Source: a bacterium (GTDB taxonomy: Bacteria > Vulcanimicrobiota > Vulcanimicrobiia > Vulcanimicrobiales > Vulcanimicrobiaceae). Taken from it: a DNA stretch of 64,000 nt. The DNA lies in contig JAJYCL010000004.1 of assembly GCA_021778415.1 (NCBI GenBank), forward strand, positions 1 to 64,000. The letters run 5' to 3'. Below are positions 1-64,000 of the stretch, in pieces (the stretch's first letter is position 1; every line of letters starts with the position of its first letter). The notes under the pieces are model-generated. The model made no database searches, was not told where the DNA came from, and saw only the letters and a list, made by a program, of their open reading frames with translations. Position numbers and translations under genes: made by a program.

Positions 1-164
1 CCGTCGTGAATGATGTCGAGGGTAAAGGAGCGTGTTGCATTGTGCTCTAGGCGCGTAAAGAGGCTGCGTTCGACAGGAGCTTTGCAAAGATAGTGTTTTG
101 CTGCTTCATACGAAGCATTGGCGCTTTGCTGGAGGAATAGTGAGCCGTGAGCGATCCTGTGCAT
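1..164 (-). CDS. partial hypothetical protein, N-terminal 54 residues
   Basis: A minus-strand reading frame opens at the ATG at 164-162 and stays open to the window edge, where it is cut off. The start is supported by a CGAGG site 7-8 bases upstream of the ATG. The visible 54 residues begin MHRIAHGSLF and contain no domain I recognise; there is no obvious signal peptide or membrane segment. It lies downstream of the structured region at 252-440 if that region is read on the minus strand, so a leader-RNA relationship cannot be excluded. I do not assign a function. Confidence 0.5.
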   Translation of the reverse strand, partial: MHRIAHGSLFLQQSANASYEAAKHYLCKAPVERSLFTRLEHNATRSFTLDIIHD

Positions 165-251
165 GGAGGTACCTCGGAAAAATAACGTGCACGGCTACAT
201 CACGACGTTCCGAATGGTTGTCAAGTCCTTGACGTTTGGTGGTACGCTGAG

Positions 252-440
252 AGATGTCGACTAGGCTTTCTCGCGGACTGTGCATAGGTGCCGGGCCAAT
301 GAAACCACCTAGGGAGCATCAGCTCCGGATCTGAACATGTAGTCGGGCATCTGCCTACTGCAGACGCAACCGGGCCGCACCCACCTGCGAGAAAGCAGGT
401 CCTTTACCTCGCGCAGCAGACGGCTAGCTTGGTCGACACA
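252..440 (+). ncRNA. structured RNA candidate, about 190 nt, possibly 6S RNA-like
   Basis: No convincing CDS covers this interval, but its ends pair: 255-266 (TGTCGACTAGGC) with 427-438 (GCTTGGTCGACA) gives 12 pairs including G-U, and 266-276 pairs with 385-395 (11 pairs). Inside are GGTGC (287-291)/GCACC, a GGAGC-ATCA-GCTCC hairpin near 313-326 and a hairpin around 347-367. A long rod of about 185 nt closed by a terminal helix is 6S-like, and the inner GGGCC...GGGAGC segment loosely resembles some 6S RNAs. A weak promoter-like pair (TTGTCA 218-223, TACGCT 243-248, spacer 19) would start transcription right at the closing helix on the plus strand. Strand and family are not settled: the helices exist on both strands, and a leader of the minus-strand gene at 1-164 is the alternative. 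Confidence 0.4.
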
Positions 441-493
441 CATTCCCCTCGAATACATTACGACTCGTCGTTGTGATGTTGCGGAAAAGCCCG

Positions 494-1192
494 CTATGCG
501 CGAACTGCGGCTACCCAGAGTTTTGCAGCGGCAGTCGCTGCAGCGAAATCAAGGGTGCCATCGAGTGCGAGGAAGCCATGATACTCGGGCATCGTTTGTT
601 GCAAATGCGGCAAAGTAACGCTTGGATCGTCGGCGAGATCAGCCCAAAGCAGCACGGTTTTTTGCGCAAGTTGCGCAGGTTCATCGGCATCGGTAAAACG
701 ATCGAGCCGAGGACCGTAGCGTAACCACGCACTATCGGTTTCTTTGATGACTTGTTTGCATGCCGTGACGCTTGCTGCTCGGCTGAGCGGTTCATTACGC
801 AATGCGACGGTGACGTTATGGCGCTTTCCGGCTCGCGCAACATGACCGATATGGACGAGTTGATCGATCCACGGTGCCGATAACTCCGGCTCGAGTGCAG
901 TGGCGATCAGCGGCGCACCGAGGGCAAGGGCCATACGAAAGATGGATTCGACACCAAGTTCATCGCGCGAGCACAGTGTATCGTCGACGAGGGCGGCAAT
1001 CGTGAGGCCGTAGTCGGCAGCCATCTTCTTCATTTGCGCGAGGTAGTCGTCATCGGAGCGCGGAAAATGGCGAATATCGAGAACGGCGTCGCAGACGACG
1101 TCTCGGGCACACCATTCAACGAATTCAATCTGCGTCAGTGCACCACTGACGAGAGCATCGTGGAGGGCACTGCTCGCGACGGCAGGTTTCAT
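494..1192 (-). CDS. sugar phosphate isomerase/epimerase-like TIM-barrel protein
   Basis: The 232-residue product has the texture of the xylose-isomerase-like TIM barrel (AP endonuclease 2 superfamily): an early IEFVEWCARD segment, a DIRHFP strand followed by a helix and KMAADYGLTIAALVDD, the usual move of these proteins from a helix to the second barrel strand. Members isomerise or epimerise sugars or cleave abasic DNA using a divalent metal; the metal ligands are not clear to me here, so substrate and even activity are open. The protein is somewhat short for the family (250-300 residues). It is divergent from rpiB with only about 40 bases between the starts, which fits a carbohydrate role but does not prove it. 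No good ribosome binding site is visible, so the start could be internal. Confidence 0.6.
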   Translation of the reverse strand: MKPAVASSALHDALVSGALTQIEFVEWCARDVVCDAVLDIRHFPRSDDDYLAQMKKMAADYGLTIAALVDDTLCSRDELGVESIFRMALALGAPLIATALEPELSAPWIDQLVHIGHVARAGKRHNVTVALRNEPLSRAASVTACKQVIKETDSAWLRYGPRLDRFTDADEPAQLAQKTVLLWADLADDPSVTLPHLQQTMPEYHGFLALDGTLDFAAATAAAKLWVAAVRA

Positions 1193-1234
1193 CGGCGTCG
1201 CGCATTCGCTTCGATCAGAGGGAGCCCTTTGTCA

Positions 1235-1747
1235 ATGATGATCGCCCTAGGCGCCGATCACGCCGGTTTTGAGTGCAAGGATAAGCTTGTCGCTCTCTTG
1301 CTCGGCCGAGGCCACACGATTCTCGATTTTGGAACGCACGATGCGAGCCCCGTCGATTACCCGCAATATGGGTATGCCGTCGGAGAAGCCGTTGCCAGCG
1401 GGCAGGCCGAGCGCGGCATCGTCGTGTGCGGGTCGTCCATCGGGATTGCCATTGCAGCGAATAAGGTTCCGGGCATCCGCTGCGCGCCGGTTGCCGAGCC
1501 CTTGGCGGCCGAACTCAGCCGTCGCCACAACGATGCCAACGTACTCGCCCTGGCCGAGCGCCTCACCGGATGGGAGATGATCGAACGCATCGTCGATGTC
1601 TTTCTGAGCACGGGTTTCGACGGAGGTCGCCATGCAAACCGCGTGCAGCAGCTATTCTCATTTACGGACGAACAACGTGCTCGTACGCTTCGCGCGATTG
1701 AAGCACACGCCGTCACGGATGCCGCTACCCCCAAGGAGTTGTTATAA
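1235..1747 (+). CDS. rpiB: ribose-5-phosphate isomerase B
   Basis: RpiB interconverts ribose 5-phosphate and ribulose 5-phosphate in the cytosolic pentose phosphate pathway. The sequence opens [18 protein letters not shown], the family's substrate-binding GADHAG signature, and has the catalytic-cysteine loop [17 protein letters not shown] and the RCAPV and HNDANVLAL segments. I place the start at ATG 1235 (AGAGGGAG at 1217-1224 upstream); an open frame continues upstream but has no family similarity. The 170-residue length exceeds the usual 145-150 because of a C-terminal tail after the RANRVQQL-like end. The stop overlaps the glyA start by one base (TAATG), so the two are translationally coupled. 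Confidence 0.93.
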
Positions 1748-2994
1748 TGCAGACGCTTTCCACCTCGGCAATTGAAGCCAGCGATCCCGAAATTTTCGCC
1801 TCGATCGCGAACGAAGAGCGGCGTCAGCGCGAAAATCTCGAGCTTATCGCATCCGAGAATTACGCATCGGTCGCCGTGCGCGAAGCGATGGGTTGCGTCA
1901 TGACCAATAAATATGCCGAAGGCTATCCGGGAAAACGGTATTATGGCGGTTGTGAATTCGTCGATGTCGCCGAAACGCTCGCGATCGAACGCGTAAAAAA
2001 GCTGTTCGGTGCCGATCACGCTAACGTTCAACCACATTCCGGTGCGCAAGCGAATATGGCCGTCTTTATGGCGCATCTTGCGCCCGGTGATACCGTTCTC
2101 GGCATGTCGCTGGCTCACGGCGGCCATCTCACGCACGGCACGAAAGTTTCGTTTTCCGGCAAACTGTATAATGCCATTGCCTATTCCGTTCGTCGCGATA
2201 CCGAACTCATTGATTTCGATGAAGTGCGAGCGCTGGCACGAGAGCATAAACCCAAACTCATCATTGCCGGTGCATCGGCGTATCCGCGCACGATGGAGTA
2301 TGCGCAGTTTCGTGAAATCGCTGATGAAATCGGCGCAGCGCTACTCGTCGATATGGCGCATATCGCTGGACTCGTGGCTACCGGTTTGCACCCATCGCCG
2401 GTTCCTTATGCCGATTTTGTGACATCCACTACGCATAAAACGTTACGCGGGCCGCGCGGCGGTATCATCCTTTGTAAAGAGCAGTGGTCTGCCGCGATCG
2501 ATAAATCGTTATTCCCGGGTATTCAAGGCGGGCCGCTGATGCACACGATTGCAGCAAAAGCCGTCGCCTTCAATGAAGCCCTACGTCCTGATTTTACGAC
2601 ATACCAACGCAACGTGGTCGCGAATGCCAAAGCCATGGCTGCAGCATTTGAATCGCGCGGATTGCGCTTAGTTGGAGGCGGAACCGACACGCATTTACTG
2701 CTTGTCGATCTCTCTGTGAAAAATCTCACGGGAAAAGCCGTTGAAACGTATCTCGATGAAATTTCCGTCACTGTCAATAAAAACGCCATACCGTTTGATC
2801 CGCAAAAACCATTCGTTACCAGCGGTATTCGCATTGGAACCCCGGCGATTACCTCACGCGGGCTCGGTGTTGATGAATGTCGTGAAGTTGCGGCGATCAT
2901 TTGCGATGCGCTTGAGGATATCGAAGCGCGCGCACATATCGAACGCCTTCGCGGTCGCGTGCACGAATTGACAGCACGCTTTGCTGTGCCCTAA
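1747..2994 (+). CDS. glyA: serine hydroxymethyltransferase
   Basis: GlyA converts serine and tetrahydrofolate to glycine and 5,10-methylene-tetrahydrofolate, the main source of one-carbon units. The 415-residue protein is normal length. Seen are the N-terminal [15 protein letters not shown], the [15 protein letters not shown] block, the [10 protein letters not shown] motif, DMAHIAGL, and the PLP-lysine region [13 protein letters not shown]. It starts one base before the rpiB stop is complete and its own end overlaps the following polyketide synthase frame, indicating one transcript. The rpiB-glyA neighbourhood leading to upp and atp genes is common in several Terrabacteria. Confidence 0.97.
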
Positions 2995-4048
2995 AAAATA
3001 TGCCCGCATCGCCGGAATCGCTACGGCAGTTCCGGCGTATGCCCTCGATCAATCCGATATCGCGACTCGTGTCGAGGCGCAATTTAGCAAGTCGGCCGTT
3101 GTAAAACGCCTACTTCCCGTCTTTGCGAATACGGGCATCGCACGGCGTTATTCGTGCGTTCCACTGCAATGGTATTACGAAGGGCATGGTTGGGCCGATC
3201 GCAATCGTGTCTACCGAACAAGCGCGCTCGATATTCTCGAGCGAGCGACGCGGCTGGCCTTGGAGCGCGCGCAGCGACGCGTGGAAGATGTCGATACGAT
3301 CGTCGTCGTCTCGACGACCGGCATTGCTACGCCAAGCCTGGACGCTTTGCTCATGCAACGCCTGCCGTTCAAGCCGACCACTCGGCGGTTGCCGATTTTT
3401 GGTCTCGGGTGCGTCGGTGGTGCAGTCGGCTTAGCGCGCGCGGCCACGATGGCCGAGTCTCAACCCGGAAGCGTTGTTCTCTTGCTTGTCATCGAACTGT
3501 GCGCATTGTGGTTTCGTCGCGAAGAGATTACCAAGAGCAATATTGTTGCTACGGCACTATTTGGCGATGGCGCCGCCGCAGTCGTCCTCAGCACCGACGC
3601 TGCAGGGCCGATGATTACGGCATCCGGTGAATACACGTTTCCGAATACGCTGGATATCATGGGCTGGGACGTTGCCGATGATGGGTTACAGGCCGTTTTT
3701 TCACGCGATATTCCGAAGCTCGTCGAGACGGAATTTCGTACCGTGCTCGACGCGTATCTTCGAACGCAGCATCTCACTCGCGCATCGATTGATCGATATC
3801 TTTCGCATCCGGGAGGGACGAAAGTCCTCGCTGCGCTTGAATCCGTTTTCGGCTTGGCGGATGGGGCGCTCGTTGACTCACGCTCTATTTTGCGGGACTA
3901 CGGAAATATGTCGGCCGCAACGGTTCTCTTTGTCTTGGAGCGGGCGATGCAGGACGGCGCTATTCGTGGTGATGATTGGAATCATGCGCTTCTTACTGCC
4001 ATGGGGCCAGGCTTTACCGCTGCCTTTGTTAGTCTTGCCCGCGTATGA
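2981..4048 (+). CDS. type III polyketide synthase (chalcone synthase-like)
   Basis: Type III synthases extend an acyl-CoA starter with malonyl-CoA units and cyclise the chain to pyrones, resorcinols or similar aromatics. The 355-residue protein carries the three catalytic residues in family context: Cys in [15 protein letters not shown], His in [11 protein letters not shown] and Asn in [15 protein letters not shown]; the GDGAAAVVL stretch is also typical. The start is uncertain: a TTG at 2981 lies inside the 3' end of glyA, and no ATG in frame is closer. The last four bases overlap the next gene (ATGA), a methyltransferase-like membrane protein. This pair recurs in bacteria making methylated alkylpyrones or alkylresorcinols, as in Bacillus BpsA/BpsB, so a lipid-like phenolic product is inferred. 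Confidence 0.9.
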
Positions 4049-4551
4049 TTCTCCTTATCGTTGTGGGCTTGGTTGCGCTGCAACGCAGCTTAGAAATGTT
4101 CTATGCCGCGCGCAATACGCGCGCGCTCCTCGCCCGTGGCGCCGTTGAAGTTGCCCCTCAACAGCACGGATATTTTATCGCGCTTCATGCCGCCTGGTTA
4201 GTGAGTATGCTGGTTCTCGTTCCGTGGGATCGCATTCCGAATTGGTGGCTGATCGGGGCGTTTGCGGTCTTGCAACTTCTCCGCGTGTGGGTGATACGGA
4301 CGCTCGGGCCCTACTGGACGACGCGCATCATCACCATTGCCGATGCACCTCTTGTACGGCGCGGTCCGTATCGTTGTATGCGTCATCCGAACTATGCGAT
4401 CGTTGCCGCCGAGCTCGCCGTATTGCCGCTCGCATTCGGCGCCTGGACACTTGCGCTGCTCTTCACCATCCTAAACGCCGCGCTCCTCACCTGGCGAATC
4501 CGCACCGAAAACACCGCCTTACAAGAACGTCGCTCCCGCCCGTCACCCTGA
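4045..4551 (+). CDS. isoprenylcysteine carboxyl methyltransferase-family membrane protein
   Basis: A 168-residue integral membrane protein with about four hydrophobic segments and the C-terminal ICMT signature: LGPYWTTRI, then RGPYRCMRHPNYAIVAAELAVLPLAFG, which binds S-adenosylmethionine in the family. Bacterial members next to type III polyketide synthases methylate the polyketide hydroxyl group (BpsB type). The start ATG overlaps the synthase stop (ATGA), so the two are made together. After it comes the palindromic repeat cluster, and the next gene is on the other strand, so the plus-strand unit probably ends here before restarting at upp. Confidence 0.85.
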   Translation: MILLIVVGLVALQRSLEMFYAARNTRALLARGAVEVAPQQHGYFIALHAAWLVSMLVLVPWDRIPNWWLIGAFAVLQLLRVWVIRTLGPYWTTRIITIADAPLVRRGPYRCMRHPNYAIVAAELAVLPLAFGAWTLALLFTILNAALLTWRIRTENTALQERRSRPSP

Positions 4552-5040
4552 CCCCCCGTCACCCTGAGAAGCATGCGCAGCTCTGTCACCCTGAGGAGCG
4601 CACGAAGTGCGCGTCTCGAAGGCCGCGGACAGAGGTTGCACGCTTACGCGTGCTCCGTCGTGATGGTGCTTCGAGACGCGATGCTACGCATCGCTCCTCA
4701 GCATGACAGAAGCGATGCATCGCTCTTTAGCATGACAGAGAAATCCCCGTCACCCTGAGGAGCGCACGAAGTGCGCGTCTCGAAGGGCTGCGGACCGAGG
4801 TTGCACGCTTACGCGTGCTCCGTTTTGATGATGCTTCGAGACGCGATGCTACGCATCGCTCCTCAGCATGACAGAGAAATCCCCGTCACCCTGAGGAGCG
4901 CACGAAGTGCGCGTCTCGAAGGGCGCGGACAGAGGTTGCACGCTTACGCGTGCTCCGTCGTGATGGTGCTTCGAGACGCGATGCTACGCATCGCTCCTCA
5001 GCATGACGGAAGCAACGCATCCCTCCTCAGCATGACGGCG
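4537..5040. repeat. three tandem REP-like palindromic units plus fragments
   Basis: This non-coding stretch is filled by three near-identical units starting at 4585, 4749 and 4885 (each begins GTCACCCTGAGGAGCG), with shorter GTCACCCTGA fragments before (4540-4580) and CAGCATGAC fragments after. Each unit of about 125 bases is itself an imperfect inverted repeat: CTGAGGAGCG pairs with CGCTCCTCAG and GCGTCTCGAAG with CTTCGAGACGC, around a centre containing GCACGCTTACGCGTGC, so each could form a long hairpin. It sits between convergent genes, the usual place for such elements, where hairpins may terminate transcription from both sides. Open frames across it are artefacts of the repeats. Mobilised by a REP-associated transposase elsewhere is possible but not shown. 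Confidence 0.85.
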
Positions 5041-5041
5041 A

Positions 5042-7525
5042 TTAGTGGGCGGTTTTTGCTGCGAGATAGGTGAGGTGCGCGCGGGTGATGGCGTCGAGGT
5101 GGTGCGAGGTGAGGGCGTGTTCGGCTCGTGCGTGGAGATCGTGGAGCTGCATGGCGGCCAGCGCTTTTGCATCGCTTGGAACCGACGTGATTGTGCTCGT
5201 TGCCGTTGCTTGCAGCTTTGTGAGATACGCAATTTGCACATTGCGGCGAATGAGCGGAAGATGGCGCAACGTTCGATTGCCAAGATCTCCGTACATCGCA
5301 TCTTGGAGATGAGAGAAAAAGCCCGCTAAGGTCAACGTCGGACGTGATGCGAGCAGCGAGTTTTCATCCAAGCGCTGCAAGACGAGTGGTTGGAAAAGTT
5401 CGTTGAGGACGCGATTTTGTAGCCCCATCACATAACGAGCCAAGGCGATATCGTGACGAGCCGGTGGATTGTATGCCCAGGCCGGAAGGTTTCCGTAGTT
5501 CGTCCACCCGACGTATCCATAGCCGGCCCATTCGGAATAGGGAAGATGCGAGAGGAGTTTCGGCGTGAATGCCCAGGCTCGCGCGGAGAACAAATCGGCG
5601 TTGAGCATCGTAAGCGCTGCGAGTTGTTTTGCTTGCGAGACGGGTACGACGGGGGCGGCCGCGCCGGGATCTCCGCGATGCGCGCGCGAGAGATATTGAC
5701 CGCCGATGAAATGCGCAGGCAAGGCTGCACACGTGCTATAGCGTCCGATGAGCATCCAGAACGCATCGGTCAACGTTTGATAGGCTTCCCCGTTTGCCGG
5801 CACGGAAGCGGGCATGGTATGAATCAGATTGCGGTCCATACGGAGTTGCACGCCACACCATGCAAGGGGATCGTTCGTCAGATCGCCTTGGTTGACGCGA
5901 GGATCGGAAGCGTGCCCATCGCCCCACGAGACATCTTCATCCGATGCATAGCGAAAACGCGGATCGCTCCATTTCGAAGCCCAACGTTGTAACGTCGGTA
6001 GTTCGGACTCAGGCGTCGTCGCGCCCGGAATGCGCGCGTAGCCATAGCGTGCGATGTAGTAGTCGTAGGGTCCAAGCGTCGGTTGATAATAGTTGCCCTG
6101 ATGATAGGGACGTGGCCAGAGATTGATCGGCGCGTATTCCATAACCGTCGATGCAACGCCATATTTTGCGGTGAATGCCGGGTTTTGTAGATCGGCGGCG
6201 GTGTAGGCCATCGAGCCGATGAAATTATGCTGCATGCCGATATTGTGACCGGTTTCATGCATGATCTCGGCCTTGATCGAAGCAAAGACGAATGATGCGG
6301 GAACGGGATCCGTCGTCCGTCCGAAACGCGCCGGATCGACAAGATACTTCCAGGTCATGGCCGGCCCGCGCGGGCTTGCCGCCGAGATGAGAATGCCGGT
6401 GCGAAACTCTTGGCCGGTACGCGGATCGAAGAGCGTTTGCGAATCGGCCCCAAATGATGGCTGTGCCTCGGAGACCCAACGCAGCACGTTGTAGCGGATG
6501 TCGTCGGCATCCCAATTCGGATCGTTGGGTTGCGGCTTAACTTGCAACGCATCGGAGATTCCGAGTTTAAGAAACGCTTTGTTCCATTCAAGCACTCCGG
6601 CGGCAATTGCCGGCCGATAGCGCGTTGGAATGGTGTTGCTCATGTAAAACACCATTGGATGTTTGGCCGGAGAGATCGGCAGCGACGGATTCGACGGCTG
6701 CAAATTCCAGCGAACGAGATACCGAACTTTGCGCGAGAGTACTTCGTCGTGATTGAAATTGAGATAGACAACATCGTACAGACCGATTCGATCATCGGCA
6801 TAACGTGGCTGATAATCACCATCGTGCGGCGGAAGCGCAAAATTATAGACGACGCGCATTTCGACGCTGCGTGCATCGGGCGCGATATCGGCAATGTGCG
6901 GTACGGCGCTGGCCCACGTTTGGTGAACCGGCACGACGATATTTTCGGGAAATGCTTTGGTGTGACCAAAAAACGAGCGCGACGGATCGAGATGGTATTT
7001 CCCGCCGGGCGGAATACGCAGCGACGAGTTGATAATATCTTCGAGATCTAAGCGATCACCGAGAAGCGACGACGCATCGAAGACCACGTGCCCATCACCG
7101 GCTGCGGCGATTTTCCCGACACCGACAATCGAACGCGGGACATTGTACTCCAGCGATCGTGCAGCGGAACTTCCCGGAGTTGCCATGAAATTGGGGTTCG
7201 GCCAAATCATTGCGACCGCGTTTCCATGCCGTTCGAAACGAACGAGCATACAGGGAAGATGATCGGTGTTTCCCCAAACGATGAAGTTGCCGGCTAGTCC
7301 ACTTCCCGGAACGATCGATTCGATATAATCCGTATCGAGTTGGTCCGTTCGCACGTCGAGATAGATATGTCCGTCGCGATGCACCACGCCAAAAAGTCCT
7401 GGCTGGACTTTCGCGCCTGCGATAAACGATGCATATGGTGCAGGAGCGGCAGATGCGGCATGCGGCCAGACGGCGGTCACGATCGCAGCGAACGCAAAAA
7501 CAAGAAAACGGCTAGCGTACTTCAT
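5042..7525 (-). CDS. secreted zinc-dependent metalloprotease (DUF5117/DUF4953 type)
   Basis: The 827-residue product starts with a clear signal peptide (MKYASRFLVFAFAAIV, cleavage near ASAAPAP) and should act outside the cytoplasm. Residues about 423-433 read HETGHNIGMQH, the extended HExxHxxGxxH zinc site of metzincin-like proteases, and STVMEYAPIN some 30 residues later fits the methionine turn. The DUF5117-like N-terminal half and the DUF4953-like catalytic half match the large secreted protein family found in Bacteroidetes and Acidobacteria; substrates are unknown. I start it at the ATG at 7525 because the upstream in-frame extension lacks a signal peptide and is Arg-rich. It is divergent from upp, about 150 bases apart. 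Confidence 0.85.
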   Translation of the reverse strand: MKYASRFLVFAFAAIVTAVWPHAASAAPAPYASFIAGAKVQPGLFGVVHRDGHIYLDVRTDQLDTDYIESIVPGSGLAGNFIVWGNTDHLPCMLVRFERHGNAVAMIWPNPNFMATPGSSAARSLEYNVPRSIVGVGKIAAAGDGHVVFDASSLLGDRLDLEDIINSSLRIPPGGKYHLDPSRSFFGHTKAFPENIVVPVHQTWASAVPHIADIAPDARSVEMRVVYNFALPPHDGDYQPRYADDRIGLYDVVYLNFNHDEVLSRKVRYLVRWNLQPSNPSLPISPAKHPMVFYMSNTIPTRYRPAIAAGVLEWNKAFLKLGISDALQVKPQPNDPNWDADDIRYNVLRWVSEAQPSFGADSQTLFDPRTGQEFRTGILISAASPRGPAMTWKYLVDPARFGRTTDPVPASFVFASIKAEIMHETGHNIGMQHNFIGSMAYTAADLQNPAFTAKYGVASTVMEYAPINLWPRPYHQGNYYQPTLGPYDYYIARYGYARIPGATTPESELPTLQRWASKWSDPRFRYASDEDVSWGDGHASDPRVNQGDLTNDPLAWCGVQLRMDRNLIHTMPASVPANGEAYQTLTDAFWMLIGRYSTCAALPAHFIGGQYLSRAHRGDPGAAAPVVPVSQAKQLAALTMLNADLFSARAWAFTPKLLSHLPYSEWAGYGYVGWTNYGNLPAWAYNPPARHDIALARYVMGLQNRVLNELFQPLVLQRLDENSLLASRPTLTLAGFFSHLQDAMYGDLGNRTLRHLPLIRRNVQIAYLTKLQATATSTITSVPSDAKALAAMQLHDLHARAEHALTSHHLDAITRAHLTYLAAKTAH

Positions 7526-7674
7526 GGATTCGGTATTCGACGAACGCGGTCGAACCCTTAGCGACCGGGCCCGTGGGCTATCGCAGCTTCGTGCCACGTG
7601 CTCTGCCATCGCGAGATGAATGCGGGCACGCCTGGAGGCTTCGCCAGTCGCGAACAAAAACCAAGCGCCTGGCT

Positions 7675-8334
7675 ATGGCGACTTCATCTTTAACAGTCCT
7701 CGATCACCCATCGGTCTATGATCGCTTGGCGCGTCTGCGGGATCGCGATACGCCCTGCGCGGAATTCCGTGTTCTCCTAGAAGAACTCGGCGTTTCGCTA
7801 GCTTATGAGGCAACCCGTTCTCTTGCGCTTACGGAGACGGTCGTGCGCACACCGTTGCAGGAGACTCCCGCGTGGCGCATTGCGCGCGCGCCGGTCGTGG
7901 CGCCGATTTTGCGTGCGGGTCTCGGCCTGTTGCCCGGCTTCCTGCGCGTCATCGATGATGCCATCGTCGCCCACCTCGGATTTTATCGCGATCCATCCAC
8001 TCTGCAACCGGTGCCTTATTATGCGAACGTTCCCGCCGATTTGAGTGATCGCCAAGTCTTCGTTCTCGATCCGATGCTCGCCACCGGGAATTCCGGCGTC
8101 GCCGCCATTGGAGCGCTCATCGCCCATGGGGCTCGCGATATCACGTTCATTGCGCTTATTGCCGCACCTGAAGGCGTGCATACGATCCACGCCGCGCATC
8201 CGCAGGTGCATATTGTGACCGGCGCGATGGATGATCGCATCAACGATCATGGCTACATTCTTCCGGGACTCGGCGATGCCGGGGATCGCATGTTCGGCAG
8301 CACGAGTTCCGTGCCGACCTCGGTGCGCACGTGA
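7675..8334 (+). CDS. upp: uracil phosphoribosyltransferase
   Basis: Upp salvages uracil to UMP using PRPP. The 219-residue protein contains APILRAGLGLLPGF, the PRPP-binding loop VLDPMLATGNSG, and the uracil-binding C-terminus GYILPGLGDAGDRMFG, all in the expected order. The start ATG 7675 gives the family N-terminus (TVLDHPSVYDRLARLRD); upstream in-frame sequence is not conserved-looking. Its stop overlaps the GTG start of the dCMP deaminase (GTGA), so pyrimidine salvage genes are coupled and lead into the envelope and ATP synthase genes, a gene order also seen in Clostridia. Confidence 0.96.
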   Translation: MATSSLTVLDHPSVYDRLARLRDRDTPCAEFRVLLEELGVSLAYEATRSLALTETVVRTPLQETPAWRIARAPVVAPILRAGLGLLPGFLRVIDDAIVAHLGFYRDPSTLQPVPYYANVPADLSDRQVFVLDPMLATGNSGVAAIGALIAHGARDITFIALIAAPEGVHTIHAAHPQVHIVTGAMDDRINDHGYILPGLGDAGDRMFGSTSSVPTSVRT

Positions 8335-8771
8335 GTCGTCCCGATTGGGATGTCTACTTTATGGAGATCGCGCGCACGGTTGCAACGCGGGCAACCTGTC
8401 CGCGCGCATCGGTCGGTGCAGTCATCGTTCGCGATCATCGATTGCTCACCACGGGGTACAATGGTGCGCCGCGCGGTACGGGGCATTGCAGCGATGTCGG
8501 CTGCATGATGGTTGCGGCTCATTGCGCGCGGGCCGTTCATGCCGAAGCCAACGCAATTGTCCAAGGAGCATTGCATGGCGTTTCCCTCGATGGTGCGACG
8601 GCGTATTGCACGCATCAGCCATGCGCCGGATGTTCGAAGCTCCTGATAAGCGCCGGTGTGCGAAAAATTGTTTTTGAAATCGCCTATCCCGATGAGATTG
8701 CGACCGCTCTCCTGAGTGAGGCAGGTGTCGCACTTATGCAGTTTTCTCCCGGGCACGACATGCACGAATGA
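8331..8771 (+). CDS. dCMP deaminase (ComEB-type)
   Basis: The enzyme deaminates dCMP to dUMP, feeding thymidylate synthesis. The 146-residue protein has the zinc-dependent cytidine/deoxycytidylate deaminase motifs: HAEANAIVQGA, with the zinc-ligand His and the catalytic Glu, and PCAGCSKLLISAGV with the two zinc-ligand cysteines. CPRASVGAVIV near the N-terminus is also typical. It begins with GTG at 8331, overlapping the upp stop, and ends overlapping wecA (ATGA). The Bacillus homologue is comEB, but a competence role is not implied here. Confidence 0.93.
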   Translation: MSRPDWDVYFMEIARTVATRATCPRASVGAVIVRDHRLLTTGYNGAPRGTGHCSDVGCMMVAAHCARAVHAEANAIVQGALHGVSLDGATAYCTHQPCAGCSKLLISAGVRKIVFEIAYPDEIATALLSEAGVALMQFSPGHDMHE

Positions 8772-9793
8772 ATATCGATGTTCTTGCCATCATCGCCGCC
8801 GTACTTGCCGCGATTGTGACCTATCTTGCGACCCCGCTTGTCATGCGGTTGGCCACGCATCTGGAGATCATCGATGGGACTGAAGACGAGCGACGCGTGC
8901 ATGAGACGCCGACCCCGCGTATCGGAGGCGTCGCAGTGTTTTTCGGCTTTGCTTTCGCGCTGTTTACCGTCTTGGGAATTGCGTTGACGAAAACGCACTT
9001 CATTCCTGACGGTTCGATTTCAACGCACGATCTTATCGGTTTACTTTTCGGCTCAATGCTCATTCTTTCCGTTGGCATTTGGGACGACGTCATGCAAATG
9101 CGACCGCGGAATAAGTTTATCGCGCAAGCGATCGTCGCGTCCATCTCGATGCTCTATGGCTTCACGATTAGCGGGTTTTCCAATCCGCTCGCTGCGCATG
9201 GCGCTGATGCTTGGATTAGCTTTCCCTGGTGGGTTTCGTTGCCACTGACCATTGTTTGGTATCTAGGCATGATGAATGCCATTAATTTTATCGATGGGCT
9301 CGACGGTTTGCTCTCGGGTGTTACGGCAATATCGTGCGTTTTTCTGTTCGGCGCGGCGATGTTACACGGAAATACGGTAGTAGCACTCGTCGTTTTGGCT
9401 TTGGGCGGTGCCGCAATCGGATTTCTGCCGTATAATTTTAATCCGGCAAAAATTTTCTTAGGCGATGCCGGCTCGCTCTTTATCGGGTATGTTTTTGCGA
9501 CGGTTTCCATCATCGGCTCCTCAAAGACGGAAATCGCCATCGGGCTGCTGGTGCCGCTCGTCGTCCTCGCGCTTCCGATTTTGGATACTGCCGCAGTCAT
9601 CGCGCGTCGTGCGCTCGGTGGGCGGCGCATCACGGAAGCCGATCGCGGTCATTTTCATCATCAACTTGTCTTTCGGTTCGGCTTAAATCAGCGTCAAGCC
9701 GTTTTGTTTATCTATGCAACGTGTTTTGTTTTGGGTGCCGTTGCGTTGTGGTTGGCAGGTGGGCTGCATCACCTGACGCATTGGATCGGCTGA
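8768..9793 (+). CDS. wecA: undecaprenyl-phosphate N-acetylhexosamine-1-phosphate transferase (WecA/TagO family)
   Basis: This polytopic membrane enzyme (about ten hydrophobic segments in 341 residues) transfers a sugar 1-phosphate, usually GlcNAc-1-P, to undecaprenyl phosphate as the first step of surface polysaccharide or teichoic-acid-like polymer synthesis. Family motifs are clear: HETPTPRIGG with the conserved Pro-Arg, NAINFIDGLDGL with the catalytic aspartates, FLGDAGSLFIG, and the cytosolic HFHHQLVFRFGL loop near the end. It overlaps the preceding gene by four bases and is followed after one base by wecB, whose product supplies a related nucleotide sugar. Confidence 0.93.
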   Translation: MNIDVLAIIAAVLAAIVTYLATPLVMRLATHLEIIDGTEDERRVHETPTPRIGGVAVFFGFAFALFTVLGIALTKTHFIPDGSISTHDLIGLLFGSMLILSVGIWDDVMQMRPRNKFIAQAIVASISMLYGFTISGFSNPLAAHGADAWISFPWWVSLPLTIVWYLGMMNAINFIDGLDGLLSGVTAISCVFLFGAAMLHGNTVVALVVLALGGAAIGFLPYNFNPAKIFLGDAGSLFIGYVFATVSIIGSSKTEIAIGLLVPLVVLALPILDTAAVIARRALGGRRITEADRGHFHHQLVFRFGLNQRQAVLFIYATCFVLGAVALWLAGGLHHLTHWIG

Positions 9794-9794
9794 C

Positions 9795-10916
9795 ATGAAA
9801 AGAAAATTGCGCGTGATGTCGGTCTTTGGGACGCGTCCCGACACGATTAAAATGGCTCCCGTCGTTCATGCGTTGCAGCGTGAATCGCAGATCGATGCCT
9901 TGGTCTGTGTGAGTGCGCAACATCGACAAATGCTCGATGATCTGTTGCAGCTTTTTGCGATCGAACCGAACTACGATCTCGATGTGATGACCGAGCATCA
10001 GACGCTCACGCAAATTACCGTGCGCATCCTGGAGCGCATGGAGTCGGTGTTGGCCGAGGCGCAACCCGATGTCGTCCTCGTTCACGGCGATACGACGACC
10101 TCAACCTCGTCGGCGCTTGCCGCATTTTACGCCCACGTTCCCGTTGGTCACGTTGAAGCGGGCCTGCGCACCGATGATCCTTGGCTTCCCTTTCCCGAGG
10201 AGATGAATCGCCGTTTGACCGGACGCATTGCCTCGTATCATTTTGCCCCGACGCAAGCGTCGCGCGAGCATCTGCTCCGCGAACATGTTCCGCCGAACAG
10301 CATCGTCGTCACCGGCAACACCGTTATCGATGCGTTTTTAGAGACCGCCAAGCGCGACGATCTTCCGCCGCCACCCAGGGTTGACGAACTCGATGCCCGT
10401 CGTCCGTTGATCGTGGTGACCGCACATCGCCGCGAAAATCACGAACGCATGCGCGATATCGCTTCGGCCCTCGTGCGCATTGCGGCGTTACCGATGCGGC
10501 CGCAAATTTACTGGCCGGTGCATCCCTCACCGCAGGTACGGCCGATTGCGCGAGAATTGCTGGGCGATGTTCCCGGTGTGCTTCTCGTCGATCCGCTCGA
10601 TTATGCGCAGATGGTTGGCGTGATTCAGCGCGCGACGCTCGTCCTCACGGATTCGGGCGGCCTTCAAGAGGAGGCTCCGTGTCTAGGAAAGCCCGTCCTG
10701 GTGATGCGCGATCAAACCGAACGCCCGGAGGGGCTGGAGGCCGGAACCTTGGAGCTCGTCGGGTCGGATCCCGATGTGATCGTTGAGCGGACCGCGCGTC
10801 TGCTCTCCGATTCGACTGCGTATGCTGCCATGGCCCAGGCGAAAAACCCCTATGGTGACGGCCAGGCCGCCCAGCGAATTGTGGCCTGGCTCCTCGCCCA
10901 CGCGACGCGCCGCTAG
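9795..10916 (+). CDS. wecB: UDP-N-acetylglucosamine 2-epimerase (non-hydrolysing)
   Basis: WecB interconverts UDP-GlcNAc and UDP-ManNAc for surface polymers. The 373-residue protein has the GT-B fold signatures: FGTRPDTIKMAPVV at the N-terminus, VHGDTTTS, GHVEAGLRTDD, the TAHRRENH motif, and LTDSGGLQEEAPCLGKPVLVMRDQTERPEG near the UDP site. It follows wecA directly, and the same pairing next to the atp genes occurs in Clostridia (tagO/mnaA). The stop is five bases before the start of the first ATP-synthase accessory gene. Confidence 0.95.
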   Translation: MKRKLRVMSVFGTRPDTIKMAPVVHALQRESQIDALVCVSAQHRQMLDDLLQLFAIEPNYDLDVMTEHQTLTQITVRILERMESVLAEAQPDVVLVHGDTTTSTSSALAAFYAHVPVGHVEAGLRTDDPWLPFPEEMNRRLTGRIASYHFAPTQASREHLLREHVPPNSIVVTGNTVIDAFLETAKRDDLPPPPRVDELDARRPLIVVTAHRRENHERMRDIASALVRIAALPMRPQIYWPVHPSPQVRPIARELLGDVPGVLLVDPLDYAQMVGVIQRATLVLTDSGGLQEEAPCLGKPVLVMRDQTERPEGLEAGTLELVGSDPDVIVERTARLLSDSTAYAAMAQAKNPYGDGQAAQRIVAWLLAHATRR

Positions 10917-10920
10917 CTTC

Positions 10921-11100
10921 GTGCGCAGCGCAATGATCGCCGGGAGCACCTTTGCCGGCGGGGTAGCCCTCGGCGTGATCGGCGGATTTTGGCTTGCCGG
11001 GCGCACGGGCCAAGGCCTGTGGGCCGTCGTTGGCCTCTTTGCCGGCTTGGCTCTGGGCGGAGGGCTTGCGATCCGCCTGCTCCTCGCTGGGGCCAAGTAG
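10921..11100 (+). CDS. AtpZ-like small membrane protein
   Basis: A 59-residue protein with two hydrophobic helices separated by a short polar turn (GFWLAGRTGQGLW): the layout of AtpZ/AtpI-type accessory proteins encoded at the head of F-ATPase operons, which help assemble the c-ring or supply magnesium. I start it at GTG 10921, just after the wecB stop; ATG 10933 is an alternative. No Shine-Dalgarno site is visible, so translation is probably coupled to wecB. The stop touches the next start with no gap. Confidence 0.65.
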   Translation: MRSAMIAGSTFAGGVALGVIGGFWLAGRTGQGLWAVVGLFAGLALGGGLAIRLLLAGAK

Positions 11101-11403
11101 GTGCTCGGCTGGGGAAATGGGCATATCCCGCTGATGGTTGCTCTGGCCACTCTTGCCGGTCTAGGCGGCGGCGTGATCAACCTGCGACTTTTGCAGGCGG
11201 CTGCCGATGCGCTCACGCAGACGGCCGCCCGAAATCCCTTTGTCTTAAGTAGTTTGCTTCGGACGAGCGCGTTCGCTATACTCGCGGGGCTGTTTGCAGC
11301 GGTCGGCCCCTGGTGGTCGATGGTCGTCTTCCTAGCCGGATTCTTTATCCCCCTAGCGCTCCATGTTGTCCGCATGGTTCGCCAGCCGCCTGAGAGTTTG
11401 TAA
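11101..11403 (+). CDS. ATP synthase subunit I-like membrane protein (AtpI/AtpR type)
   Basis: A 100-residue protein with four predicted membrane helices, opening GTG at 11101 immediately after the preceding stop. Position (between an AtpZ-like gene and atpB) and size fit the AtpI/AtpR group of poorly conserved Fo assembly proteins; sequence alone would not be decisive. Residues 20-35 (LAGLGGGVINLRLLQAA) resemble the first helix turn of that group. Function is inferred mainly from context. Confidence 0.6.
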   Translation: MLGWGNGHIPLMVALATLAGLGGGVINLRLLQAAADALTQTAARNPFVLSSLLRTSAFAILAGLFAAVGPWWSMVVFLAGFFIPLALHVVRMVRQPPESL

Positions 11404-11409
11404 CACTTC

Positions 11410-12138
11410 GTGCACGAACAAATCGGTGAACACGCCCTGTGGCATATCGGGAATTTCACGATTCATGCCGACACGGTCTTGACGACATGGATCGTCATGG
11501 CGATTACGCTTCCACTCTTTGCGTGGGTCGGCGCGTCGTACCGTTCCGCATTGGTAACGAAGCGTCAAACCGTGCTCGAAGGCTTCGTTAACTACATTGC
11601 CGATTTGGCGAATAGCACGATGGGCTCCAAAGGCGAGCCGTTTGTGCCGTTCTTCATCGCTTTAGTCACGTTCATCTTCATCCTCAATGAATTCGGCTCG
11701 ATTCCGTTCAAAATTTTCGGTCTCCCGTTCGGCGGCTCCCCGACGGCCGATATCAATACCGCCGCCGCCTACGCGGTGATGGTGTTCGTGATTATCCAGA
11801 TTGCCGGAATCCGGCGTGAAGGCATTGGTTTTTACAAGCACCTTGTGAAGCCGTACTGGCCGATGGTTCTCATTAACATCCTTGAAGAAATTTTGCGCCC
11901 GACAACGCTTGCTGCACGTCTCTTTTTTAACATCTTTGTCGGCGAACTTTTGCTGATAGTTATTTCGCAGATCATCACCGCACATATTAAAGTTGGCGGC
12001 TTTGATCTCTCGGCGGCAGCGGCCGTCGGCCCGTTCTTCGTTGAAATCTTTAACTTTATCATCGGTGCCCTGCAGGCGTTCGTATTCGTCCTGCTCTCAA
12101 TCGTCTATCTCTCGCTCGCGCTCGCCGACGAGCACTAA
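11410..12138 (+). CDS. atpB: ATP synthase Fo subunit a
   Basis: Subunit a forms the two half-channels next to the c-ring. The 242-residue membrane protein contains LEEILRPTTLAARLFFNIFVGELLL, with the essential Arg in the conserved RPTTLAARLF segment, and a C-terminal FNFIIGALQAFVFVLLSIVYL helix typical of the family. It begins with GTG 11410 shortly after the AtpI-like gene. It lies first in the order a-c-b'-b-delta-alpha-gamma-beta-epsilon. Confidence 0.95.
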   Translation: MHEQIGEHALWHIGNFTIHADTVLTTWIVMAITLPLFAWVGASYRSALVTKRQTVLEGFVNYIADLANSTMGSKGEPFVPFFIALVTFIFILNEFGSIPFKIFGLPFGGSPTADINTAAAYAVMVFVIIQIAGIRREGIGFYKHLVKPYWPMVLINILEEILRPTTLAARLFFNIFVGELLLIVISQIITAHIKVGGFDLSAAAAVGPFFVEIFNFIIGALQAFVFVLLSIVYLSLALADEH

Positions 12139-12159
12139 GTCTCTAGAAAGGACCCTCAC

Positions 12160-12444
12160 GTGAGTTCTGCAGTTATTTTGGTCGCCGCAACGATCATCGG
12201 GTTTACCCTCGTCATCGCGGCATTCGCCATTGGAACGACCATCGGCAACGGTCTCGTTAGCTCGCGCGCCGTCGAAGCGATTGCGCGTCAGCCCGAAGCT
12301 CGTCCGAACATTTTCCAATTCCTGATCATCGGCGTCGGCTTCGTCGAAGCCAACGCATTTATCGCGCTCGGCCTTGCCCTCTACCTCTTCTTCGGTGTGG
12401 CCAACGTTCCGACGCTCGTGTCCAAGGCGCTCGGCGGACCGTAG
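12160..12444 (+). CDS. atpE: ATP synthase Fo subunit c
   Basis: The c subunit forms the rotor ring that carries protons. The 94-residue hairpin has two membrane helices joined by the conserved ARQPEARPN loop. The ion-carrying carboxylate is Glu in IIGVGFVEANAFIALG; the following residue is Ala, not Ser/Thr, and no Gln is at the sodium-ligand position, so a proton rather than sodium ring is likely. The glycine motif of the inner helix is partly replaced (AAFAIGTTIGNG). GTG start with AAAGGA seven to eight bases upstream. Confidence 0.95.
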   Translation: MSSAVILVAATIIGFTLVIAAFAIGTTIGNGLVSSRAVEAIARQPEARPNIFQFLIIGVGFVEANAFIALGLALYLFFGVANVPTLVSKALGGP

Positions 12445-12454
12445 TAGCGAACCG

Positions 12455-12886
12455 ATGTTCCTGATCCCCGACGCGACGTTCTTCGTCCAGCTCATCAATT
12501 TCGCGATCTTCTTCGTGATTTTGGAGCTCGTCTTTTTGCGCCCGGTCGGCAAAGCAATTGCCGAGCGTCGTGCATTCATCGACGGCTTGACCCATGAGTA
12601 CGATGAAGCGCAAGTGCAGGCCGCTGCACTACGTTCGCAAGCCGAGGAAATTCGCGCAGCCGCTCGTCGTAACGGCGAGCACGCGCTCGCAAAAGCGCGT
12701 GCGGATGCATCGAATAAAGCGGCCGGCATTTCAGCCGAGACGGGATCGAAAGTGGCAAAAATCGTCGAAGATGCACAACGCGTCGTAGCCGGCGAGGTTC
12801 GGGCCACCGACGCCTCACGGCCACAACTCGTTGCTGCACTCGCCGATGGCATCGTCGATCGTGTGCTTGCGGAGCCGGTAGCATGA
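12455..12886 (+). CDS. atpF: ATP synthase Fo subunit b-type (first copy, b or b')
   Basis: This is a 143-residue peripheral-stalk protein: one N-terminal membrane helix (ATFFVQLINFAIFFVILELVFLRPV) followed by a long charged, Ala-rich coiled coil. I place the start at ATG 12455, eleven bases after the atpE stop; the longer open frame upstream overlaps atpE and lacks family similarity. It is followed by a second b-like gene overlapping by four bases, so this organism likely builds a b/b' heterodimer stalk as in photosynthetic bacteria rather than a b2 homodimer. Confidence 0.88.
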   Translation: MFLIPDATFFVQLINFAIFFVILELVFLRPVGKAIAERRAFIDGLTHEYDEAQVQAAALRSQAEEIRAAARRNGEHALAKARADASNKAAGISAETGSKVAKIVEDAQRVVAGEVRATDASRPQLVAALADGIVDRVLAEPVA

Positions 12887-13368
12887 ACTACGAAGCGATA
12901 GCATTCTGGTCGCAAGTCGTTGCGTTCGTTCTCTTCGTTGTCTTCTTGCTGTGGGTGTGGATCAAGTTTCTTGCGCCGTTCGTCAAATCGGCACAAGAGG
13001 CCACGAATGATCGCATTGCAACGTCTGTCCGGCATCGCGATGAGATGGTGAAATCGCTCGACGTCTTACGCACCGAGATTGAAACGGCCAAGCGCGACGC
13101 GGCAGCGATCGAAGCGCGTTCGGCAGAGCAAGCTCAACGTGAATACGATGCCATCGTTGCTGAAGCGACGGCCGAAGGCGAGCGCATGTTAGCGAACGCT
13201 GCCTTCGAACTCGATCGCCAGCGGGCCGCTGCCCGTGAAGCCTTGCGCATTGGACTTCTCGATGAAGCACTGAGCCTGGCTCGGGGTCACGCTCGTAAAC
13301 GGCTCGATGCGCCCCGCGCGGCCAAGCTCATTAGCGATTTTACGACTGCAGCGCGGAGCGTGAAGTAG
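12883..13368 (+). CDS. atpF: ATP synthase Fo subunit b-type (second copy)
   Basis: A 161-residue second stalk subunit: N-terminal membrane helix (FWSQVVAFVLFVVFLLWVWIKF) then a long coiled coil rich in Glu, Arg and Ala (KRDAAAIEARSAEQAQREYDA). It overlaps the previous b-type gene (ATGA) and abuts atpH without a gap, so stoichiometric synthesis is likely. Which of the two is formally b and which b' cannot be decided from the sequence. Confidence 0.88.
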   Translation: MNYEAIAFWSQVVAFVLFVVFLLWVWIKFLAPFVKSAQEATNDRIATSVRHRDEMVKSLDVLRTEIETAKRDAAAIEARSAEQAQREYDAIVAEATAEGERMLANAAFELDRQRAAAREALRIGLLDEALSLARGHARKRLDAPRAAKLISDFTTAARSVK

Positions 13369-13911
13369 ATGGTCAACGAAACTCTCGCGAGACGCTATGC
13401 GACGGCGATTTTCAGCCTGGCAAAGGATGCCGACCTGACGGATCGGGTTGGCGCCGAATTGCAAGGCTTTAGCGATCTCATCCATTCGCAACCGCTGATG
13501 ACGGAATTTTTTGTCGCGCCGATTATCGATCGTGGCGTCAAAGAAGCGACGCTCAACGGCGCGCTCGCCGGTAAGCTTCATGATGTGACAGTGAATACGA
13601 TCCTGTTACTCGTGCGCAAGCGTCGCGAAGCATTGCTGCCTGAAATTGTGATTCAGTATCGCAATCTGCAGCGTGCGGCACGAGGGGCCGAACCATTGAC
13701 GATTGCGACGGCATCGCCGCTCACCGAGAGCCAAGTGGCCGAACTCGTTGGAACGCTTTCGAAAACCTACGCGAAAACATTTGATGTCACGTGCAACGTC
13801 GATCCGGAACTCATCGGCGGTGTTCGCGTGACGATGGGCGACAAACGGATCGACGGTAGCGTCGCCGGCCGCCTGGAATCACTAACGCGCTCATTGCTCG
13901 CGCCGAATTAA
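13369..13911 (+). CDS. atpH: ATP synthase F1 subunit delta
   Basis: Delta joins the peripheral stalk to the alpha/beta hexamer. The 180-residue protein has the family N-terminus (ETLARRYATAIFSLAKDADL), the mid-region NTILLLVRKRREALLPEI and the C-terminal VDPELIGGVRVTMGDKRIDGSVAGRLESL, which is a hallmark of OSCP/delta. It starts directly after the second b gene, and a GAGGAAAG site in the following gap serves atpA. Confidence 0.94.
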   Translation: MVNETLARRYATAIFSLAKDADLTDRVGAELQGFSDLIHSQPLMTEFFVAPIIDRGVKEATLNGALAGKLHDVTVNTILLLVRKRREALLPEIVIQYRNLQRAARGAEPLTIATASPLTESQVAELVGTLSKTYAKTFDVTCNVDPELIGGVRVTMGDKRIDGSVAGRLESLTRSLLAPN

Positions 13912-13935
13912 CACTACCCGAGGAAAGCAAAAGAG

Positions 13936-15435
13936 ATGATCAACGCAGACGAAATTGCCGGAATTCTCAAACAACAAATTGAGGGTTTCAAAACCGACCT
14001 GCATCAGGACGAAGTTGGAACCGTCATCGAAGTCGGCGCCAATCTGGCTCGCGTGTATGGGCTTCGCGGCGTTCGCGCCTCGGAACTCGTGGAATTTGCA
14101 GACGGCATGCTCGGCGTCGCGCTGAACCTAGAGGAAGATAACGTCGGCGTTGTCATCATGGGTTCGGATAAAGATATTAAAGAGGGCGATAAAGTTCGTC
14201 GGACGGGCCGCATTGCGTCGGTTCCGGTTGGTGAGGCGCTCCTCGGGCGCGTCGTCAATCCGCTGGGCCAACCGATCGACGGCAAAGGCGATATCAAAAC
14301 GAATCGCTACCGGACGATTGAGAACACCGCGCCATCGGTTGTCGAACGCCAGGGTGTCAAACAACCGTTGCAGACCGGAATTCGCGCCATCGATGCGCTC
14401 ATCCCGATTGGTAAGGGACAGCGTGAGTTGATCATCGGCGATCGCTCGACCGGCAAAACTGCCATCGCGATCGATACGATCATCAATCAAAAGGGCAAAA
14501 ACGTTTTCTGCATCTATGTGGCCATCGGTCAGAAGAACTCGACGGTTGCAGCGCTGGCAAAACAGCTCGAACAAAAAGGTGCGCTCGAATACACGACGAT
14601 CGTCGCCGTCGGGCCATCCGAAGCCGCCGCTCTGCGTTGGATTGCGCCATTTGCGGGCGCTGCGATGGGTGAAGAACTCATGGCCGCCGGAAAAGACGTC
14701 CTCATCGTATTCGACGATCTCACCAAGCACGCGCAATCGTATCGTGAGATGGCCCTCTTGTTGCGTCGTCCGCCAGGCCGCGAAGCGTACCCCGGCGACG
14801 TTTTCTATCTGCATTCGCGACTCTTAGAGCGCTCGGCCAAGCTTTCCGATGAGCTGGGCGGCGGCTCGATGACGGCGCTTCCCGTTATCGAAACGCAAGC
14901 CGGAGATTTTGCCGCGTACATTCCGACAAACGTGATTTCGATCACCGATGGTCAGATTTATCTCACGCCGCAGCTCTTCTTCCAGGGTATTCGTCCGGCC
15001 GTCGATGTCGGTCTCTCGGTTTCGCGCGTCGGTGGTTCGGCGCAAACCAAGGCCATGAAATCCGTTGCCGGCCAACTCAAGCTCGAGCTTGCGCAGTATC
15101 GCGACCTCGCAGCGTTTGCAAAACTTGCATCGGATCTCGATAAGGGAACGCAGATGCAGCTCTTGCGCGGAGAGAAGCTGACCGAGCTGCTCAAGCAGGC
15201 GCAGTATCAACCGCAGGCCATGGAAGATCAAGTCGTGTTGCTCTATGGAGCGACAAACGGCTTTGTCAACGATGTGCCGACGGCACGTCTGCAAGAATGG
15301 GCTCGCGGATTCATCGGCTTCTTGCATGAGAAATACGCCGCCATTCCTCAGGCGATTGCCTCGTCGAATCAACTTTCGGATGAGACGAAGAAGCAAATCG
15401 AAGTTGCTCTGACGGAGTTCAATACGTCCTTCTAA
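13936..15435 (+). CDS. atpA: ATP synthase F1 subunit alpha
   Basis: Alpha alternates with beta in the catalytic hexamer and binds nucleotide without fast hydrolysis. The 499-residue protein is standard: N-terminal [14 protein letters not shown]-loop [15 protein letters not shown], and the family signature around [17 protein letters not shown]. The strong GAGGAAAGCAAAAGAG upstream region is one of the better ribosome binding sites in the operon, in keeping with the need for three copies per complex. Confidence 0.98.
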
Positions 15436-15450
15436 GGGCGAAGTAGCACA

Positions 15451-16326
15451 ATGCCGAGTGTTAAAGACTTACGCGACCGAATTCGGTCGATGAAAAATAC
15501 GCAGCAGATCACCAAAGCAATGAAACAGGTGGCTGCTGCGAAAATTCGTCGCGCCGAAGCCGCTCAAAAGCAGGCACGTCCCTACGCGGATGCGCTTTCG
15601 CGTATGCTCAACGATCTTATGGCTGCCGTGTCGTCGGTCGATCATCCGTTTATGAAGCCGGGGCGCCAAGGTGCTCCCGTCGGCGTCATTTTGATGACGG
15701 CGGATAAGGGGCTGTGCGGCGCGTTCAACGGCAATCTCATTCGCGCTGCCGAGCAGTTTCAAAAGACGCATCCGAACGCCGTCTTTTATTCCGTGGGCAT
15801 TAAGGCGCGCAACGCAATCCGCAGAATGGGGCAGCCGGATCACGCCACGTGGCCGCTCAATGTGCCGACGAAATTAGCGACGGCGCAAGATGTCGCTTCT
15901 CTCGTCACCCAAGCATTTGTCGATGGCAAAATTTCTGAAATCGTCCTGATTTCGGCAAAGCTCGTTTCGATGATTTCGCAGCGTCCCGAGACGCGTCGTC
16001 TCGTGCCGTTTTCACAGTCGGCGGCAAGCGAAGCCGAGCATGCGAAGGGTGGCGGTGCTAAAGGCGCCGTTGAATTTGCTCCCTCACCGGAATTTGTACT
16101 CTCGCGCCTTTTGCCGAAGTACCTCGAATTTACGCTCTTCTCGAGCATGCTTGAAACCGATGCCTCATTTTTTGCCGCTCAGCTCGTTGCCATGAACAAT
16201 GCAACGGAGAACGCAGGCAAACTCATCGACGAATATACGATTCAAATGAATAACGCACGCCAGGCCGCGATTACCAAAGAACTACTTGAAATCGTCGGCG
16301 GTGCAGAAGCACTTTCCGGTTCATAA
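15451..16326 (+). CDS. atpG: ATP synthase F1 subunit gamma
   Basis: Gamma is the central rotating shaft. The 291-residue protein has the N-terminal helix PSVKDLRDRIRSMKNTQQITKAMKQVAAAK, the TADKGLCGAFNGNLIRAA block and the C-terminal helix MNNATENAGKLIDEYTIQMNNARQAAITKELLEIVGGAEAL, which inserts in the hexamer. The context between atpA and atpD is canonical. No insertion like the redox-regulating loop of chloroplast gamma is evident. Confidence 0.97.
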   Translation: MPSVKDLRDRIRSMKNTQQITKAMKQVAAAKIRRAEAAQKQARPYADALSRMLNDLMAAVSSVDHPFMKPGRQGAPVGVILMTADKGLCGAFNGNLIRAAEQFQKTHPNAVFYSVGIKARNAIRRMGQPDHATWPLNVPTKLATAQDVASLVTQAFVDGKISEIVLISAKLVSMISQRPETRRLVPFSQSAASEAEHAKGGGAKGAVEFAPSPEFVLSRLLPKYLEFTLFSSMLETDASFFAAQLVAMNNATENAGKLIDEYTIQMNNARQAAITKELLEIVGGAEALSGS

Positions 16327-16347
16327 CACCACGAAAAAGGAACGTAG

Positions 16348-17817
<1,470 letters not shown>

Positions 17818-17838
17818 AGCGCGGCAAAGGGAGAGAGT

Positions 17839-18210
17839 ATGGCTTCGACGATTCCGTTCACCCTCATCACACCCCAAAGCGTTGCGTTTTCGGGCCAGGC
17901 CGAGCTTGTCATTGTGACAACGACGGAAGGCGAGGAAGGCATCCTTGCGAAGCATGCGCCATTTCTTGCCGCTCTCAAACCGGGTGTTTTGCGTGCGAAC
18001 GTCATCGTCGAGGAGAAGCCGCAACGTTTGGAACTCGCAACGCGCGGTGGGTTCATTCAGGCATTACCTGATGGGATCACCGTTCTTGCCGATGAGGCCT
18101 TGCGCTTTGAAGATGTGGACGTAGCTGCATCGCGCATTGAACTCGCCGAGTCATCCGATCCACTGGTGGCCGAGTTTGCTGCCGCTAAATTGCGCCTGAC
18201 AGGGCACTAA
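17839..18210 (+). CDS. atpC: ATP synthase F1 subunit epsilon
   Basis: Epsilon binds gamma and regulates ATP hydrolysis. The 123-residue protein has the typical beta-sandwich start (IPFTLITPQSVAFSGQAELVIV), the GEEGILAKHAPFLAALKPG block, and a short helical C-terminus that is shorter than in E. coli. AAAGGGAGAGAG precedes the ATG. It closes the ATP synthase genes; a 45-base gap leads to a small hypothetical gene with no obvious terminator. Confidence 0.93.
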   Translation: MASTIPFTLITPQSVAFSGQAELVIVTTTEGEEGILAKHAPFLAALKPGVLRANVIVEEKPQRLELATRGGFIQALPDGITVLADEALRFEDVDVAASRIELAESSDPLVAEFAAAKLRLTGH

Positions 18211-18255
18211 CGGGCACTCGGGGAGTCTTGTCCTCCAGCGCGAAACGCAGGATGC

Positions 18256-18660
18256 ATGCGCCGATCCGCGTTCTGGGCTAGCGTCGCCCTGGCCGTTGCT
18301 CCGATCTTCGTTTTGCTGAGTGTGGAACGGTTGTTTTCGGTGCCTCGGCGCGATGCAAACGAGCGCCTTGCGCCAATTGATGATCCGCTCGCGCAACATT
18401 ACCGGGGCGAGCTGGACCGGCATCTCTTGGCGTTCACGTTTACCTCGACCGGTGGAGTCTTTCTCTCCGTCGATGCGGCAACGCGCTATTCGGGCTCGGT
18501 CGCTCAGGCGCGCGCCAGCCTCACCGATGGCACCACCTCCTTTGAGGCGATTATCGGGGTAGATGAAGGCACGACGTTGAATGTTACCTTCCTGGGCGGC
18601 CCTTTCGATCAAAGATCGCTGCACATTCACTCGGAGAAGACACCCCCACTTGCTCGATAG
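18256..18660 (+). CDS. hypothetical protein with N-terminal membrane anchor
   Basis: A 134-residue protein not assigned to a family by me. Residues about 5-25 (FWASVALAVAPIFVLLSVERLF) form a single hydrophobic segment, so the remainder, which alternates hydrophobic and polar residues as in a small beta domain, would sit outside the cytoplasm. It lies between atpC and murA on the same strand and overlaps the murA frame by 11 bases, so it travels with envelope genes. A role at the cell wall is only a guess from position. Confidence 0.6.
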   Translation: MRRSAFWASVALAVAPIFVLLSVERLFSVPRRDANERLAPIDDPLAQHYRGELDRHLLAFTFTSTGGVFLSVDAATRYSGSVAQARASLTDGTTSFEAIIGVDEGTTLNVTFLGGPFDQRSLHIHSEKTPPLAR

Positions 18661-20002
18661 ACTCGATACAACTCTGCGCGTCCACGGTGGCGTTCGCCTT
18701 GAAGGTTCCGTTGCAACGCACGGAGCCAAGAATGCCGCATTGCCGATTATGGCCGCCGCACTGCTTGCGCGTGGCGTCGTGCGATTGCGGCGCGTTCCGC
18801 GCATTACCGATGTCTCGGTGATGTGGTCGCTTCTCGAAGCCCTTGGTGCGCGTTTGGCATTCGATGGTGATGATGGGCTGCTCATCGATGCAAGTAATGT
18901 TGCGACGTATCGCGCGCCGTATGCGCTCGTGCGAAAGTTGGCGGCAAGCTTTGATGTTGCCGGTGCATTGTTGGGCCGGTTCGGACGTGCCGAAGTTCCG
19001 CTCCCGGGCGGATGTATTCTCGGCACGCGGGCGACGGATTTGCACGAACATGCATTTCGCGCTCTCGGTTGCACCGTTGAAAGTAAACACGGCTATTTGA
19101 TCGCAGAGCGCACTGGCGAACATCTTGTCGGGGCGGAAATAGATTTTCGGATGTCCAGTGTCGGCGCCACGAAAAACGCGCTCTTATCGAGTGTCAAAGC
19201 GGTCGGCACGACGACCATTCGTAATGTTGCCATGGAACCCGAAGTCGTCGATCTCTGTAATTTCCTCGTCGCAATGGGCGCGAAAATCAGCGGGATCGGC
19301 AGCGACACATTAATCGTCGAAGGCGTGACGGAACTCCACGGCGTCGATTATGAAATCATTGCCGATCGCATTGTTGCGGGCACGTTGCTGTTGTGCGGAG
19401 CCGCAACGAGAGGCGATGTGACGGTTACGCGCTGTGTGCCGGATCATTTAACGGCGTTACTCGATAAGATGCGCGGCTGCGGCGTTGCGATCACAACGGG
19501 AGACGATTGGATTCGCGCCGATGCGGCAACGGTCACCGGCGGGACGGATATTCTCACGGCCCCGCATCCGGGATTTCCCACCGACCTACAGCCGCAGATG
19601 GTCTCATTTTTGTGTACCGCACCGGGAACATCGGTCGTTGAAGAGACGATCTTTAATGCTCGCTTTTCGTATGTGAACGAACTTGCGCGCATGAATGCCG
19701 ATGTGCGCGTCGCGATGGAATCGAATACGGCGACGATTAAGGGCGGCATTCCGCTTTCCGGAGCGCCTGTCGAAGCTCCTGATATTCGCGCCGGTGCCGG
19801 CCTCGTTGTTGCAGCCCTCGCCGCCGGTGGTCAGACGGATATCATCGGCCTCGAATACATCGATCGCGGCTATTCGCGGCTCGAAGAAATGCTTTCAGAA
19901 CTCGGCGCTCAGGTCCAACGCAGTAGCGGTGTTACGCAGCTCGTGGAACCCGTCGCACTCTTTGAAACGAGCGCCTATCCAAGCGTTCGAACCGCCAGCT
20001 AA
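18650..20002 (+). CDS. murA: UDP-N-acetylglucosamine 1-carboxyvinyltransferase
   Basis: MurA performs the first committed step of peptidoglycan synthesis, adding enolpyruvate from PEP to UDP-GlcNAc; it is the fosfomycin target. Seen are HGAKNAALPIMAAALLA with the conserved Lys-Asn, and PLPGGCILGTRATDLH with the reactive cysteine retained, so fosfomycin sensitivity at this site would be expected. AAPHPGFPTDLQPQ-like and YIDRGYSRLEEML segments also match. I choose TTG 18650 with GGAGAAG ten bases upstream; the longer frame from 18581 would overlap the previous gene fully. Length about 450 residues (E. coli 419). Confidence 0.93.
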   Translation: MLDRLDTTLRVHGGVRLEGSVATHGAKNAALPIMAAALLARGVVRLRRVPRITDVSVMWSLLEALGARLAFDGDDGLLIDASNVATYRAPYALVRKLAASFDVAGALLGRFGRAEVPLPGGCILGTRATDLHEHAFRALGCTVESKHGYLIAERTGEHLVGAEIDFRMSSVGATKNALLSSVKAVGTTTIRNVAMEPEVVDLCNFLVAMGAKISGIGSDTLIVEGVTELHGVDYEIIADRIVAGTLLLCGAATRGDVTVTRCVPDHLTALLDKMRGCGVAITTGDDWIRADAATVTGGTDILTAPHPGFPTDLQPQMVSFLCTAPGTSVVEETIFNARFSYVNELARMNADVRVAMESNTATIKGGIPLSGAPVEAPDIRAGAGLVVAALAAGGQTDIIGLEYIDRGYSRLEEMLSELGAQVQRSSGVTQLVEPVALFETSAYPSVRTAS

Positions 20003-20018
20003 CACGAACATCATCTAG

Positions 20019-21008
<990 letters not shown>

Positions 21009-21019
21009 TCGCCGACATC

Positions 21020-21673
21020 ATGCAAACACTTGACGCAGTCAGCAGACCGCTTGACGAATGCGTCGAGGAAATCGCACGCGTCGTTTTTGCGTCGGGTACC
21101 GTTATTTACCCGACGGAAACGACATACGTCATCGGTTGCGACCCGTTTGATTCGGCGGCCATCGATCATCTCTATGGGGTAAAACGACGTCCCGATGCCA
21201 AGCCGCTGACGTTTCACGTCGCCTCCGTAGAGGAACTCCTCGAATATGCCGGGGGCAATCCGTTTGCGACGCTCGCCGCGCGGCGTTTGCTTCCGGCGGC
21301 CGTCGTGCTCCTCGTGCGGCGTCCTCAGTTCATCGACGGTGAAGTGACGGCTGGATTGCCGACGCTCGGTTTGCGGGTGCCGCATACGCCGATTGCGACG
21401 GCGATCTTGGCACGTTGTGGGCCCTTGGCGGCGACGAGTGCGAATATTAGTGGGGAGCGCGCGTACCGGGGCATCGGCGATACGAACGAGCTTCCGTCAG
21501 CCGATCTCCTCGTCTCGGCTGGGCCAACCGGGAGCGATGCCGAACCGTCCATTGTGGATATTTCCGGCTCACATCCGCTCCTGATTCGGGAGGGAGCCGT
21601 TTCCGCCGAACGCTTGCGGGAAACGTTTGGGGAGCTTCATTTCGTTGCTCCGAAGATCAGAGGGAGTCAATAA
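21020..21673 (+). CDS. tsaC: L-threonylcarbamoyladenylate synthase (Sua5/YciO/YrdC family)
   Basis: The enzyme makes threonylcarbamoyl-AMP from threonine, bicarbonate and ATP for the t6A modification of ANN-decoding tRNAs. The 217-residue protein carries VIYPTETTYVIGCDP, the KRRPDAKPL nucleotide-binding motif and the SANISGE motif of the YrdC domain; there is no C-terminal Sua5 domain. I start it at ATG 21020, just after mreB; its stop overlaps the next start by one base (TAATG). Confidence 0.88.
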   Translation: MQTLDAVSRPLDECVEEIARVVFASGTVIYPTETTYVIGCDPFDSAAIDHLYGVKRRPDAKPLTFHVASVEELLEYAGGNPFATLAARRLLPAAVVLLVRRPQFIDGEVTAGLPTLGLRVPHTPIATAILARCGPLAATSANISGERAYRGIGDTNELPSADLLVSAGPTGSDAEPSIVDISGSHPLLIREGAVSAERLRETFGELHFVAPKIRGSQ

Positions 21674-22317
21674 TGCGCCAACTCATTCTAGGCCTTGCCG
21701 TCATCGTGCTCGCGGTTTCACCGCCGTCGGGGAGCGCGACATTTGCTCTTGGCGATTATACGGTTCACGCAAAAGCCGTTGATTACAATATGAAGAGTGG
21801 CGATTTTAGCGTTCCGAACAAAGTGTATCTCACCAAACCTGGCAGCGATATCACCGCCGATCGTGCGAACGGAAATGGCAACACGAGTATCGCGACGTTA
21901 TATGGGCACGTCATTGTGCACGATACCAGCGGAAATTTAGGCGGTCTGTCGAGTGCGAAAAAAGCAGCGTCGCATGGCCCGTCAACGCTAACGACCGATA
22001 AATTGCAAATCAATGGGAAAACAAAAACCTATATTGCAACGGGCAACGTGCATTTTACTCAAGCCGATTCCGATGTTACGTCAGATCACGCCGTACTCGA
22101 CGATTTCACGCACACCCTGACGCTTGATGGAAGCGTCAAAATGTCGGGCAATGGGCGAAACCTCGCTGCCGATCATGTCGTCTACGACACGCTTTCCGGC
22201 CAGGCGCACGCCACCGGCAACGTCATCTTGCAGTTTGCGTCGAATGTACATCCGATTGCTACGCCAAAGCCGATTGTGATTAAAAATCCCTTGCAAAAGA
22301 AGAAAACTCCACCGTAA
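21673..22317 (+). CDS. LptA/OstA-like periplasmic protein
   Basis: A 214-residue protein with a signal peptide (MRQLILGLAVIVLAVSPPSG) followed by a run of short beta repeats, each with patterns like ADRANGNGNTSIATLYGHVIVHD and TSDHAVLDDFTHTLTLDGSVKM. These are typical of the OstA/LptA/LptC beta-jellyroll that bridges lipopolysaccharide across the periplasm. The C-terminus is Lys/Pro-rich. It supports a diderm envelope. No lptB or lptC is adjacent, so the exact Lpt role is uncertain; a general lipid-transport or OstA-like function is possible. Confidence 0.75.
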   Translation: MRQLILGLAVIVLAVSPPSGSATFALGDYTVHAKAVDYNMKSGDFSVPNKVYLTKPGSDITADRANGNGNTSIATLYGHVIVHDTSGNLGGLSSAKKAASHGPSTLTTDKLQINGKTKTYIATGNVHFTQADSDVTSDHAVLDDFTHTLTLDGSVKMSGNGRNLAADHVVYDTLSGQAHATGNVILQFASNVHPIATPKPIVIKNPLQKKKTPP

Positions 22318-22322
22318 CCGTT

Positions 22323-23594
22323 GTGGATCCCTCGCTGTTCGATCAAGAACGCGCCGCAGCAAAACGTGCTCTCCAGCCGCTTGCCGCGCGCATGCGCCCG
22401 CAAACGTTCGACGAACTCGTTGGTCACGAGGAGGTTATCGGTGTCGGCAAACCCTTGCGTACTGCCATCGAACGCGACCGTTGTCCCTCACTGATTCTTT
22501 GGGGGCCGCCCGGTGCCGGTAAAACGACGTTCGCTGAAATTATCGCGCATTCCACGAACGCAACATTTGAGCGAATCTCGGCGGTGAGTGCCGGCGTTGC
22601 GGATCTGCGCGCCATCGTCGCAAAAGCGCAAACCCGTGCGGGTGAAAGCCGTCGTACCGTGCTTTTCATCGATGAGATTCATCGCTTTAATAAGGCGCAG
22701 CAAGATGCGGTGCTCCCGTATGTTGAGGACGGTACGATCACCCTGATCGGCGCGACGACTGAGAATCCGTCGTTTGAAGTGAATTCCGCCTTGCTGTCGC
22801 GCGCTCGTGTTGTTGTTTTGCACGCATTGAGCGACGAAGCCCTTGATGCAATTCTCGAGCGAGCGCTGCACGATCCGGAGCGCGGCTTTGGTCATTTCGA
22901 TATTCGAATCGATGCCGATGCCCGAAACAGTCTTGTCCAGGCGGCAAACGGTGATGCGCGTGCGTTGCTCAATGCACTAGAGTTTGCCGTTGCAAGCGCG
23001 CCGCAAATCGGAACGACCAAGCATCTTGACCTTGCGACGATGCAGCAAGCCCTTCAACGACGATCAGGCGGCTACGATAAGGCCGGCGACGGGCACTACG
23101 ATACGGTCAGCGCGTACATCAAATCGGTGCGCGCTAGCGATCCGGATGCGGCGATCTATTGGTTGGCGAGAATGTTGGATGCGGGCGAAGAGCCGCTCTT
23201 TCTTGCGCGTCGCATGGTCATTCTCGCGAGCGAAGATATCGGGCTCGCCGATTCGCAGGCATTGCAAATTGCCGTTGCAGCCCAGCAAGCCGTTCATTTT
23301 ATCGGCATGCCGGAAGGCTACTATGCGTTAGCTCATGCGACCCTTTATTTGGCGCGGGCAAAAAAGAGCAATAGCGTTGGCGTGGCGTATGCCGCGGCGC
23401 TCGGCGACGTTCGGGAAACTCGGAGCGACCCGGTGCCACTGCATCTGCGCAACGCCCCAACGGGGTTGATGAAAGCGCTCGGGTACGGGCGGGACTATCA
23501 TTATGCCCATAACGATTACAGCATCACACAAGAAAATTTGCCCGAGAATCTGCGCGGGCATCGTTATTACACGCCCGGAGAGCACGATCGGTGA
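22323..23594 (+). CDS. rarA: replication-associated recombination protein A (AAA+ ATPase)
   Basis: RarA (MgsA) acts at stalled replication forks. The 423-residue protein has RPQTFDELVGHEEVIG, Walker A GPPGAGKTTFAEII, Walker B VLFIDEIHRFNKAQQDAVLP, the TTENPSFEVNSALLSRARV sensor block and a C-terminal MgsA tetramerisation part with MPEGYYALAHATLYLARAKKSN. It begins with GTG 22323 and its stop overlaps the next start (GTGA). Confidence 0.95.
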   Translation: MDPSLFDQERAAAKRALQPLAARMRPQTFDELVGHEEVIGVGKPLRTAIERDRCPSLILWGPPGAGKTTFAEIIAHSTNATFERISAVSAGVADLRAIVAKAQTRAGESRRTVLFIDEIHRFNKAQQDAVLPYVEDGTITLIGATTENPSFEVNSALLSRARVVVLHALSDEALDAILERALHDPERGFGHFDIRIDADARNSLVQAANGDARALLNALEFAVASAPQIGTTKHLDLATMQQALQRRSGGYDKAGDGHYDTVSAYIKSVRASDPDAAIYWLARMLDAGEEPLFLARRMVILASEDIGLADSQALQIAVAAQQAVHFIGMPEGYYALAHATLYLARAKKSNSVGVAYAAALGDVRETRSDPVPLHLRNAPTGLMKALGYGRDYHYAHNDYSITQENLPENLRGHRYYTPGEHDR

Positions 23595-24742
23595 TTGAGC
23601 GCATCTACCTCGATCACGCGGCGACAACGCCAGTCCGCGATGAAGTTCTCGCGGCGATGCTCCCGTGGTTTGCCAGTTACAACCCGAGTTCGTTGCATGC
23701 CGAAGGCCGGCGCGCGCGCGCGGCCCTCGATCAGGCGCGCGATGACGTCGCGGCGCTCTTAGGTGCTTCGCGTAAGGAGATTATTTTCTGCGGCAGTGGT
23801 TCGGAAGCCGATAATCTCGCGATCCTCGGGGTTGCCCGTCGGCACCGAGATCGCGGACGTCACGTGGTGACGGTGGCGACGGAACATCACGCCGTTCTCC
23901 ACGCGTTTGATGTATTGCGTGACGATGGGTTTGACGTGAGCGTTCTGCCGGTCGAATCGGATGGAAGCGTCGATCCCGAGCGGTTTTCGCATGCGCTGCG
24001 CGATGAGACGATCCTCGCGTCGGTAATGATGGCAAATAACGAAACGGGAGCGATCGCTCCCATTTCCGCACTCGCGACAATCGCGCATGAGCGTCGGGTT
24101 GCCTTTCATAGCGATGCGGTGCAAGCGGCGGCTTTCGAGGAGATCGATGTGCGGAAACTTGGCGTCGATTCACTCGCGCTTTCCGCCCATAAGTTCTACG
24201 GCCCCAAGGGCGTTGGGGTTCTGTGGGTACGCAGCGGGCTACCGATTGCCCCGATGGTTGTCGGCGGGGGTCAGGAATTCGGAACGCGTTCCGGCACTGA
24301 AAATGTCGCTGGGATCGTGGGGTTTGCCGCGGCCCTTCGGCTCGCCGTCGACGAGCGGGCGCAGGCGAAACGGCGCCTCAGCGAGCTCCGGGATCTGCTT
24401 GAAGCCGAGACTCTGCGCGGCGTCTCCGGTGTCGAAGCGGTGGTCCCGCCGGTGCGTTTGCCGCATATCAGCAACCTCGCCTTTAGCGGACTCTCCGGCG
24501 AAGCGTTGGCGATGCGCTTGGATCTCGACGGGGTCGCCGTTTCGACGGGCAGTGCCTGCACCTCCGGGGCGGTGGAGCCGAGTCATGTGCTTTCGGCCAT
24601 GGGCTTCTCCCGCGAACGCTGTCTCGGGAGCATCCGCCTCTCCCTGGGACGCACCACGAGCCGAGAGCAGATCCTCCAAGCAAGCGGGCGAATCGTTGCC
24701 GCAGTAGGGAGTCTGCGGGCTCTAGGCAGTACGATGGCGTAA
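23591..24742 (+). CDS. cysteine desulfurase (NifS/IscS family)
   Basis: A PLP enzyme of 383 residues that mobilises sulfur from cysteine for iron-sulfur clusters or tRNA thiolation. Motifs: YLDHAATTPVRDEV at the start, NNETGAIAPI, the PLP lysine in LSAHKFYGPKGVGVLWVR, and the active cysteine in STGSACTSGAVEPSHVL. The cysteine-loop form is group I (NifS/IscS type). No scaffold gene or mnmA is adjacent, so the target pathway is not shown. A selenocysteine-related role (Se mobilisation for SelD) is conceivable given the selenoprotein candidate at 44.4 kb, but this is speculation. Confidence 0.93.
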   Translation: MIERIYLDHAATTPVRDEVLAAMLPWFASYNPSSLHAEGRRARAALDQARDDVAALLGASRKEIIFCGSGSEADNLAILGVARRHRDRGRHVVTVATEHHAVLHAFDVLRDDGFDVSVLPVESDGSVDPERFSHALRDETILASVMMANNETGAIAPISALATIAHERRVAFHSDAVQAAAFEEIDVRKLGVDSLALSAHKFYGPKGVGVLWVRSGLPIAPMVVGGGQEFGTRSGTENVAGIVGFAAALRLAVDERAQAKRRLSELRDLLEAETLRGVSGVEAVVPPVRLPHISNLAFSGLSGEALAMRLDLDGVAVSTGSACTSGAVEPSHVLSAMGFSRERCLGSIRLSLGRTTSREQILQASGRIVAAVGSLRALGSTMA

Positions 24743-24799
24743 CTCTAGCTCGCTTGGGGAATACTCTTTCTAGGCGTTGCATTTTTCTCGGAGGTGTTC

Positions 24800-25213
24800 T
24801 TGCAGACGGGTTTTGATTGGACTATCGTTACCGACATCGGAGTGGGAGTCGGCATTTTTCTCTTCGGGTTGGGAACATTACTCGGCATGCTTGCGCTTGC
24901 GCGAACCCTACGCCGCGTTAACGCGACCTTGGATGTCGTCGATGAGCAGGTGCAAAATCTTGGAACACCGGTAGGCGAAATGCTGACGCATATCGGCGGA
25001 ATCAGTGAAACCGCAGATAAGACGGTCGCACGCTTAGGCGGCGTCGCAGACGCACTTGAAAACGTCGCAGGAACGCTTAGTCAAACGGTGACGTTAGCAA
25101 AGAACGCTGTGTCACCGGCAATGGTGAATGTCGGAGCGACGCTCACCGGAATTTCGGCTGGCCTACGCCGATTGGTCACCGGAAAACGCGCAGACGATCG
25201 CACAGAACAATAA
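24800..25213 (+). CDS. DUF948-like membrane-anchored coiled-coil protein
   Basis: A 137-residue protein: one N-terminal membrane helix (VGVGIFLFGLGTLLGMLALARTL), then a helical region with heptad-like hydrophobic spacing (NATLDVVDEQVQNLGTPVGEMLTHIGGISETADKTVARLG). This is the form of DUF948 (YtxG-like) proteins, which often sit beside YtxH-like genes as here. I prefer TTG 24800 because GGAGG lies at 24790-24794; GTG 24794 overlaps that site. Function unknown; the pair is general-stress-associated in Bacillus, which fits the sigma-B-like genes that follow. Confidence 0.75.
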   Translation: MQTGFDWTIVTDIGVGVGIFLFGLGTLLGMLALARTLRRVNATLDVVDEQVQNLGTPVGEMLTHIGGISETADKTVARLGGVADALENVAGTLSQTVTLAKNAVSPAMVNVGATLTGISAGLRRLVTGKRADDRTEQ

Positions 25214-25225
25214 AAGGGGAGAGAA

Positions 25226-25561
25226 ATGGCAAACGATAGTCGCGGCGGTTTCGCCGCGGGGTTGGTAGTGGGAGCTTTGCTCGGCGGTGCAGTCGCGTGG
25301 ATTGCAATGGATGAAGAAACGCGAGATTTGCTCATCGGCAAAGCGCGCGAAGCAAGTAATGTCGCAATGGATGCGACGAGCGATCTTCGTGGAAAAGTCG
25401 ACGATGCTGCGCAACAATGGCAACAAAGCGCATCGCAGCTCTACGAGCGCGGACGCTCAGTCGTCGATCAAGCACGCGATACAATGGGTTCTGCCGTCGA
25501 AGAAGGGCGTGCTCAAGCCGATCAACTGCGCAAAACGCTTGGTTTAGACCACGATGCCTGA
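25226..25561 (+). CDS. YtxH-like protein
   Basis: A 111-residue protein with an N-terminal glycine-rich membrane segment (GGFAAGLVVGALLGGAVAWIAM), followed by a helical, apolipoprotein-like tail rich in Gln, Ala and charged residues. That is the YtxH domain layout. A strong AAAAGGGGAGAG site precedes the ATG. It overlaps the rsbV-like start by eight bases, tying this envelope/stress protein to the sigma-factor module downstream. Confidence 0.82.
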   Translation: MANDSRGGFAAGLVVGALLGGAVAWIAMDEETRDLLIGKAREASNVAMDATSDLRGKVDDAAQQWQQSASQLYERGRSVVDQARDTMGSAVEEGRAQADQLRKTLGLDHDA

Positions 25562-25916
25562 GGCCCGAGGAGTGGAAATTAAGATCTCAATTCGTAAAGC
25601 GAATGACGCAACGTCGGTCATCGAACTCGTCGGCGAGATTGATGTCTATACGTCACCGAAAGTCAAAGATGCCGTCAGCGGTCTTATCGATTCGGGAATC
25701 TATAATATCATTATCGATTTGGCGCAAGTAAAATATATCGATTCAACCGGGCTCGGCGTTTTGATCGGCGGATTAAAACGTGTTCGCGAACACGGCGGAA
25801 GCGTTCATCTTATTTGCAATAATCCGCAAATCCGCAAGATTTTCGATATCACCGGACTCGTGAAAATATTCGGTATATTCGATACCGAAGAGGCGGCATT
25901 ACGCGCGCTGAAGTGA
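25554..25916 (+). CDS. rsbV: anti-sigma factor antagonist (RsbV/SpoIIAA, STAS domain)
   Basis: In partner-switching, the unphosphorylated STAS protein binds the anti-sigma kinase and frees the sigma factor. The 120-residue product is one STAS domain: IELVGEIDVYTSPKVKDAV, then AQVKYIDSTGLGVLIGGLKR, where the Ser before Thr-Gly-Leu is the usual phosphorylation site. It is followed by an rsbW-like and a sigB-like gene with four-base overlaps, a complete module. The first residues overlap YtxH; an in-frame GTG 18 bases later could be the true start. Confidence 0.92.
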   Translation: MPEARGVEIKISIRKANDATSVIELVGEIDVYTSPKVKDAVSGLIDSGIYNIIIDLAQVKYIDSTGLGVLIGGLKRVREHGGSVHLICNNPQIRKIFDITGLVKIFGIFDTEEAALRALK

Positions 25917-26326
25917 CGGGAAGCGATTCCATTGAGTTGGCAATTCCGAGACGGGCGGAATACGTCGCCGTAGCGCGGCTTTCCGTTGCTGCAATTGCCG
26001 GGCGTCTGCGCTTTTCCATCGAGGATGTCGAAGATGTGAAGTTGGCGGTCGCCGAGGCGTGTACGGGAGCGATTGCCCGCGGATCGCAACTTGGTGGACG
26101 CATCGAATTGCTTTTTGAGGGCGGTGATGAGGCTCTCCATGTGCGCGTCGTTGCCTTCGCGCCGCTTTCCGATCTGCAAGAGTTGCGCGGAGATCATGGA
26201 CAAGGACCGCGCATTGGGGCGCTCGGATCCTATCTTATCCGCGCGTTGATGGATGAAGTACGTTATGAAAAAGGCTCGCATGGTGCGCTCGACCTCATTA
26301 TGAGCAAGCGGCAGCAATTCGTGTGA
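25913..26326 (+). CDS. RsbW-like anti-sigma factor with degenerate ATP site
   Basis: A 137-residue GHKL-type domain placed between rsbV and the sigma gene, as expected for the anti-sigma kinase. Helix 1 reads DVEDVKLAVAEACTGAIARG; in RsbW/SpoIIAB the N-box is EAxTNA, so the Mg-binding Asn is replaced by Gly. The DxGxG box is also not recognisable (FAPLSDLQELRG occupies that area), although the later IGALGSYLIRALMDEVRY block matches the family. It may bind the sigma factor without kinase activity. GTG start overlapping rsbV. Confidence 0.78.
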   Translation: MTGSDSIELAIPRRAEYVAVARLSVAAIAGRLRFSIEDVEDVKLAVAEACTGAIARGSQLGGRIELLFEGGDEALHVRVVAFAPLSDLQELRGDHGQGPRIGALGSYLIRALMDEVRYEKGSHGALDLIMSKRQQFV

Positions 26327-27072
26327 GGTCCCGCGATGCTTTCATTCGACTCGTCCAATTGCGACAAGCGAGCGATAGTGGGCAAGCGTACCAACAACTC
26401 CGAGATGAACTGATCGTAGCGAATTTAAATCTCGTCTACTTTCTCGCCGGGCGATTCGCCGGACGAGGTGAGCCATTCGATGATTTAGTTCAAGTGGGCA
26501 TGATCGGTTTACTCAAAGCGATCGATCGCTACGAACCGGAGCGAGGATTTGAATTCGCGACGTTTGCCACGCCGACGATTATCGGTGAAATAAAACGGTA
26601 TTTTCGCGATAAGGGTTGGTCGATACGCGTGCCGCGCAGACTACAAGAACTCGTTCTCGGAGTGAATACCGCAAATGAACGCTTGGCAATGCGCTTTGGC
26701 CGACACCCGACGATTGCCGAACTAGCGACGGAACTGCAAGCCCGCGAAGATGAAATTGTCGAAGCGATGGATTTGGCGCAAAGCTCGTCGCCGCTTTCGC
26801 TGGAAGCCGAGTTGCACGATGATGAATCCGGTACACGACTAGCGGATCGAATTGCATCGGAGGACGATGATTTCGCGATGCTTGAAGATCGGGAGCGCGT
26901 GACGTCGGCATTACGTATGCTCGGCGGTAGAGAGCGGGCGGTTCTCGAATTACGGTATTACGAATCGATGTCCCAGGCCGAAGTTGCGAAACACCTCGGC
27001 GTTTCGCAAATGCATGTGTCGCGGATTCAGAGCCGCGCTTTAGATCGCTTGCGCGCGTTTTTGCGTGAGTGA
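26323..27072 (+). CDS. RNA polymerase sigma factor, SigB/SigF/SigG type
   Basis: A 249-residue sigma-70 family group 3 factor. Region 2 shows NLNLVYFLAGRFAGRGEPFDDLVQVGMIGLLKAIDRYEPERGFEFATFATPTIIGEIKRYFRDKGWSIRVPR, cut here into its obvious 2.1-2.4 parts: the DDLVQVGMIGL core-binding and RYFRDKGWSIRVPR DNA contact regions. Region 3 (LQELVLGVNTANERLAMRFGRHPTIAELA) and region 4 helix-turn-helix (MSQAEVAKHLGVSQMHVSRIQSRAL) follow. Its neighbours make it the output of the partner-switching module. Target promoters are not evident. Confidence 0.93.
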   Translation: MRSRDAFIRLVQLRQASDSGQAYQQLRDELIVANLNLVYFLAGRFAGRGEPFDDLVQVGMIGLLKAIDRYEPERGFEFATFATPTIIGEIKRYFRDKGWSIRVPRRLQELVLGVNTANERLAMRFGRHPTIAELATELQAREDEIVEAMDLAQSSSPLSLEAELHDDESGTRLADRIASEDDDFAMLEDRERVTSALRMLGGRERAVLELRYYESMSQAEVAKHLGVSQMHVSRIQSRALDRLRAFLRE

Positions 27073-27604
27073 TTCGGTGCGGAGAATTCCGGCATCCGAG
27101 TACCGGATTATGCCGTGGAAAAACGGTGGCGGAACGACGCTTGAGATTGCCCGCGACGCAAATGAGCCTCCGCATTGGCGCTTGAGCGTTGCGACGATCG
27201 CGCAGAGCGGTCCATTCTCGGAATTTCCCGGCTATGATCGCAGTATCGCGGCCATAGGCGGAGGGCCGGTGACGTTGAGCGTCGATGCCCGAGCGTTGCC
27301 GCTTCGGCCGAATGAACCGCATGCGTTTCGCGGCGAATCCAGCGCGCATGCGGTGCTGGCCGGTTCGCCGGCGCGCGATTTCAACGTGATGACCTTACGC
27401 GCCCATGCTACGCATGTCGTCCAGTACGTGGATCTCGCCGCACATGCGCGGCTAGCGGTTCCGGCAAATGAGCGTGCCTTCATCTACGTTCCCGGGGGCG
27501 ATACGCTGGTCATCGACGGACCGTGCGATCTCGATCTCGCGCCCGAGCTTGGGCTCGTCCAGGCCTTCGTGGTTCGGATTCGTCAGGAACCACCGCGGTC
27601 GTAA
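27065..27604 (+). CDS. HutD/Ves family protein
   Basis: The 179-residue bicupin-like protein matches HutD/Ves: the N-terminal RIPASEYRIMPWKNGGGTTLEIA, then WRLSVATIAQSGPFSEFPGYDRSIAAIGG, the two family hallmarks. HutD is linked to histidine utilisation in Pseudomonas as a possible formiminoglutamate sensor, but no hut genes are here. GTG 27065 overlaps the sigma factor stop by eight bases; the C-terminus is followed by a short gap and alaS. Confidence 0.85.
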   Translation: MSDSVRRIPASEYRIMPWKNGGGTTLEIARDANEPPHWRLSVATIAQSGPFSEFPGYDRSIAAIGGGPVTLSVDARALPLRPNEPHAFRGESSAHAVLAGSPARDFNVMTLRAHATHVVQYVDLAAHARLAVPANERAFIYVPGGDTLVIDGPCDLDLAPELGLVQAFVVRIRQEPPRS

Positions 27605-27646
27605 GGGGCTGCGGGCCGTGGGCGCTAATATGATGAGCACAGACCT

Positions 27647-30256
27647 ATGAGAAGCCAAGAATTACGCGCTGCCTGGATCGAGTTTTTTGTCGCTAAGCAG
27701 CATAAGCACGTTGCGTCCGCCTCCCTCATCCCCGATGAGATGTCGACAACGCTTTTTACGATTGCCGGAATGGAGCAGTTCGTCCCTCAGTTTTTGGGCG
27801 AGCAACCACCTCCGGCACCGCGCGTCGTTACCGTGCAACGATGCTTGCGTGTTGCCGGTGCAAAATCCGACATCGAAAATGTCGGTCGTACCGGACGGCA
27901 CGGCACGTTCTTGGAGATGCTCGGCAATTTTTCGTTTGGCGATTATTACAAACCGGAAGCGATCGCCTGGGCTTGGGAGTTCGTCACGCGCGTATTGCGC
28001 CTCGATCCGACGAGACTCTATGTGACCGTTCACACGTCCGATGACGAAGCGGAGCGTATTTGGACGCGCGAGATCGGCGTCGATGCAGCGCGAGTGTCGC
28101 GCTTCGATGACGATAATTTTTGGACAATGGGTCCAACCGGCCCGTGCGGCCCATCGACGGAAATTTTTTATGATAACGGACCGGAGTATGCATCCGGACC
28201 TGACGATGTCGGACCGAATTTAGGCAATCGCTTCGTTGAAATTTGGAATGTCGTTTTTCAACAATACAATCGATCGGCTGATGGAACACTGACCGAACTT
28301 CCGCGTAAATCCATCGACACCGGCGCAGGCTTAGAGCGCATGCTTGCCATCGTCAATGGCAAGGCATCGATGTATGAAACCGATCTGTTTACCGATCTCA
28401 TTGCGGCCCAGCCGGTAGTTGGGCAAACGTCGCTCTCCGAAAAAGACCAGAGCGAGCGTCGCAATATCATCGCCGATCACGCACGAGCCGTAACGTTCAT
28501 GATTAATGACGGCATCTACCCGTCGAATACGGATCGCGGATTCGTGTTGCGTTTCCTCATTCGCCGTGCCATTCGAAACGGCAAATTGCTCGGCTACCCC
28601 TCGGGATTTTTGGCAGAATTAGTCCCCGCTGTGGTGAAATCGCTTGAATCCGGCTATCCCGAGCTACGGCAAAACATCGCTCGCATTCAATCGGCGCTAC
28701 GCACGGAAGAAGAAGCCTTCGCGCGAACGCTCGAACGCGGAATGACGATGTTGGATCGGTTGATCGATGATGCCAACAATGATTGCACACGTTTAATCGA
28801 TGGCGGCGACGCATTTACGTTGCACGATACCTATGGCTTCCCCGTTGAACTGACGCGTGAAATTGCCGCGGAGCGCGGCGTCGCTATCGATACGCTCGAG
28901 TTCGAGCGCGCGATGGAGCATCAGCGTGATCGCGCGCGCGCGGATGCGGCCTCCAAACGAGCCGTGGTTGGCCTTGCTGAATTGCCGGCGATGAAATCGA
29001 CCTTCACCGGGTATGACGGACTCGATGGAAGCGGAACGGTTGTTGCGCTTTTGCGAGATGAGAAATCCACAGCATCGCTTCACGCGGGCGAACGTGGCGT
29101 TGTTATCCTGGATTCGTCGTCGTTCTATGCCGAGCGTGGTGGGCAGATCGGTGATCGAGGTGTCATCGAGCTCGATACGGCATCGTTTGAAGTCGAGGAT
29201 ACGCAGAATCTCGGCGAGGCAATTGCGCATCACGGGATCGTTCGTGGCGGCGAGATCGTCGTTGGAAACCTGGCGCGAACGCATGTGCACGACTGGTGGC
29301 GTCGCGAAATTCGTCGTCATCATACTTCGGCGCATCTTTTGCAACGGGCGTTGCGCGATGTGCTTGGCGATGAAGTGAATCAAGCGGGATCGTGGGTTGG
29401 CATCGACCGCATGCGCTTTGATTTTCGTTTTCCCGGTGGCGGGTTAACGACCGAACAACGTCGCTCCGTTAGTGCGCGCGTCAATGAAATGATTCGCAGC
29501 GACGAGGCTCTCATCACGCGCGAGCTTCCCATCGAAGAAGCCAAGCAAACCGGTGCAATCTGGATGTTTGGTGAGAAATACGGTGAGCACGTACGCGTCG
29601 TAAAAGCCGGACCATCCGTGGAATTTTGTGGTGGAACGCACGCGCACTCGACGGGAGAACTCGGACTGTTCTTGCTCCTGAGCGAGTCGTCCATTGGAAG
29701 CGGTATTCGCCGCATCGAAAGTTGCGTTTCGCTCGCCGCCGAGCGGGTTGTGACGGATCAGCAAATGTTAGTCTCCGATTTGGCGACGTCGCTTGCAACA
29801 TCGCCGGCGGATCTTGGTGAACGGGTCGGCAAATTACAGGGTGAGGTTCGCGAGTTACAACAGAGTATCGGTCAGTTAAAGGCGCGCTTAGCGTCAGCGG
29901 ATGCTGCCGCCTATATCGAGCGGGCCGAACACGCGAATGGTCGCACCTTTGTCGGCGCAGTCGTGCATGAAGCGAATGGCGAAGCGCTGCGGCATTTGAG
30001 TGGAGCGATTCGTTCGCGACTTCCCGATGCGATCATCGGGTTTGTCGGTATCGAGAGTGGATCGGTGCACATTTTCGTCTCTGTGAGTGAAAACGCTGCA
30101 AAGCAGGGAAGTCACGCCGGAAATCTGGTAAAACTTGCAGCTCCGCGTGTTGGCGGCAAGGGCGGCGGCCAGGCAACGCAGGCCCAAGGCGGCGGTAAAG
30201 ATGTTCGCGGTGCTGATGCGGCGATGGCCGCACTTCGCGAGGCGGCTCTGGCATGA
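27647..30256 (+). CDS. alaS: alanyl-tRNA synthetase
   Basis: AlaS charges tRNA-Ala and edits Ser/Gly mischarging. The 869-residue protein is complete: class II core with RCLRVAGAKSDIENVGRTGRHGTFLEMLGNFSFGDYYK, GPTGPCGPSTEIFYD, and the editing domain zinc motifs HHTSAHLLQRAL (HxxxH) and CGGTHAHSTGELG, followed by the C-terminal DHHA1-like glycine-rich end (GGKGGGQATQAQGGGKD). The start ATG 27647 gives the family N-terminus; a ribosome binding site is weak. It overlaps the next gene by four bases. Confidence 0.98.
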   Translation: MRSQELRAAWIEFFVAKQHKHVASASLIPDEMSTTLFTIAGMEQFVPQFLGEQPPPAPRVVTVQRCLRVAGAKSDIENVGRTGRHGTFLEMLGNFSFGDYYKPEAIAWAWEFVTRVLRLDPTRLYVTVHTSDDEAERIWTREIGVDAARVSRFDDDNFWTMGPTGPCGPSTEIFYDNGPEYASGPDDVGPNLGNRFVEIWNVVFQQYNRSADGTLTELPRKSIDTGAGLERMLAIVNGKASMYETDLFTDLIAAQPVVGQTSLSEKDQSERRNIIADHARAVTFMINDGIYPSNTDRGFVLRFLIRRAIRNGKLLGYPSGFLAELVPAVVKSLESGYPELRQNIARIQSALRTEEEAFARTLERGMTMLDRLIDDANNDCTRLIDGGDAFTLHDTYGFPVELTREIAAERGVAIDTLEFERAMEHQRDRARADAASKRAVVGLAELPAMKSTFTGYDGLDGSGTVVALLRDEKSTASLHAGERGVVILDSSSFYAERGGQIGDRGVIELDTASFEVEDTQNLGEAIAHHGIVRGGEIVVGNLARTHVHDWWRREIRRHHTSAHLLQRALRDVLGDEVNQAGSWVGIDRMRFDFRFPGGGLTTEQRRSVSARVNEMIRSDEALITRELPIEEAKQTGAIWMFGEKYGEHVRVVKAGPSVEFCGGTHAHSTGELGLFLLLSESSIGSGIRRIESCVSLAAERVVTDQQMLVSDLATSLATSPADLGERVGKLQGEVRELQQSIGQLKARLASADAAAYIERAEHANGRTFVGAVVHEANGEALRHLSGAIRSRLPDAIIGFVGIESGSVHIFVSVSENAAKQGSHAGNLVKLAAPRVGGKGGGQATQAQGGGKDVRGADAAMAALREAALA

Positions 30257-30957
30257 ACGTGCGCGGCCTGCTTCTCGGATTTGCTGTGTGTTGCCTGACC
30301 GTGGGTGTTGGGCAGGCCGCAATTCCCATCGATTCGCAGGTCGTGCTGGCCCGTTACGCGCTGGCCATCGATGGCGTGAAAACGCCTAAAGCCGTGATTT
30401 TAGATTACGCTATCTCACAATCCGGCCCATCGATGATCGACGAACATCATATTTTGTACCGGTCCGGTCTTCATGTTCGTGATGAAACGCTTTCGGTGGC
30501 CGGTTCGGCCTTGCGTCAGCGCGAAATCCATATCGGAACGCGAGAAGATCATTATGCGCTCACCCGCATTGCTCCGCGAGCCGATGCATATGGTTTTGTG
30601 TTCGTCAAGGCGTTGCATCGCGGTGCGCAGATCGGCTATCTCTACGATGCTGTTCCATTGGTGCGCCAGAGCACGGGATTCGTTGTCGATAGTATGCTGA
30701 TTGACGCGAAGTCCAGTTTGCCGCTGGAAATTCATTTCTCGACGGGTTCCGCAAACGCGCATGGCAACGGCGTGATCGGCTATGCGCGCATGGGCGCGTA
30801 TTGGATGCCGACACAAGCGTCAATCACGGCATTGATCGATGGCAAGCCCGCGCGCGAGACGATCGCATTTAGCGCCTATCGCTTCCCGACGGCATTGCCG
30901 ACCGGGACGTTTCTCTCTCCTAAACCGTTGCCGCAACTCAGCCTCCCGACGTTCTAA
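30253..30957 (+). CDS. secreted hypothetical protein
   Basis: A 234-residue protein with a signal peptide (MNVRGLLLGFAVCCLTVGVGQAAI) and then an all-beta-looking domain. The patterning (YALAIDGVKTPKAVILDYAISQSGP, later LPLEIHFSTG and GYARMGAYWMPTQASITALIDGKP) suggests a lipoprotein-sorting-like (LolA/LolB) or outer-membrane-lipoprotein fold, but I cannot assign it firmly. It is coupled to alaS by an ATGA overlap and sits before two large membrane proteins. Confidence 0.7.
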   Translation: MNVRGLLLGFAVCCLTVGVGQAAIPIDSQVVLARYALAIDGVKTPKAVILDYAISQSGPSMIDEHHILYRSGLHVRDETLSVAGSALRQREIHIGTREDHYALTRIAPRADAYGFVFVKALHRGAQIGYLYDAVPLVRQSTGFVVDSMLIDAKSSLPLEIHFSTGSANAHGNGVIGYARMGAYWMPTQASITALIDGKPARETIAFSAYRFPTALPTGTFLSPKPLPQLSLPTF

Positions 30958-30962
30958 GCCAT

Positions 30963-32405
30963 ATGGCGCGACGCGTCGCGCGAGCGCTCGCGTTCGCGAT
31001 TCCATTTGCGGTGTACGCCTTGAGCGCACATCGACATCTCATGTACTGGGATATGGGCGAATTTGCGCTCGTTCCTTTTATCGCCGGAATTTCTCATCCA
31101 ACGGGTTTCCCGCTGTACATCATGGTTGGCTGGTTCTTCTCCCACGCCGTCCCACTAGGATCCGTGGCATTTCGCATGTCGCTGTTATCGGGACTCTGCG
31201 TTGCCGCTGCAGCCGCCTTCTTGGCCGCACATATCGATGACGTTACCGATCATCCGTGGCTGGCACTCAGTTGTGCCGGATTTTTTGCGTTCGGAGATAT
31301 TGCGTGGAAAATTGCGACGCGACCCGATCCGCATGCGATGGCGATACTCGCGTTTACGGCAATGGTATTTTTTCTTTTGCGGTGGAAACGAACCGGCTCG
31401 CCGCGTGCACTCATTGCTGCTGCCTTCGCTTTCGGTTGCGGGGTCGCGGTGCATCCAATTTTGCTGCTTAGCACCTTCGGACTCTTACTCTTGTTTGCAA
31501 CGGAAGTCCATCGCACGCAAACACGCACGATGATTCAAGCCGCCGGGGCGGGCTTTGCGGCGTTGCTCGCCTATCTTTATATCCCATTGCGGAGTCTGTG
31601 GTATAACGCTCATCCTTCCGATCCCACACGGTTTCTCGGCCTGCCCGATGGGCAGCCGTTTTTTAATTATGGTAATCCTTCCACACCTTCGCGATTGCTT
31701 TCGTACCTGACGGGAGCGGAGTTCAATGTTCATGGGGGCGTGCGTGCGATTGGAAGTCTTTCCGGATACGTTGCGCATTGGTCGACGTTCGCCGCCTATG
31801 CGATGCGCGAGTGGACGGTTTTCGGTACGGCGATCATCGTCCTTGGAGTAATCATGCTTGTTCAACGCGATGCGCTGCGCTCCATTGGGTTGCTGCTCAT
31901 GGTAGTTCCATGCATCGCCTTTGCCATGAACTATCCCGGAGAGGCTGATCGTACGCGCTATCTGTTACCGGTTTTCGTGATCGGCATTGTTTTTGCGGGC
32001 GAGTATTGTGGGCGCATTGTCCGGCCCGTGTGGGTTGCCAATGTTGCGGCAGTCGCGATCCTGTGCGTCGCGCTCGGCCTTTTTCTCGGGAATAGCGATT
32101 TGTTTCGCCAGTCCTACGATCGTTCGGCGAGTCTGATGGTCACGCACGTCATCGTTCATACGCAAGACGACGGTATTATTATTGCGCCGTGGACGTATGC
32201 GACGCCGATTGCGTATGCCGCGTACGTTGGGCATCGGCTCGGCGGGCGAACGCTTGTTCCGCATTGGCTCGACGATGTGAGCGATGCGATTCCGCGATGG
32301 TTACGCACCCGGCCCGTCTATGTTCTGGACCCGCAGGGAGCAAGCGTTTTCGGGCATCGCCTCGAATTGATCGATCCCGATGTTGGCCTCTACCGCGTCT
32401 TCTAA
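30963..32405 (+). CDS. DUF2723-family multi-pass membrane protein
   Basis: A 480-residue protein with ten or more hydrophobic segments. The start matches DUF2723: LSAHRHLMYWDMGEFALVPFIAGISHPTGFPLYIMVGWFFSHAVPLG, with the conserved D-x-G-E and HP-x-G-x-P. The family belongs to the GT-C glycosyltransferase-like superfamily; some members act in protein O-mannosylation-like systems, but the donor and acceptor are unknown. The next gene overlaps its end by 26 bases and encodes a similar multi-pass protein. Confidence 0.82.
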   Translation: MARRVARALAFAIPFAVYALSAHRHLMYWDMGEFALVPFIAGISHPTGFPLYIMVGWFFSHAVPLGSVAFRMSLLSGLCVAAAAAFLAAHIDDVTDHPWLALSCAGFFAFGDIAWKIATRPDPHAMAILAFTAMVFFLLRWKRTGSPRALIAAAFAFGCGVAVHPILLLSTFGLLLLFATEVHRTQTRTMIQAAGAGFAALLAYLYIPLRSLWYNAHPSDPTRFLGLPDGQPFFNYGNPSTPSRLLSYLTGAEFNVHGGVRAIGSLSGYVAHWSTFAAYAMREWTVFGTAIIVLGVIMLVQRDALRSIGLLLMVVPCIAFAMNYPGEADRTRYLLPVFVIGIVFAGEYCGRIVRPVWVANVAAVAILCVALGLFLGNSDLFRQSYDRSASLMVTHVIVHTQDDGIIIAPWTYATPIAYAAYVGHRLGGRTLVPHWLDDVSDAIPRWLRTRPVYVLDPQGASVFGHRLELIDPDVGLYRVF

Positions 32406-33579
32406 AAACGAATCCTCACGCGGCGCTCTGTTCGCCGGCGTGATTGCCTTTGTGCTCACGCTGATCACCTCGCATCTGCGTAGCACGCCCTATAATAACT
32501 ACACGTTGTTGGCCGAGGCGTTTTTGCATGGTCGTGTGTGGATCGATTGGCCTGGTCCGTATATCGATGCGCTCGCCTTTGCCGGGAAGCATTATGTCAT
32601 CGAAGCGCCACTACCAGGCGTCTTTATGATGCCATTTGTCGCGATCTTCGGATCGGCGGCAAACCAAACGCTCCTTGCGGTGATCATGTGCGGTGTCGGC
32701 GTCGGCGCCGCGTGGGAGCTTGCCCGGCGCTACGGCGTGAGCGATGACATCAATGTCTGGCTGTGCGCGTTTTTGCTTGCCGGAACCGATCTTCTGTGGA
32801 CGGCGATGCTTGGTGACGTCTGGTTCATCGCGCATGTGTTCTCGGTTGCCTTTACGTTGTTGGCACTTGTCGAGATCGCCGGAAAGCGTCGTGGCTGGCT
32901 CGTTGCGCTCTACGCTGTTGCCGCAACCGAATCGCGCTTTACGATGCTCGTGGCGATGCCCGTCTATGCGTACCTTTTGGCCAGTGATCCCGAGCAGCCA
33001 TTACGTCTTTCTTCTGCCGGATTGCGGCGTCTAGGAGCGTTTTGCGCGACGCTGGTTCCCTTTGCCGTGCTTTGGGTGGCGTATAACCTGGCCCGCTGGG
33101 GAGTATGGAACGATATCGGATATTCCGCGTGGTATCACCAAGATGCGATGGGCCAGCCAACGGGATCACCGTTTCGTCTTGGCTATTTGCCGATGCAACT
33201 TACTGCATTCTTCGTGCAATTTCCAACCGTCTTGCCGGCCTTTCCCTGGTTGCGCCCGGAGATGCTCGGCGTTGCCCTGCCCTGGACATCGCCTGCGTTA
33301 GTGCTCGCATTTCTTGCGCGAAGGCCGACACAACTCGTGCTCGCCCTGTGGGCCGCGACGCTTCTCTGTGCTGCGCCGAATTTTATCTACTATGTTGATG
33401 GTTTTTCGCAATTCGGCATGCGTCACGCGTTGGATTTTGAACCGTTTCTTTTCGCGCTCATGGCCTTAGCCGTGCGCGATAAGCTACCGCGCTGGGGCGC
33501 GGCGCTCATCGCGTATTCGTGTCTGGTCGGCCTTTGGGGCTGTTGGTATTGGAACGCCTTTCTTCGCCACGGGAGTTAG
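32380..33579 (+). CDS. multi-pass membrane protein, GT-C glycosyltransferase-like
   Basis: A 399-residue protein with about ten membrane helices. After a first helix comes a luminal-type loop (STPYNNYTLLAEAFLHGRVWIDWPGPYIDALAFAGKHYVIEAPLPG) reminiscent of the PMT/ArnT-like GT-C fold, in which the first extracytoplasmic loop carries catalytic acids (here Glu or Asp residues in it). The start ATG 32380 overlaps the DUF2723 gene. Together the two may glycosylate envelope lipids or proteins; this is inference. Confidence 0.7.
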   Translation: MLASTASSKNESSRGALFAGVIAFVLTLITSHLRSTPYNNYTLLAEAFLHGRVWIDWPGPYIDALAFAGKHYVIEAPLPGVFMMPFVAIFGSAANQTLLAVIMCGVGVGAAWELARRYGVSDDINVWLCAFLLAGTDLLWTAMLGDVWFIAHVFSVAFTLLALVEIAGKRRGWLVALYAVAATESRFTMLVAMPVYAYLLASDPEQPLRLSSAGLRRLGAFCATLVPFAVLWVAYNLARWGVWNDIGYSAWYHQDAMGQPTGSPFRLGYLPMQLTAFFVQFPTVLPAFPWLRPEMLGVALPWTSPALVLAFLARRPTQLVLALWAATLLCAAPNFIYYVDGFSQFGMRHALDFEPFLFALMALAVRDKLPRWGAALIAYSCLVGLWGCWYWNAFLRHGS

Positions 33580-33590
33580 GCGAAGTATCG

Positions 33591-34280
33591 TTACGGAGCC
33601 GGTAGCCGGGCGCTTGAACTCGACGCTGCCGTTGCCGTAAGCGACGTCCCATTGGCCGCGTAACCGTTCCGTTCGAGTATGTATGCCATCAAGTTGACGT
33701 ACTGTGTCGACGACAAACTCCCCGGTGCAGTTAACGGCATTCTTGCCGACATAAACGTGTAAAATGCGCCGACCGTATGTAATGTTGCACTGGGAGCGAT
33801 CGACGGACCGCTGGCTCCGTGCAGCGTTGCGCCGTGACACATCGCGCAGCTTTGCGCATAGACGGCTTGCCCCGCACTCGCCTGCGACGACGTCAATGAA
33901 ATCGCCGCGACGACTGGTGCTTTCGTCGGCGCGGGGGTTGTAGGAGGCGCGGTCGCGGGACGCGCGGTTGCCGGAGGCGCGGTCGCGGGATGCGCGGTTG
34001 CGGTGTGAACGACGGGAGCATTGGCTACCTGTGTCGCGTGCGGCACCGCGGCGGGCGCTGCTGATTTTTGCATCGCCGGATTCGCCTGCTTGGACGGCGC
34101 AATGGTAGCGGAGGCAGATGGTGTCGTTGCGACTGCTGCTTTCGGTTTGGCCGATGACATTGCCGGAGGTGACGACGGCGTCGAAGGTGCCTGCGATGCG
34201 GCAGCGTTCTGTTGATGGTTTCCGCTGCAGCCGGCCAGTATCCACAGGGCGGCTGTTGTAAGAGCAATTGTTTTCTTCAT
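33591..34280 (-). CDS. c-type cytochrome lipoprotein with Ala/Pro/Thr-rich linker
   Basis: The 229-residue product starts with a lipoprotein signal (MKKTIALTTAALWILAGCSGN, lipobox LAGC), so it is anchored on the outside of a membrane. A low-complexity linker rich in Ala, Pro, Ser and Thr spans about residues 25-140 (for example TAHPATAPPATARPATAP). A single haem-binding site CAMCH follows in QAVYAQSCAMCHGATLHG, with a distal Met candidate in YTFMSARMPL. It is a soluble electron carrier held on a flexible tether; partners are not visible. Start at 34280; the upstream extension is not part of it. Confidence 0.87.
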   Translation of the reverse strand: MKKTIALTTAALWILAGCSGNHQQNAAASQAPSTPSSPPAMSSAKPKAAVATTPSASATIAPSKQANPAMQKSAAPAAVPHATQVANAPVVHTATAHPATAPPATARPATAPPTTPAPTKAPVVAAISLTSSQASAGQAVYAQSCAMCHGATLHGASGPSIAPSATLHTVGAFYTFMSARMPLTAPGSLSSTQYVNLMAYILERNGYAANGTSLTATAASSSSARLPAP

Positions 34281-34318
34281 CCGAAGAACGTTACACACGC
34301 TGACGGCAACTCCGCCCG

Positions 34319-36028
34319 TCAGAGGTTTTCGAATGCCTCGGCAAGTTTTGCGGGATCGGCAATCGGGGCTCCGCAGGCCGTGCCAACGCACGGAAGCGCA
34401 CGCGGGATGGCTTCATCGCGGAGGTCGGTCGCGATAACGATAAACGGGTTGCGCAAGCGCAATGCCGCCGCGCGCAAGGGCGCAAGGGATCCAAGATTTT
34501 GTCCCTCGAGCGTGATATGCGCGTCCGGAGCGAGGGCAAACTCGACGGCGCGAGCCAACGCCGCCGCAAAGATGCCTGATTTTCCCGCCGTTGGCGCAAA
34601 CGCGCGAAGAATTCCACTCGCTTGCGGCTGTGGCGTTTGCGCGATGCGGCCTAAGCGAAGAAGCGCAAAGGCAAGGCGCCCATTTTCGGTGAGCGGATGA
34701 TCGGCTAAGGATAAACGCCCAAGAGCACCTTCGGAGGCGAGGTGATCGCTTGCCGCACCCGTCTCGTCAAGAAAGCGCGAACAGACGAGTGCCGCATGCG
34801 TTTGCGCGCGTGAAAGAAAACGCGATTCGCCGGTGTACTCGTAGGCATCGAGTACGGCGCGCAGATACGCCACCTGATCGGTCAGCAAGCCCCGAACGCT
34901 GGGCGCTTGCCCCGGACGGAGGACATGAAAGAGCAGGCCTTCTGCATCGCGCAAGCGATCATGCGCGGCATCCAGCGTTGCGCAGGCGTTGGCGATGAGA
35001 GCGGCATCATCCAGGGCGGTTCCGCACGCGAAAAATGCGGAGGCAAGATCCAGCGTCCAATTCGTATAGGAGGTGCGATCGATGTAGGGCGCTTTGTGGC
35101 CGGCTCTGCCTTTGGCATCGAGCGCGAAATAGATTTCATCGGCATCTTGACTGCCGGCAAAAAAATGCGTTGCGGCATCATAGAAATTCGTGCGAACATA
35201 GTTTGTTGCCGTTTGCAACGTTACGCGCAATGTTGCATCGCGCGATTCGATGACGAGACCGGCAAGCGCGCGAAGAAGCCCGGCGTGATCTTCGGCCATC
35301 TTTTCAAAATGTGGAACGGACCAGTCGCGCGTTGTCGAGTAACGAAAGAACCCGCCTTCAACGTGATCATAAGTGCCGCCGGTACTCATGCCACGCAGGG
35401 TTGCGACGAACATCTCGGCTGCGCGTTCATCGCGAGTGCTCCGGCTACGTTGCAGCAGCAGTTCGAGCAAATCGATATGTGGAAATTTCGGCGCATCACC
35501 GAATCCACCGTACTCTGCATCGAAGTGCGCCCAGGCATCATCAAGCACTGCAGTAAGTAGCGTCTCATCAAGCGGTTCGTTGTGCGAGCGCAGATCGAGC
35601 GCACTCATCCGAGAGCGATCCGGTTGCTGTGCAATGTCATCGGCGTGGTCGTGAAAATACGTGGCGACATCGGCGAGTGCGCGGCGCATCTGCTCCGGCG
35701 GAAGATAGGTGGCACCGGTGAGTGCTTTGCCATCCGGTGTGAGAAACGCCGTCGTCGGCCAGCCGCCCATATTATAGCGGGCATTGATATCGGGGCGTTC
35801 ATCATTATCCACACGTATGGGAATGAAGCGCTCATTGATGAGTGCGATGACCTGAGGATCCGAATACGATGTTTCATCCATCACATGGCACCAGTGGCAC
35901 CAAACGGCGGAAATCGAAAGCAAAATCGGCTTTTTCTCGTCGTTTGCGCGCTGAAAGGCTTGTGGGCTCCACGACGACCACGCAATGTCATTGGCGCGAT
36001 TCTCGCGCGGCGAAAAACGAAAACTCAT
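34319..36028 (-). CDS. YyaL-like thioredoxin-domain protein (DUF255)
   Basis: The 569-residue protein has the N-terminal DUF255 thioredoxin-like domain (KPILLSISAVWCHWCHVMDETSYSDPQVIALINERFIPIRVDNDERPD), with a CHWC active-site-like motif, and a C-terminal alpha/alpha-barrel region like N-acylglucosamine epimerases. It is about 100 residues shorter than the typical 670; the loop after RPDI is contracted (INARYNMGGWPTTAFLTPDG). The family's biochemical role is unresolved. Its start overlaps the stop of the MFS gene upstream (ATGA). Confidence 0.88.
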   Translation of the reverse strand: MSFRFSPRENRANDIAWSSWSPQAFQRANDEKKPILLSISAVWCHWCHVMDETSYSDPQVIALINERFIPIRVDNDERPDINARYNMGGWPTTAFLTPDGKALTGATYLPPEQMRRALADVATYFHDHADDIAQQPDRSRMSALDLRSHNEPLDETLLTAVLDDAWAHFDAEYGGFGDAPKFPHIDLLELLLQRSRSTRDERAAEMFVATLRGMSTGGTYDHVEGGFFRYSTTRDWSVPHFEKMAEDHAGLLRALAGLVIESRDATLRVTLQTATNYVRTNFYDAATHFFAGSQDADEIYFALDAKGRAGHKAPYIDRTSYTNWTLDLASAFFACGTALDDAALIANACATLDAAHDRLRDAEGLLFHVLRPGQAPSVRGLLTDQVAYLRAVLDAYEYTGESRFLSRAQTHAALVCSRFLDETGAASDHLASEGALGRLSLADHPLTENGRLAFALLRLGRIAQTPQPQASGILRAFAPTAGKSGIFAAALARAVEFALAPDAHITLEGQNLGSLAPLRAAALRLRNPFIVIATDLRDEAIPRALPCVGTACGAPIADPAKLAEAFENL

Positions 36029-37206
36029 GATGAGGCTGCTTCTTCAATGATGTCGGTTTGCGGCCGCAGTGTGGCATAGAAGCCGAGAATAAACGCAATT
36101 GTTGCGAAGAGTAAGGATTCAACGGCAGCAAAACCGGGCCCAAAACGCCCGAGCAGCGACGTTGAGATCGGCGGGGAGACGACTCCGGCCATTGCATCGA
36201 GTGAAGAACTCGTTCCCAAAACGGCACCTTGTTCTTCATCGCCTGCGGCTGCACTAATGAGTGCGGTGATGCCGGTGCTGGCGAGTCCCATGCCGAGGCT
36301 AAATGTCGCCATTCCAAGCACGAGAACAACATAATTGTGCGAAAGCGGGACGAGAACGAACGCAACGACGAGACTCCCCAAACCGACATTCGACATCATG
36401 CGGTCGCCGAGCACGCGCGAGAGCCGGCCAATGAGAACCGCGTTGACGAAAACATTCGATAGCGCAAAGGCGGAAAAATAGATATCGGTTTGCGTTAAAT
36501 TAAAGTGAAATTGTCGTTGCAAGAACAGCGCAAAAACAGCGAACCATCCATAAAGCCCGAGGGAAAGTGCGGCCTTTTGCAGGAGGATGCGCGCGAGTTT
36601 TGGCCGTGCAAACGTGGAAAGAATTTCTGACAGGCCGAGACTATTCTGTTCTTCTTGTTTGCTGCGCGATTCCGGCAAAAGAAAAATGGTGAGCCCAAGG
36701 GTAAGAAATTGCAATGCCGCTGCGACAAGAAAGGGCATAGCAAAACCAAATTTTGCGTAGAGCAAGCCACCGCCGACCGGGCCGAAAACCATGCCCGCGC
36801 CGAAGGTTGCCCCGATGTAACCGAATGCTTTCGAGCGTTCTTTGGGCTCGACGAGATCGGCGACGTAGGCCTGCGTGATGCCGATGTTCCCTCCGCTGAC
36901 CCCCTCGATGATCCGAGCGACGAAGACCCAACCTATGCTTGGGGCAAAAGCGAGCATCGCCCAGCCGATCGTCGCGCCGATCTGGCTGATGATGAGGATG
37001 ATCTTGCGGCCGAAGCGATCGGAAAGATGCCCCCACACGGGCCCGGCTATGAGCTGGCACAGCGAGAAAATCGAGAGAAGAATCCCAACAACGATCGGTG
37101 AGGCACCGAAATGCGTGATGAAATAGGGCAGCATCGGGATCATCATGGAGAACCCGATGATATCGATGAACGTGATGCCGAGAATGGGCGCGAGTTTACG
37201 AATCAT
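36025..37206 (-). CDS. MFS transporter, drug/tetracycline-efflux type
   Basis: A 393-residue, 12-helix major facilitator. The loop between helices 2 and 3 reads GHLSDRFGRKIILIISQIG, the MFS motif A, and helix 5 contains GYIGATFGAGMVFGPVGGGLL (the antiporter motif C). It resembles TetA-type proton antiporters; the substrate cannot be inferred. It is encoded upstream of and overlapping the YyaL-like gene, and divergent from the tRNA-Leu. Confidence 0.9.
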   Translation of the reverse strand: MIRKLAPILGITFIDIIGFSMMIPMLPYFITHFGASPIVVGILLSIFSLCQLIAGPVWGHLSDRFGRKIILIISQIGATIGWAMLAFAPSIGWVFVARIIEGVSGGNIGITQAYVADLVEPKERSKAFGYIGATFGAGMVFGPVGGGLLYAKFGFAMPFLVAAALQFLTLGLTIFLLPESRSKQEEQNSLGLSEILSTFARPKLARILLQKAALSLGLYGWFAVFALFLQRQFHFNLTQTDIYFSAFALSNVFVNAVLIGRLSRVLGDRMMSNVGLGSLVVAFVLVPLSHNYVVLVLGMATFSLGMGLASTGITALISAAAGDEEQGAVLGTSSSLDAMAGVVSPPISTSLLGRFGPGFAAVESLLFATIAFILGFYATLRPQTDIIEEAASS

Positions 37207-37309
37207 GCCGGCGCTTCCATAGGGAGAGGGGGCCGTGGGCTATGAACCGCCGCCCCCTTGGGCGGTTGCAGGGCGAGGGATTCTATGCGAGAATCGCGCT
37301 TGGCCCCGT

Positions 37310-37396
37310 GCTCGGGTGGCGGAATTGGTAGACGCGCTGGTTTCAGGTATCAGTGATGGCAACATTGTGGGGGTTCGAGTCCCTTCCCGAGCACCA
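37310..37396 (+). tRNA. tRNA-Leu, anticodon CAG
   Basis: The 87-nt sequence folds as a class II tRNA: acceptor GCTCGGG (37310-37316) pairs with CCCGAGC, followed by an encoded CCA. The anticodon stem-loop CTGGT-TTCAGGT-ATCAG places CAG at the anticodon, a long variable arm follows, and GGTTCGAGTCC is the T loop. The TGGCGGAATTGGTAGAC D-arm is characteristic of tRNA-Leu. A TTGCAG/GAGAAT pair upstream with a 17-base spacer is a possible promoter. The short open frame running through the gene is an artefact. The 3' end lies at the border of the accessory region. Confidence 0.97.
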
Positions 37397-37542
37397 AAAG
37401 ATGGTTTCATCTTCGATAACCTGATGATTTTTGGTTTGGACTAGCAGTTTGTCCCGGGCCGATCCCATTTTCCAGTGCGCAGACGTATATTGGGCCCTAG
37501 AGACGTAAGGATGACGATCTCGTCACCGGGAATTGCTGTGGC

Positions 37543-37875
37543 ATGAGCGCACTACAGATAGCGCGGCGGATAGCTTGGCTCAGCGCGGGCGCGCTTTTCT
37601 GTACTTGGATCTCCGAAATCCTCGTTGATTACACAATATCCCCCTTCTCGAGTGGTATTTGGGTGTTCACTACGCTGGCCGCAATGATGGTGACGTGGTT
37701 GGGATCTCGATATTTTTGGCCGTCCGACGAATTTTTATTGAAGCTTTTTAAACATTTCTCGCCGGATGAGGCTGCCGTTCGGGTGTTCTTGGTTAGAGCG
37801 ATTACATGGCTGCTAATTTTTGCGGCGATGGTTTTTGCGTTATTTACCGATATATTGCGCACTCTTCCTCGATAG
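37543..37875 (+). CDS. small hypothetical membrane protein
   Basis: A 110-residue protein with three hydrophobic segments (about residues 9-30, 37-58 and 83-103) separated by polar stretches; no known family recognised. Its codon choice is more A/T-rich than the surroundings (for example TTATTTACCGATATATTG) and it follows the tRNA-Leu, a usual landing site for foreign DNA. GTGGC before the ATG is a poor ribosome binding site. The 146 bases between the tRNA and this gene hold nothing else I can identify. Confidence 0.5.
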   Translation: MSALQIARRIAWLSAGALFCTWISEILVDYTISPFSSGIWVFTTLAAMMVTWLGSRYFWPSDEFLLKLFKHFSPDEAAVRVFLVRAITWLLIFAAMVFALFTDILRTLPR

Positions 37876-37885
37876 ATTTAAGGAG

Positions 37886-38470
37886 CTACCGTTAGCGTTC
37901 CGCGGAGGGTGGTGACGGCGCTTCCACCGACGCGAATGCCTTCGATGGCCTCGGGAGTTCCGAGGATGCGTACCGCGATTTCACTGGGGCGCCCGATGTG
38001 CGTTCCCTGCGAGACGAGAAACGCCCGGCTGCGAGATGTGTCGGTTTGCGAAAACGAAGGCCGCCATCGGGCCTATGCCTGAGCCAGTTGCCGCATCTTC
38101 GGGGAGATCTCCAGGCGGCCCGATGTTGCGGCAGACGAATGCGAACGGGGCGTCGTCATCGCGGGCGAAACAATGCACGGCCACAAACGCGCCGTCGGCG
38201 TGGGTAAAGAGCCGGTCGCGATCGGGGTGGATGCGCGCGAGCGCGTCTGGATCGCTGAGCGGTACGAGCAACATCGGGTTTCCGGTCGACACGATCTGTG
38301 GTGGAACGGTGAGGTCTGCGGAGCGAAGGCCAAGGGCCGCGGCGATTTCGCGGAGCTCCCGCAAAGGGCCAAACGTCTTGAAGCGGTATTGTCGTCGATC
38401 GGTGCCGATGTAGAGGCGATACTGAAGTGCGCTAAAATCGCCGCAACCAATAGGAAGGTAAAAGAGCGTG
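37886..38470 (-). pseudogene. truncated, frameshifted PhzF-family paralogue
   Basis: The minus strand encodes the C-terminal two thirds of a PhzF protein, including ADLTVPPQIVSTGNPMLLVPLS and GPPGDLPEDAATGSGIGPMAAFVFANRH, nearly identical to the intact copy at 39416-40294. An extra base near 38020 (AAACGCCCGGCTG against AAACGTCGGATG in the intact copy) shifts the frame, so the last 40 residues are in another frame, and the N-terminal half is missing. From 38360 to 38470 similarity drops sharply but stays recognisable (LYIGTDRRQYR against ISIGLRGERVDY). So this is an older diverged paralogue whose 3' part matches the other gene more closely than its 5' part. Confidence 0.85.
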
Positions 38471-39112
38471 GAATCGGATGAACAGGTGGATTCACCGTTT
38501 GAGATTATTAAGGAGGGCTTTACGGCAGGTCGTGCCGTTGCGCTGCCTGATCGAATTTTGACGAACCCATTGCCCATCCGATCCGTGACGGTATATGGGC
38601 AACGCGTTCTCGTGCGTCTCTCATATACGGATGAATGTGAAGTCGTATCGGCCTTCCCATTAACACTAGCGGGCTTTCGGGAGGCCTTCCCCGATTGGAT
38701 TCCCCTCGAACCGTCTGCACTTACCATGTCTGGGACAGTGGTTAAAGGTTCGAAGATCGGTCTCGTAGATGACGACCTATGTGCGTTCGTCACGCGAGAG
38801 GGTGGGGTCGCTCATGTACCTGTACCATTATTCTCAGTGTCGGAAGTCTCTGATGGGTACGCTGTGTTACTTTCAAGTGGCTGGAATGATTCACGAAATC
38901 TCTATTTTTATAACGCCGACGGTACGCTGCGCTGGCGCGTTTCTGAGAAACCGTTCGCGGCGCCAAACATTTGCTTCGTCGAAATAGAGATCGATGCGAT
39001 GGGGCGGTTGATCGGTAAAATGGATTGGAGAGCTGGGCAAGAGTTTGCCATTGATCGAGCAACGGGAGAAGTCATTGCTCGAACCAAGTGTTTTGTTCGC
39101 AAAGACGTTTGA
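38468..39112 (+). CDS. hypothetical protein, 214 residues
   Basis: No family recognised. Hydrophilic, apparently cytosolic, alternating strands; the second half (GYAVLLSSGWNDSRNLYFYNADGTLRWRVSEKP, then EIEIDAMGRLIGKMDWRAGQEFAIDRATGEVI) has a beta-propeller-like or SMI/immunity-like rhythm of short strands with D-G turns. It starts with GTG 38468 after GGAAGGTAAAAGAGC. It lies between the broken and intact PhzF copies and replaces the 5' end of the broken one, so it probably arrived by insertion. A toxin-immunity type role is possible but unsupported. Confidence 0.6.
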   Translation: MESDEQVDSPFEIIKEGFTAGRAVALPDRILTNPLPIRSVTVYGQRVLVRLSYTDECEVVSAFPLTLAGFREAFPDWIPLEPSALTMSGTVVKGSKIGLVDDDLCAFVTREGGVAHVPVPLFSVSEVSDGYAVLLSSGWNDSRNLYFYNADGTLRWRVSEKPFAAPNICFVEIEIDAMGRLIGKMDWRAGQEFAIDRATGEVIARTKCFVRKDV

Positions 39113-39209
39113 GACGGCATTATCGTGCTCAATCGTTCGCGAAGGGGGTGCTCATACGCTTAGTTTCTCCCTGAAGTACGGTAGCAGCAAGGCCACATTC
39201 TGTAAGTAG

Positions 39210-39340
39210 CCTTCGAAATTCGGCGGAATGAGCGTACGCAATAACGCGCGCCTGCGCGAGTTTGAGGCCGAGAATCGACGCCTTAAAAATCATCGCGTCG
39301 GGAAGCTTCTGAGGGCGTCGCTGCAGCTACGGGCCGTAAA
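39210..39340 (+). pseudogene. IS3-family transposase OrfA remnant
   Basis: The plus strand encodes PSKFGGMSV..ARLREFEAENRRLK, matching the C-terminal leucine-zipper region of IS3-family OrfA (typically KYGGM-V-EARRLKELEEENRRLK). It is preceded in frame by a stop, and immediately after RRLK a missing A in a run of A residues shifts the frame (the next frame reads KIIASGSF, as expected of KIVADLSL). No OrfB or terminal inverted repeats are seen, so this is a decayed scrap. The rest of 39113-39415 holds no other gene I can support. Confidence 0.72.
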
Positions 39341-39415
39341 GACGAAGAGAGCGGATGCCGGAGTCAGGCATCGGCATGCATGCCGATGCAATTGAAAAAG
39401 GGATCGACAGAATAC

Positions 39416-40294
39416 TCATAGCGTCAAGCTTGCGCGTAGGCTCGTGACGGCGCTTCCACCGACGCGGATGCCTTCGATGGCGTCGGGAGTTCCGAGGATG
39501 TGCACCGCGATTTCACTGGGTCGTCCGATGTGCGTTCCTTGCGAGACGAGAAACGTCGGATGCGAGATGTGTCGGTTCGCGAAAACGAAGGCCGCCATCG
39601 GGCCGATCCCCGAGCCCGTTGCCGCATCTTCGGGGAGATCTCCAGGCGGCCCGATGTTGCGGCAGACGAATGCGAACGGTGCGTCGTCATCACGGCAGAA
39701 ACAATGAACGGCTACAAACGCGCCATCGGCGCGGGCAAAGAGCCGGTCGCGATCGGGGTGGATGCGCGCGAGCGCGTCTGCATCGCTGAGCGGTACGAGC
39801 AACATCGGGTTTCCGGTCGACACGATCTGCGGTGGAACGGTGAGATCTGCGGCGCGAAGACCGAGAGCCGCGGCGATCTCGCGACGATCCCACACGGTGC
39901 CGAATTCGGGCGGACGTTGCTGCATCGTATAATCCACGCGCTCGCCGCGAAGGCCGATGCTGATGGGAATGATTCCGGCCTTCGTCTCCAGCGTGATCGT
40001 CGTGCCGATTTCGACGACGCTGCGTTCGCAGAGATCGTGCGCGAGTGCGATGCTCGGGTGTCCGGCCATCGCGAGTTCTTCTCGGGGCGTGAAATAGCGC
40101 GCACGCAACGTTGCGGCCGTGCTGGGCATCGTGAACACCGTCTCGGCGAGGCCTATGCGCGTTGCGATGCCTTGCATTGCCGCAGCTTCGCGCTCTTCGA
40201 AATCGGCAAACACGGCGGCCGGATTTCCAGCGAACGCCCGGTCGGTAAACGCATCGATAATCGCAAAGGGGAGTTGCACGGTCGGGGCATTCAC
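39416..40294 (-). CDS. PhzF-family isomerase
   Basis: A 292-residue protein of the PhzF/diaminopimelate-epimerase-like fold. It starts PFAIIDAFTDRAFAGNPAAV, has the catalytic Glu region RIGLAETVF, the EELAMAGHPSIALAH turn, and the C-terminal half motif EDAATGSGIGPMAAFV. PhzF isomerises dihydro-hydroxyanthranilate in phenazine synthesis, but most homologues outside phenazine clusters have unknown substrates, and no other phz gene is here. A second, broken copy lies about 1.5 kb away in the same orientation. Downstream of it is the IS remnant; upstream is the peptide gene at 40456-40593. Confidence 0.9.
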   Translation of the reverse strand: MNAPTVQLPFAIIDAFTDRAFAGNPAAVFADFEEREAAAMQGIATRIGLAETVFTMPSTAATLRARYFTPREELAMAGHPSIALAHDLCERSVVEIGTTITLETKAGIIPISIGLRGERVDYTMQQRPPEFGTVWDRREIAAALGLRAADLTVPPQIVSTGNPMLLVPLSDADALARIHPDRDRLFARADGAFVAVHCFCRDDDAPFAFVCRNIGPPGDLPEDAATGSGIGPMAAFVFANRHISHPTFLVSQGTHIGRPSEIAVHILGTPDAIEGIRVGGSAVTSLRASLTL

Positions 40295-40321
40295 GTTCGT
40301 GTTGCATCCCGGAAAACACTA

Positions 40322-40348
40322 CAGGCGAGCGCGTGGGGCGCTCGCCTG
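40322..40348 (-). terminator. strong hairpin downstream of the 45-aa peptide gene
   Basis: CAGGCGAGCG (40322-40331) and CGCTCGCCTG (40339-40348) form a perfect ten-pair stem with a seven-base loop. Read on the minus strand it is followed by TAGTGTTTTCC, a short T-rich tract, so it is a plausible rho-independent terminator for the minus-strand peptide gene. It lies between that gene and PhzF, so the two probably are separate units. Confidence 0.55.
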
Positions 40349-40389
40349 GAATGCTTGCTTGTGTACGCGTTCGTACAGAGGGTCTAGGA

Positions 40390-40423
40390 GGGTAGCGAAT
40401 CGGTGGAGGTCGATTCGCTACCC
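40390..40423. other. 13-bp inverted repeat, hairpin-forming
   Basis: GGGTAGCGAATCG (40390-40402) and CGATTCGCTACCC (40411-40423) are perfect inverted arms of 13 bases around an eight-base centre. It lies in the 3' untranslated part of the peptide transcript and lacks a T tract, so it may be an RNA stability hairpin, a second terminator or a protein-binding palindrome. Confidence 0.6.
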
Positions 40424-40455
40424 GTTCATCGTCCGCAAGAGCGATCGATGAAAGT

Positions 40456-40593
40456 TTAGTTGAAGCGTGGTCCCCAGCCGGCGAAGCCTGAGCTTTGCGG
40501 CGCGATTTCGATGCAGCGAGCGATCGAAATAATGGGAGTCGGTTCGTTTTTTGTTTGAACTGGTTTAATTTCCTTAACGATTGTCTGCGACAT
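40456..40593 (-). CDS. 45-aa peptide with C-terminal GWGPR motif
   Basis: A short minus-strand gene starting at ATG 40593 with a strong GAAGGAAC site five to six bases upstream; the TAA stop is at 40458-40456. The product has a charged N-terminal half (Lys, Glu, Gln) and a C-terminal half ARCIEIAPQSSGFAGWGPRFN with one cysteine. The 38-aa peptide at 50452-50568 shares its plan: E-P-x-P-[IV]-[IL]-x-[IL]-A-R, a variable Ser/Pro/Cys stretch, then F-x-GWGPR at the end. That resemblance, the good start site and the downstream hairpins argue that it is a real gene. A leader-plus-core layout recalls ribosomally made modified peptides, but no modifying enzyme is adjacent. Confidence 0.7.
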   Translation of the reverse strand: MSQTIVKEIKPVQTKNEPTPIISIARCIEIAPQSSGFAGWGPRFN

Positions 40594-40710
40594 TTTGTTC
40601 CTTCGCTCGGCGATGATCTGCCGACGTCCTTAACGATACGTCTCTTGCTACGCGAGTTGTAGCGCTTTTGTTTCATGCCGAATTTGTCGCGGTCTATAAC
40701 ACTCTTTTGC

Positions 40711-42882
40711 TCATCCGGAATGAGAACCGATACGAAAGAGATACTTCACAATCAGGCGATGTAGTGTATTCGATGCAGCCGGTGTTCCGAAATTCACAAA
40801 GAGATCACCGCGCGAAAACCGCCGATGATAGCTCATTGAAATATTGGTTCCCGGGAACGGAACGAAGCCTCCGTACCCATTGACCGACCGCAATCCAAGC
40901 GAGATGCTGCTCGTTCGATTGAGATTATAGCCAAGGCCAAAGCGGCGAAGCCATTGCGAATCGAGACTGCCGTCGGCCTGGCTTCGCTCGTAGGTCCCGC
41001 CATATTCAAACGTGAGCGTGAGCGGGCCGAGTTGTCGCGTATGAGTCAGGTCGTATTGGTGCAGGTAGCTTGCTCCAAAAACTCCCCAAGAAACGCTCGC
41101 ATCCATCGGCGATGGTGTTCCATCTCGAAAGCCGATGGGGATGGCCATGAGATTGTAATACTGCGATTGCCCATTTCGATAACACGGGTAGCCGGAAAAG
41201 GCCGTTGATCCTACCGAGGCTCCACTGCAACTCGGACCGGAGGGGATATCATACGAGCGTAACGTTCCAATGGTGGGGCCCAACCCGTTGATGGAAAAAC
41301 CATTTTTGAATTGCATCGACAGGGCCGGATCAAAATCCGATTGGCGAACCGCTCCGCTCGCATCGAAGAAGCGATCTGCATTGAGGAACAACGATGCGTG
41401 TTTTATTCCTAATGGCGAGCCGTTCAAGACGGAAAAAAGCGTGAAGCCTCGTTGGTCGGCGACGGGGGTGAATCCATCAAGGGGATTGTAGGTCGGCGAA
41501 ATATCCGTTGCGCCGATGTTTATTTCGTAATTCGTGCGGTGAATATCGACGAAACCATTGGTAGCATTGGCCGTTCCGTTTGCAAGCCACGAGCCGTGTT
41601 CGGCGTCATGGCTCAGTGCCCAAACAAAACCCGATCGATTATTGCGGCCACCGACCCCAAGTTCAACGGTGCTATCGTTTCCCGCAAGCGAGTGGTGTGC
41701 AAGTACGCCATTTGTCCAGAGGAGAAACGTTCGGTCGGCGAGCGCATGTTTAAAGCCGAAGGCCGTATCGTCGAACGTATTTCCCGTAGTGGGATCAAAG
41801 CCGCGAAATGTCAGCGCACCAAAACTTTGGTTGCCGAACGTTCCTTCGAGCTTTGCTCCACGATCGAATGCACCGACTCCGGGAGAATAAAAGACGAGAC
41901 TCCCGTACGGGTTGTTGTTGATAAACGATGCGCCTTGAGCAAAAAATGGACGATACTCTTGCAGATTGCGGCGAAATTCTTGTGGCGAGATCGTTTGTTG
42001 ATCGATCTCGACGTTGGAAAAATCGGGATTTACGGTGGCCACAAAATTCGTCGTCGCAGTGACCGGTACGCGAATATCGACACCCATTGAGCGCACGGGT
42101 TGCTGTTGAAACAAGCCGTTGGCTTGTAAGAATTGCTCGCGATCCGAGCCGCTACTGCTCAGGCCATAGATGGCGATGCGCGGGCGAGGCCGTGCTGTCG
42201 CCGCGAGCGTGCCGAATCGGAGCCCCGTCCAGGACGGCCAGAAACGCGCGGCATCGGAATCCGGCCACGGCGGTCCGTTAAGCCCATCGCTCATGAGCCC
42301 GTCGTACGCCCAGGATTCACGCTGTGCGGTTGCTGCCACGAAGCGTACGATGTTGATTCGCCAGGTTTGCGGTGAGCCGCCGGCGATGCGCAGGACGCGA
42401 AGCGGAATCCGCATGAAGGCCGTCCACGAACCTGCACTTTTGGTCGCGTGGGAGGTCCAGATCGGGCGATACCGTGCATTTTCGCTTGATTGGGCGAAGT
42501 GCGTTCCCAGTGGGTTGACCTCAAAGTAATAGACGCGATTGCCGTTGCCGGTCGGGTCCAAGCCAAGGCCCACGAAATCGTCGATGCCAAAGCCGACGTC
42601 GTTCTGACTCTGGGTGGCCGTGATCGGCGTCGACGGCTGGGACACCTGGAAGCACGCATAGATGGCGTGGGAGTCGTAGAGGAGCCAGGCCCTCGTCCCG
42701 GCGGATGCCGCCTTCTTGGTCGCAAGGTCGGTCATGCTCGCGATCGGGAGCTGGCCCGCCGCGCACATGCCGGCCCTCGGCGTCCCTCGGACGCTTGCGA
42801 TTGGTGAGGCGGCTCGAACCGGGCCTGGAACGAAACATGCCAGAACCAGTGTCGTAGTGAGGAAGAGATAGGCTCTGTACAC
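40711..42882 (-). CDS. secreted CBM9-like / DUF5916-type outer-membrane protein
   Basis: A 723-residue protein starting at GTG 42882 with a signal peptide (YRAYLFLTTTLVLACFVPGPVRAA). The first 200 residues look like a carbohydrate-binding family 9-like sandwich (TRAWLLYDSHAIYACFQVSQPS, then GNRVYYFEVNPLGTHFAQS). The long remainder has alternating amphipathic strands ending in an aromatic-containing strand (LHRLIVKYLFRIG), as in outer-membrane beta barrels, with DFSNVEIDQQTISPQEFRRNLQEYRPFFAQG typical of DUF5916. The longer frame to 42936 would overlap the divergent regulator, so I prefer the GTG. Function: probable outer-membrane uptake or surface protein. Confidence 0.78.
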   Translation of the reverse strand: MYRAYLFLTTTLVLACFVPGPVRAASPIASVRGTPRAGMCAAGQLPIASMTDLATKKAASAGTRAWLLYDSHAIYACFQVSQPSTPITATQSQNDVGFGIDDFVGLGLDPTGNGNRVYYFEVNPLGTHFAQSSENARYRPIWTSHATKSAGSWTAFMRIPLRVLRIAGGSPQTWRINIVRFVAATAQRESWAYDGLMSDGLNGPPWPDSDAARFWPSWTGLRFGTLAATARPRPRIAIYGLSSSGSDREQFLQANGLFQQQPVRSMGVDIRVPVTATTNFVATVNPDFSNVEIDQQTISPQEFRRNLQEYRPFFAQGASFINNNPYGSLVFYSPGVGAFDRGAKLEGTFGNQSFGALTFRGFDPTTGNTFDDTAFGFKHALADRTFLLWTNGVLAHHSLAGNDSTVELGVGGRNNRSGFVWALSHDAEHGSWLANGTANATNGFVDIHRTNYEINIGATDISPTYNPLDGFTPVADQRGFTLFSVLNGSPLGIKHASLFLNADRFFDASGAVRQSDFDPALSMQFKNGFSINGLGPTIGTLRSYDIPSGPSCSGASVGSTAFSGYPCYRNGQSQYYNLMAIPIGFRDGTPSPMDASVSWGVFGASYLHQYDLTHTRQLGPLTLTFEYGGTYERSQADGSLDSQWLRRFGLGYNLNRTSSISLGLRSVNGYGGFVPFPGTNISMSYHRRFSRGDLFVNFGTPAASNTLHRLIVKYLFRIGSHSG

Positions 42883-42962
42883 GGTAGGTGGTAGTATCGT
42901 GAAAAGGCCTCCGCTCCTCAATGGGAAAACCCTCAAAGTTCCCTAAAACGGTGGTGATTTCG

Positions 42963-44399
42963 ATGTCGCAGTATTCATTCGGCCCTTATCTCCTAGATGC
43001 CGAGCAGCTTTTGCTCACCTGTCACGGCGAGCCCGTGGCCCTTGGTCCCAAGGTTGTCGAAACGCTTTTAGCCTTGGTCGAGCATCCCGGCGAAGTGCTG
43101 TCGAAGCGCGCACTGTTGGAACGCATCTGGCCCGAAGGCTTCGTCGAAGAAGCGAATCTTGCGCAGAATATCTATGTGTTGCGTCGCGAATTACGGGCGC
43201 ATCTGCCCGGCGACGTCATCGGAACGGTCTCGCGCAGAGGGTATCGATTTGTCGTCCCTGTGACGTGCTCGCAGCGCGGTCCGCTGGCCGAACCGAGTGT
43301 TGCCGCGTTTTCCGAGACGCCCCGACGTTTTCGATTCCGGCGACTCGCCCTGGCCGCACCCGCGGCGCTCCTCGTCTTTGCATTGGTGTTCGGCTATGCA
43401 TGGAACGCACGCGCGCATGTTGCGACGCCTGCACCGCCCCAACTCTCATCGGCTGGAGCCAGACTGTATGCCATCGGTCGTTACTACTGGAACATGAGAA
43501 CTGCGGCCGGCTTACAGCAATCGCTGTCCTATTTCCATCAAGTCGTTGAACTCGATCCGACGAAAGCGCAAGGCTATGCAGCGTTGGCCGATGCAAACGT
43601 GCTGCTTGCCGATTATCAATTCGGACCGCTTGCTCCCAAAGTCTATGTTGCGCGGGGCGAAGCGTATGCAAAAAAGGCGCTCGCTATCGATCCATCTTCG
43701 GGCGAGGCATTAGCCGCACTCGGACTCGTTTCGATCTTGCATCATAAGATGGCCGAGGCTCGCACTTATCTTCAGCGGTCGATCACCGCCGATGCAAGCT
43801 ACGCCCCGGCGCACGAATGGTATGGCATCGTTCTTTTGCATGATGGCAATGCCGCAGCGGCATTTTCGCAATTACGCACAGCCGCGCAGGAAGATCCGCT
43901 TTCAACGGCAACCTTGTTGTGGCTCGCGCAGGCGGCCTATTCCGAACATCATTACGCGCAAGCTGTTGGATATTCGCGGCAAGGTATCGATTTGCGCACG
44001 CGAGGCGCCGGTATCGGTGATGACGATTTCTATGAAATACTCGGTATGTCGCAAGAAGCGCAAGGCCAATACACGCGCGCATTAGCGACGTATGAAACCT
44101 ACGGGCGGCTATGTAAGTGCCCGGCGTCGTTAGATGCTTTGCGAGCTCACGTCTTTGCTTCAATGCACCAAGCCGGGCGTGCCCGTGCTTCTCTTGCGCA
44201 TGCGACGATGGCGGCCAAAGGCGCACAGGGTGCAGCATACGATATTGCAGCTGCTCTACTCGCGCTAGGCGATCGTACGAAGGCCTTGCAATGGTTGCGC
44301 CGGGATCCGAATTCTGCCGTTGCAGCGCGCATCGATCCGCGTTTTGCCGCGCTTCATCGGGACGCGCATTTCAAAGCGTTGCTAAAAACCGCATCGTAG
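42963..44399 (+). CDS. CadC/ToxR-type winged-helix regulator with TPR domain
   Basis: A 478-residue membrane-bound regulator. The N-terminal OmpR/CadC winged helix (SFGPYLLDAEQLLLTCHGEPVALGPKVVETLLALVEHPGEVLSKRALLERIWP) is followed by EEANLAQNIYVLRREL and RRGYRFVVPV. A membrane helix at about residues 123-145 (LALAAPAALLVFALVFGYAW) separates it from an extracytoplasmic TPR array (YAALADANVLL, LAALGLVSILHHKMAEA and repeats). It senses something outside and acts on DNA directly without a phosphorelay. It is divergent from the outer-membrane protein, which may be its target. ATG 42921 is an alternative start. Confidence 0.87.
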   Translation: MSQYSFGPYLLDAEQLLLTCHGEPVALGPKVVETLLALVEHPGEVLSKRALLERIWPEGFVEEANLAQNIYVLRRELRAHLPGDVIGTVSRRGYRFVVPVTCSQRGPLAEPSVAAFSETPRRFRFRRLALAAPAALLVFALVFGYAWNARAHVATPAPPQLSSAGARLYAIGRYYWNMRTAAGLQQSLSYFHQVVELDPTKAQGYAALADANVLLADYQFGPLAPKVYVARGEAYAKKALAIDPSSGEALAALGLVSILHHKMAEARTYLQRSITADASYAPAHEWYGIVLLHDGNAAAAFSQLRTAAQEDPLSTATLLWLAQAAYSEHHYAQAVGYSRQGIDLRTRGAGIGDDDFYEILGMSQEAQGQYTRALATYETYGRLCKCPASLDALRAHVFASMHQAGRARASLAHATMAAKGAQGAAYDIAAALLALGDRTKALQWLRRDPNSAVAARIDPRFAALHRDAHFKALLKTAS

Positions 44400-44406
44400 T
44401 TTCGTC

Positions 44407-44769
44407 GTGATTGCTCAACTCGATCCGCAAACGCGGGAGCTGGTTGCCGCGCTGGTTTCGTTGCTCAACGGTTGTGAACATTGACTCGATAAGCATTGCG
44501 CCTCGGGTAGGCGCGCCGGACTCGATGATGCAACGCTCGATGCGATCTCCGATTACGCGCGCAGCGATCGGTTCTCTCCGGCGCAACGGGCCGCGCTTTC
44601 GCTCTGTGTTTCACTCACGCGCGAGCCTCGCGCCGTGCCTCCGGCGATTATTGCCTCTCTGCGCACATTTTATGAGGAGAAAGCTATCGACGAATTGATC
44701 CGAGAAATCGCGCGCGTGAATGCAGCGAATCGGATCGAAAACGCTCGGGCCTCGCTTACGAGTGCATGA
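44407..44769 (+). CDS. AhpD-like selenoprotein candidate (CxxU)
   Basis: Read through an in-frame TGA at 44482-44484, this frame gives a 120-residue carboxymuconolactone decarboxylase/AhpD-type protein: DPQTRELVAALVSLLNGCEH-U-LDKH, then FSPAQRAALSLCVSLTREPRAVP and NAANRIENA, all family-like on both sides of the TGA. The TGA is at residue 26, exactly the second Cys of the NGCxxC motif. Spacing fits Mycobacterium AhpD: Glu11, Cys23, His25, Sec26 and His30 correspond to Glu118, Cys130, His132, Cys133 and His137. A SECIS-like hairpin follows at 44498-44514. AhpD-like proteins act as thiol-dependent peroxidases or reductases. The start (GTG 44407) makes the N-terminus short for the family, and there is no clear ribosome binding site, so coupling to the regulator upstream is likely. 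The alternative is a nonsense mutation. Confidence 0.7.
44498..44514 (+). promoter_or_regulatory. bacterial SECIS-like hairpin after in-frame UGA
   Basis: GCGCCT (44498-44503) pairs with AGGCGC (44509-44514) around a five-base CGGGT loop. The stem begins 13 bases after the TGA and its loop about 19 bases after it, within the window in which bacterial SECIS elements work, and the loop has G at its second position, which SelB-type elements favour. It sits inside the coding region, as bacterial SECIS do. Formally just a hairpin, but its placement supports selenocysteine insertion. Confidence 0.6.
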
Positions 44770-46036
44770 GTAGGCGTTCCGTCCGGATAAGGCGTGTTTT
44801 TGAGAGGGAATCGTGGATGAGGATGCGTCCGCGGAAAAGCCCGACAATCGCGACGACGGGTATGAGTGCGAGACCGACAAAATAGCGCCACATAATGGTG
44901 AGAAATGAGGGTTGCGTAAAATCCGGTGTGACGACGCGCAATCCCGTAATGATCATGCCGAAACTTTGACCGGTTAAACCGACGAGAAAAACAAGATACA
45001 GATAGAGACTTATCGCAAACAGAACATCCGATGCGTGGTTCGCGTTCGACGATATGGTATGGCTTGTTGAGGGTAAAATCAGCACTCTGTTGATGATCGG
45101 CTTAATGGTTGAAAGTAACGATCCCACAAGAATCGTGTCGATGAGGAGCGCGAGAGCACGCCGACCGAGTCGGGTGCAGTCGGCGCGTTCAACCACTCGC
45201 TCCACAATGTCGGATGAACGCGCCAGCGCATCGCGCTCGGAAAGAAACCAGGCATCCGCCTCTTCAAAGAGTCGCGAGTCTGCAAACGAGCGAAGTTCGC
45301 TGATGCGCTGCGTTGCATAGGGTTCACCGCTAAGCCATTGCCCCCACTTCAAGACCGAGTCCCCTGCGATTTCACGCCCTTGTTCGGCAAACGCATTGAG
45401 CTCAACACTGCGTCCGAAGCGATGAAATGCTGCAACGGCAATCGCGCGACGCGCGGATTCAAACGAACCGCAGGCGAGCAAACCAACCCGATCACAGGTG
45501 AGTTCGCAGCGACGTAACCATGGCCCGAATATAAACGAAACGAGAGCGTTCTCTCGTCCCGTCACTGAGAGAAGTGAAAGATAACGCGCATGGCCTGCGG
45601 CGACATGCGCAAGTTGTCGCCCGATATGAAAGGCCAATTCATCGTCGCGAAACTCTTCCAGCCATTTCACCGAAAAAACGAGGGCGTAAGGCTCGCCGAA
45701 CCCGTGAATGGTTATCGGTGTGAGATCGTCGTCGCGCACGAAAACGAGCGGCATCGGCAATTCCAACGCCGTTGCGCAGCGTCGTACGATAGAAAACAAC
45801 TGCTCGTGTTGCGCCTCATGAATGCGCACCGATGAACCGAGCAGGCGCCCGCGAGCGAGCGTAACGTAGACCATAGCGGCCACGACAAACAGCGCGACCT
45901 GCGCTTCTCCAATAGTTTCGTGGGCAAAAGCAGCAATGATTCCTGCGATCGGCAGTGCCCAAAGCAGGCAGAGGCCAAAAGCTAGGCGTTCGCCACGAAT
46001 GCGAAGCGAGAGCGGGCCGGAGAAGAGCGGATGCAC
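44756..46036 (-). CDS. M48-like degenerate peptidase fused to an RDD membrane domain
   Basis: A 426-residue membrane protein. The N-terminal part has two hydrophobic segments and an M48-type metallopeptidase-like domain; the zinc helix, normally HELGH, reads RQLAH (residues about 140-144 in DELAFHIGRQLAHVAAGH), so the first His and the catalytic Glu are gone. The C-terminal part is an RDD domain: LGRRALALLIDTILVGSLL, then LVGLTGQSFGMIITGLRVV. It is likely inactive as a protease. Its start lies 55 bases inside the end of the GGDEF gene upstream, and its 3' end overlaps the selenoprotein candidate by 14 bases, convergently. Confidence 0.75.
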   Translation of the reverse strand: MHPLFSGPLSLRIRGERLAFGLCLLWALPIAGIIAAFAHETIGEAQVALFVVAAMVYVTLARGRLLGSSVRIHEAQHEQLFSIVRRCATALELPMPLVFVRDDDLTPITIHGFGEPYALVFSVKWLEEFRDDELAFHIGRQLAHVAAGHARYLSLLSVTGRENALVSFIFGPWLRRCELTCDRVGLLACGSFESARRAIAVAAFHRFGRSVELNAFAEQGREIAGDSVLKWGQWLSGEPYATQRISELRSFADSRLFEEADAWFLSERDALARSSDIVERVVERADCTRLGRRALALLIDTILVGSLLSTIKPIINRVLILPSTSHTISSNANHASDVLFAISLYLYLVFLVGLTGQSFGMIITGLRVVTPDFTQPSFLTIMWRYFVGLALIPVVAIVGLFRGRILIHDSLSKTRLIRTERLLMHS

Positions 46037-47280
46037 GCGAACTTTTGCCGCTCATACCCCGATAATTCCTGTCGCGTTTCATTTTCGCCAAAATGGATGG
46101 CGTTTCCACCGGAATGTTTGGCTGCATACATCGCGTGATCGGCGGCCGCGATCAACTCGTCGGTCGTGTAGCGATCCGGCGGGGCTAGCACTGCGCCGAT
46201 GGAAGCACGGATGGTAATCGAGATGCCATCGAAGGCAAATGGTGCGGCGAAGGCACTATTGAGCGACTGTGCCAGTACTTCGCACCCATGGAGACCATCG
46301 ATCTGCTCGGCGAAGACGAGAAATTCATCGCCGCAATTTCGCGCAACGACATCGCTCGCGCGAACGTGCCGTTCGAGGCGTCGGGATACGAGTTCTAAAA
46401 TGCGATCACCGGCAGCATGCCCATATGAGTCGTTAATCGCTTTGAAATCATCGAGATCTACAAAAAACATTGCGCAATCGGCGCGATCTTCATTGCGAAG
46501 AACCATCGCCGCATCGATGCGCTCACGAATGAGGGAGCGGTTCGGCAGGCGCGTGAGCGCATCGAAGTGCGCAAGTTTTTCAAGCGTCATTTCTCGTGCT
46601 CGTAATTCGGTAAGATCAAGCACCCGGCCGATCCATGCCGTCACCGCGCCTTCGCGCCCGGGTATGGCGCGCACGTGTTCGCGAACGGTCCGTACATGTC
46701 CATCGGCGCGCACGATACGATGATCGCAGCGAAATCCGGTGCCGCTCATAGTATTGAGAGAGATCTCCAGAGCAATGCGTTGCCGATCATCCGGATGATC
46801 GAACGTGCGGATGTCAACGAGCGTGGACGCGTCGATACCATAGAGTGCGCGAAGCCCGGGAGAAAGGATGGTGTCTCCGGTTGTGGGGTTGAGATACCAC
46901 CAGCCGCTTCCGAGTTCGCAATCCAAGGCATCAAGACTGACTTCGCGCATCTTGCGCTCATCGTGATCATCGCTAACCGGGGTCGCAAGCCCGACGACGC
47001 CGACGATGCTTCCGTCGATACTCATAAGTGGATCGACACGAAGCCGATAGGTGGTGCCGCATCGGCGAGCGACGAGATCGCTTCCGTCGCCATCGAGGGC
47101 AAAGCGATGCGCAATCGTGACGAGATTGAAATCGTTCGGATCAGGCCAGAGCTCGCCCACAGAGATCGGAGTAGTATCCGCGGCCGATTCCAGCGCGTCA
47201 CGCAGCCGAGCCGTTAGCGTCGCGACGTGCAGAGTGGAGTCGGTTGTCCAAGCGATCGAACGATCGTCGTAGCGGGTCAT
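45982..47280 (-). CDS. PAS-GGDEF protein with altered CGDEF signature
   Basis: A 432-residue soluble protein with a PAS-like sensor region (WWYLNPTTGDTILSPGLRALYGI, then RCDHRIVRADGHVRTVREHVRAIP) and a GGDEF domain (LAHFDALTRLPNRSLIRERIDAAM, FFVDLDDFKAINDSYGHAAGDRIL). The active-site loop is RNCGDEFLVF, with Cys in the first position where active enzymes have Gly, Ala or Ser. Cyclic-di-GMP synthesis is thus uncertain. No inhibitory RxxD site is obvious. I start it at ATG 47280 with AAAGAG upstream. It overlaps the RDD protein gene. Confidence 0.85.
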   Translation of the reverse strand: MTRYDDRSIAWTTDSTLHVATLTARLRDALESAADTTPISVGELWPDPNDFNLVTIAHRFALDGDGSDLVARRCGTTYRLRVDPLMSIDGSIVGVVGLATPVSDDHDERKMREVSLDALDCELGSGWWYLNPTTGDTILSPGLRALYGIDASTLVDIRTFDHPDDRQRIALEISLNTMSGTGFRCDHRIVRADGHVRTVREHVRAIPGREGAVTAWIGRVLDLTELRAREMTLEKLAHFDALTRLPNRSLIRERIDAAMVLRNEDRADCAMFFVDLDDFKAINDSYGHAAGDRILELVSRRLERHVRASDVVARNCGDEFLVFAEQIDGLHGCEVLAQSLNSAFAAPFAFDGISITIRASIGAVLAPPDRYTTDELIAAADHAMYAAKHSGGNAIHFGENETRQELSGYERQKFACIRSSPARSRFAFVANA

Positions 47281-47344
47281 AGTGTCTCTTTCGTGGGCGA
47301 GCCTGGTGAAGCCAGGATAGCCGTAGTTGCTCGCGTCAAACATC

Positions 47345-47375
47345 GGGGAAAACCCCTAATTTTGCCTTTTAGGGG
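47345..47375. promoter_or_regulatory. inverted-repeat operator candidate
   Basis: In the 128-base gap between divergent GGDEF and LuxR-type genes, CCCCTAA (47353-47359) and TTAGGGG (47369-47375) form a perfect seven-base inverted repeat with a nine-base centre, and GGGGAAAACCCC overlaps it at 47345-47356. It lies 34 bases before the LuxR-type start, where an autoregulatory or activator site would be expected. Protein partner unknown; the adjacent LuxR-type regulator is the obvious candidate. Confidence 0.45.
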
Positions 47376-47408
47376 AACCCCCGGGGTGGAAACGAAGCCA
47401 GCGCCAGC

Positions 47409-50174
47409 ATGTTGGCTTCCGAGGCGCCCTTTGTTGGGCGCGTAGATGAACGCGTACGACTGGAGAAGCTCCTAGCGTCCCTCAGTAAAGGGGGCGGTGG
47501 AACGTGCTTGGTGACGGGCGAAGCCGGCCTCGGGAAGAGCCGCCTCATCGCCGAAGTGACGGCGTCCCATGGCGACGTCGGTGTGATCACTGCCATGGCG
47601 ACCATCTCCGAATACGCGCCGGCACCCTACGCTGCAATCCGAGATGTCCTTCGTGTACTCGATGCCCGGCTTCCGAAGGTGTTGGCTCGAGAACCCGCGC
47701 TGAAAAGTGCCCTAACGCCTGTAGAAGATCTCGTCGACTCCGGGCGCGGTGCCGACGATCCGCAGGCCGCGCGACGTCGAACGCTCGACGCAATCGTTAC
47801 CGTCTTTGATGCCTATGCGGCGGCCATTCCGATCGTTGTGGTCTTCGAAGACATACAGTGGATCGATGCCGCAAGTGCCGATGCATTGATGCATTTGGCG
47901 CTCAACTGCGAACAACGGCGCCTTGTTCTCTTGCTTACCCTGCGCGATGATAATGCCGTTGCCCCGTCGATTCGCGATTGGATCGAGCGTCTCGAACGCC
48001 GAGGTTTACGGCGATTGAGTTTATCGCCGTTATCTCTCGATGAAACCATCGCATTGATTGAAAGCTGCATCGAGAGCGATACGCTTGACGGAACGACAAA
48101 GCGCACGATTGCCGATTTAAGTGGTGGAAACCCACTCTATACGATTGCGTTGGTGGAGCACATTTCCGAGAATCCGAGTGAGCTCTTACAATCGCTGCCA
48201 AGCTCCCTTGAATCGACCGTTCGCCGAAGGCTTACGGCGTTTACAGCCGAGCAACGCTCGCTGTTGCGCATCGCGGCATTGTGCGGAACGTTCGATGAAT
48301 CGCTTCTTAGCGATATCACCGAGCAGTCGCGAGACGTCATGCGTGAGACACTTCGTTTCGCACGGGACCGCGGCGTGATCGTTCAGCGGGCGAAGGAAGG
48401 GTTTGTTTTTCGCCATGCATTGTTCGAGCGCGCAATTTGCGATGAGCTCATGCCCGATGAACGGGCAGATCTCCACGCGCGAATCGCCCTCGCTATCGAG
48501 TCTCGCCCGCAACAGCGCGCCGCACGGTTGGCCCATCATTTTTCTGAAAGCGGCGACCGTGTTCGGGCAGCGTATTATTTTGAGCGCGCAGCCGACGAGG
48601 CGCTCGCGGCTTTTGCCTATACCGATGCGGTTCGAGCACTTGATCGTGCTTTAGCGGATCGCACCGTTGATGCGGAATCCGTGATGCTTTGGGAGCGATT
48701 TGCGCAGACGGCGGAGGCCGCAGCAAATGGCACGGCTCGTATTCGCGCGTATGAGCATTTGGTTGCGTGGGCTCAGGCAGCCGGCGAATACGCTCGAACG
48801 GTACGGTACTATATCGAACTCTCCCGTGCGCATTTCGCAGCAGCCAATGATGTAGCGTCGTTACGGGATGCGCAACGTGCGGTGGATATCGCCAAGGCTC
48901 ATGCCGATGAGTCGCTATGCTTTTCTGCATCGGCGCTCTTGGCTTGGCTGCTCGTGCATCAAAAACGCCTCGATGAAGCGTTTGCTGCAATTCAACGAGC
49001 GCAAGCCTTGCAACGTGCGGGAGATGCGCGCGGCCGTGCCTGGCTCTATGAAGCATTAGCTGCGTATGATGTCCATTCCGGAACGTTGCTCCATTGGCGC
49101 GACCATTGTGCCGCAATGCTCGTCGCGGCGGAGGAAGTGTCGCCGATTGTTTTAGCGAGTCGGCTTGCATCGGTTGCGTCGCTTGCAATGTCATCACTCG
49201 TCGATGATTACGCCTATGCCTTGGACTGTGCACAGAGAGTTTTTGCCCTGGAATCGACGTTGGGCGGCTTGCTCGTTCCACAGCTTTTCCCACAGGCAGC
49301 CTTTATGGCGTATACCTTGGGCGATATTCGTCGAGCAAAGATCGATATTGAAAAGGCGCTGCAGATTTCGGACGATGATATTGGATTGCGAGTTGCTAGC
49401 GCACGTGTCGGTATTCTTGTCGGTTTGAGAACCGATGACGATATCCTCGTTCGGCGTTGTCTGCGTGATGATCTTTTAGACCGGGCCTTTGCCACGAAAT
49501 CGAGCGTAACATTTGGGCCGATTGCTGCTGCAACGGCAGAATTTCTGTGGCTGAGCGGACGACGCGATGAGGCATCGATGCTGGTTGAGCGAACGGTGTC
49601 GCGCTTATCCGACGGTACGCAAAACATCGCATTGCTTGTTCAGGCAGCGCAAATGGAAGCGGCACCGAAAGCGCGTGAGCGGGCGCGCGATCTCCTTCTT
49701 GAAATGTCGGCAAAGAGCCGATCGGCGACTGCCGCCTTACATTTGCATGATGCCTTCGCGTTGATGGGCGAAGCGCGCCGTGTCTGCGCGCGGCGCGCTG
49801 CGAACGGCTTTGCGGAGCTCGGGTGGAAATTGTGGGAGGCTATCGCGTTTGAGATTGCCGAAGATCGGTTGCGCGCAAGAACTCTGTATGGCGAGTGCGG
49901 TGCAATCGCGGATGTTCGGCGCTTAGCCGGTGCGTCGGGTGTTACCGGATCGCTTTCGCTTCTTACTCGCCGTGAAGCCGAAGTTGCCGAGCTGCTCTGT
50001 AGCGGTCAAACGAATCGAAGTATTGCGCAAAAACTCGTACTGACCGAAAAAACGGTTGAACATCACGTCACGTCGATACTGATGAAGCTTGGTGTGAAAT
50101 CCCGGGCGGAAGTCATTGCTAAGCTGGCGCGGGAATTGCAGCAGCCAAGTGTAAAACGCACGGCAGAGCCGTAA
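47409..50174 (+). CDS. LuxR-family regulator with N-terminal ATPase (LAL/MalT-like)
   Basis: A 921-residue regulator: AAA/NB-ARC-like ATPase at the N-terminus (Walker A TGEAGLGKSRLIAEV; Walker B-like VVVFEDIQWIDAASADALMHLAL), a long helical, TPR-like middle, and a LuxR-type helix-turn-helix at the C-terminus (LLTRREAEVAELLCSGQTNRSIAQKLVLTEKTVEHHVTSILMKLGV). The family binds an inducer through the helical middle and oligomerises with ATP. It is divergent from the GGDEF gene with an inverted repeat between, and followed on the same strand by small peptide genes, so it may control them. Start ATG 47409. Confidence 0.92.
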   Translation: MLASEAPFVGRVDERVRLEKLLASLSKGGGGTCLVTGEAGLGKSRLIAEVTASHGDVGVITAMATISEYAPAPYAAIRDVLRVLDARLPKVLAREPALKSALTPVEDLVDSGRGADDPQAARRRTLDAIVTVFDAYAAAIPIVVVFEDIQWIDAASADALMHLALNCEQRRLVLLLTLRDDNAVAPSIRDWIERLERRGLRRLSLSPLSLDETIALIESCIESDTLDGTTKRTIADLSGGNPLYTIALVEHISENPSELLQSLPSSLESTVRRRLTAFTAEQRSLLRIAALCGTFDESLLSDITEQSRDVMRETLRFARDRGVIVQRAKEGFVFRHALFERAICDELMPDERADLHARIALAIESRPQQRAARLAHHFSESGDRVRAAYYFERAADEALAAFAYTDAVRALDRALADRTVDAESVMLWERFAQTAEAAANGTARIRAYEHLVAWAQAAGEYARTVRYYIELSRAHFAAANDVASLRDAQRAVDIAKAHADESLCFSASALLAWLLVHQKRLDEAFAAIQRAQALQRAGDARGRAWLYEALAAYDVHSGTLLHWRDHCAAMLVAAEEVSPIVLASRLASVASLAMSSLVDDYAYALDCAQRVFALESTLGGLLVPQLFPQAAFMAYTLGDIRRAKIDIEKALQISDDDIGLRVASARVGILVGLRTDDDILVRRCLRDDLLDRAFATKSSVTFGPIAAATAEFLWLSGRRDEASMLVERTVSRLSDGTQNIALLVQAAQMEAAPKARERARDLLLEMSAKSRSATAALHLHDAFALMGEARRVCARRAANGFAELGWKLWEAIAFEIAEDRLRARTLYGECGAIADVRRLAGASGVTGSLSLLTRREAEVAELLCSGQTNRSIAQKLVLTEKTVEHHVTSILMKLGVKSRAEVIAKLARELQQPSVKRTAEP

Positions 50175-50211
50175 CTCCAAAACCCCGACATTCAATTTGA
50201 AAGGAGCAATC

Positions 50212-50307
50212 GTGCGACACTATTCGACCCTTCGGTTCGAGCGGCCGATCCCGCCGACTGGGGCACCGACCCCCGAATCGGATGAAGAGGCCGAGGACAC
50301 CGAATAG
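50212..50307 (+). CDS. 31-aa peptide with acidic C-terminus
   Basis: A tiny gene not seen by standard length cut-offs: GTG at 50212 preceded by GAAAGGAGCAATC, the best ribosome binding site of the region, and stop at 50305-50307. The product starts HYSTLRFERPIPPTGAP and ends in an acidic run (SDEEAEDTE). It lies 37 bases after the LuxR-type gene and is closed by a strong terminator at 50331. No family recognised; it lacks the GWGPR end of the peptide at 50452. A leader-like or secreted peptide are both possible. Confidence 0.55.
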   Translation: MRHYSTLRFERPIPPTGAPTPESDEEAEDTE

Positions 50308-50330
50308 TTCGGCCCTCAAAAGAACGACAA

Positions 50331-50361
50331 AAAAGACCAGAGTTGACCCTGGTCTTTTTTT
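50331..50361 (+). terminator. rho-independent terminator
   Basis: AAAAGACCAG (50331-50340) pairs with CTGGTCTTTT (50349-50358) around an eight-base loop, followed on the plus strand by a T-run. It ends the LuxR-type gene and 31-aa peptide transcript and separates it from the promoter of the next operon. The A-rich left arm also allows weaker termination on the minus strand. Confidence 0.9.
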
Positions 50362-50373
50362 CTTGTCGACCCC

Positions 50374-50401
50374 TTGACAGCTTTGTGAATCGTGCTATTG
50401 T
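50374..50401 (+). promoter_or_regulatory. sigma-70-type promoter of the peptide/GntR/ABC operon
   Basis: TTGACA (50374-50379) and TATTGT (50396-50401) are separated by 16 bases, a near-consensus housekeeping promoter just downstream of a terminator. The -10 box touches the TACTAGT palindrome, so a repressor bound there would block RNA polymerase. Transcription should begin around 50407-50410, about 45 bases before the first start codon. Confidence 0.8.
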
Positions 50402-50416
50402 ACTAGTGTACTAGTA
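50401..50416. promoter_or_regulatory. GntR-type operator palindrome
   Basis: TACTAGT-GT-ACTAGTA is a perfect seven-base inverted repeat with a two-base centre, overlapping the end of the -10 box. Its size and position fit a dimeric YtrA-type GntR repressor, and a gene for one is the second gene of the operon, suggesting autoregulation. Confidence 0.7.
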
Positions 50417-50451
50417 CGACAGTAAGTTGGTACGGTACGGAAAGGCCCATC

Positions 50452-50568
50452 ATGAATCTCACACGCAAACGCGCTCCGCAAACCGAAGAGCCGCTCCCCG
50501 TTCTCGGCCTCGCTCGTGCCTTGAGCACGCCTTCGACCTGTTTTCCCGGCTGGGGTCCCCGAGTCTAA
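50452..50568 (+). CDS. 38-aa peptide with C-terminal GWGPR motif, first gene of GntR/ABC operon
   Basis: ATG 50452, with GGAAAGG six to seven bases upstream, to TAA 50566-50568. The product has a basic N-terminus (NLTRKRAP), then EEPLPVLGLARAL and a C-terminal STCFPGWGPRV. It resembles the 45-aa peptide at 40456-40593 (shared A-R and F-x-GWGPR). It is the first gene after an operator-controlled promoter and ends six bases before the GntR gene, whose own ribosome binding site is poor, so translation is likely coupled. A peptide exported, sensed or protected against by the ABC transporter is one reading; a regulatory leader peptide is another. Confidence 0.75.
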   Translation: MNLTRKRAPQTEEPLPVLGLARALSTPSTCFPGWGPRV

Positions 50569-50574
50569 CTCCTC

Positions 50575-50973
50575 ATGGCGACATTTCTTAGCGTCGATCC
50601 CCGCAGTGGCGTGCCGATCTATCTCCAGCTCATCGAGCAGGTAAAGAGAAGCGTCGCCCTCGGGGTCCTAGCGGCCGGCGAGCAGTTGCCAACCGTCAAA
50701 CACCTCGCGCTGGAACTCACGATCAATCCGAATACCGTCGCCCGCGCCTATCGAGATCTCGAGCGCGAAGGCGTCATTGAAACGGCACCCGGCCGGGGCT
50801 CCTTCGTACGCGGCAACGGAACGGCAGACTCCGCCCGAGTTGCGGTCCACGACGTCGCTCGAAACGCCCTCGACGCTGCCGTGCGCGAAGCAAAATCCAT
50901 CGGCCTCGATCGCAAGGCTACGAACCTACTTTTCATCGCCGCCCTCGACCGGTGGCTTCCGGAGCAATCATGA
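50575..50973 (+). CDS. GntR-family repressor, YtrA type
   Basis: The 132-residue protein is a short GntR regulator: wHTH DPRSGVPIYLQLIEQVKRSVALGVLAAGEQLPTVKHLALELTINPNTVARAYRDLEREGVIETAPGRGSFV, then only a short helical C-terminus (RNALDAAVREAKSIGLDRKATNLLFIAALDRWL), the YtrA subfamily form. YtrA-type repressors control ABC transporter operons, often those responding to cell-wall antibiotics. Here an ABC transporter follows (ATGA overlap with the ATPase) and a palindrome at 50401-50416 is the likely operator. Confidence 0.92.
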   Translation: MATFLSVDPRSGVPIYLQLIEQVKRSVALGVLAAGEQLPTVKHLALELTINPNTVARAYRDLEREGVIETAPGRGSFVRGNGTADSARVAVHDVARNALDAAVREAKSIGLDRKATNLLFIAALDRWLPEQS

Positions 50974-51845
50974 GCAGTATCACCATCTCGCATCTGCGCA
51001 AAACCTACGGCAAGCACGTCGCCGTCGACGATCTTTGCTTATCGATTCCCGAAGGGAGCGTCTTCGGGCTTCTCGGACCAAACGGTTCGGGAAAATCGAC
51101 GACCTTTAAATGTCTCCTCGGATTGCTTCGTAGCGATGCCGGAGATATTCGCATCGATGGCGTTCCACTCGCACCGGCTGCGTTCGAATCGTTAGCGTAT
51201 GTTCCGGAGAAGAGCGTGCTCTACGACTGGATGACGGTCAACGATCATATCGAAGCGACGCGTCGTTCCTTTACCAGCTTTGATCGCGGGCGCTGCCTCT
51301 CGTTGCTCCTGCAATTCGGCGTCGATCCGAGTAAACGCGTTCGTGCGCTCTCGAAGGGCATGAAAACGGCGACGCAAGCTGCATTGGCTTTCGCTCGCAA
51401 GCCGCGCCTTCTCATTCTCGACGAACCGACAAGTGGGCTCGATCCCGTCAACCAACGCATCGTGCTCAATCTCATCGTTGAGGCGTCGGCAAATGGATCG
51501 ACGGTCATCTTTTCCTCGCATCAGATCGGCCAAGTCGAACGTGCCGCGGAACGTATCGCTATTCTCAAACTCGGCAGCATCGTCCTTGAAGGCGAAGTCG
51601 ATGATCTTAAATCGGCGCGCAAAATCGTTGAAGGCGTTGTCGAGGAATCGTTCGCACTCAACGGTCTCGCAAACGATGCACGCATTGCCCATGTCGAACG
51701 CGATAGCAGAATCATTCGTCTGCATTGCAATAGCGACGCTGACGCCGTTGCCGACGAGCTGGGATCGCGCGGTGCCGTTGGCATCCGCGTCCTCGATCTT
51801 GGCCTCGAAGATATCTTCTTTACTGCCGTCTCGGAGGGCAAATAA
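50970..51845 (+). CDS. ABC transporter ATP-binding protein
   Basis: A 291-residue ATPase of the ABC-2 class. Walker A GPNGSGKSTTFKCLLGLL, a Q-loop region (YVPEKSVLYDWMTV), an ABC signature that is shifted from the usual LSGGQ (RALSKGMKTATQAALAFARKPRLLILDEPTSGLDPVNQ, with LSKGM), Walker B LLILDEPTSGLDP and H-loop SSHQIGQVERAA. LSKGM is common in YtrB/CcmA-like ABC-2 ATPases. Start at ATG 50970 overlapping gntR; it ends two bases before the permease. Confidence 0.93.
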   Translation: MSSITISHLRKTYGKHVAVDDLCLSIPEGSVFGLLGPNGSGKSTTFKCLLGLLRSDAGDIRIDGVPLAPAAFESLAYVPEKSVLYDWMTVNDHIEATRRSFTSFDRGRCLSLLLQFGVDPSKRVRALSKGMKTATQAALAFARKPRLLILDEPTSGLDPVNQRIVLNLIVEASANGSTVIFSSHQIGQVERAAERIAILKLGSIVLEGEVDDLKSARKIVEGVVEESFALNGLANDARIAHVERDSRIIRLHCNSDADAVADELGSRGAVGIRVLDLGLEDIFFTAVSEGK

Positions 51846-51847
51846 TC

Positions 51848-52975
51848 ATGGCATATATCGAATGGCTCCGCGTGAAGCGCGTCCTATTTTGGGTCGGTAT
51901 TTTCCTCGCCGTCTCGTTCCTTTTCGTCGTCGTCTTGCGTATCACGCTCGGCGGAATCAATAGCGATCACAGTTTTCACTATTCGCACGCGAAAACGACA
52001 AAAATTTCGGTCACGGGACCACATGGTAAAACGAAAACGGTTAAGAAAATCGTGGAAAACCGTCAACACACCGAAACGCGAACGCTTCCGGATGGAGCAA
52101 AGCAAACCATCACGATCGATAGCGACGGAACGACGATCGTTAAAACCGATCATGGCTATTTCGTCGGGTACGATGTCGATATTGTCAGCCCGCTACAAGG
52201 CATCGTTTCACGAAACGATAAGTCCACGAACGTGATGATGTTCACGAATTCTCAGGTGAGCGCACCTTTCGATGTCAACGGCTATCATTTCAACGTGACA
52301 AGGCCGATGAACTATACGAAAATTCGCACGGCATCGGGGTTGCCGTTGTGGATCTTTCTTCTTGGAGCATCGGTAACGGCGATGATCGTGGCGACGATTT
52401 TGGGAATTAGCTTTGCCGCTCAAAACGATGGTCACTTAGAGATTGCCTTTACACGGCCAGCTTCACGGGAAGCCGAAGCGCTGCGCGCAATCGGCGTCGA
52501 TATTGCCGGGATTCTCCTGGTTATGGCCATCCAAGGATCAATCTGTGTGCTCGCATTTGCACTGTGGATTTTCCCGCACGTTTCCTTGAACGTCGATGAT
52601 CTGCGGGTCGTCGCGCTGGAAATTGCCGTGCCGATCGCATGGTATGCCTTCACCTTGGCGGCAACAGCATCCTTAAAGCGGGGGTACGGAGCGTTGGCTG
52701 GCATTCTCTGGCCGGTTTCCCTTGCGATCATGGCCTTCGGTCTGAGGGCGATCAACGGTGCACCGTTAGCTCAGTTCATCTATCATACGGCAAATGCATT
52801 ACAACGCCTCATCCCCTTCTACTACGGCAATGTCCATCAAGATTCGGCAGGCGCAGCAATGATCACCGTCGATACGTTTATCCCGGATCTCAACGTGCGT
52901 TTGCTCATTTTGGCAGCGTTGACGCTCGGGTACGCGGCGATCGCCATCGTGCAGTGGCGCAGAGTGGAGGCTTAG
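51848..52975 (+). CDS. ABC-2-type permease with large extracytoplasmic domain
   Basis: A 375-residue permease. After one membrane helix (VLFWVGIFLAVSFLFVVVLRITL) comes a roughly 120-residue polar domain (residues about 40-155) rich in Lys, Thr, His and Asp with strand-turn patterns (KTKTVKKIVENRQHTETRTLPDGAKQ; DSDGTTIVKTDHGYFVGYDVDIVSPL). Then follow five more helices (for example LWIFLLGASVTAMIVATILGISF) ending LLILAALTLGYAAIAIVQW. The extracytoplasmic insert is unusual for the YtrC/CcmB type and may bind a substrate. It works with the ATPase immediately upstream. Confidence 0.88.
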   Translation: MAYIEWLRVKRVLFWVGIFLAVSFLFVVVLRITLGGINSDHSFHYSHAKTTKISVTGPHGKTKTVKKIVENRQHTETRTLPDGAKQTITIDSDGTTIVKTDHGYFVGYDVDIVSPLQGIVSRNDKSTNVMMFTNSQVSAPFDVNGYHFNVTRPMNYTKIRTASGLPLWIFLLGASVTAMIVATILGISFAAQNDGHLEIAFTRPASREAEALRAIGVDIAGILLVMAIQGSICVLAFALWIFPHVSLNVDDLRVVALEIAVPIAWYAFTLAATASLKRGYGALAGILWPVSLAIMAFGLRAINGAPLAQFIYHTANALQRLIPFYYGNVHQDSAGAAMITVDTFIPDLNVRLLILAALTLGYAAIAIVQWRRVEA

Positions 52976-52980
52976 CGCGA

Positions 52981-53139
52981 TGGAACTTTTCGGAGTGCAT
53001 TTCTCCCTTGGCCTGGGCGCATGGCGATTACGGTTCGCCTTAGCGCTCGAGGATGAAACGATCGTTGCTCATGAAGCGACGCATCGACCATCGAAAGCCA
53101 CGACGCATGTGCACATGCACACGCAAAAGGCTAGTTAGA
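52981..53139 (+). CDS. 52-aa hypothetical protein, His-rich C-terminus
   Basis: ATG 52981 lies only five bases after the permease stop, and the frame runs to TAG 53137-53139, overlapping the convergent binding-protein gene by five bases. The product opens MELFGVHFSLGLGAWRLRFALALED and ends with His-containing residues (HEATHRPSKATTHVHMHTQ). No family recognised. Position at the end of the peptide/GntR/ABC operon suggests it is co-transcribed, but no ribosome binding site is obvious and chance cannot be excluded. Confidence 0.4.
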
Positions 53140-54286
53140 AAAAATAGGGCGATGGTATGGCGGCAGTTCGAAAGGCGAACTTGCCGCCATCTGCTTTATA
53201 AAAGTACACATTGGCGTTGATCGGGTTGCCGAAGGCATCGAAGGAAAAAGGCCCGATGAGGGTGTTGTAGCCGCCGCCGATGCGCATACTTTGTAAGAGC
53301 GCTAGGCGAGACAGCGCGCCGGTTCGCTGCGCTACGGCGAGAACAATTTGCGCTGCCGCATACGAGAAAACTGCGAGCGCGCTCGTTGCTCCAAGCGCAT
53401 TGCGTAGTTCGAAGAAATCCGGGCTTGCATTCGAGATGCGATCCAACGGCGGCATCGGCGTCGCAATCCAAGCATCGCGGAGAAACGATCCATAGAGTGT
53501 GAGCGACTGCGGATCGTAGAAGCCATCGGACAGCACAAACGTGCCGCGAAACGATGCCGCATGCAGAGCCGCGAGGAGCGCCCCGAAATCCGCCGACGTT
53601 CCCGCGAGATAGAGACAATCCGGAGCCGAGGCGAGTAGCGATGGTGTGAGTGTGGTTGCATCGTAGGGACCATCGGGTATCGTCACAAGGGTAGCATCGC
53701 GCTTATCGATGCGCGCTTGTTGCAGGTAGGCCTTGGCGAGATCGATACCATAGCCGGATTCGCGGGAAACGATGATCGTCCGTTTGGGTTTGACGTTGAG
53801 ATCTATCCGGCGCGCAGTGAGAATACCGGTCGTCGAATCGGGCGTCGCGAGGCGAAAGACGGAGCGATAGCCGCGATTCGTGAGCGCATCGGTGGTGACT
53901 GTTGGGACGATGCACGCAAGTCCGGTTGTTTCACATTGCGGGAGCATCCCGAGGGTTGCAACCGAAGTGAGGCTACCGATCACCGCGAGTACCGTCGGAT
54001 CTCCGGCAAGAATCTGCACGTTCGTTGCTGCGAATGCCGCAGAATTTTGATCGTCGAGTGCGCGCACTGCGTACGTGGGTTGTCCAGGAAGCGCCATGCG
54101 ATTCGCAACGTACACTGCGGTTTGGACACCGGCGACAAGTTGTTGTGCAAACGGTGCTAACGGGCCGGAGAGCGGGACGGACATGCCGATCGTGAATTGC
54201 CGGGCAAATGCCGGCACTTGTGCTGCTGCGGCTAACGGACTCAGCAGCGCGGCTGTGGTACCGGTGAGAAAATTCCGACGTTTCAC
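53135..54286 (-). CDS. ABC-type substrate-binding protein (branched-chain amino acid type)
   Basis: A 383-residue periplasmic binding protein of the Peripla_BP_6 (LivJ-like) class. The signal peptide has paired arginines (MKRRNFLTGTTAALLSPLAAAAQV), possibly Tat-like. Features: FTIGMSVPLSGPLAPFAQQLVAGVQTAVYVAN, the VIGSLTSVATLGM hinge and the C-terminal GPFSFDAFGNPINANVYFYK, characteristic of the family. No permease or ATPase gene is next to it; it overlaps the ubiA stop side in the same transcript (ATGA), an unusual pairing. Confidence 0.87.
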   Translation of the reverse strand: MKRRNFLTGTTAALLSPLAAAAQVPAFARQFTIGMSVPLSGPLAPFAQQLVAGVQTAVYVANRMALPGQPTYAVRALDDQNSAAFAATNVQILAGDPTVLAVIGSLTSVATLGMLPQCETTGLACIVPTVTTDALTNRGYRSVFRLATPDSTTGILTARRIDLNVKPKRTIIVSRESGYGIDLAKAYLQQARIDKRDATLVTIPDGPYDATTLTPSLLASAPDCLYLAGTSADFGALLAALHAASFRGTFVLSDGFYDPQSLTLYGSFLRDAWIATPMPPLDRISNASPDFFELRNALGATSALAVFSYAAAQIVLAVAQRTGALSRLALLQSMRIGGGYNTLIGPFSFDAFGNPINANVYFYKADGGKFAFRTAAIPSPYFF

Positions 54287-55143
54287 GGATAGTGAACGAG
54301 AAAGCCTGCGAGCGTCGTTCCTAAGAATACGACCGAGAAGATCATATTCGAAAGAAATATACGATCATTGAGGACAAAATGGTTCGGTGATGTCGTATAC
54401 GCTCGCCACTCGTAGAGAATTAGGGCAATCGTTGCAGCCGGCCCAAGGGCGTACAGGGCCGAAGTCGGTGCAAAGGAGCCGGCTAAGGCGAGCAAGACGA
54501 GCATTGCGCCGTGCAGCATAAACGGTAACCAATTTGCCGTTGCATCGCCAAATTGCGTGAGCAGCGAGTTGACACCCTGGGCGCGATCGATATCGTAATC
54601 CATCAGTGCATAGAAAATATCGAAACCGGCGACCCATAGCGTCACGGCGAAAAAGAGCAAATACGCAGGCAAACCAACGGCATTCGCCACGCCGATAAAG
54701 GCGCCCAGCGGCGCTAATCCATCGACGGCACCAAGAACAAAGTGGGCCATCCAGGTGAAGCGTTTGCACAGCGGATAAAAAAGCACGCCGACGACGGCGA
54801 TAGGCATGAGCTTGACGCAAAGCGGATTGAGTTGCCATGCCGAGACGAGAAGTAGCAAGAAGCCGATGGCAATCGCCCAGATCATGACCTGCGGGGCGAG
54901 CGTTCCACTTGCGAGAGCACGTCGCGCAGTACGTGGATTTTTGGCATCGATGTCGCGGTCGAAGTAGCGATTGGCCGCCATCGCAGCTGTGCGAGCGCCG
55001 AGAACGGCAAGGGTAATCCACAGCAGCTGCCACCACGTCGGCATGCCGTGCGCGGCAAAAACCGCTCCGGTATATGCAAACGGCAATGCAAAAAACGTGT
55101 GCTCGATACGAATATCTTTAAGAAAGAGTCGTATCCCGTTCAT
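54283..55143 (-). CDS. ubiA: UbiA-family prenyltransferase (4-hydroxybenzoate type)
   Basis: A 286-residue integral membrane prenyltransferase that attaches a polyprenyl chain to an aromatic acid. Both Asp-rich motifs are present: MAANRYFDRDIDAKNPRTARR and DIFYALMDYDIDRAQGV. About eight membrane helices. I start it at ATG 55143 (overlapping the ubiD stop as ATGA); an upstream ATG at 55176 lies inside ubiD. Paired with ubiD it belongs to quinone synthesis; 4-hydroxybenzoate (ubiquinone) and 1,4-dihydroxy-6-naphthoate (futalosine menaquinone route, MqnP) are both possible substrates. Confidence 0.9.
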   Translation of the reverse strand: MNGIRLFLKDIRIEHTFFALPFAYTGAVFAAHGMPTWWQLLWITLAVLGARTAAMAANRYFDRDIDAKNPRTARRALASGTLAPQVMIWAIAIGFLLLLVSAWQLNPLCVKLMPIAVVGVLFYPLCKRFTWMAHFVLGAVDGLAPLGAFIGVANAVGLPAYLLFFAVTLWVAGFDIFYALMDYDIDRAQGVNSLLTQFGDATANWLPFMLHGAMLVLLALAGSFAPTSALYALGPAATIALILYEWRAYTTSPNHFVLNDRIFLSNMIFSVVFLGTTLAGFLVHYP

Positions 55144-56624
55144 CGTCCTTGCCCGCTCCAAGCATCCGGCGTGCATGCTTTAGCGATGCGATCAAGACCG
55201 TACTCCCGCCAACGCTTGCTCACATACTCGCTCACGCGCGGGTCCATCACAATGTCCGGCGGCCATTCGCGCGTGTAGCCTTCGGCTGCGGATTTGCGCG
55301 TTGCGTCAATGCCGATTTTTGTGCCATACGCAACGGAGTACGATCCGTGATCCAGATCATCGACCGGCCCGGGCATCATCACGAGATCACGATCGGCGGC
55401 GAGATTGTTGAGAACAAACCAGGCGACGGAGCGCGGATCTTGCACGTCGATATCATCGTCGACAACGATTAGGACGCGCGTCAGCATCATCATGTGGCCG
55501 AGGCCCCATAAGGCGTTCATCACTTTTTTCGCGTGTCCCGGATACTGTTTTTTGATCGAGACGATTGCTAAATTATGGAAGCCGCCCTCGACGGGAAGAT
55601 TCATGTCGATGACTTCAGGAAGCACGAGTTGCAGGAGCGGTAAAAAGATGCGTTCCGTCGCCTTACCTATCCACGCATCTTCCATCGGGGGCTTGCCGAC
55701 GACCGTCGCGCCATAAATGGCATTGCGTCGATGGGTCATGCAGGTGACATGAAACGTCGGATACGTATCGGCAAGGCTATAGACGCCGGTATGATCGCCG
55801 AACGGACCCTCCGTGCGGAGGTCTTCATTATCGACGTAGCCTTCGAGAATAAACTCGGCATCGGCCGGCACCTTGATATCGCAGGTGATTGCTTTGACGA
55901 GACGCACGGACTTGCCGCGCAACAAACCTGCAAAGGCGAACTCGTCGAGGACGGGCGGCAGTGGTGCCGTCGCGGCGTATGTGAGGACGGGATCCGCGCC
56001 AATCGCCACGCAGACGGGTATCTTTGCGCCCCATGCATCGGCGTGCGCGCGCCCTTGCTTGTGCCGTTGCCAATGCATGCCCGTCTCGCGCGCATTATAT
56101 ACTTGCATGCGATACATGCCGACGTTCGGTGCGCCGGTGCGCGGATGGTTGGTGATCACGAGCGGCAGGGTGATGAATGGTCCACCATCGAGCGGCCAGG
56201 TGGTGAGTACGGGGAGTTTCGTGAGATCGGGATTGCGGATAATGACATCCTGGCACGAACCGCTTGAAACGGTTTTGGGAATAAGGTTGGCAAGCGGAGC
56301 GAGGTTCATCAGCGTGCCGAGTTTTTCGCGAAGTGACGGCCCCGGCGGAGTAATCGCCGTGAGACCGCGAACGCGAGCGGCGACTTCGTCGAGAGACTCT
56401 GCATCAAAGGCCATCGCCATGCGTCGCTGCGTTCCCAAAGCATTGGTCAAAACCGGAAATTTCGACCCAATCACCTGTTCGAAGTACAAGGCGGGGCCGC
56501 CCATTTTCACGACGCGATCGGTGATCTCGGCGATTTCTAAATGCGGATGGACGCGCGTCGAAATCGTATGGAGCTCTCCGGCTGCACGGAGCGCATCGAC
56601 GAAAGAGCGCAAAGAATCGTATGG
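55140..56624 (-). CDS. ubiD: UbiD-family prenylated-FMN decarboxylase
   Basis: A 494-residue decarboxylase that removes the carboxyl group after prenylation in quinone synthesis (or, as MqnL, in the futalosine route). Family motifs: PALYFEQVIGSKFPVLTNALGTQRRMA, VGMYRMQVYNARETGMHWQRHKQG, EGPFGDHTGVYS with the catalytic Glu-Asp pair, and ALWGLGHMMMLTRVLIVVDDDIDV. It needs prenylated FMN from UbiX, not in this window. The start is at ATG 56624; a longer frame to 56660 is possible. It leads the ubiD-ubiA-binding protein transcript. Confidence 0.93.
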   Translation of the reverse strand, partial: PYDSLRSFVDALRAAGELHTISTRVHPHLEIAEITDRVVKMGGPALYFEQVIGSKFPVLTNALGTQRRMAMAFDAESLDEVAARVRGLTAITPPGPSLREKLGTLMNLAPLANLIPKTVSSGSCQDVIIRNPDLTKLPVLTTWPLDGGPFITLPLVITNHPRTGAPNVGMYRMQVYNARETGMHWQRHKQGRAHADAWGAKIPVCVAIGADPVLTYAATAPLPPVLDEFAFAGLLRGKSVRLVKAITCDIKVPADAEFILEGYVDNEDLRTEGPFGDHTGVYSLADTYPTFHVTCMTHRRNAIYGATVVGKPPMEDAWIGKATERIFLPLLQLVLPEVIDMNLPVEGGFHNLAIVSIKKQYPGHAKKVMNALWGLGHMMMLTRVLIVVDDDIDVQDPRSVAWFVLNNLAADRDLVMMPGPVDDLDHGSYSVAYGTKIGIDATRKSAAEGYTREWPPDIVMDPRVSEYVSKRWREYGLDRIAKACTPDAWSGQGR

Positions 56625-56735
56625 CATTGCTGAGATCATCCTTTCCGTGCCCTTGACCACGCTCCCCGCAAGGGCGTTGCAGCGATGTGGGTAAAATCGG
56701 CGGGCCGCCTCCGTGCCGTGCGAGAATCGGTCGCT

Positions 56736-57023
56736 ATGCAGTTTATTTCGCTATCACGGCGTCGAGTCGATGCTTTTTCACCTGAGCAGTTTGCCGAGCA
56801 TATCGATGCCGAGCGGGAGCGCGTACGCGAACTCTATCGCGATGGGGTCGTTCGCCAGCTTTGGGTGCGTCAGGATGTTCCCGGGGCGATCATGCTCATC
56901 GAGGCTGAGAACGCAAGCAGCGCGCAGAGCGCGCTCGATTCGCTGCCGCTCGCACAGCGCGGCATGCTCGATGTGCAACTCATTCCGCTCGGGCCATACC
57001 CTGCGTTTTTCCCGTTAGGGTGA
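56736..57023 (+). CDS. muconolactone isomerase-like (YciI/MLI type) small protein
   Basis: A 95-residue ferredoxin-like-fold protein: MQFISLSRRRVDAFSPEQFAEHIDAERERVRELYRDGVVRQLW, then VRQDVPGAIMLIEAENASSAQSALDSLPLAQRGMLDVQLIPLGPYPAF, the muconolactone delta-isomerase pattern. Many such proteins are of unknown role rather than true aromatic ring-cleavage enzymes. I choose ATG 56736; the start codon at 56685 adds a basic tail. It is divergent from ubiD by about 110 bases. Confidence 0.8.
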   Translation: MQFISLSRRRVDAFSPEQFAEHIDAERERVRELYRDGVVRQLWVRQDVPGAIMLIEAENASSAQSALDSLPLAQRGMLDVQLIPLGPYPAFFPLG

Positions 57024-57031
57024 TGCCCGCA

Positions 57032-57877
57032 TTACGGAATTTTCATCACGCGGCGTATCAGTGCATCGCGCATGAATTCCGGTAGACGCGCGATGATCGC
57101 TTGAATTTTTGCAGGGCCACCGCAGATATATCGCGGTTTTGGGTGCGCCGATGTGAGCGCGTGTTCGATGGAACGCGCGACGTCGATTGGCGGAATACCG
57201 TCCTCTTCTTCACGCGAGCTGAGTGCTTGCAACGCTTCGATTGCCGTTCCGTAGTATGCCATCACAGCTGGTGGAAATTGCGGTGTGAGTGCTGCGGCAC
57301 GATCTCTGCCTTTTTGCCAGATCGGTGTTTTCACGGCGCCCGGCTCGATCACGCTGACTCCAATGCCAAACGGGCGAAGCTCGATACGGAGGCAATCACT
57401 GATCGCTTCGATGGCGAATTTTGATGCTCCATACGGGCCGACAAACGGCGGTGCCATGCGCCCGGCTATCGAACCGACGATAACGATTCGGCCGCTGCTC
57501 TTGCGAAGTTCGGGCAGAGCGGCCTGAATGGTTGCAATCACACCGATGACATTGATTTCGAGCTGCGTCCGAATCTGATCGAGCGGAACGAATTCCAGCG
57601 GCCCGGCAATTGCGACACCCGCGTTCGCGACGACGCTGCGCAAGGTGCACCCATCGCGCACGATGCGGGAAACGGCCGTTGCAAGAGAAGCGGCATCGGT
57701 TACATCCGCGTGAACGGGACGAATATTCGTATGCAATGCAGCCAAACGCGAAGCATCCGCCTCATTGCGGACGCCGGCATACACAACCGTTCCGTGCTCG
57801 GCCAGTAACTGAGCCGTAGCAAGGCCGATGCCGGTCGATGCACCGGTCACGAAAATTGCGTTCATATCGCCACTCAT
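57032..57877 (-). CDS. short-chain dehydrogenase/reductase
   Basis: A 281-residue classical SDR: nucleotide-binding GASTGIGLATAQLLA, HADVTDAASL, VVANAGVAIAGPLEFV (NAG motif), the catalytic Ser in IVIVGSIAGRMAPPFVGPYGASKFAIEAIS with YxxxK as YGASK, and the extended C-terminal part (ARSIEHALTSAHPKPRY). Substrate unknown. It shares the minus strand with the M1-like gene 15 bases upstream, so they may be co-transcribed. ATG 57865 is an alternative start. Confidence 0.92.
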   Translation of the reverse strand: MSGDMNAIFVTGASTGIGLATAQLLAEHGTVVYAGVRNEADASRLAALHTNIRPVHADVTDAASLATAVSRIVRDGCTLRSVVANAGVAIAGPLEFVPLDQIRTQLEINVIGVIATIQAALPELRKSSGRIVIVGSIAGRMAPPFVGPYGASKFAIEAISDCLRIELRPFGIGVSVIEPGAVKTPIWQKGRDRAAALTPQFPPAVMAYYGTAIEALQALSSREEEDGIPPIDVARSIEHALTSAHPKPRYICGGPAKIQAIIARLPEFMRDALIRRVMKIP

Positions 57878-57892
57878 TCGCGGCGAACGTGC

Positions 57893-60478
57893 CTATTTCA
57901 TCGCTGCGAGTTGGGCTTCGAGGAGCCGACGTCTTGCCCACTTCGCTTCGATCTTCATCATTGCGTCGTGAATTGCCGGCGCATCAGCGGGAGAGAGCGT
58001 GTGCTGCAAAAAGGTGCGCCACTGCGTCGGAGTCCGACCGGCCCATGCGCCGTTGACAATGCTATCGGTAAGCGTCCACGCCTGCTGCGACGGCGGGGCC
58101 GAGCGCATGATATCGTGCGCATGGGTAACGATATAATCAGCAACAATCTTTGGTTGATAATAGCCGATACGAGAAACAATTCCCGGGTAGTCGCAGTCTT
58201 TGTTTTGCATATGAGTAAATATGCGAAGTACGGTTGCCCGAGTGTGTGCGCCGAAAAGAAATGGCATAGGATCGGCTGGTAGCCAACCGTGCGGATTGCA
58301 TCCGGTCAAAATATGATGCATGACCCAGGTGAAATCATCGGGCGTCCCTGCCGTCCCGCTATACGTCATGAGGGCTATATCTTCGGGCGTTCGCATTTTT
58401 GACCGATCCTTGCGCCATGAGGCAAGAGCTTCGCGAGCAAAGCGTCTGTCAGGAATGATTGCAAGCTCCCAATAGAGTCCGTTTTGCAGATTCAGGAGTT
58501 TCCCGGAATGCAGATCTTCCGGTAGAAAAGCGTGATGAAGCGAATCGTTGATTGATTTCGAGACGATTGGCAGTTCGGGCGATCCGGCCAAATACTGAAG
58601 AATACCTCGTAGCGAATCGCGGAGCGTGTATCCGAACGACTGCGGGCGCGGCATCTGCGTCGCGATATGTAATGCGACGAGATATTCCGGTAAAGTTGCC
58701 TGATGGGCGGTCATGAGGGAAAACGTATCGCGAAATACTCGCATCCGATCAACGGCTGAAAGTGCGGTGTCACGGTTAAGACGTTTTAATTCGGGAGCCG
58801 AGAGATGCACAAGGTATGTCGGCCGAAATCCAGCGTCGATCACCGTCGTGTCCGCACACGAGCCGGCATCGAGCTGTCGGGGCTTCCCTTCGAGCATGAT
58901 CCAGTGGGTCTTCCCGTTGGTCGTCCAGGAAAGTGGAATTGGCCACACGGTGGATTTCCGGTCATGAAATTCCGCATCGAAAATGCGAGCTTGTTTCAAT
59001 GAAAGGATCTGCCGGGAATGGACGCACGTGAAGGCCGCTTGCACGACGGGAGCGCCAGGCTCGTTGAGCCAGGAATTTCCGTAGCCACTAGCTTGCGACG
59101 TGCCGAACATTTTCCAAAATGCTGCGTTGGTTGTACCGCGTCCACGGTATTTGGAGAAAAATTTTTGCACGGTGTTACGCATAGTGGGATCGCCAACGTA
59201 CGCATCCCATTGATCGAGAACGGCTTGCCCTGCATCGGTAGCACTCGCAAAGAAGCTCGTGTACGATGCCGTATCCCGATCGTCGTTCACGGCATAATGC
59301 AATGGTTTGAGGGAGCCCCAAAGGCTCACAAAATTCCACGTCCAATCGATATCAGCCGGAAGAACATGAAATTCCGGCCGCAATTTTGCCTCTGCGCGGG
59401 CGACGGCCCAGGATGTGAGGCTGGTTGTTAGCCACGAATTCGACCAGGATTTGATGCCGACGAGACCGCCAAACCATTGCTGCGCAATCGGCTGGGCAAC
59501 CGCTTCAAACGCATCACGTTTCCCTTTCAGAGGGTCGCTGCTGTCGAGGCCTTCGAGGACGGACTCGGTATAAAATGTGACGGCTCCGTAGCCTTCAAAA
59601 TCACTTTGAAGAGCGCCATCACTAATAACAAGATCAAGTTTCGGCAGCGGGAATGGCGTGGAGAAAAAATGCTCGTAGAAAGTGAGCGTTTGCCCGGCTG
59701 TGTGAAGCACTGATCGAGCAAGCGCTTCCTTTCCGGGGCGAACATAGACGGTAATCGGCGTTTGGTCGAAACGACCCGTAACTTGTGAGAAATCGCCCAT
59801 GTCGAGGGTTAGAAGGTAGGTCGGCATATCCGGTGTCTTCGCAAATGAAAACGTGCTTTTCCCAGGCCGTTTTGGAAGCGCCGTGACCTGAGCGATCGGC
59901 ATATTGGAGATAACCTTCCATGTCGACGGCGCGATTACGTGAATGGAAAAATGCGCACGGAAGCGAGGTTCATCAAAACACGGAAATAGCGAGCGTGCGG
60001 TGGCCGGTTCAAAAAAGCTCACAAGAGTGGGATGCTTTCGAGAAAATGCATTTTCCCAGAGTCCCCCTGAATCCGAAGCAGATAGGATTTTCCCAATGAA
60101 TCGCAGCGTGATGGTGTGTCGACCCGCCGTGAGCGATTTGCCGGTCGAAAATTCCATCTGCTCTTCAATTGGGAATTTCGTTGTTTCCGCTACGGCCCCA
60201 TCGATTGTGGCAGATAAAATCGTTATCCCGGCAAACGCATTCATGGTGATTCCACGGGTTGCGTGGTGAATGTTTACGATAATCGTTTCATTCCCGTCAG
60301 CCGTTCCGCCGTTAAAATCCCATTTCTTCGGTTCGATGGTCAGATCATAAGAAATGGGCACAACGTTGCCGGACAGGACGGGCGTGCGTTCAGGCTTCGG
60401 CGTGGCATCGGACGGTGCCGGAACGCCGAGAAACGCGAAAAGACAGACGACTGGTAAACAGTATCGCAAAAGACGCAT
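57893..60478 (-). CDS. M1-family aminopeptidase homologue lacking the zinc site
   Basis: A 861-residue secreted protein (signal peptide MRLLRYCLPVVCLFAFLGVPAPSDA) with clear M1 (aminopeptidase N/ERAP) architecture: ISYDLTIEPKKWDFNGG, the RSLFPCFDEPRFRAHFS segment, and QWFGGLVGIKSWSNSWL. But the zinc motif HExxH is Q329-P-I-A-Q333, the third zinc ligand Glu in WLNEG is lost (WLTTSL), and GAMEN reads GYGAV. It should be catalytically dead and may act as a binding or scaffolding protein. I start it at ATG 60478; the frame upstream is an artefact. Terminator of pnp lies 60 bases upstream. Confidence 0.85.
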   Translation of the reverse strand: MRLLRYCLPVVCLFAFLGVPAPSDATPKPERTPVLSGNVVPISYDLTIEPKKWDFNGGTADGNETIIVNIHHATRGITMNAFAGITILSATIDGAVAETTKFPIEEQMEFSTGKSLTAGRHTITLRFIGKILSASDSGGLWENAFSRKHPTLVSFFEPATARSLFPCFDEPRFRAHFSIHVIAPSTWKVISNMPIAQVTALPKRPGKSTFSFAKTPDMPTYLLTLDMGDFSQVTGRFDQTPITVYVRPGKEALARSVLHTAGQTLTFYEHFFSTPFPLPKLDLVISDGALQSDFEGYGAVTFYTESVLEGLDSSDPLKGKRDAFEAVAQPIAQQWFGGLVGIKSWSNSWLTTSLTSWAVARAEAKLRPEFHVLPADIDWTWNFVSLWGSLKPLHYAVNDDRDTASYTSFFASATDAGQAVLDQWDAYVGDPTMRNTVQKFFSKYRGRGTTNAAFWKMFGTSQASGYGNSWLNEPGAPVVQAAFTCVHSRQILSLKQARIFDAEFHDRKSTVWPIPLSWTTNGKTHWIMLEGKPRQLDAGSCADTTVIDAGFRPTYLVHLSAPELKRLNRDTALSAVDRMRVFRDTFSLMTAHQATLPEYLVALHIATQMPRPQSFGYTLRDSLRGILQYLAGSPELPIVSKSINDSLHHAFLPEDLHSGKLLNLQNGLYWELAIIPDRRFAREALASWRKDRSKMRTPEDIALMTYSGTAGTPDDFTWVMHHILTGCNPHGWLPADPMPFLFGAHTRATVLRIFTHMQNKDCDYPGIVSRIGYYQPKIVADYIVTHAHDIMRSAPPSQQAWTLTDSIVNGAWAGRTPTQWRTFLQHTLSPADAPAIHDAMMKIEAKWARRRLLEAQLAAMK

Positions 60479-60543
60479 GGACTCATAGTTCAACGAGCCA
60501 TGACGGCAGCCTTTGGGTGAGTTCACTCGGGCCGTCGATAAAA

Positions 60544-60577
60544 AAACGGGGCTTGGCATCGTTGCCAAGCCCCGTTT
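60544..60577 (-). terminator. rho-independent terminator of pnp
   Basis: AAACGGGGCTTGGCA (60544-60558) and TGCCAAGCCCCGTTT (60563-60577) form a 15-pair GC-rich stem with a four-base TCGT loop. On the minus strand it is followed by a seven-T run (from ATAAAAAAA on the plus strand), a textbook terminator 25 bases after the pnp stop. Confidence 0.93.
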
Positions 60578-60601
60578 GCACGCTTGTCGAAGCGTTCGGT
60601 G

Positions 60602-62902
60602 TTAGTCGTCGTGGCCGCCGCCGTCGCGACGCGTGCGACGCCGACGCGTGGGAAGCGCATCGCCTTGCGGTGCGGCTTCGTGCGATGGAGCCGGCGCATC
60701 GTTGCGCGGTGCCTCTCGGCGCGGTTCGAACGGACGCGATTCGCGACGCGGCGGGCGCGAATCGTGACTGTCGTTGTGGCTATCGTCGCCACCGGCAAGC
60801 AATGCTTTGTGCGAGAGATTCAGGCGTCCGCGTTCATCGATTTCCATGACTTTAACCGTCATCTCTTCGCCGACCGCGGTGACATCCTCAACTTTGCCCA
60901 CGCGTTGCGCTGCGAGTTGACTGATGTGGACGAGGCCTTCCTTGCCCGGAGAGATTTGCACGAATGCTCCGATCGGGAGAATACGCGTAACCACACCGGT
61001 GTAGATTTCACCGACTTTAATGGTCTTGGTGAGGCTCTCGATCATTTTCTTGGCTTTATCGCCCGATTCGCCATCGAGTGAGGTGATGAACACCTTGCCA
61101 TCATCTTCGATGTCGATCTTCGCAACGCCGGTCTCCTCAATGATCTTGTTGATCATCTTGCCGCCGGGTCCGATCACGTCTTTGATCTTATCGATTGGGA
61201 TTTGTACGATGATCATGCGCGGCGCGTACTCGGAGAGCTCCGTGCGCGGTTTATCGATCGTTTCTTTGAGTTTGTTAATAATGAAGAGGCGTGATTTTTT
61301 CGCCTGCTCCATTGCTTCGCGCATGATGTCGATGGTAATACCGGTGACTTTGATATCCATCTGCACCGCAGTGATACCCTTGGTCGTACCGGCGACCTTG
61401 AAATCCATCTCGCCGAGCGCGTCTTCGAGGCCTTGAATATCCGTCAGGACCGCATGCTTCTTGCCCTTGAGCACGAGGCCCATGGCAATTCCCGCGACGT
61501 GATCGCTAATCGGAACGCCTGCATCCATGAGCGAGAGCGTGCTTCCGCACACCGAGGCCATCGACGATGAGCCGTTCGATTCAAGCACTTCGCTAATAAC
61601 GCGAATCGTATACGGGAAGTCTTCGCGCTTTGGTAGCACGGGAACGAGTGCGCGCTCTGCTAAGTGGCCGTGACCGATTTCGCGGCGGCCCGGTCCACGC
61701 ATTTGACGAGCTTCGCCGACCGAATACGGTGGGAAGTTGTAGTAATGCATGTAGTATTTTTCGGAGATATCCATGATGCCGTCGAGACGTTGACGATCAC
61801 CGATGGAGCCAAGCGTCGCCGCGGTGAAGACTTGCGTCTGTCCGCGCTGGAAGATGCCCGATCCGTGAACGCGGGGCACATAATGCACCTTGCTCCAAAT
61901 TGGACGGATTTCATCCGTCTTGCGGCCGTCGGGACGAATCTTCTCATCGACGACCATCGTGCGGAGTTCGTCTTCTTCCATCGATTTGATGATTTTATCG
62001 AAATCTTTGTTCGCCGGATTTGAAAGCAGAGCGAGAATCGCGTCGTCTTTCTTCGTGCAGCGAGCAATGGCTTCGGAACGTGACAGCGTTGCAAACGCGG
62101 CTTCGCGCTCTTGCTTCTCGATTACGCGCATCGCTTTTGCGACGTCCTTAGCAAACGTTTTGCGAACCCATTTATCGAGATCGGCATCAACGGCTTGCAC
62201 GGGAAATTCGCGTTTCATTTTCGCGGTTTTCTTCGCCAACTTATCGATTGCCGTGACGATTTTCTTGATTTCGCCATGGGCAAACTCAACGGCTCCGAGG
62301 AAATCTTCCTCGGAAATTTCGTTTCCGCCGCCTTCGACCATCATGACGGCGTCGGCCGTTCCGGCGACGACGATATCCATGCCGCCGGTTTCATACTCGG
62401 GCATGGTTGGGTTGCAAATGAAGGCGCCGTGCTCGTCACGTCCGACGCGAACGGCAGCAACGGTTTTCTCAAACGGAATATCGCTTACCGCAAGTGCGGC
62501 ACCGGCGGCGCAAACCGCCAAGACATCGGCATCGAGTTGCGGATCGATGGAAAGAACCGTCGCGATGATCTGCACGTCGTTGCGGAATCCATCAGGAAAC
62601 AACGGGCGAATCGGGCGATCGATCTGTCGCGAACTTAAGACGGCGTGTTCGGACGGACGTCCTTCGCGCTTAATGTATCCGCCCGGAATTTTTCCGGCAG
62701 CATACATCTTCTCTTCGTAATCGCAGGTCAGGGGGAAAAAATCGATGCCTTCGCGCGGTTTGGCGGAGGCGGTGACGGCGCAGAGCACGACATTTTGGTC
62801 GCCATAACGGACCAGGGCTGAGCCATTCGCTTGTTTTGCGAGCTCGCCGGTCTCGATGACCATCGTGCGCCCGCCGACTTCTAACGTCACGGATTCGGGC
62901 AC
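60602..62902 (-). CDS. pnp: polyribonucleotide nucleotidyltransferase (PNPase)
   Basis: PNPase degrades RNA 3' to 5' by phosphorolysis. The 766-residue protein has two RNase PH domains (EGIDFFPLTCDYEEKMYAAGKIPGGYIKREGRPSEHAVL; GRREIGHGHLAERAL, VISEVLESNGSSSMASVCGSTLSLMDAGVP), a KH domain (IIVQIPIDKIKDVIGPGGKMINKIIEETG) and an S1 domain (VGEIYTGVVTRILPIGAFVQISPGKEGLVHISQL). A 60-residue Arg/Asp/His/Pro-rich tail follows. The start is GTG 62902 with AGGAG five bases upstream; the open frame further upstream is not part of it. rpsO is not adjacent, unlike in E. coli. Confidence 0.97.
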   Translation of the reverse strand: MPESVTLEVGGRTMVIETGELAKQANGSALVRYGDQNVVLCAVTASAKPREGIDFFPLTCDYEEKMYAAGKIPGGYIKREGRPSEHAVLSSRQIDRPIRPLFPDGFRNDVQIIATVLSIDPQLDADVLAVCAAGAALAVSDIPFEKTVAAVRVGRDEHGAFICNPTMPEYETGGMDIVVAGTADAVMMVEGGGNEISEEDFLGAVEFAHGEIKKIVTAIDKLAKKTAKMKREFPVQAVDADLDKWVRKTFAKDVAKAMRVIEKQEREAAFATLSRSEAIARCTKKDDAILALLSNPANKDFDKIIKSMEEDELRTMVVDEKIRPDGRKTDEIRPIWSKVHYVPRVHGSGIFQRGQTQVFTAATLGSIGDRQRLDGIMDISEKYYMHYYNFPPYSVGEARQMRGPGRREIGHGHLAERALVPVLPKREDFPYTIRVISEVLESNGSSSMASVCGSTLSLMDAGVPISDHVAGIAMGLVLKGKKHAVLTDIQGLEDALGEMDFKVAGTTKGITAVQMDIKVTGITIDIMREAMEQAKKSRLFIINKLKETIDKPRTELSEYAPRMIIVQIPIDKIKDVIGPGGKMINKIIEETGVAKIDIEDDGKVFITSLDGESGDKAKKMIESLTKTIKVGEIYTGVVTRILPIGAFVQISPGKEGLVHISQLAAQRVGKVEDVTAVGEEMTVKVMEIDERGRLNLSHKALLAGGDDSHNDSHDSRPPRRESRPFEPRREAPRNDAPAPSHEAAPQGDALPTRRRRTRRDGGGHDD

Positions 62903-62942
62903 GGTAACTCCTACTCTAGGTATATCTTGTTCTCTTGATTGT

Positions 62943-62999
62943 GAACCCTCGCGGGTTCGGGTTCCCGGAGGTGGGCTCCTGGACGGGGCTTGCCAGCCC
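62943..62999 (-). promoter_or_regulatory. pnp leader hairpins
   Basis: In the 120-base gap between divergent pnp and ggt, GAACCC-TCGC-GGGTTC (62943-62958) and GGGCT-TGCC-AGCCC (62986-62999) form two small perfect hairpins in the pnp leader as read on the minus strand. E. coli pnp autoregulates through a leader stem-loop, so these are candidates for similar control, or simply part of divergent promoter architecture. Confidence 0.4.
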
Positions 63000-63022
63000 G
63001 GGCGCAAATAGGTGGAGGCATG

Positions 63023-64000
63023 ATGAGACGAGCATTTGCGGCATGCGCCCTTGCGTTGATGACCTTCGCGCCGAGTCTTGCCGGCAGCCCACCGCCTGCG
63101 TCGGGTCGGCACGCAATGGTCGTGACGGAACAGCACCTTGCGACAAAAGCCGGGCTTGCAGTGTTGCGCGCCGGAGGGAACGCCGTGGATGCGGCGATTG
63201 CCGTCGCGTACACCTTGGCGGTCGTGGATCCATGTTGCGGCAACATCGGCGGCGGCGGTTTTATGCTCGTTCGGATGGCCGACGGACGCTCGCGCTTCAT
63301 CGATTTTCGCGAAAACGCGCCTGCTGCTGCGACCCCGAACATGTATCTGGATGCACATGGGAACATCGTGCCGGGCCGATCGACGAAAGGCTGGCTGGCG
63401 ATTGGCGTCCCCGGTACCGTCGCCGGAATGGAACTCGCGCGCAAAACGTTTGGAACCATGCCGCGCGCGAAATTGATGGCATCGGCAATCGCGTTGGCGC
63501 ACGACGGATTCACCTTGCAAAGCGGGGATCTCGTGCCGTTCGCGGGAGCAAAACGTGAAATCGGAGGCCGTGCGGGCCTCGCTCATGTCGCATCAAACGT
63601 GCGCGCGATTTTCTATCCGCACGGGCGCTTTCCGCGTGCCGGAGACCGTCTCGTTCAACCGCAGCTTGCCGCCACGTTACGTCTCATCGCCGCCGGAGGC
63701 GCGCACGCATTCTACGATGGCCCGATCGCGCGGGCGATTGTTGCATCGAGTCGGCGTCACGGTGGTCTATTGACGCTCGCCGATTTTGCACATTATCGTG
63801 CCGATGCCGTTGCTCCGCTGAAATGCACGTACGGAAATGTGACGTTGCTCTCGGCGCCGCCGCCGTCATCCGGTGGCGTCGTGTTGTGCGAAACGCTCAA
63901 CATTCTTTCCGGCTATCCGTTGCCGTCGTATGGCTGGCATTCCGCGCGAGAAGTGCATGTGGTTGCCGAGGCGGAGCGGCGCGCGTATGCCGATCGCAAC
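63023..64000 (+). CDS. ggt: gamma-glutamyltransferase, 5' part
   Basis: A frame open from ATG 63023 (GGAGG at 63014-63018) to the window edge, 326 codons. It has a signal peptide (MRRAFAACALALMTFAPSLAGS) and the GGT N-terminal signature HLATKAGLAVLRAGGNAVDAAIAVAYTLAVVDPCCGNIGGGGFMLVR, then IDFRENAPAAATPNMY and the later APPPSSGGVVLCETLNIL. GGT cleaves the gamma-glutamyl bond of glutathione in the periplasm or at the cell surface. The catalytic Thr of the small subunit lies beyond the window. The residue pair at CCGN replaces the usual HSSGIG-type loop. Confidence 0.92.
   Translation, partial: MRRAFAACALALMTFAPSLAGSPPPASGRHAMVVTEQHLATKAGLAVLRAGGNAVDAAIAVAYTLAVVDPCCGNIGGGGFMLVRMADGRSRFIDFRENAPAAATPNMYLDAHGNIVPGRSTKGWLAIGVPGTVAGMELARKTFGTMPRAKLMASAIALAHDGFTLQSGDLVPFAGAKREIGGRAGLAHVASNVRAIFYPHGRFPRAGDRLVQPQLAATLRLIAAGGAHAFYDGPIARAIVASSRRHGGLLTLADFAHYRADAVAPLKCTYGNVTLLSAPPPSSGGVVLCETLNILSGYPLPSYGWHSAREVHVVAEAERRAYADRN

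Follow-up and report, generated by a model that had tools for sequence, protein, structure and literature searches.

The gene considered here lies on the forward strand of a 64,000-nucleotide stretch of bacterial DNA (the window), between a gene for a predicted regulator of ToxR/CadC-like layout and a convergent gene for an RDD/M48 domain protein (Table 1). Read directly from its GTG, the frame is open to the closing TGA apart from one internal TGA at codon 26, in the motif NGC-E-H-U, where it stands as the final residue of a CxxC redox motif. The first-pass annotation of this DNA had proposed that the TGA replaces the second cysteine of NGCxxC and that both of its flanks belong to the same AhpD/carboxymuconolactone decarboxylase (CMD) family, and both proposals hold. 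The Pfam CMD profile (PF02627) matches across the TGA and includes both flanks (residues 4-65; E 1.7e-13; 50.8 bits vs a cut-off of 23), and the TIGR00778 model is also over its cut-off (43.1 vs 27.8). Two narrower models stay below theirs, namely TIGR00777 for AhpD proper (23.2 vs 191.95) and TIGR01926 for peroxidase-related enzymes (55.8 vs 81.8), on which a relative with a full N-terminus scores 77.1.

Table 1. Features at the AhpD-like locus (positions in the window)
Feature	Position	Strand	Remarks
Regulator gene: winged helix (Trans_reg_C), one transmembrane segment and TPR, ToxR/CadC-like layout	42921-44399	+	start may be 42963
AhpD-like (CMD family) putative selenoprotein gene	44407-44769	+	GTG start, one in-frame UGA, stop TGA 44767-44769; 120 aa
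Glu11	44437-44439	+	part of conserved active site with Cys23/Sec26
Cys23	44473-44475	+	first cysteine of CxxU
In-frame UGA (putative Sec26)	44482-44484	+	second active-site cysteine of CxxC, from homologue alignment
His30	44494-44496	+	part of conserved active site with Cys23/Sec26
Candidate bacterial SECIS hairpin	44497-44515	+	stem of 6 pairs and a U.G pair; the loop, CGGGU (5 nt), lies 19 nt past the UGA
RDD/M48 domain protein gene, convergent	44756-46036	-	overlaps AhpD 3′ end by 14 nt

The coding character of the frame is borne out by comparison with relatives: third codon positions are the least conserved against every relative compared, and the 13 residues that are invariant over all 30 aligned sequences are all present in the window copy. 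The set of proton-relay residues suggested earlier – Glu11, Cys23, His25, codon 26 and His30 – is found at the positions given for it, and Glu11, Cys23 and His30 are kept in most or all relatives, but His25 is not a feature of the family, this position being mostly Tyr. A promoter and terminator scan near the gene gave nothing better than chance, and an Rfam search of the window found a single tRNA gene (37310-37393).

The hairpin downstream of the in-frame UGA

A six-pair hairpin with a G-containing five-base loop had been reported to begin 13 nt after the TGA, and direct reading agrees, with stem strands GCGCCU (44498-44503) and AGGCGC (44509-44514), loop at 44504-44508, and a possible outer U.G pair (44497/44515). 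The published model of the bacterial SECIS element has a loop of 3-9 nt on a stem of 4-16 bp, with a G as the first or second loop base and the loop 16-37 nt from the UGA (PMC13188914); the window hairpin agrees in its 5-nt loop, its 6-7 pairs, the G at loop position 2 and the distance of 19 nt. Folding energy alone was dropped as evidence, as 15% of synonymous recodings that preserve the local protein sequence are equally or more stable, and the hairpin was therefore judged by in-register pairing and covariation. All seven pairs are kept in just 17 of 20,000 such recodings.

The hairpin lies in the same codon register in the window copy and 19 close selenocysteine (Sec) relatives. Among the window copy and its 13 closest UGA relatives (n = 14), 99% of cells are paired and two-sided changes occur in four of eight pairs, with a covariation score reached by none of 500 shuffles, a kind of comparison that is inflated by relatedness among the 14 sequences. 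When the partner strand is shifted by 1-3 columns, only 37-74% of cells are paired and the covariation score falls from 0.34 to 0.06-0.23. All eight pairs are also present in six further UGA relatives; the relatives' innermost stem pair (columns 23-27) is C.U in the window copy. In relatives with Cys at the corresponding codon only 37% of cells at the hairpin columns are paired, and the hairpin is lost.

Homologues in the phylum and the selenocysteine machinery of the host

Of the 149 genomes of the phylum that were searched, 63 encode related proteins, and 28 matches, from 27 of the genomes, have an in-frame TGA, every one of them at the CxxU codon; no second genome of the host's genus was found. 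In most other close relatives the same codon is TGC or TGT. The homologue alignment recommended in the first-pass annotation thus separates UGA forms, which carry the same hairpin, from Cys forms, which do not. The frequency of Cys orthologues in the phylum could be taken to mean that an ordinary Cys-type AhpD gene has acquired its TGA by nonsense mutation or through an error in sequencing, but other homologues share both the UGA and the hairpin, Cys forms lack the hairpin, and the genome has the full Sec machinery, so that a one-off event of this kind is very improbable. On a tree of 38 core sequences, Sec and Cys must have been exchanged four times or more, and well-supported branches force two of these changes.

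Several members of the family depart from these forms. Two proteins (L060 and L061, in G026 and G027) have lost the first cysteine and keep the second only (NSTPYC and NSAPYC), and their closest relative (L059) is CxxU. One syntenic gene (L039:1501-1818, in G080) has TCG (serine) at the Sec/Cys codon and is without the active-site His region (NDCRPSIVEY); judged from its sequence, its redox site has apparently been lost. Genome G081 has two different UGA-containing AhpD-like genes on two contigs (L031 and L070), of which the second may be contamination because it scarcely differs from the one in G065.

The proposal that this organism uses selenocysteine, on which the earlier reading depended, is supported by a family-by-family search of the host assembly (2.59 Mb, 61 contigs, 95.6% complete), which found selA, selB in two pieces, selD and tRNA-Sec. 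The selA gene (C8:41875-43185) is over its cut-off at 492.9 bits and is followed directly by an N-terminal piece of selB (the first 78 positions) that is cut off where contig C8 ends. A second piece of selB, covering positions 71-580, abuts an end of contig C59, and each piece is below the whole-protein cut-off. The tRNA-Sec is also on C59 (68.5 bits vs an Rfam cut-off of 47; anticodon UCA). The two contigs probably adjoin in the genome, with what looks like a single selAB operon broken by an assembly gap. The selD gene (G000:C12:85315-86238; L014:1501-2424) is over its cut-off at 352.9 bits and likewise contains an in-frame TGA, in SSCAG-U-AGK, which we take to be the usual Sec/Cys position of SelD; on this reading the SelD of the host is probably itself a selenoprotein. 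Across the phylum, selA scores above its cut-off in 121 of the 149 genomes, among them all 27 with TGA matches (Fisher p = 0.0025, kinship ignored). A general reassignment of UGA in the organism, for example to Trp, in which case codon 26 would not be selenocysteine, drew no support, and is extremely improbable given the dedicated tRNA-Sec with selA, selB and selD, the alignment of the UGA with Cys and not Trp, and the long neighbouring genes, which end at ordinary stops and have no internal TGA.

The shortened N-terminus and the upstream regulator

The short N-terminus raised as a caveat in the first-pass annotation is genuine: syntenic orthologues have about 24 further N-terminal codons, for helix 1, that the window copy lacks. 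The frame is not open before 44386, GTG 44407 is the sole possible upstream start, and 25 codons precede the putative Sec codon, vs at least 49 in relatives where the regulator stop overlaps a possible start of the AhpD gene. A complete CMD domain, including the first helix, is usual although not strictly defining, and the match here begins at profile position 19 of 84. A stray N-terminal helix encoded upstream in another frame was considered and rejected, as the DNA there encodes the conserved C-terminal end of the regulator. In the window the regulator has its conserved ending, at 44399, with 7 nt between its stop and the GTG of the AhpD-like gene.

Decay or a changed role of the window copy is retained as an option because of the missing codons, the lack of an obvious Shine-Dalgarno sequence before the GTG when inspected by eye, and its terminal branch, which at 0.93 is the longest in the tree. 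These same features would fit a former selenoprotein gene in decay, with the N-terminal helix deleted and the remaining frame not yet destroyed. We consider this unlikely, since about 120 codons are still open save for the UGA, the invariant residues and the coding-type codon pattern are kept, and the six-pair hairpin has been retained beyond what the protein sequence demands. Moreover, an AlphaFold model without helix 1 is confident (pLDDT 96.5), with Pseudomonas aeruginosa AhpD (7xw1) as its best PDB match (TM 0.88). We infer that the N-terminally shortened copy is functional.

The regulator gene is directly upstream of the AhpD-like gene in 26 of 30 relatives, and the convergent RDD/M48 gene is downstream in 23. 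In about 12 relatives the stop codon of the regulator shares bases with a possible start of the AhpD-like gene (GTGA or ATGA), an arrangement which suggests that the two genes are translationally coupled.

A probable selenoenzyme and its known relatives

Together, the frame, the position of the UGA, the conservation of the hairpin, the Sec machinery, the synteny and the predicted fold – all evidence at the level of sequence – make it very likely that this is a selenoprotein gene. UGA codon 26 would be decoded as Sec by the SelA, SelB, SelD and tRNA-Sec of the host, with the hairpin directing insertion. The predicted product is an AhpD-like protein of CMD fold, with a CxxU redox pair beside a conserved Glu and His. 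From this fold and active site it most likely acts in the cytoplasm, as a selenol/thiol peroxidase or a disulfide reductase; proteins of CMD fold cover other activities too, such as that of the debrominase Bmp8, so the substrate is not fixed by the fold. Co-expression with the upstream regulator is probable. More speculatively, a membrane-anchored regulator and a translationally coupled AhpD selenoenzyme could form an undescribed redox-sensing unit in this phylum, one whose enzyme has switched between Sec and Cys several times, with helix 1 lost by streamlining in the window lineage; we regard this as a tentative proposal, somewhat less probable than its opposite.

The type of enzyme is not new, as the first-pass annotation had recognised: CxxU selenoproteins of AhpD-like and CMD-domain type were described from Sargasso Sea and GOS metagenomes in 2005 and 2008 (PMC1088965, PMC2398784), and appear also in a 2026 review (PMC13188914). 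The window protein resembles these in belonging to the CMD/AhpD family, in having Sec second in CxxC with a SECIS candidate just downstream, and in having common Cys homologues. It differs in its host phylum, which is of Eremiobacterota type and is not named in the text of the review (PMC13188914), in the fixed pairing of its gene family with a winged-helix-TPR regulator, and in lacking the first helix. The AhpD structures of P. aeruginosa (AhpD/PA0269; 7xw1, 2ijc) and Mycobacterium tuberculosis (1knc, 1gu9) share its fold and the active-site arrangement around CxxC, but have Cys where the window protein has its putative Sec and retain the first helix; M. tuberculosis AhpD is also longer and structurally less similar. 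Searches of the open-access literature gave no paper on the use of selenocysteine or on selenoproteins in Eremiobacterota/WPS-2, and the host lineage, the fixed regulator pairing and the shortened front end of the window copy appear to be undescribed.

The presence of selA in so many of the genomes indicates that the potential for selenocysteine use is widespread in this phylum of uncultured bacteria. The syntenic gene pair allows Sec/Cys exchange and the gain and loss of SECIS elements to be traced inside one gene. Genes of this kind would be overlooked or broken in two by annotation pipelines for which UGA is always a stop.

NCBIfam models for AhpD-type selenoproteins match the window protein, although none is over its cut-off and the scores are far below: 56.8 vs 310 bits for NF053654 (YciW-related (seleno)protein), 28.3 vs 110 for NF041047 (GSU3128 family) and 15.4 vs 175 for NF041238. 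Five sequences (L062, L063, L064, L067 and L068) form a second, distant AhpD-like UGA subfamily in the phylum that is NF053654-like and scores much higher on that model than the window protein does, with 174.5 bits for a fragment. This subfamily has another hairpin, GCUGC-GGUCG-GCAGC, at nearly the same distance from the UGA.
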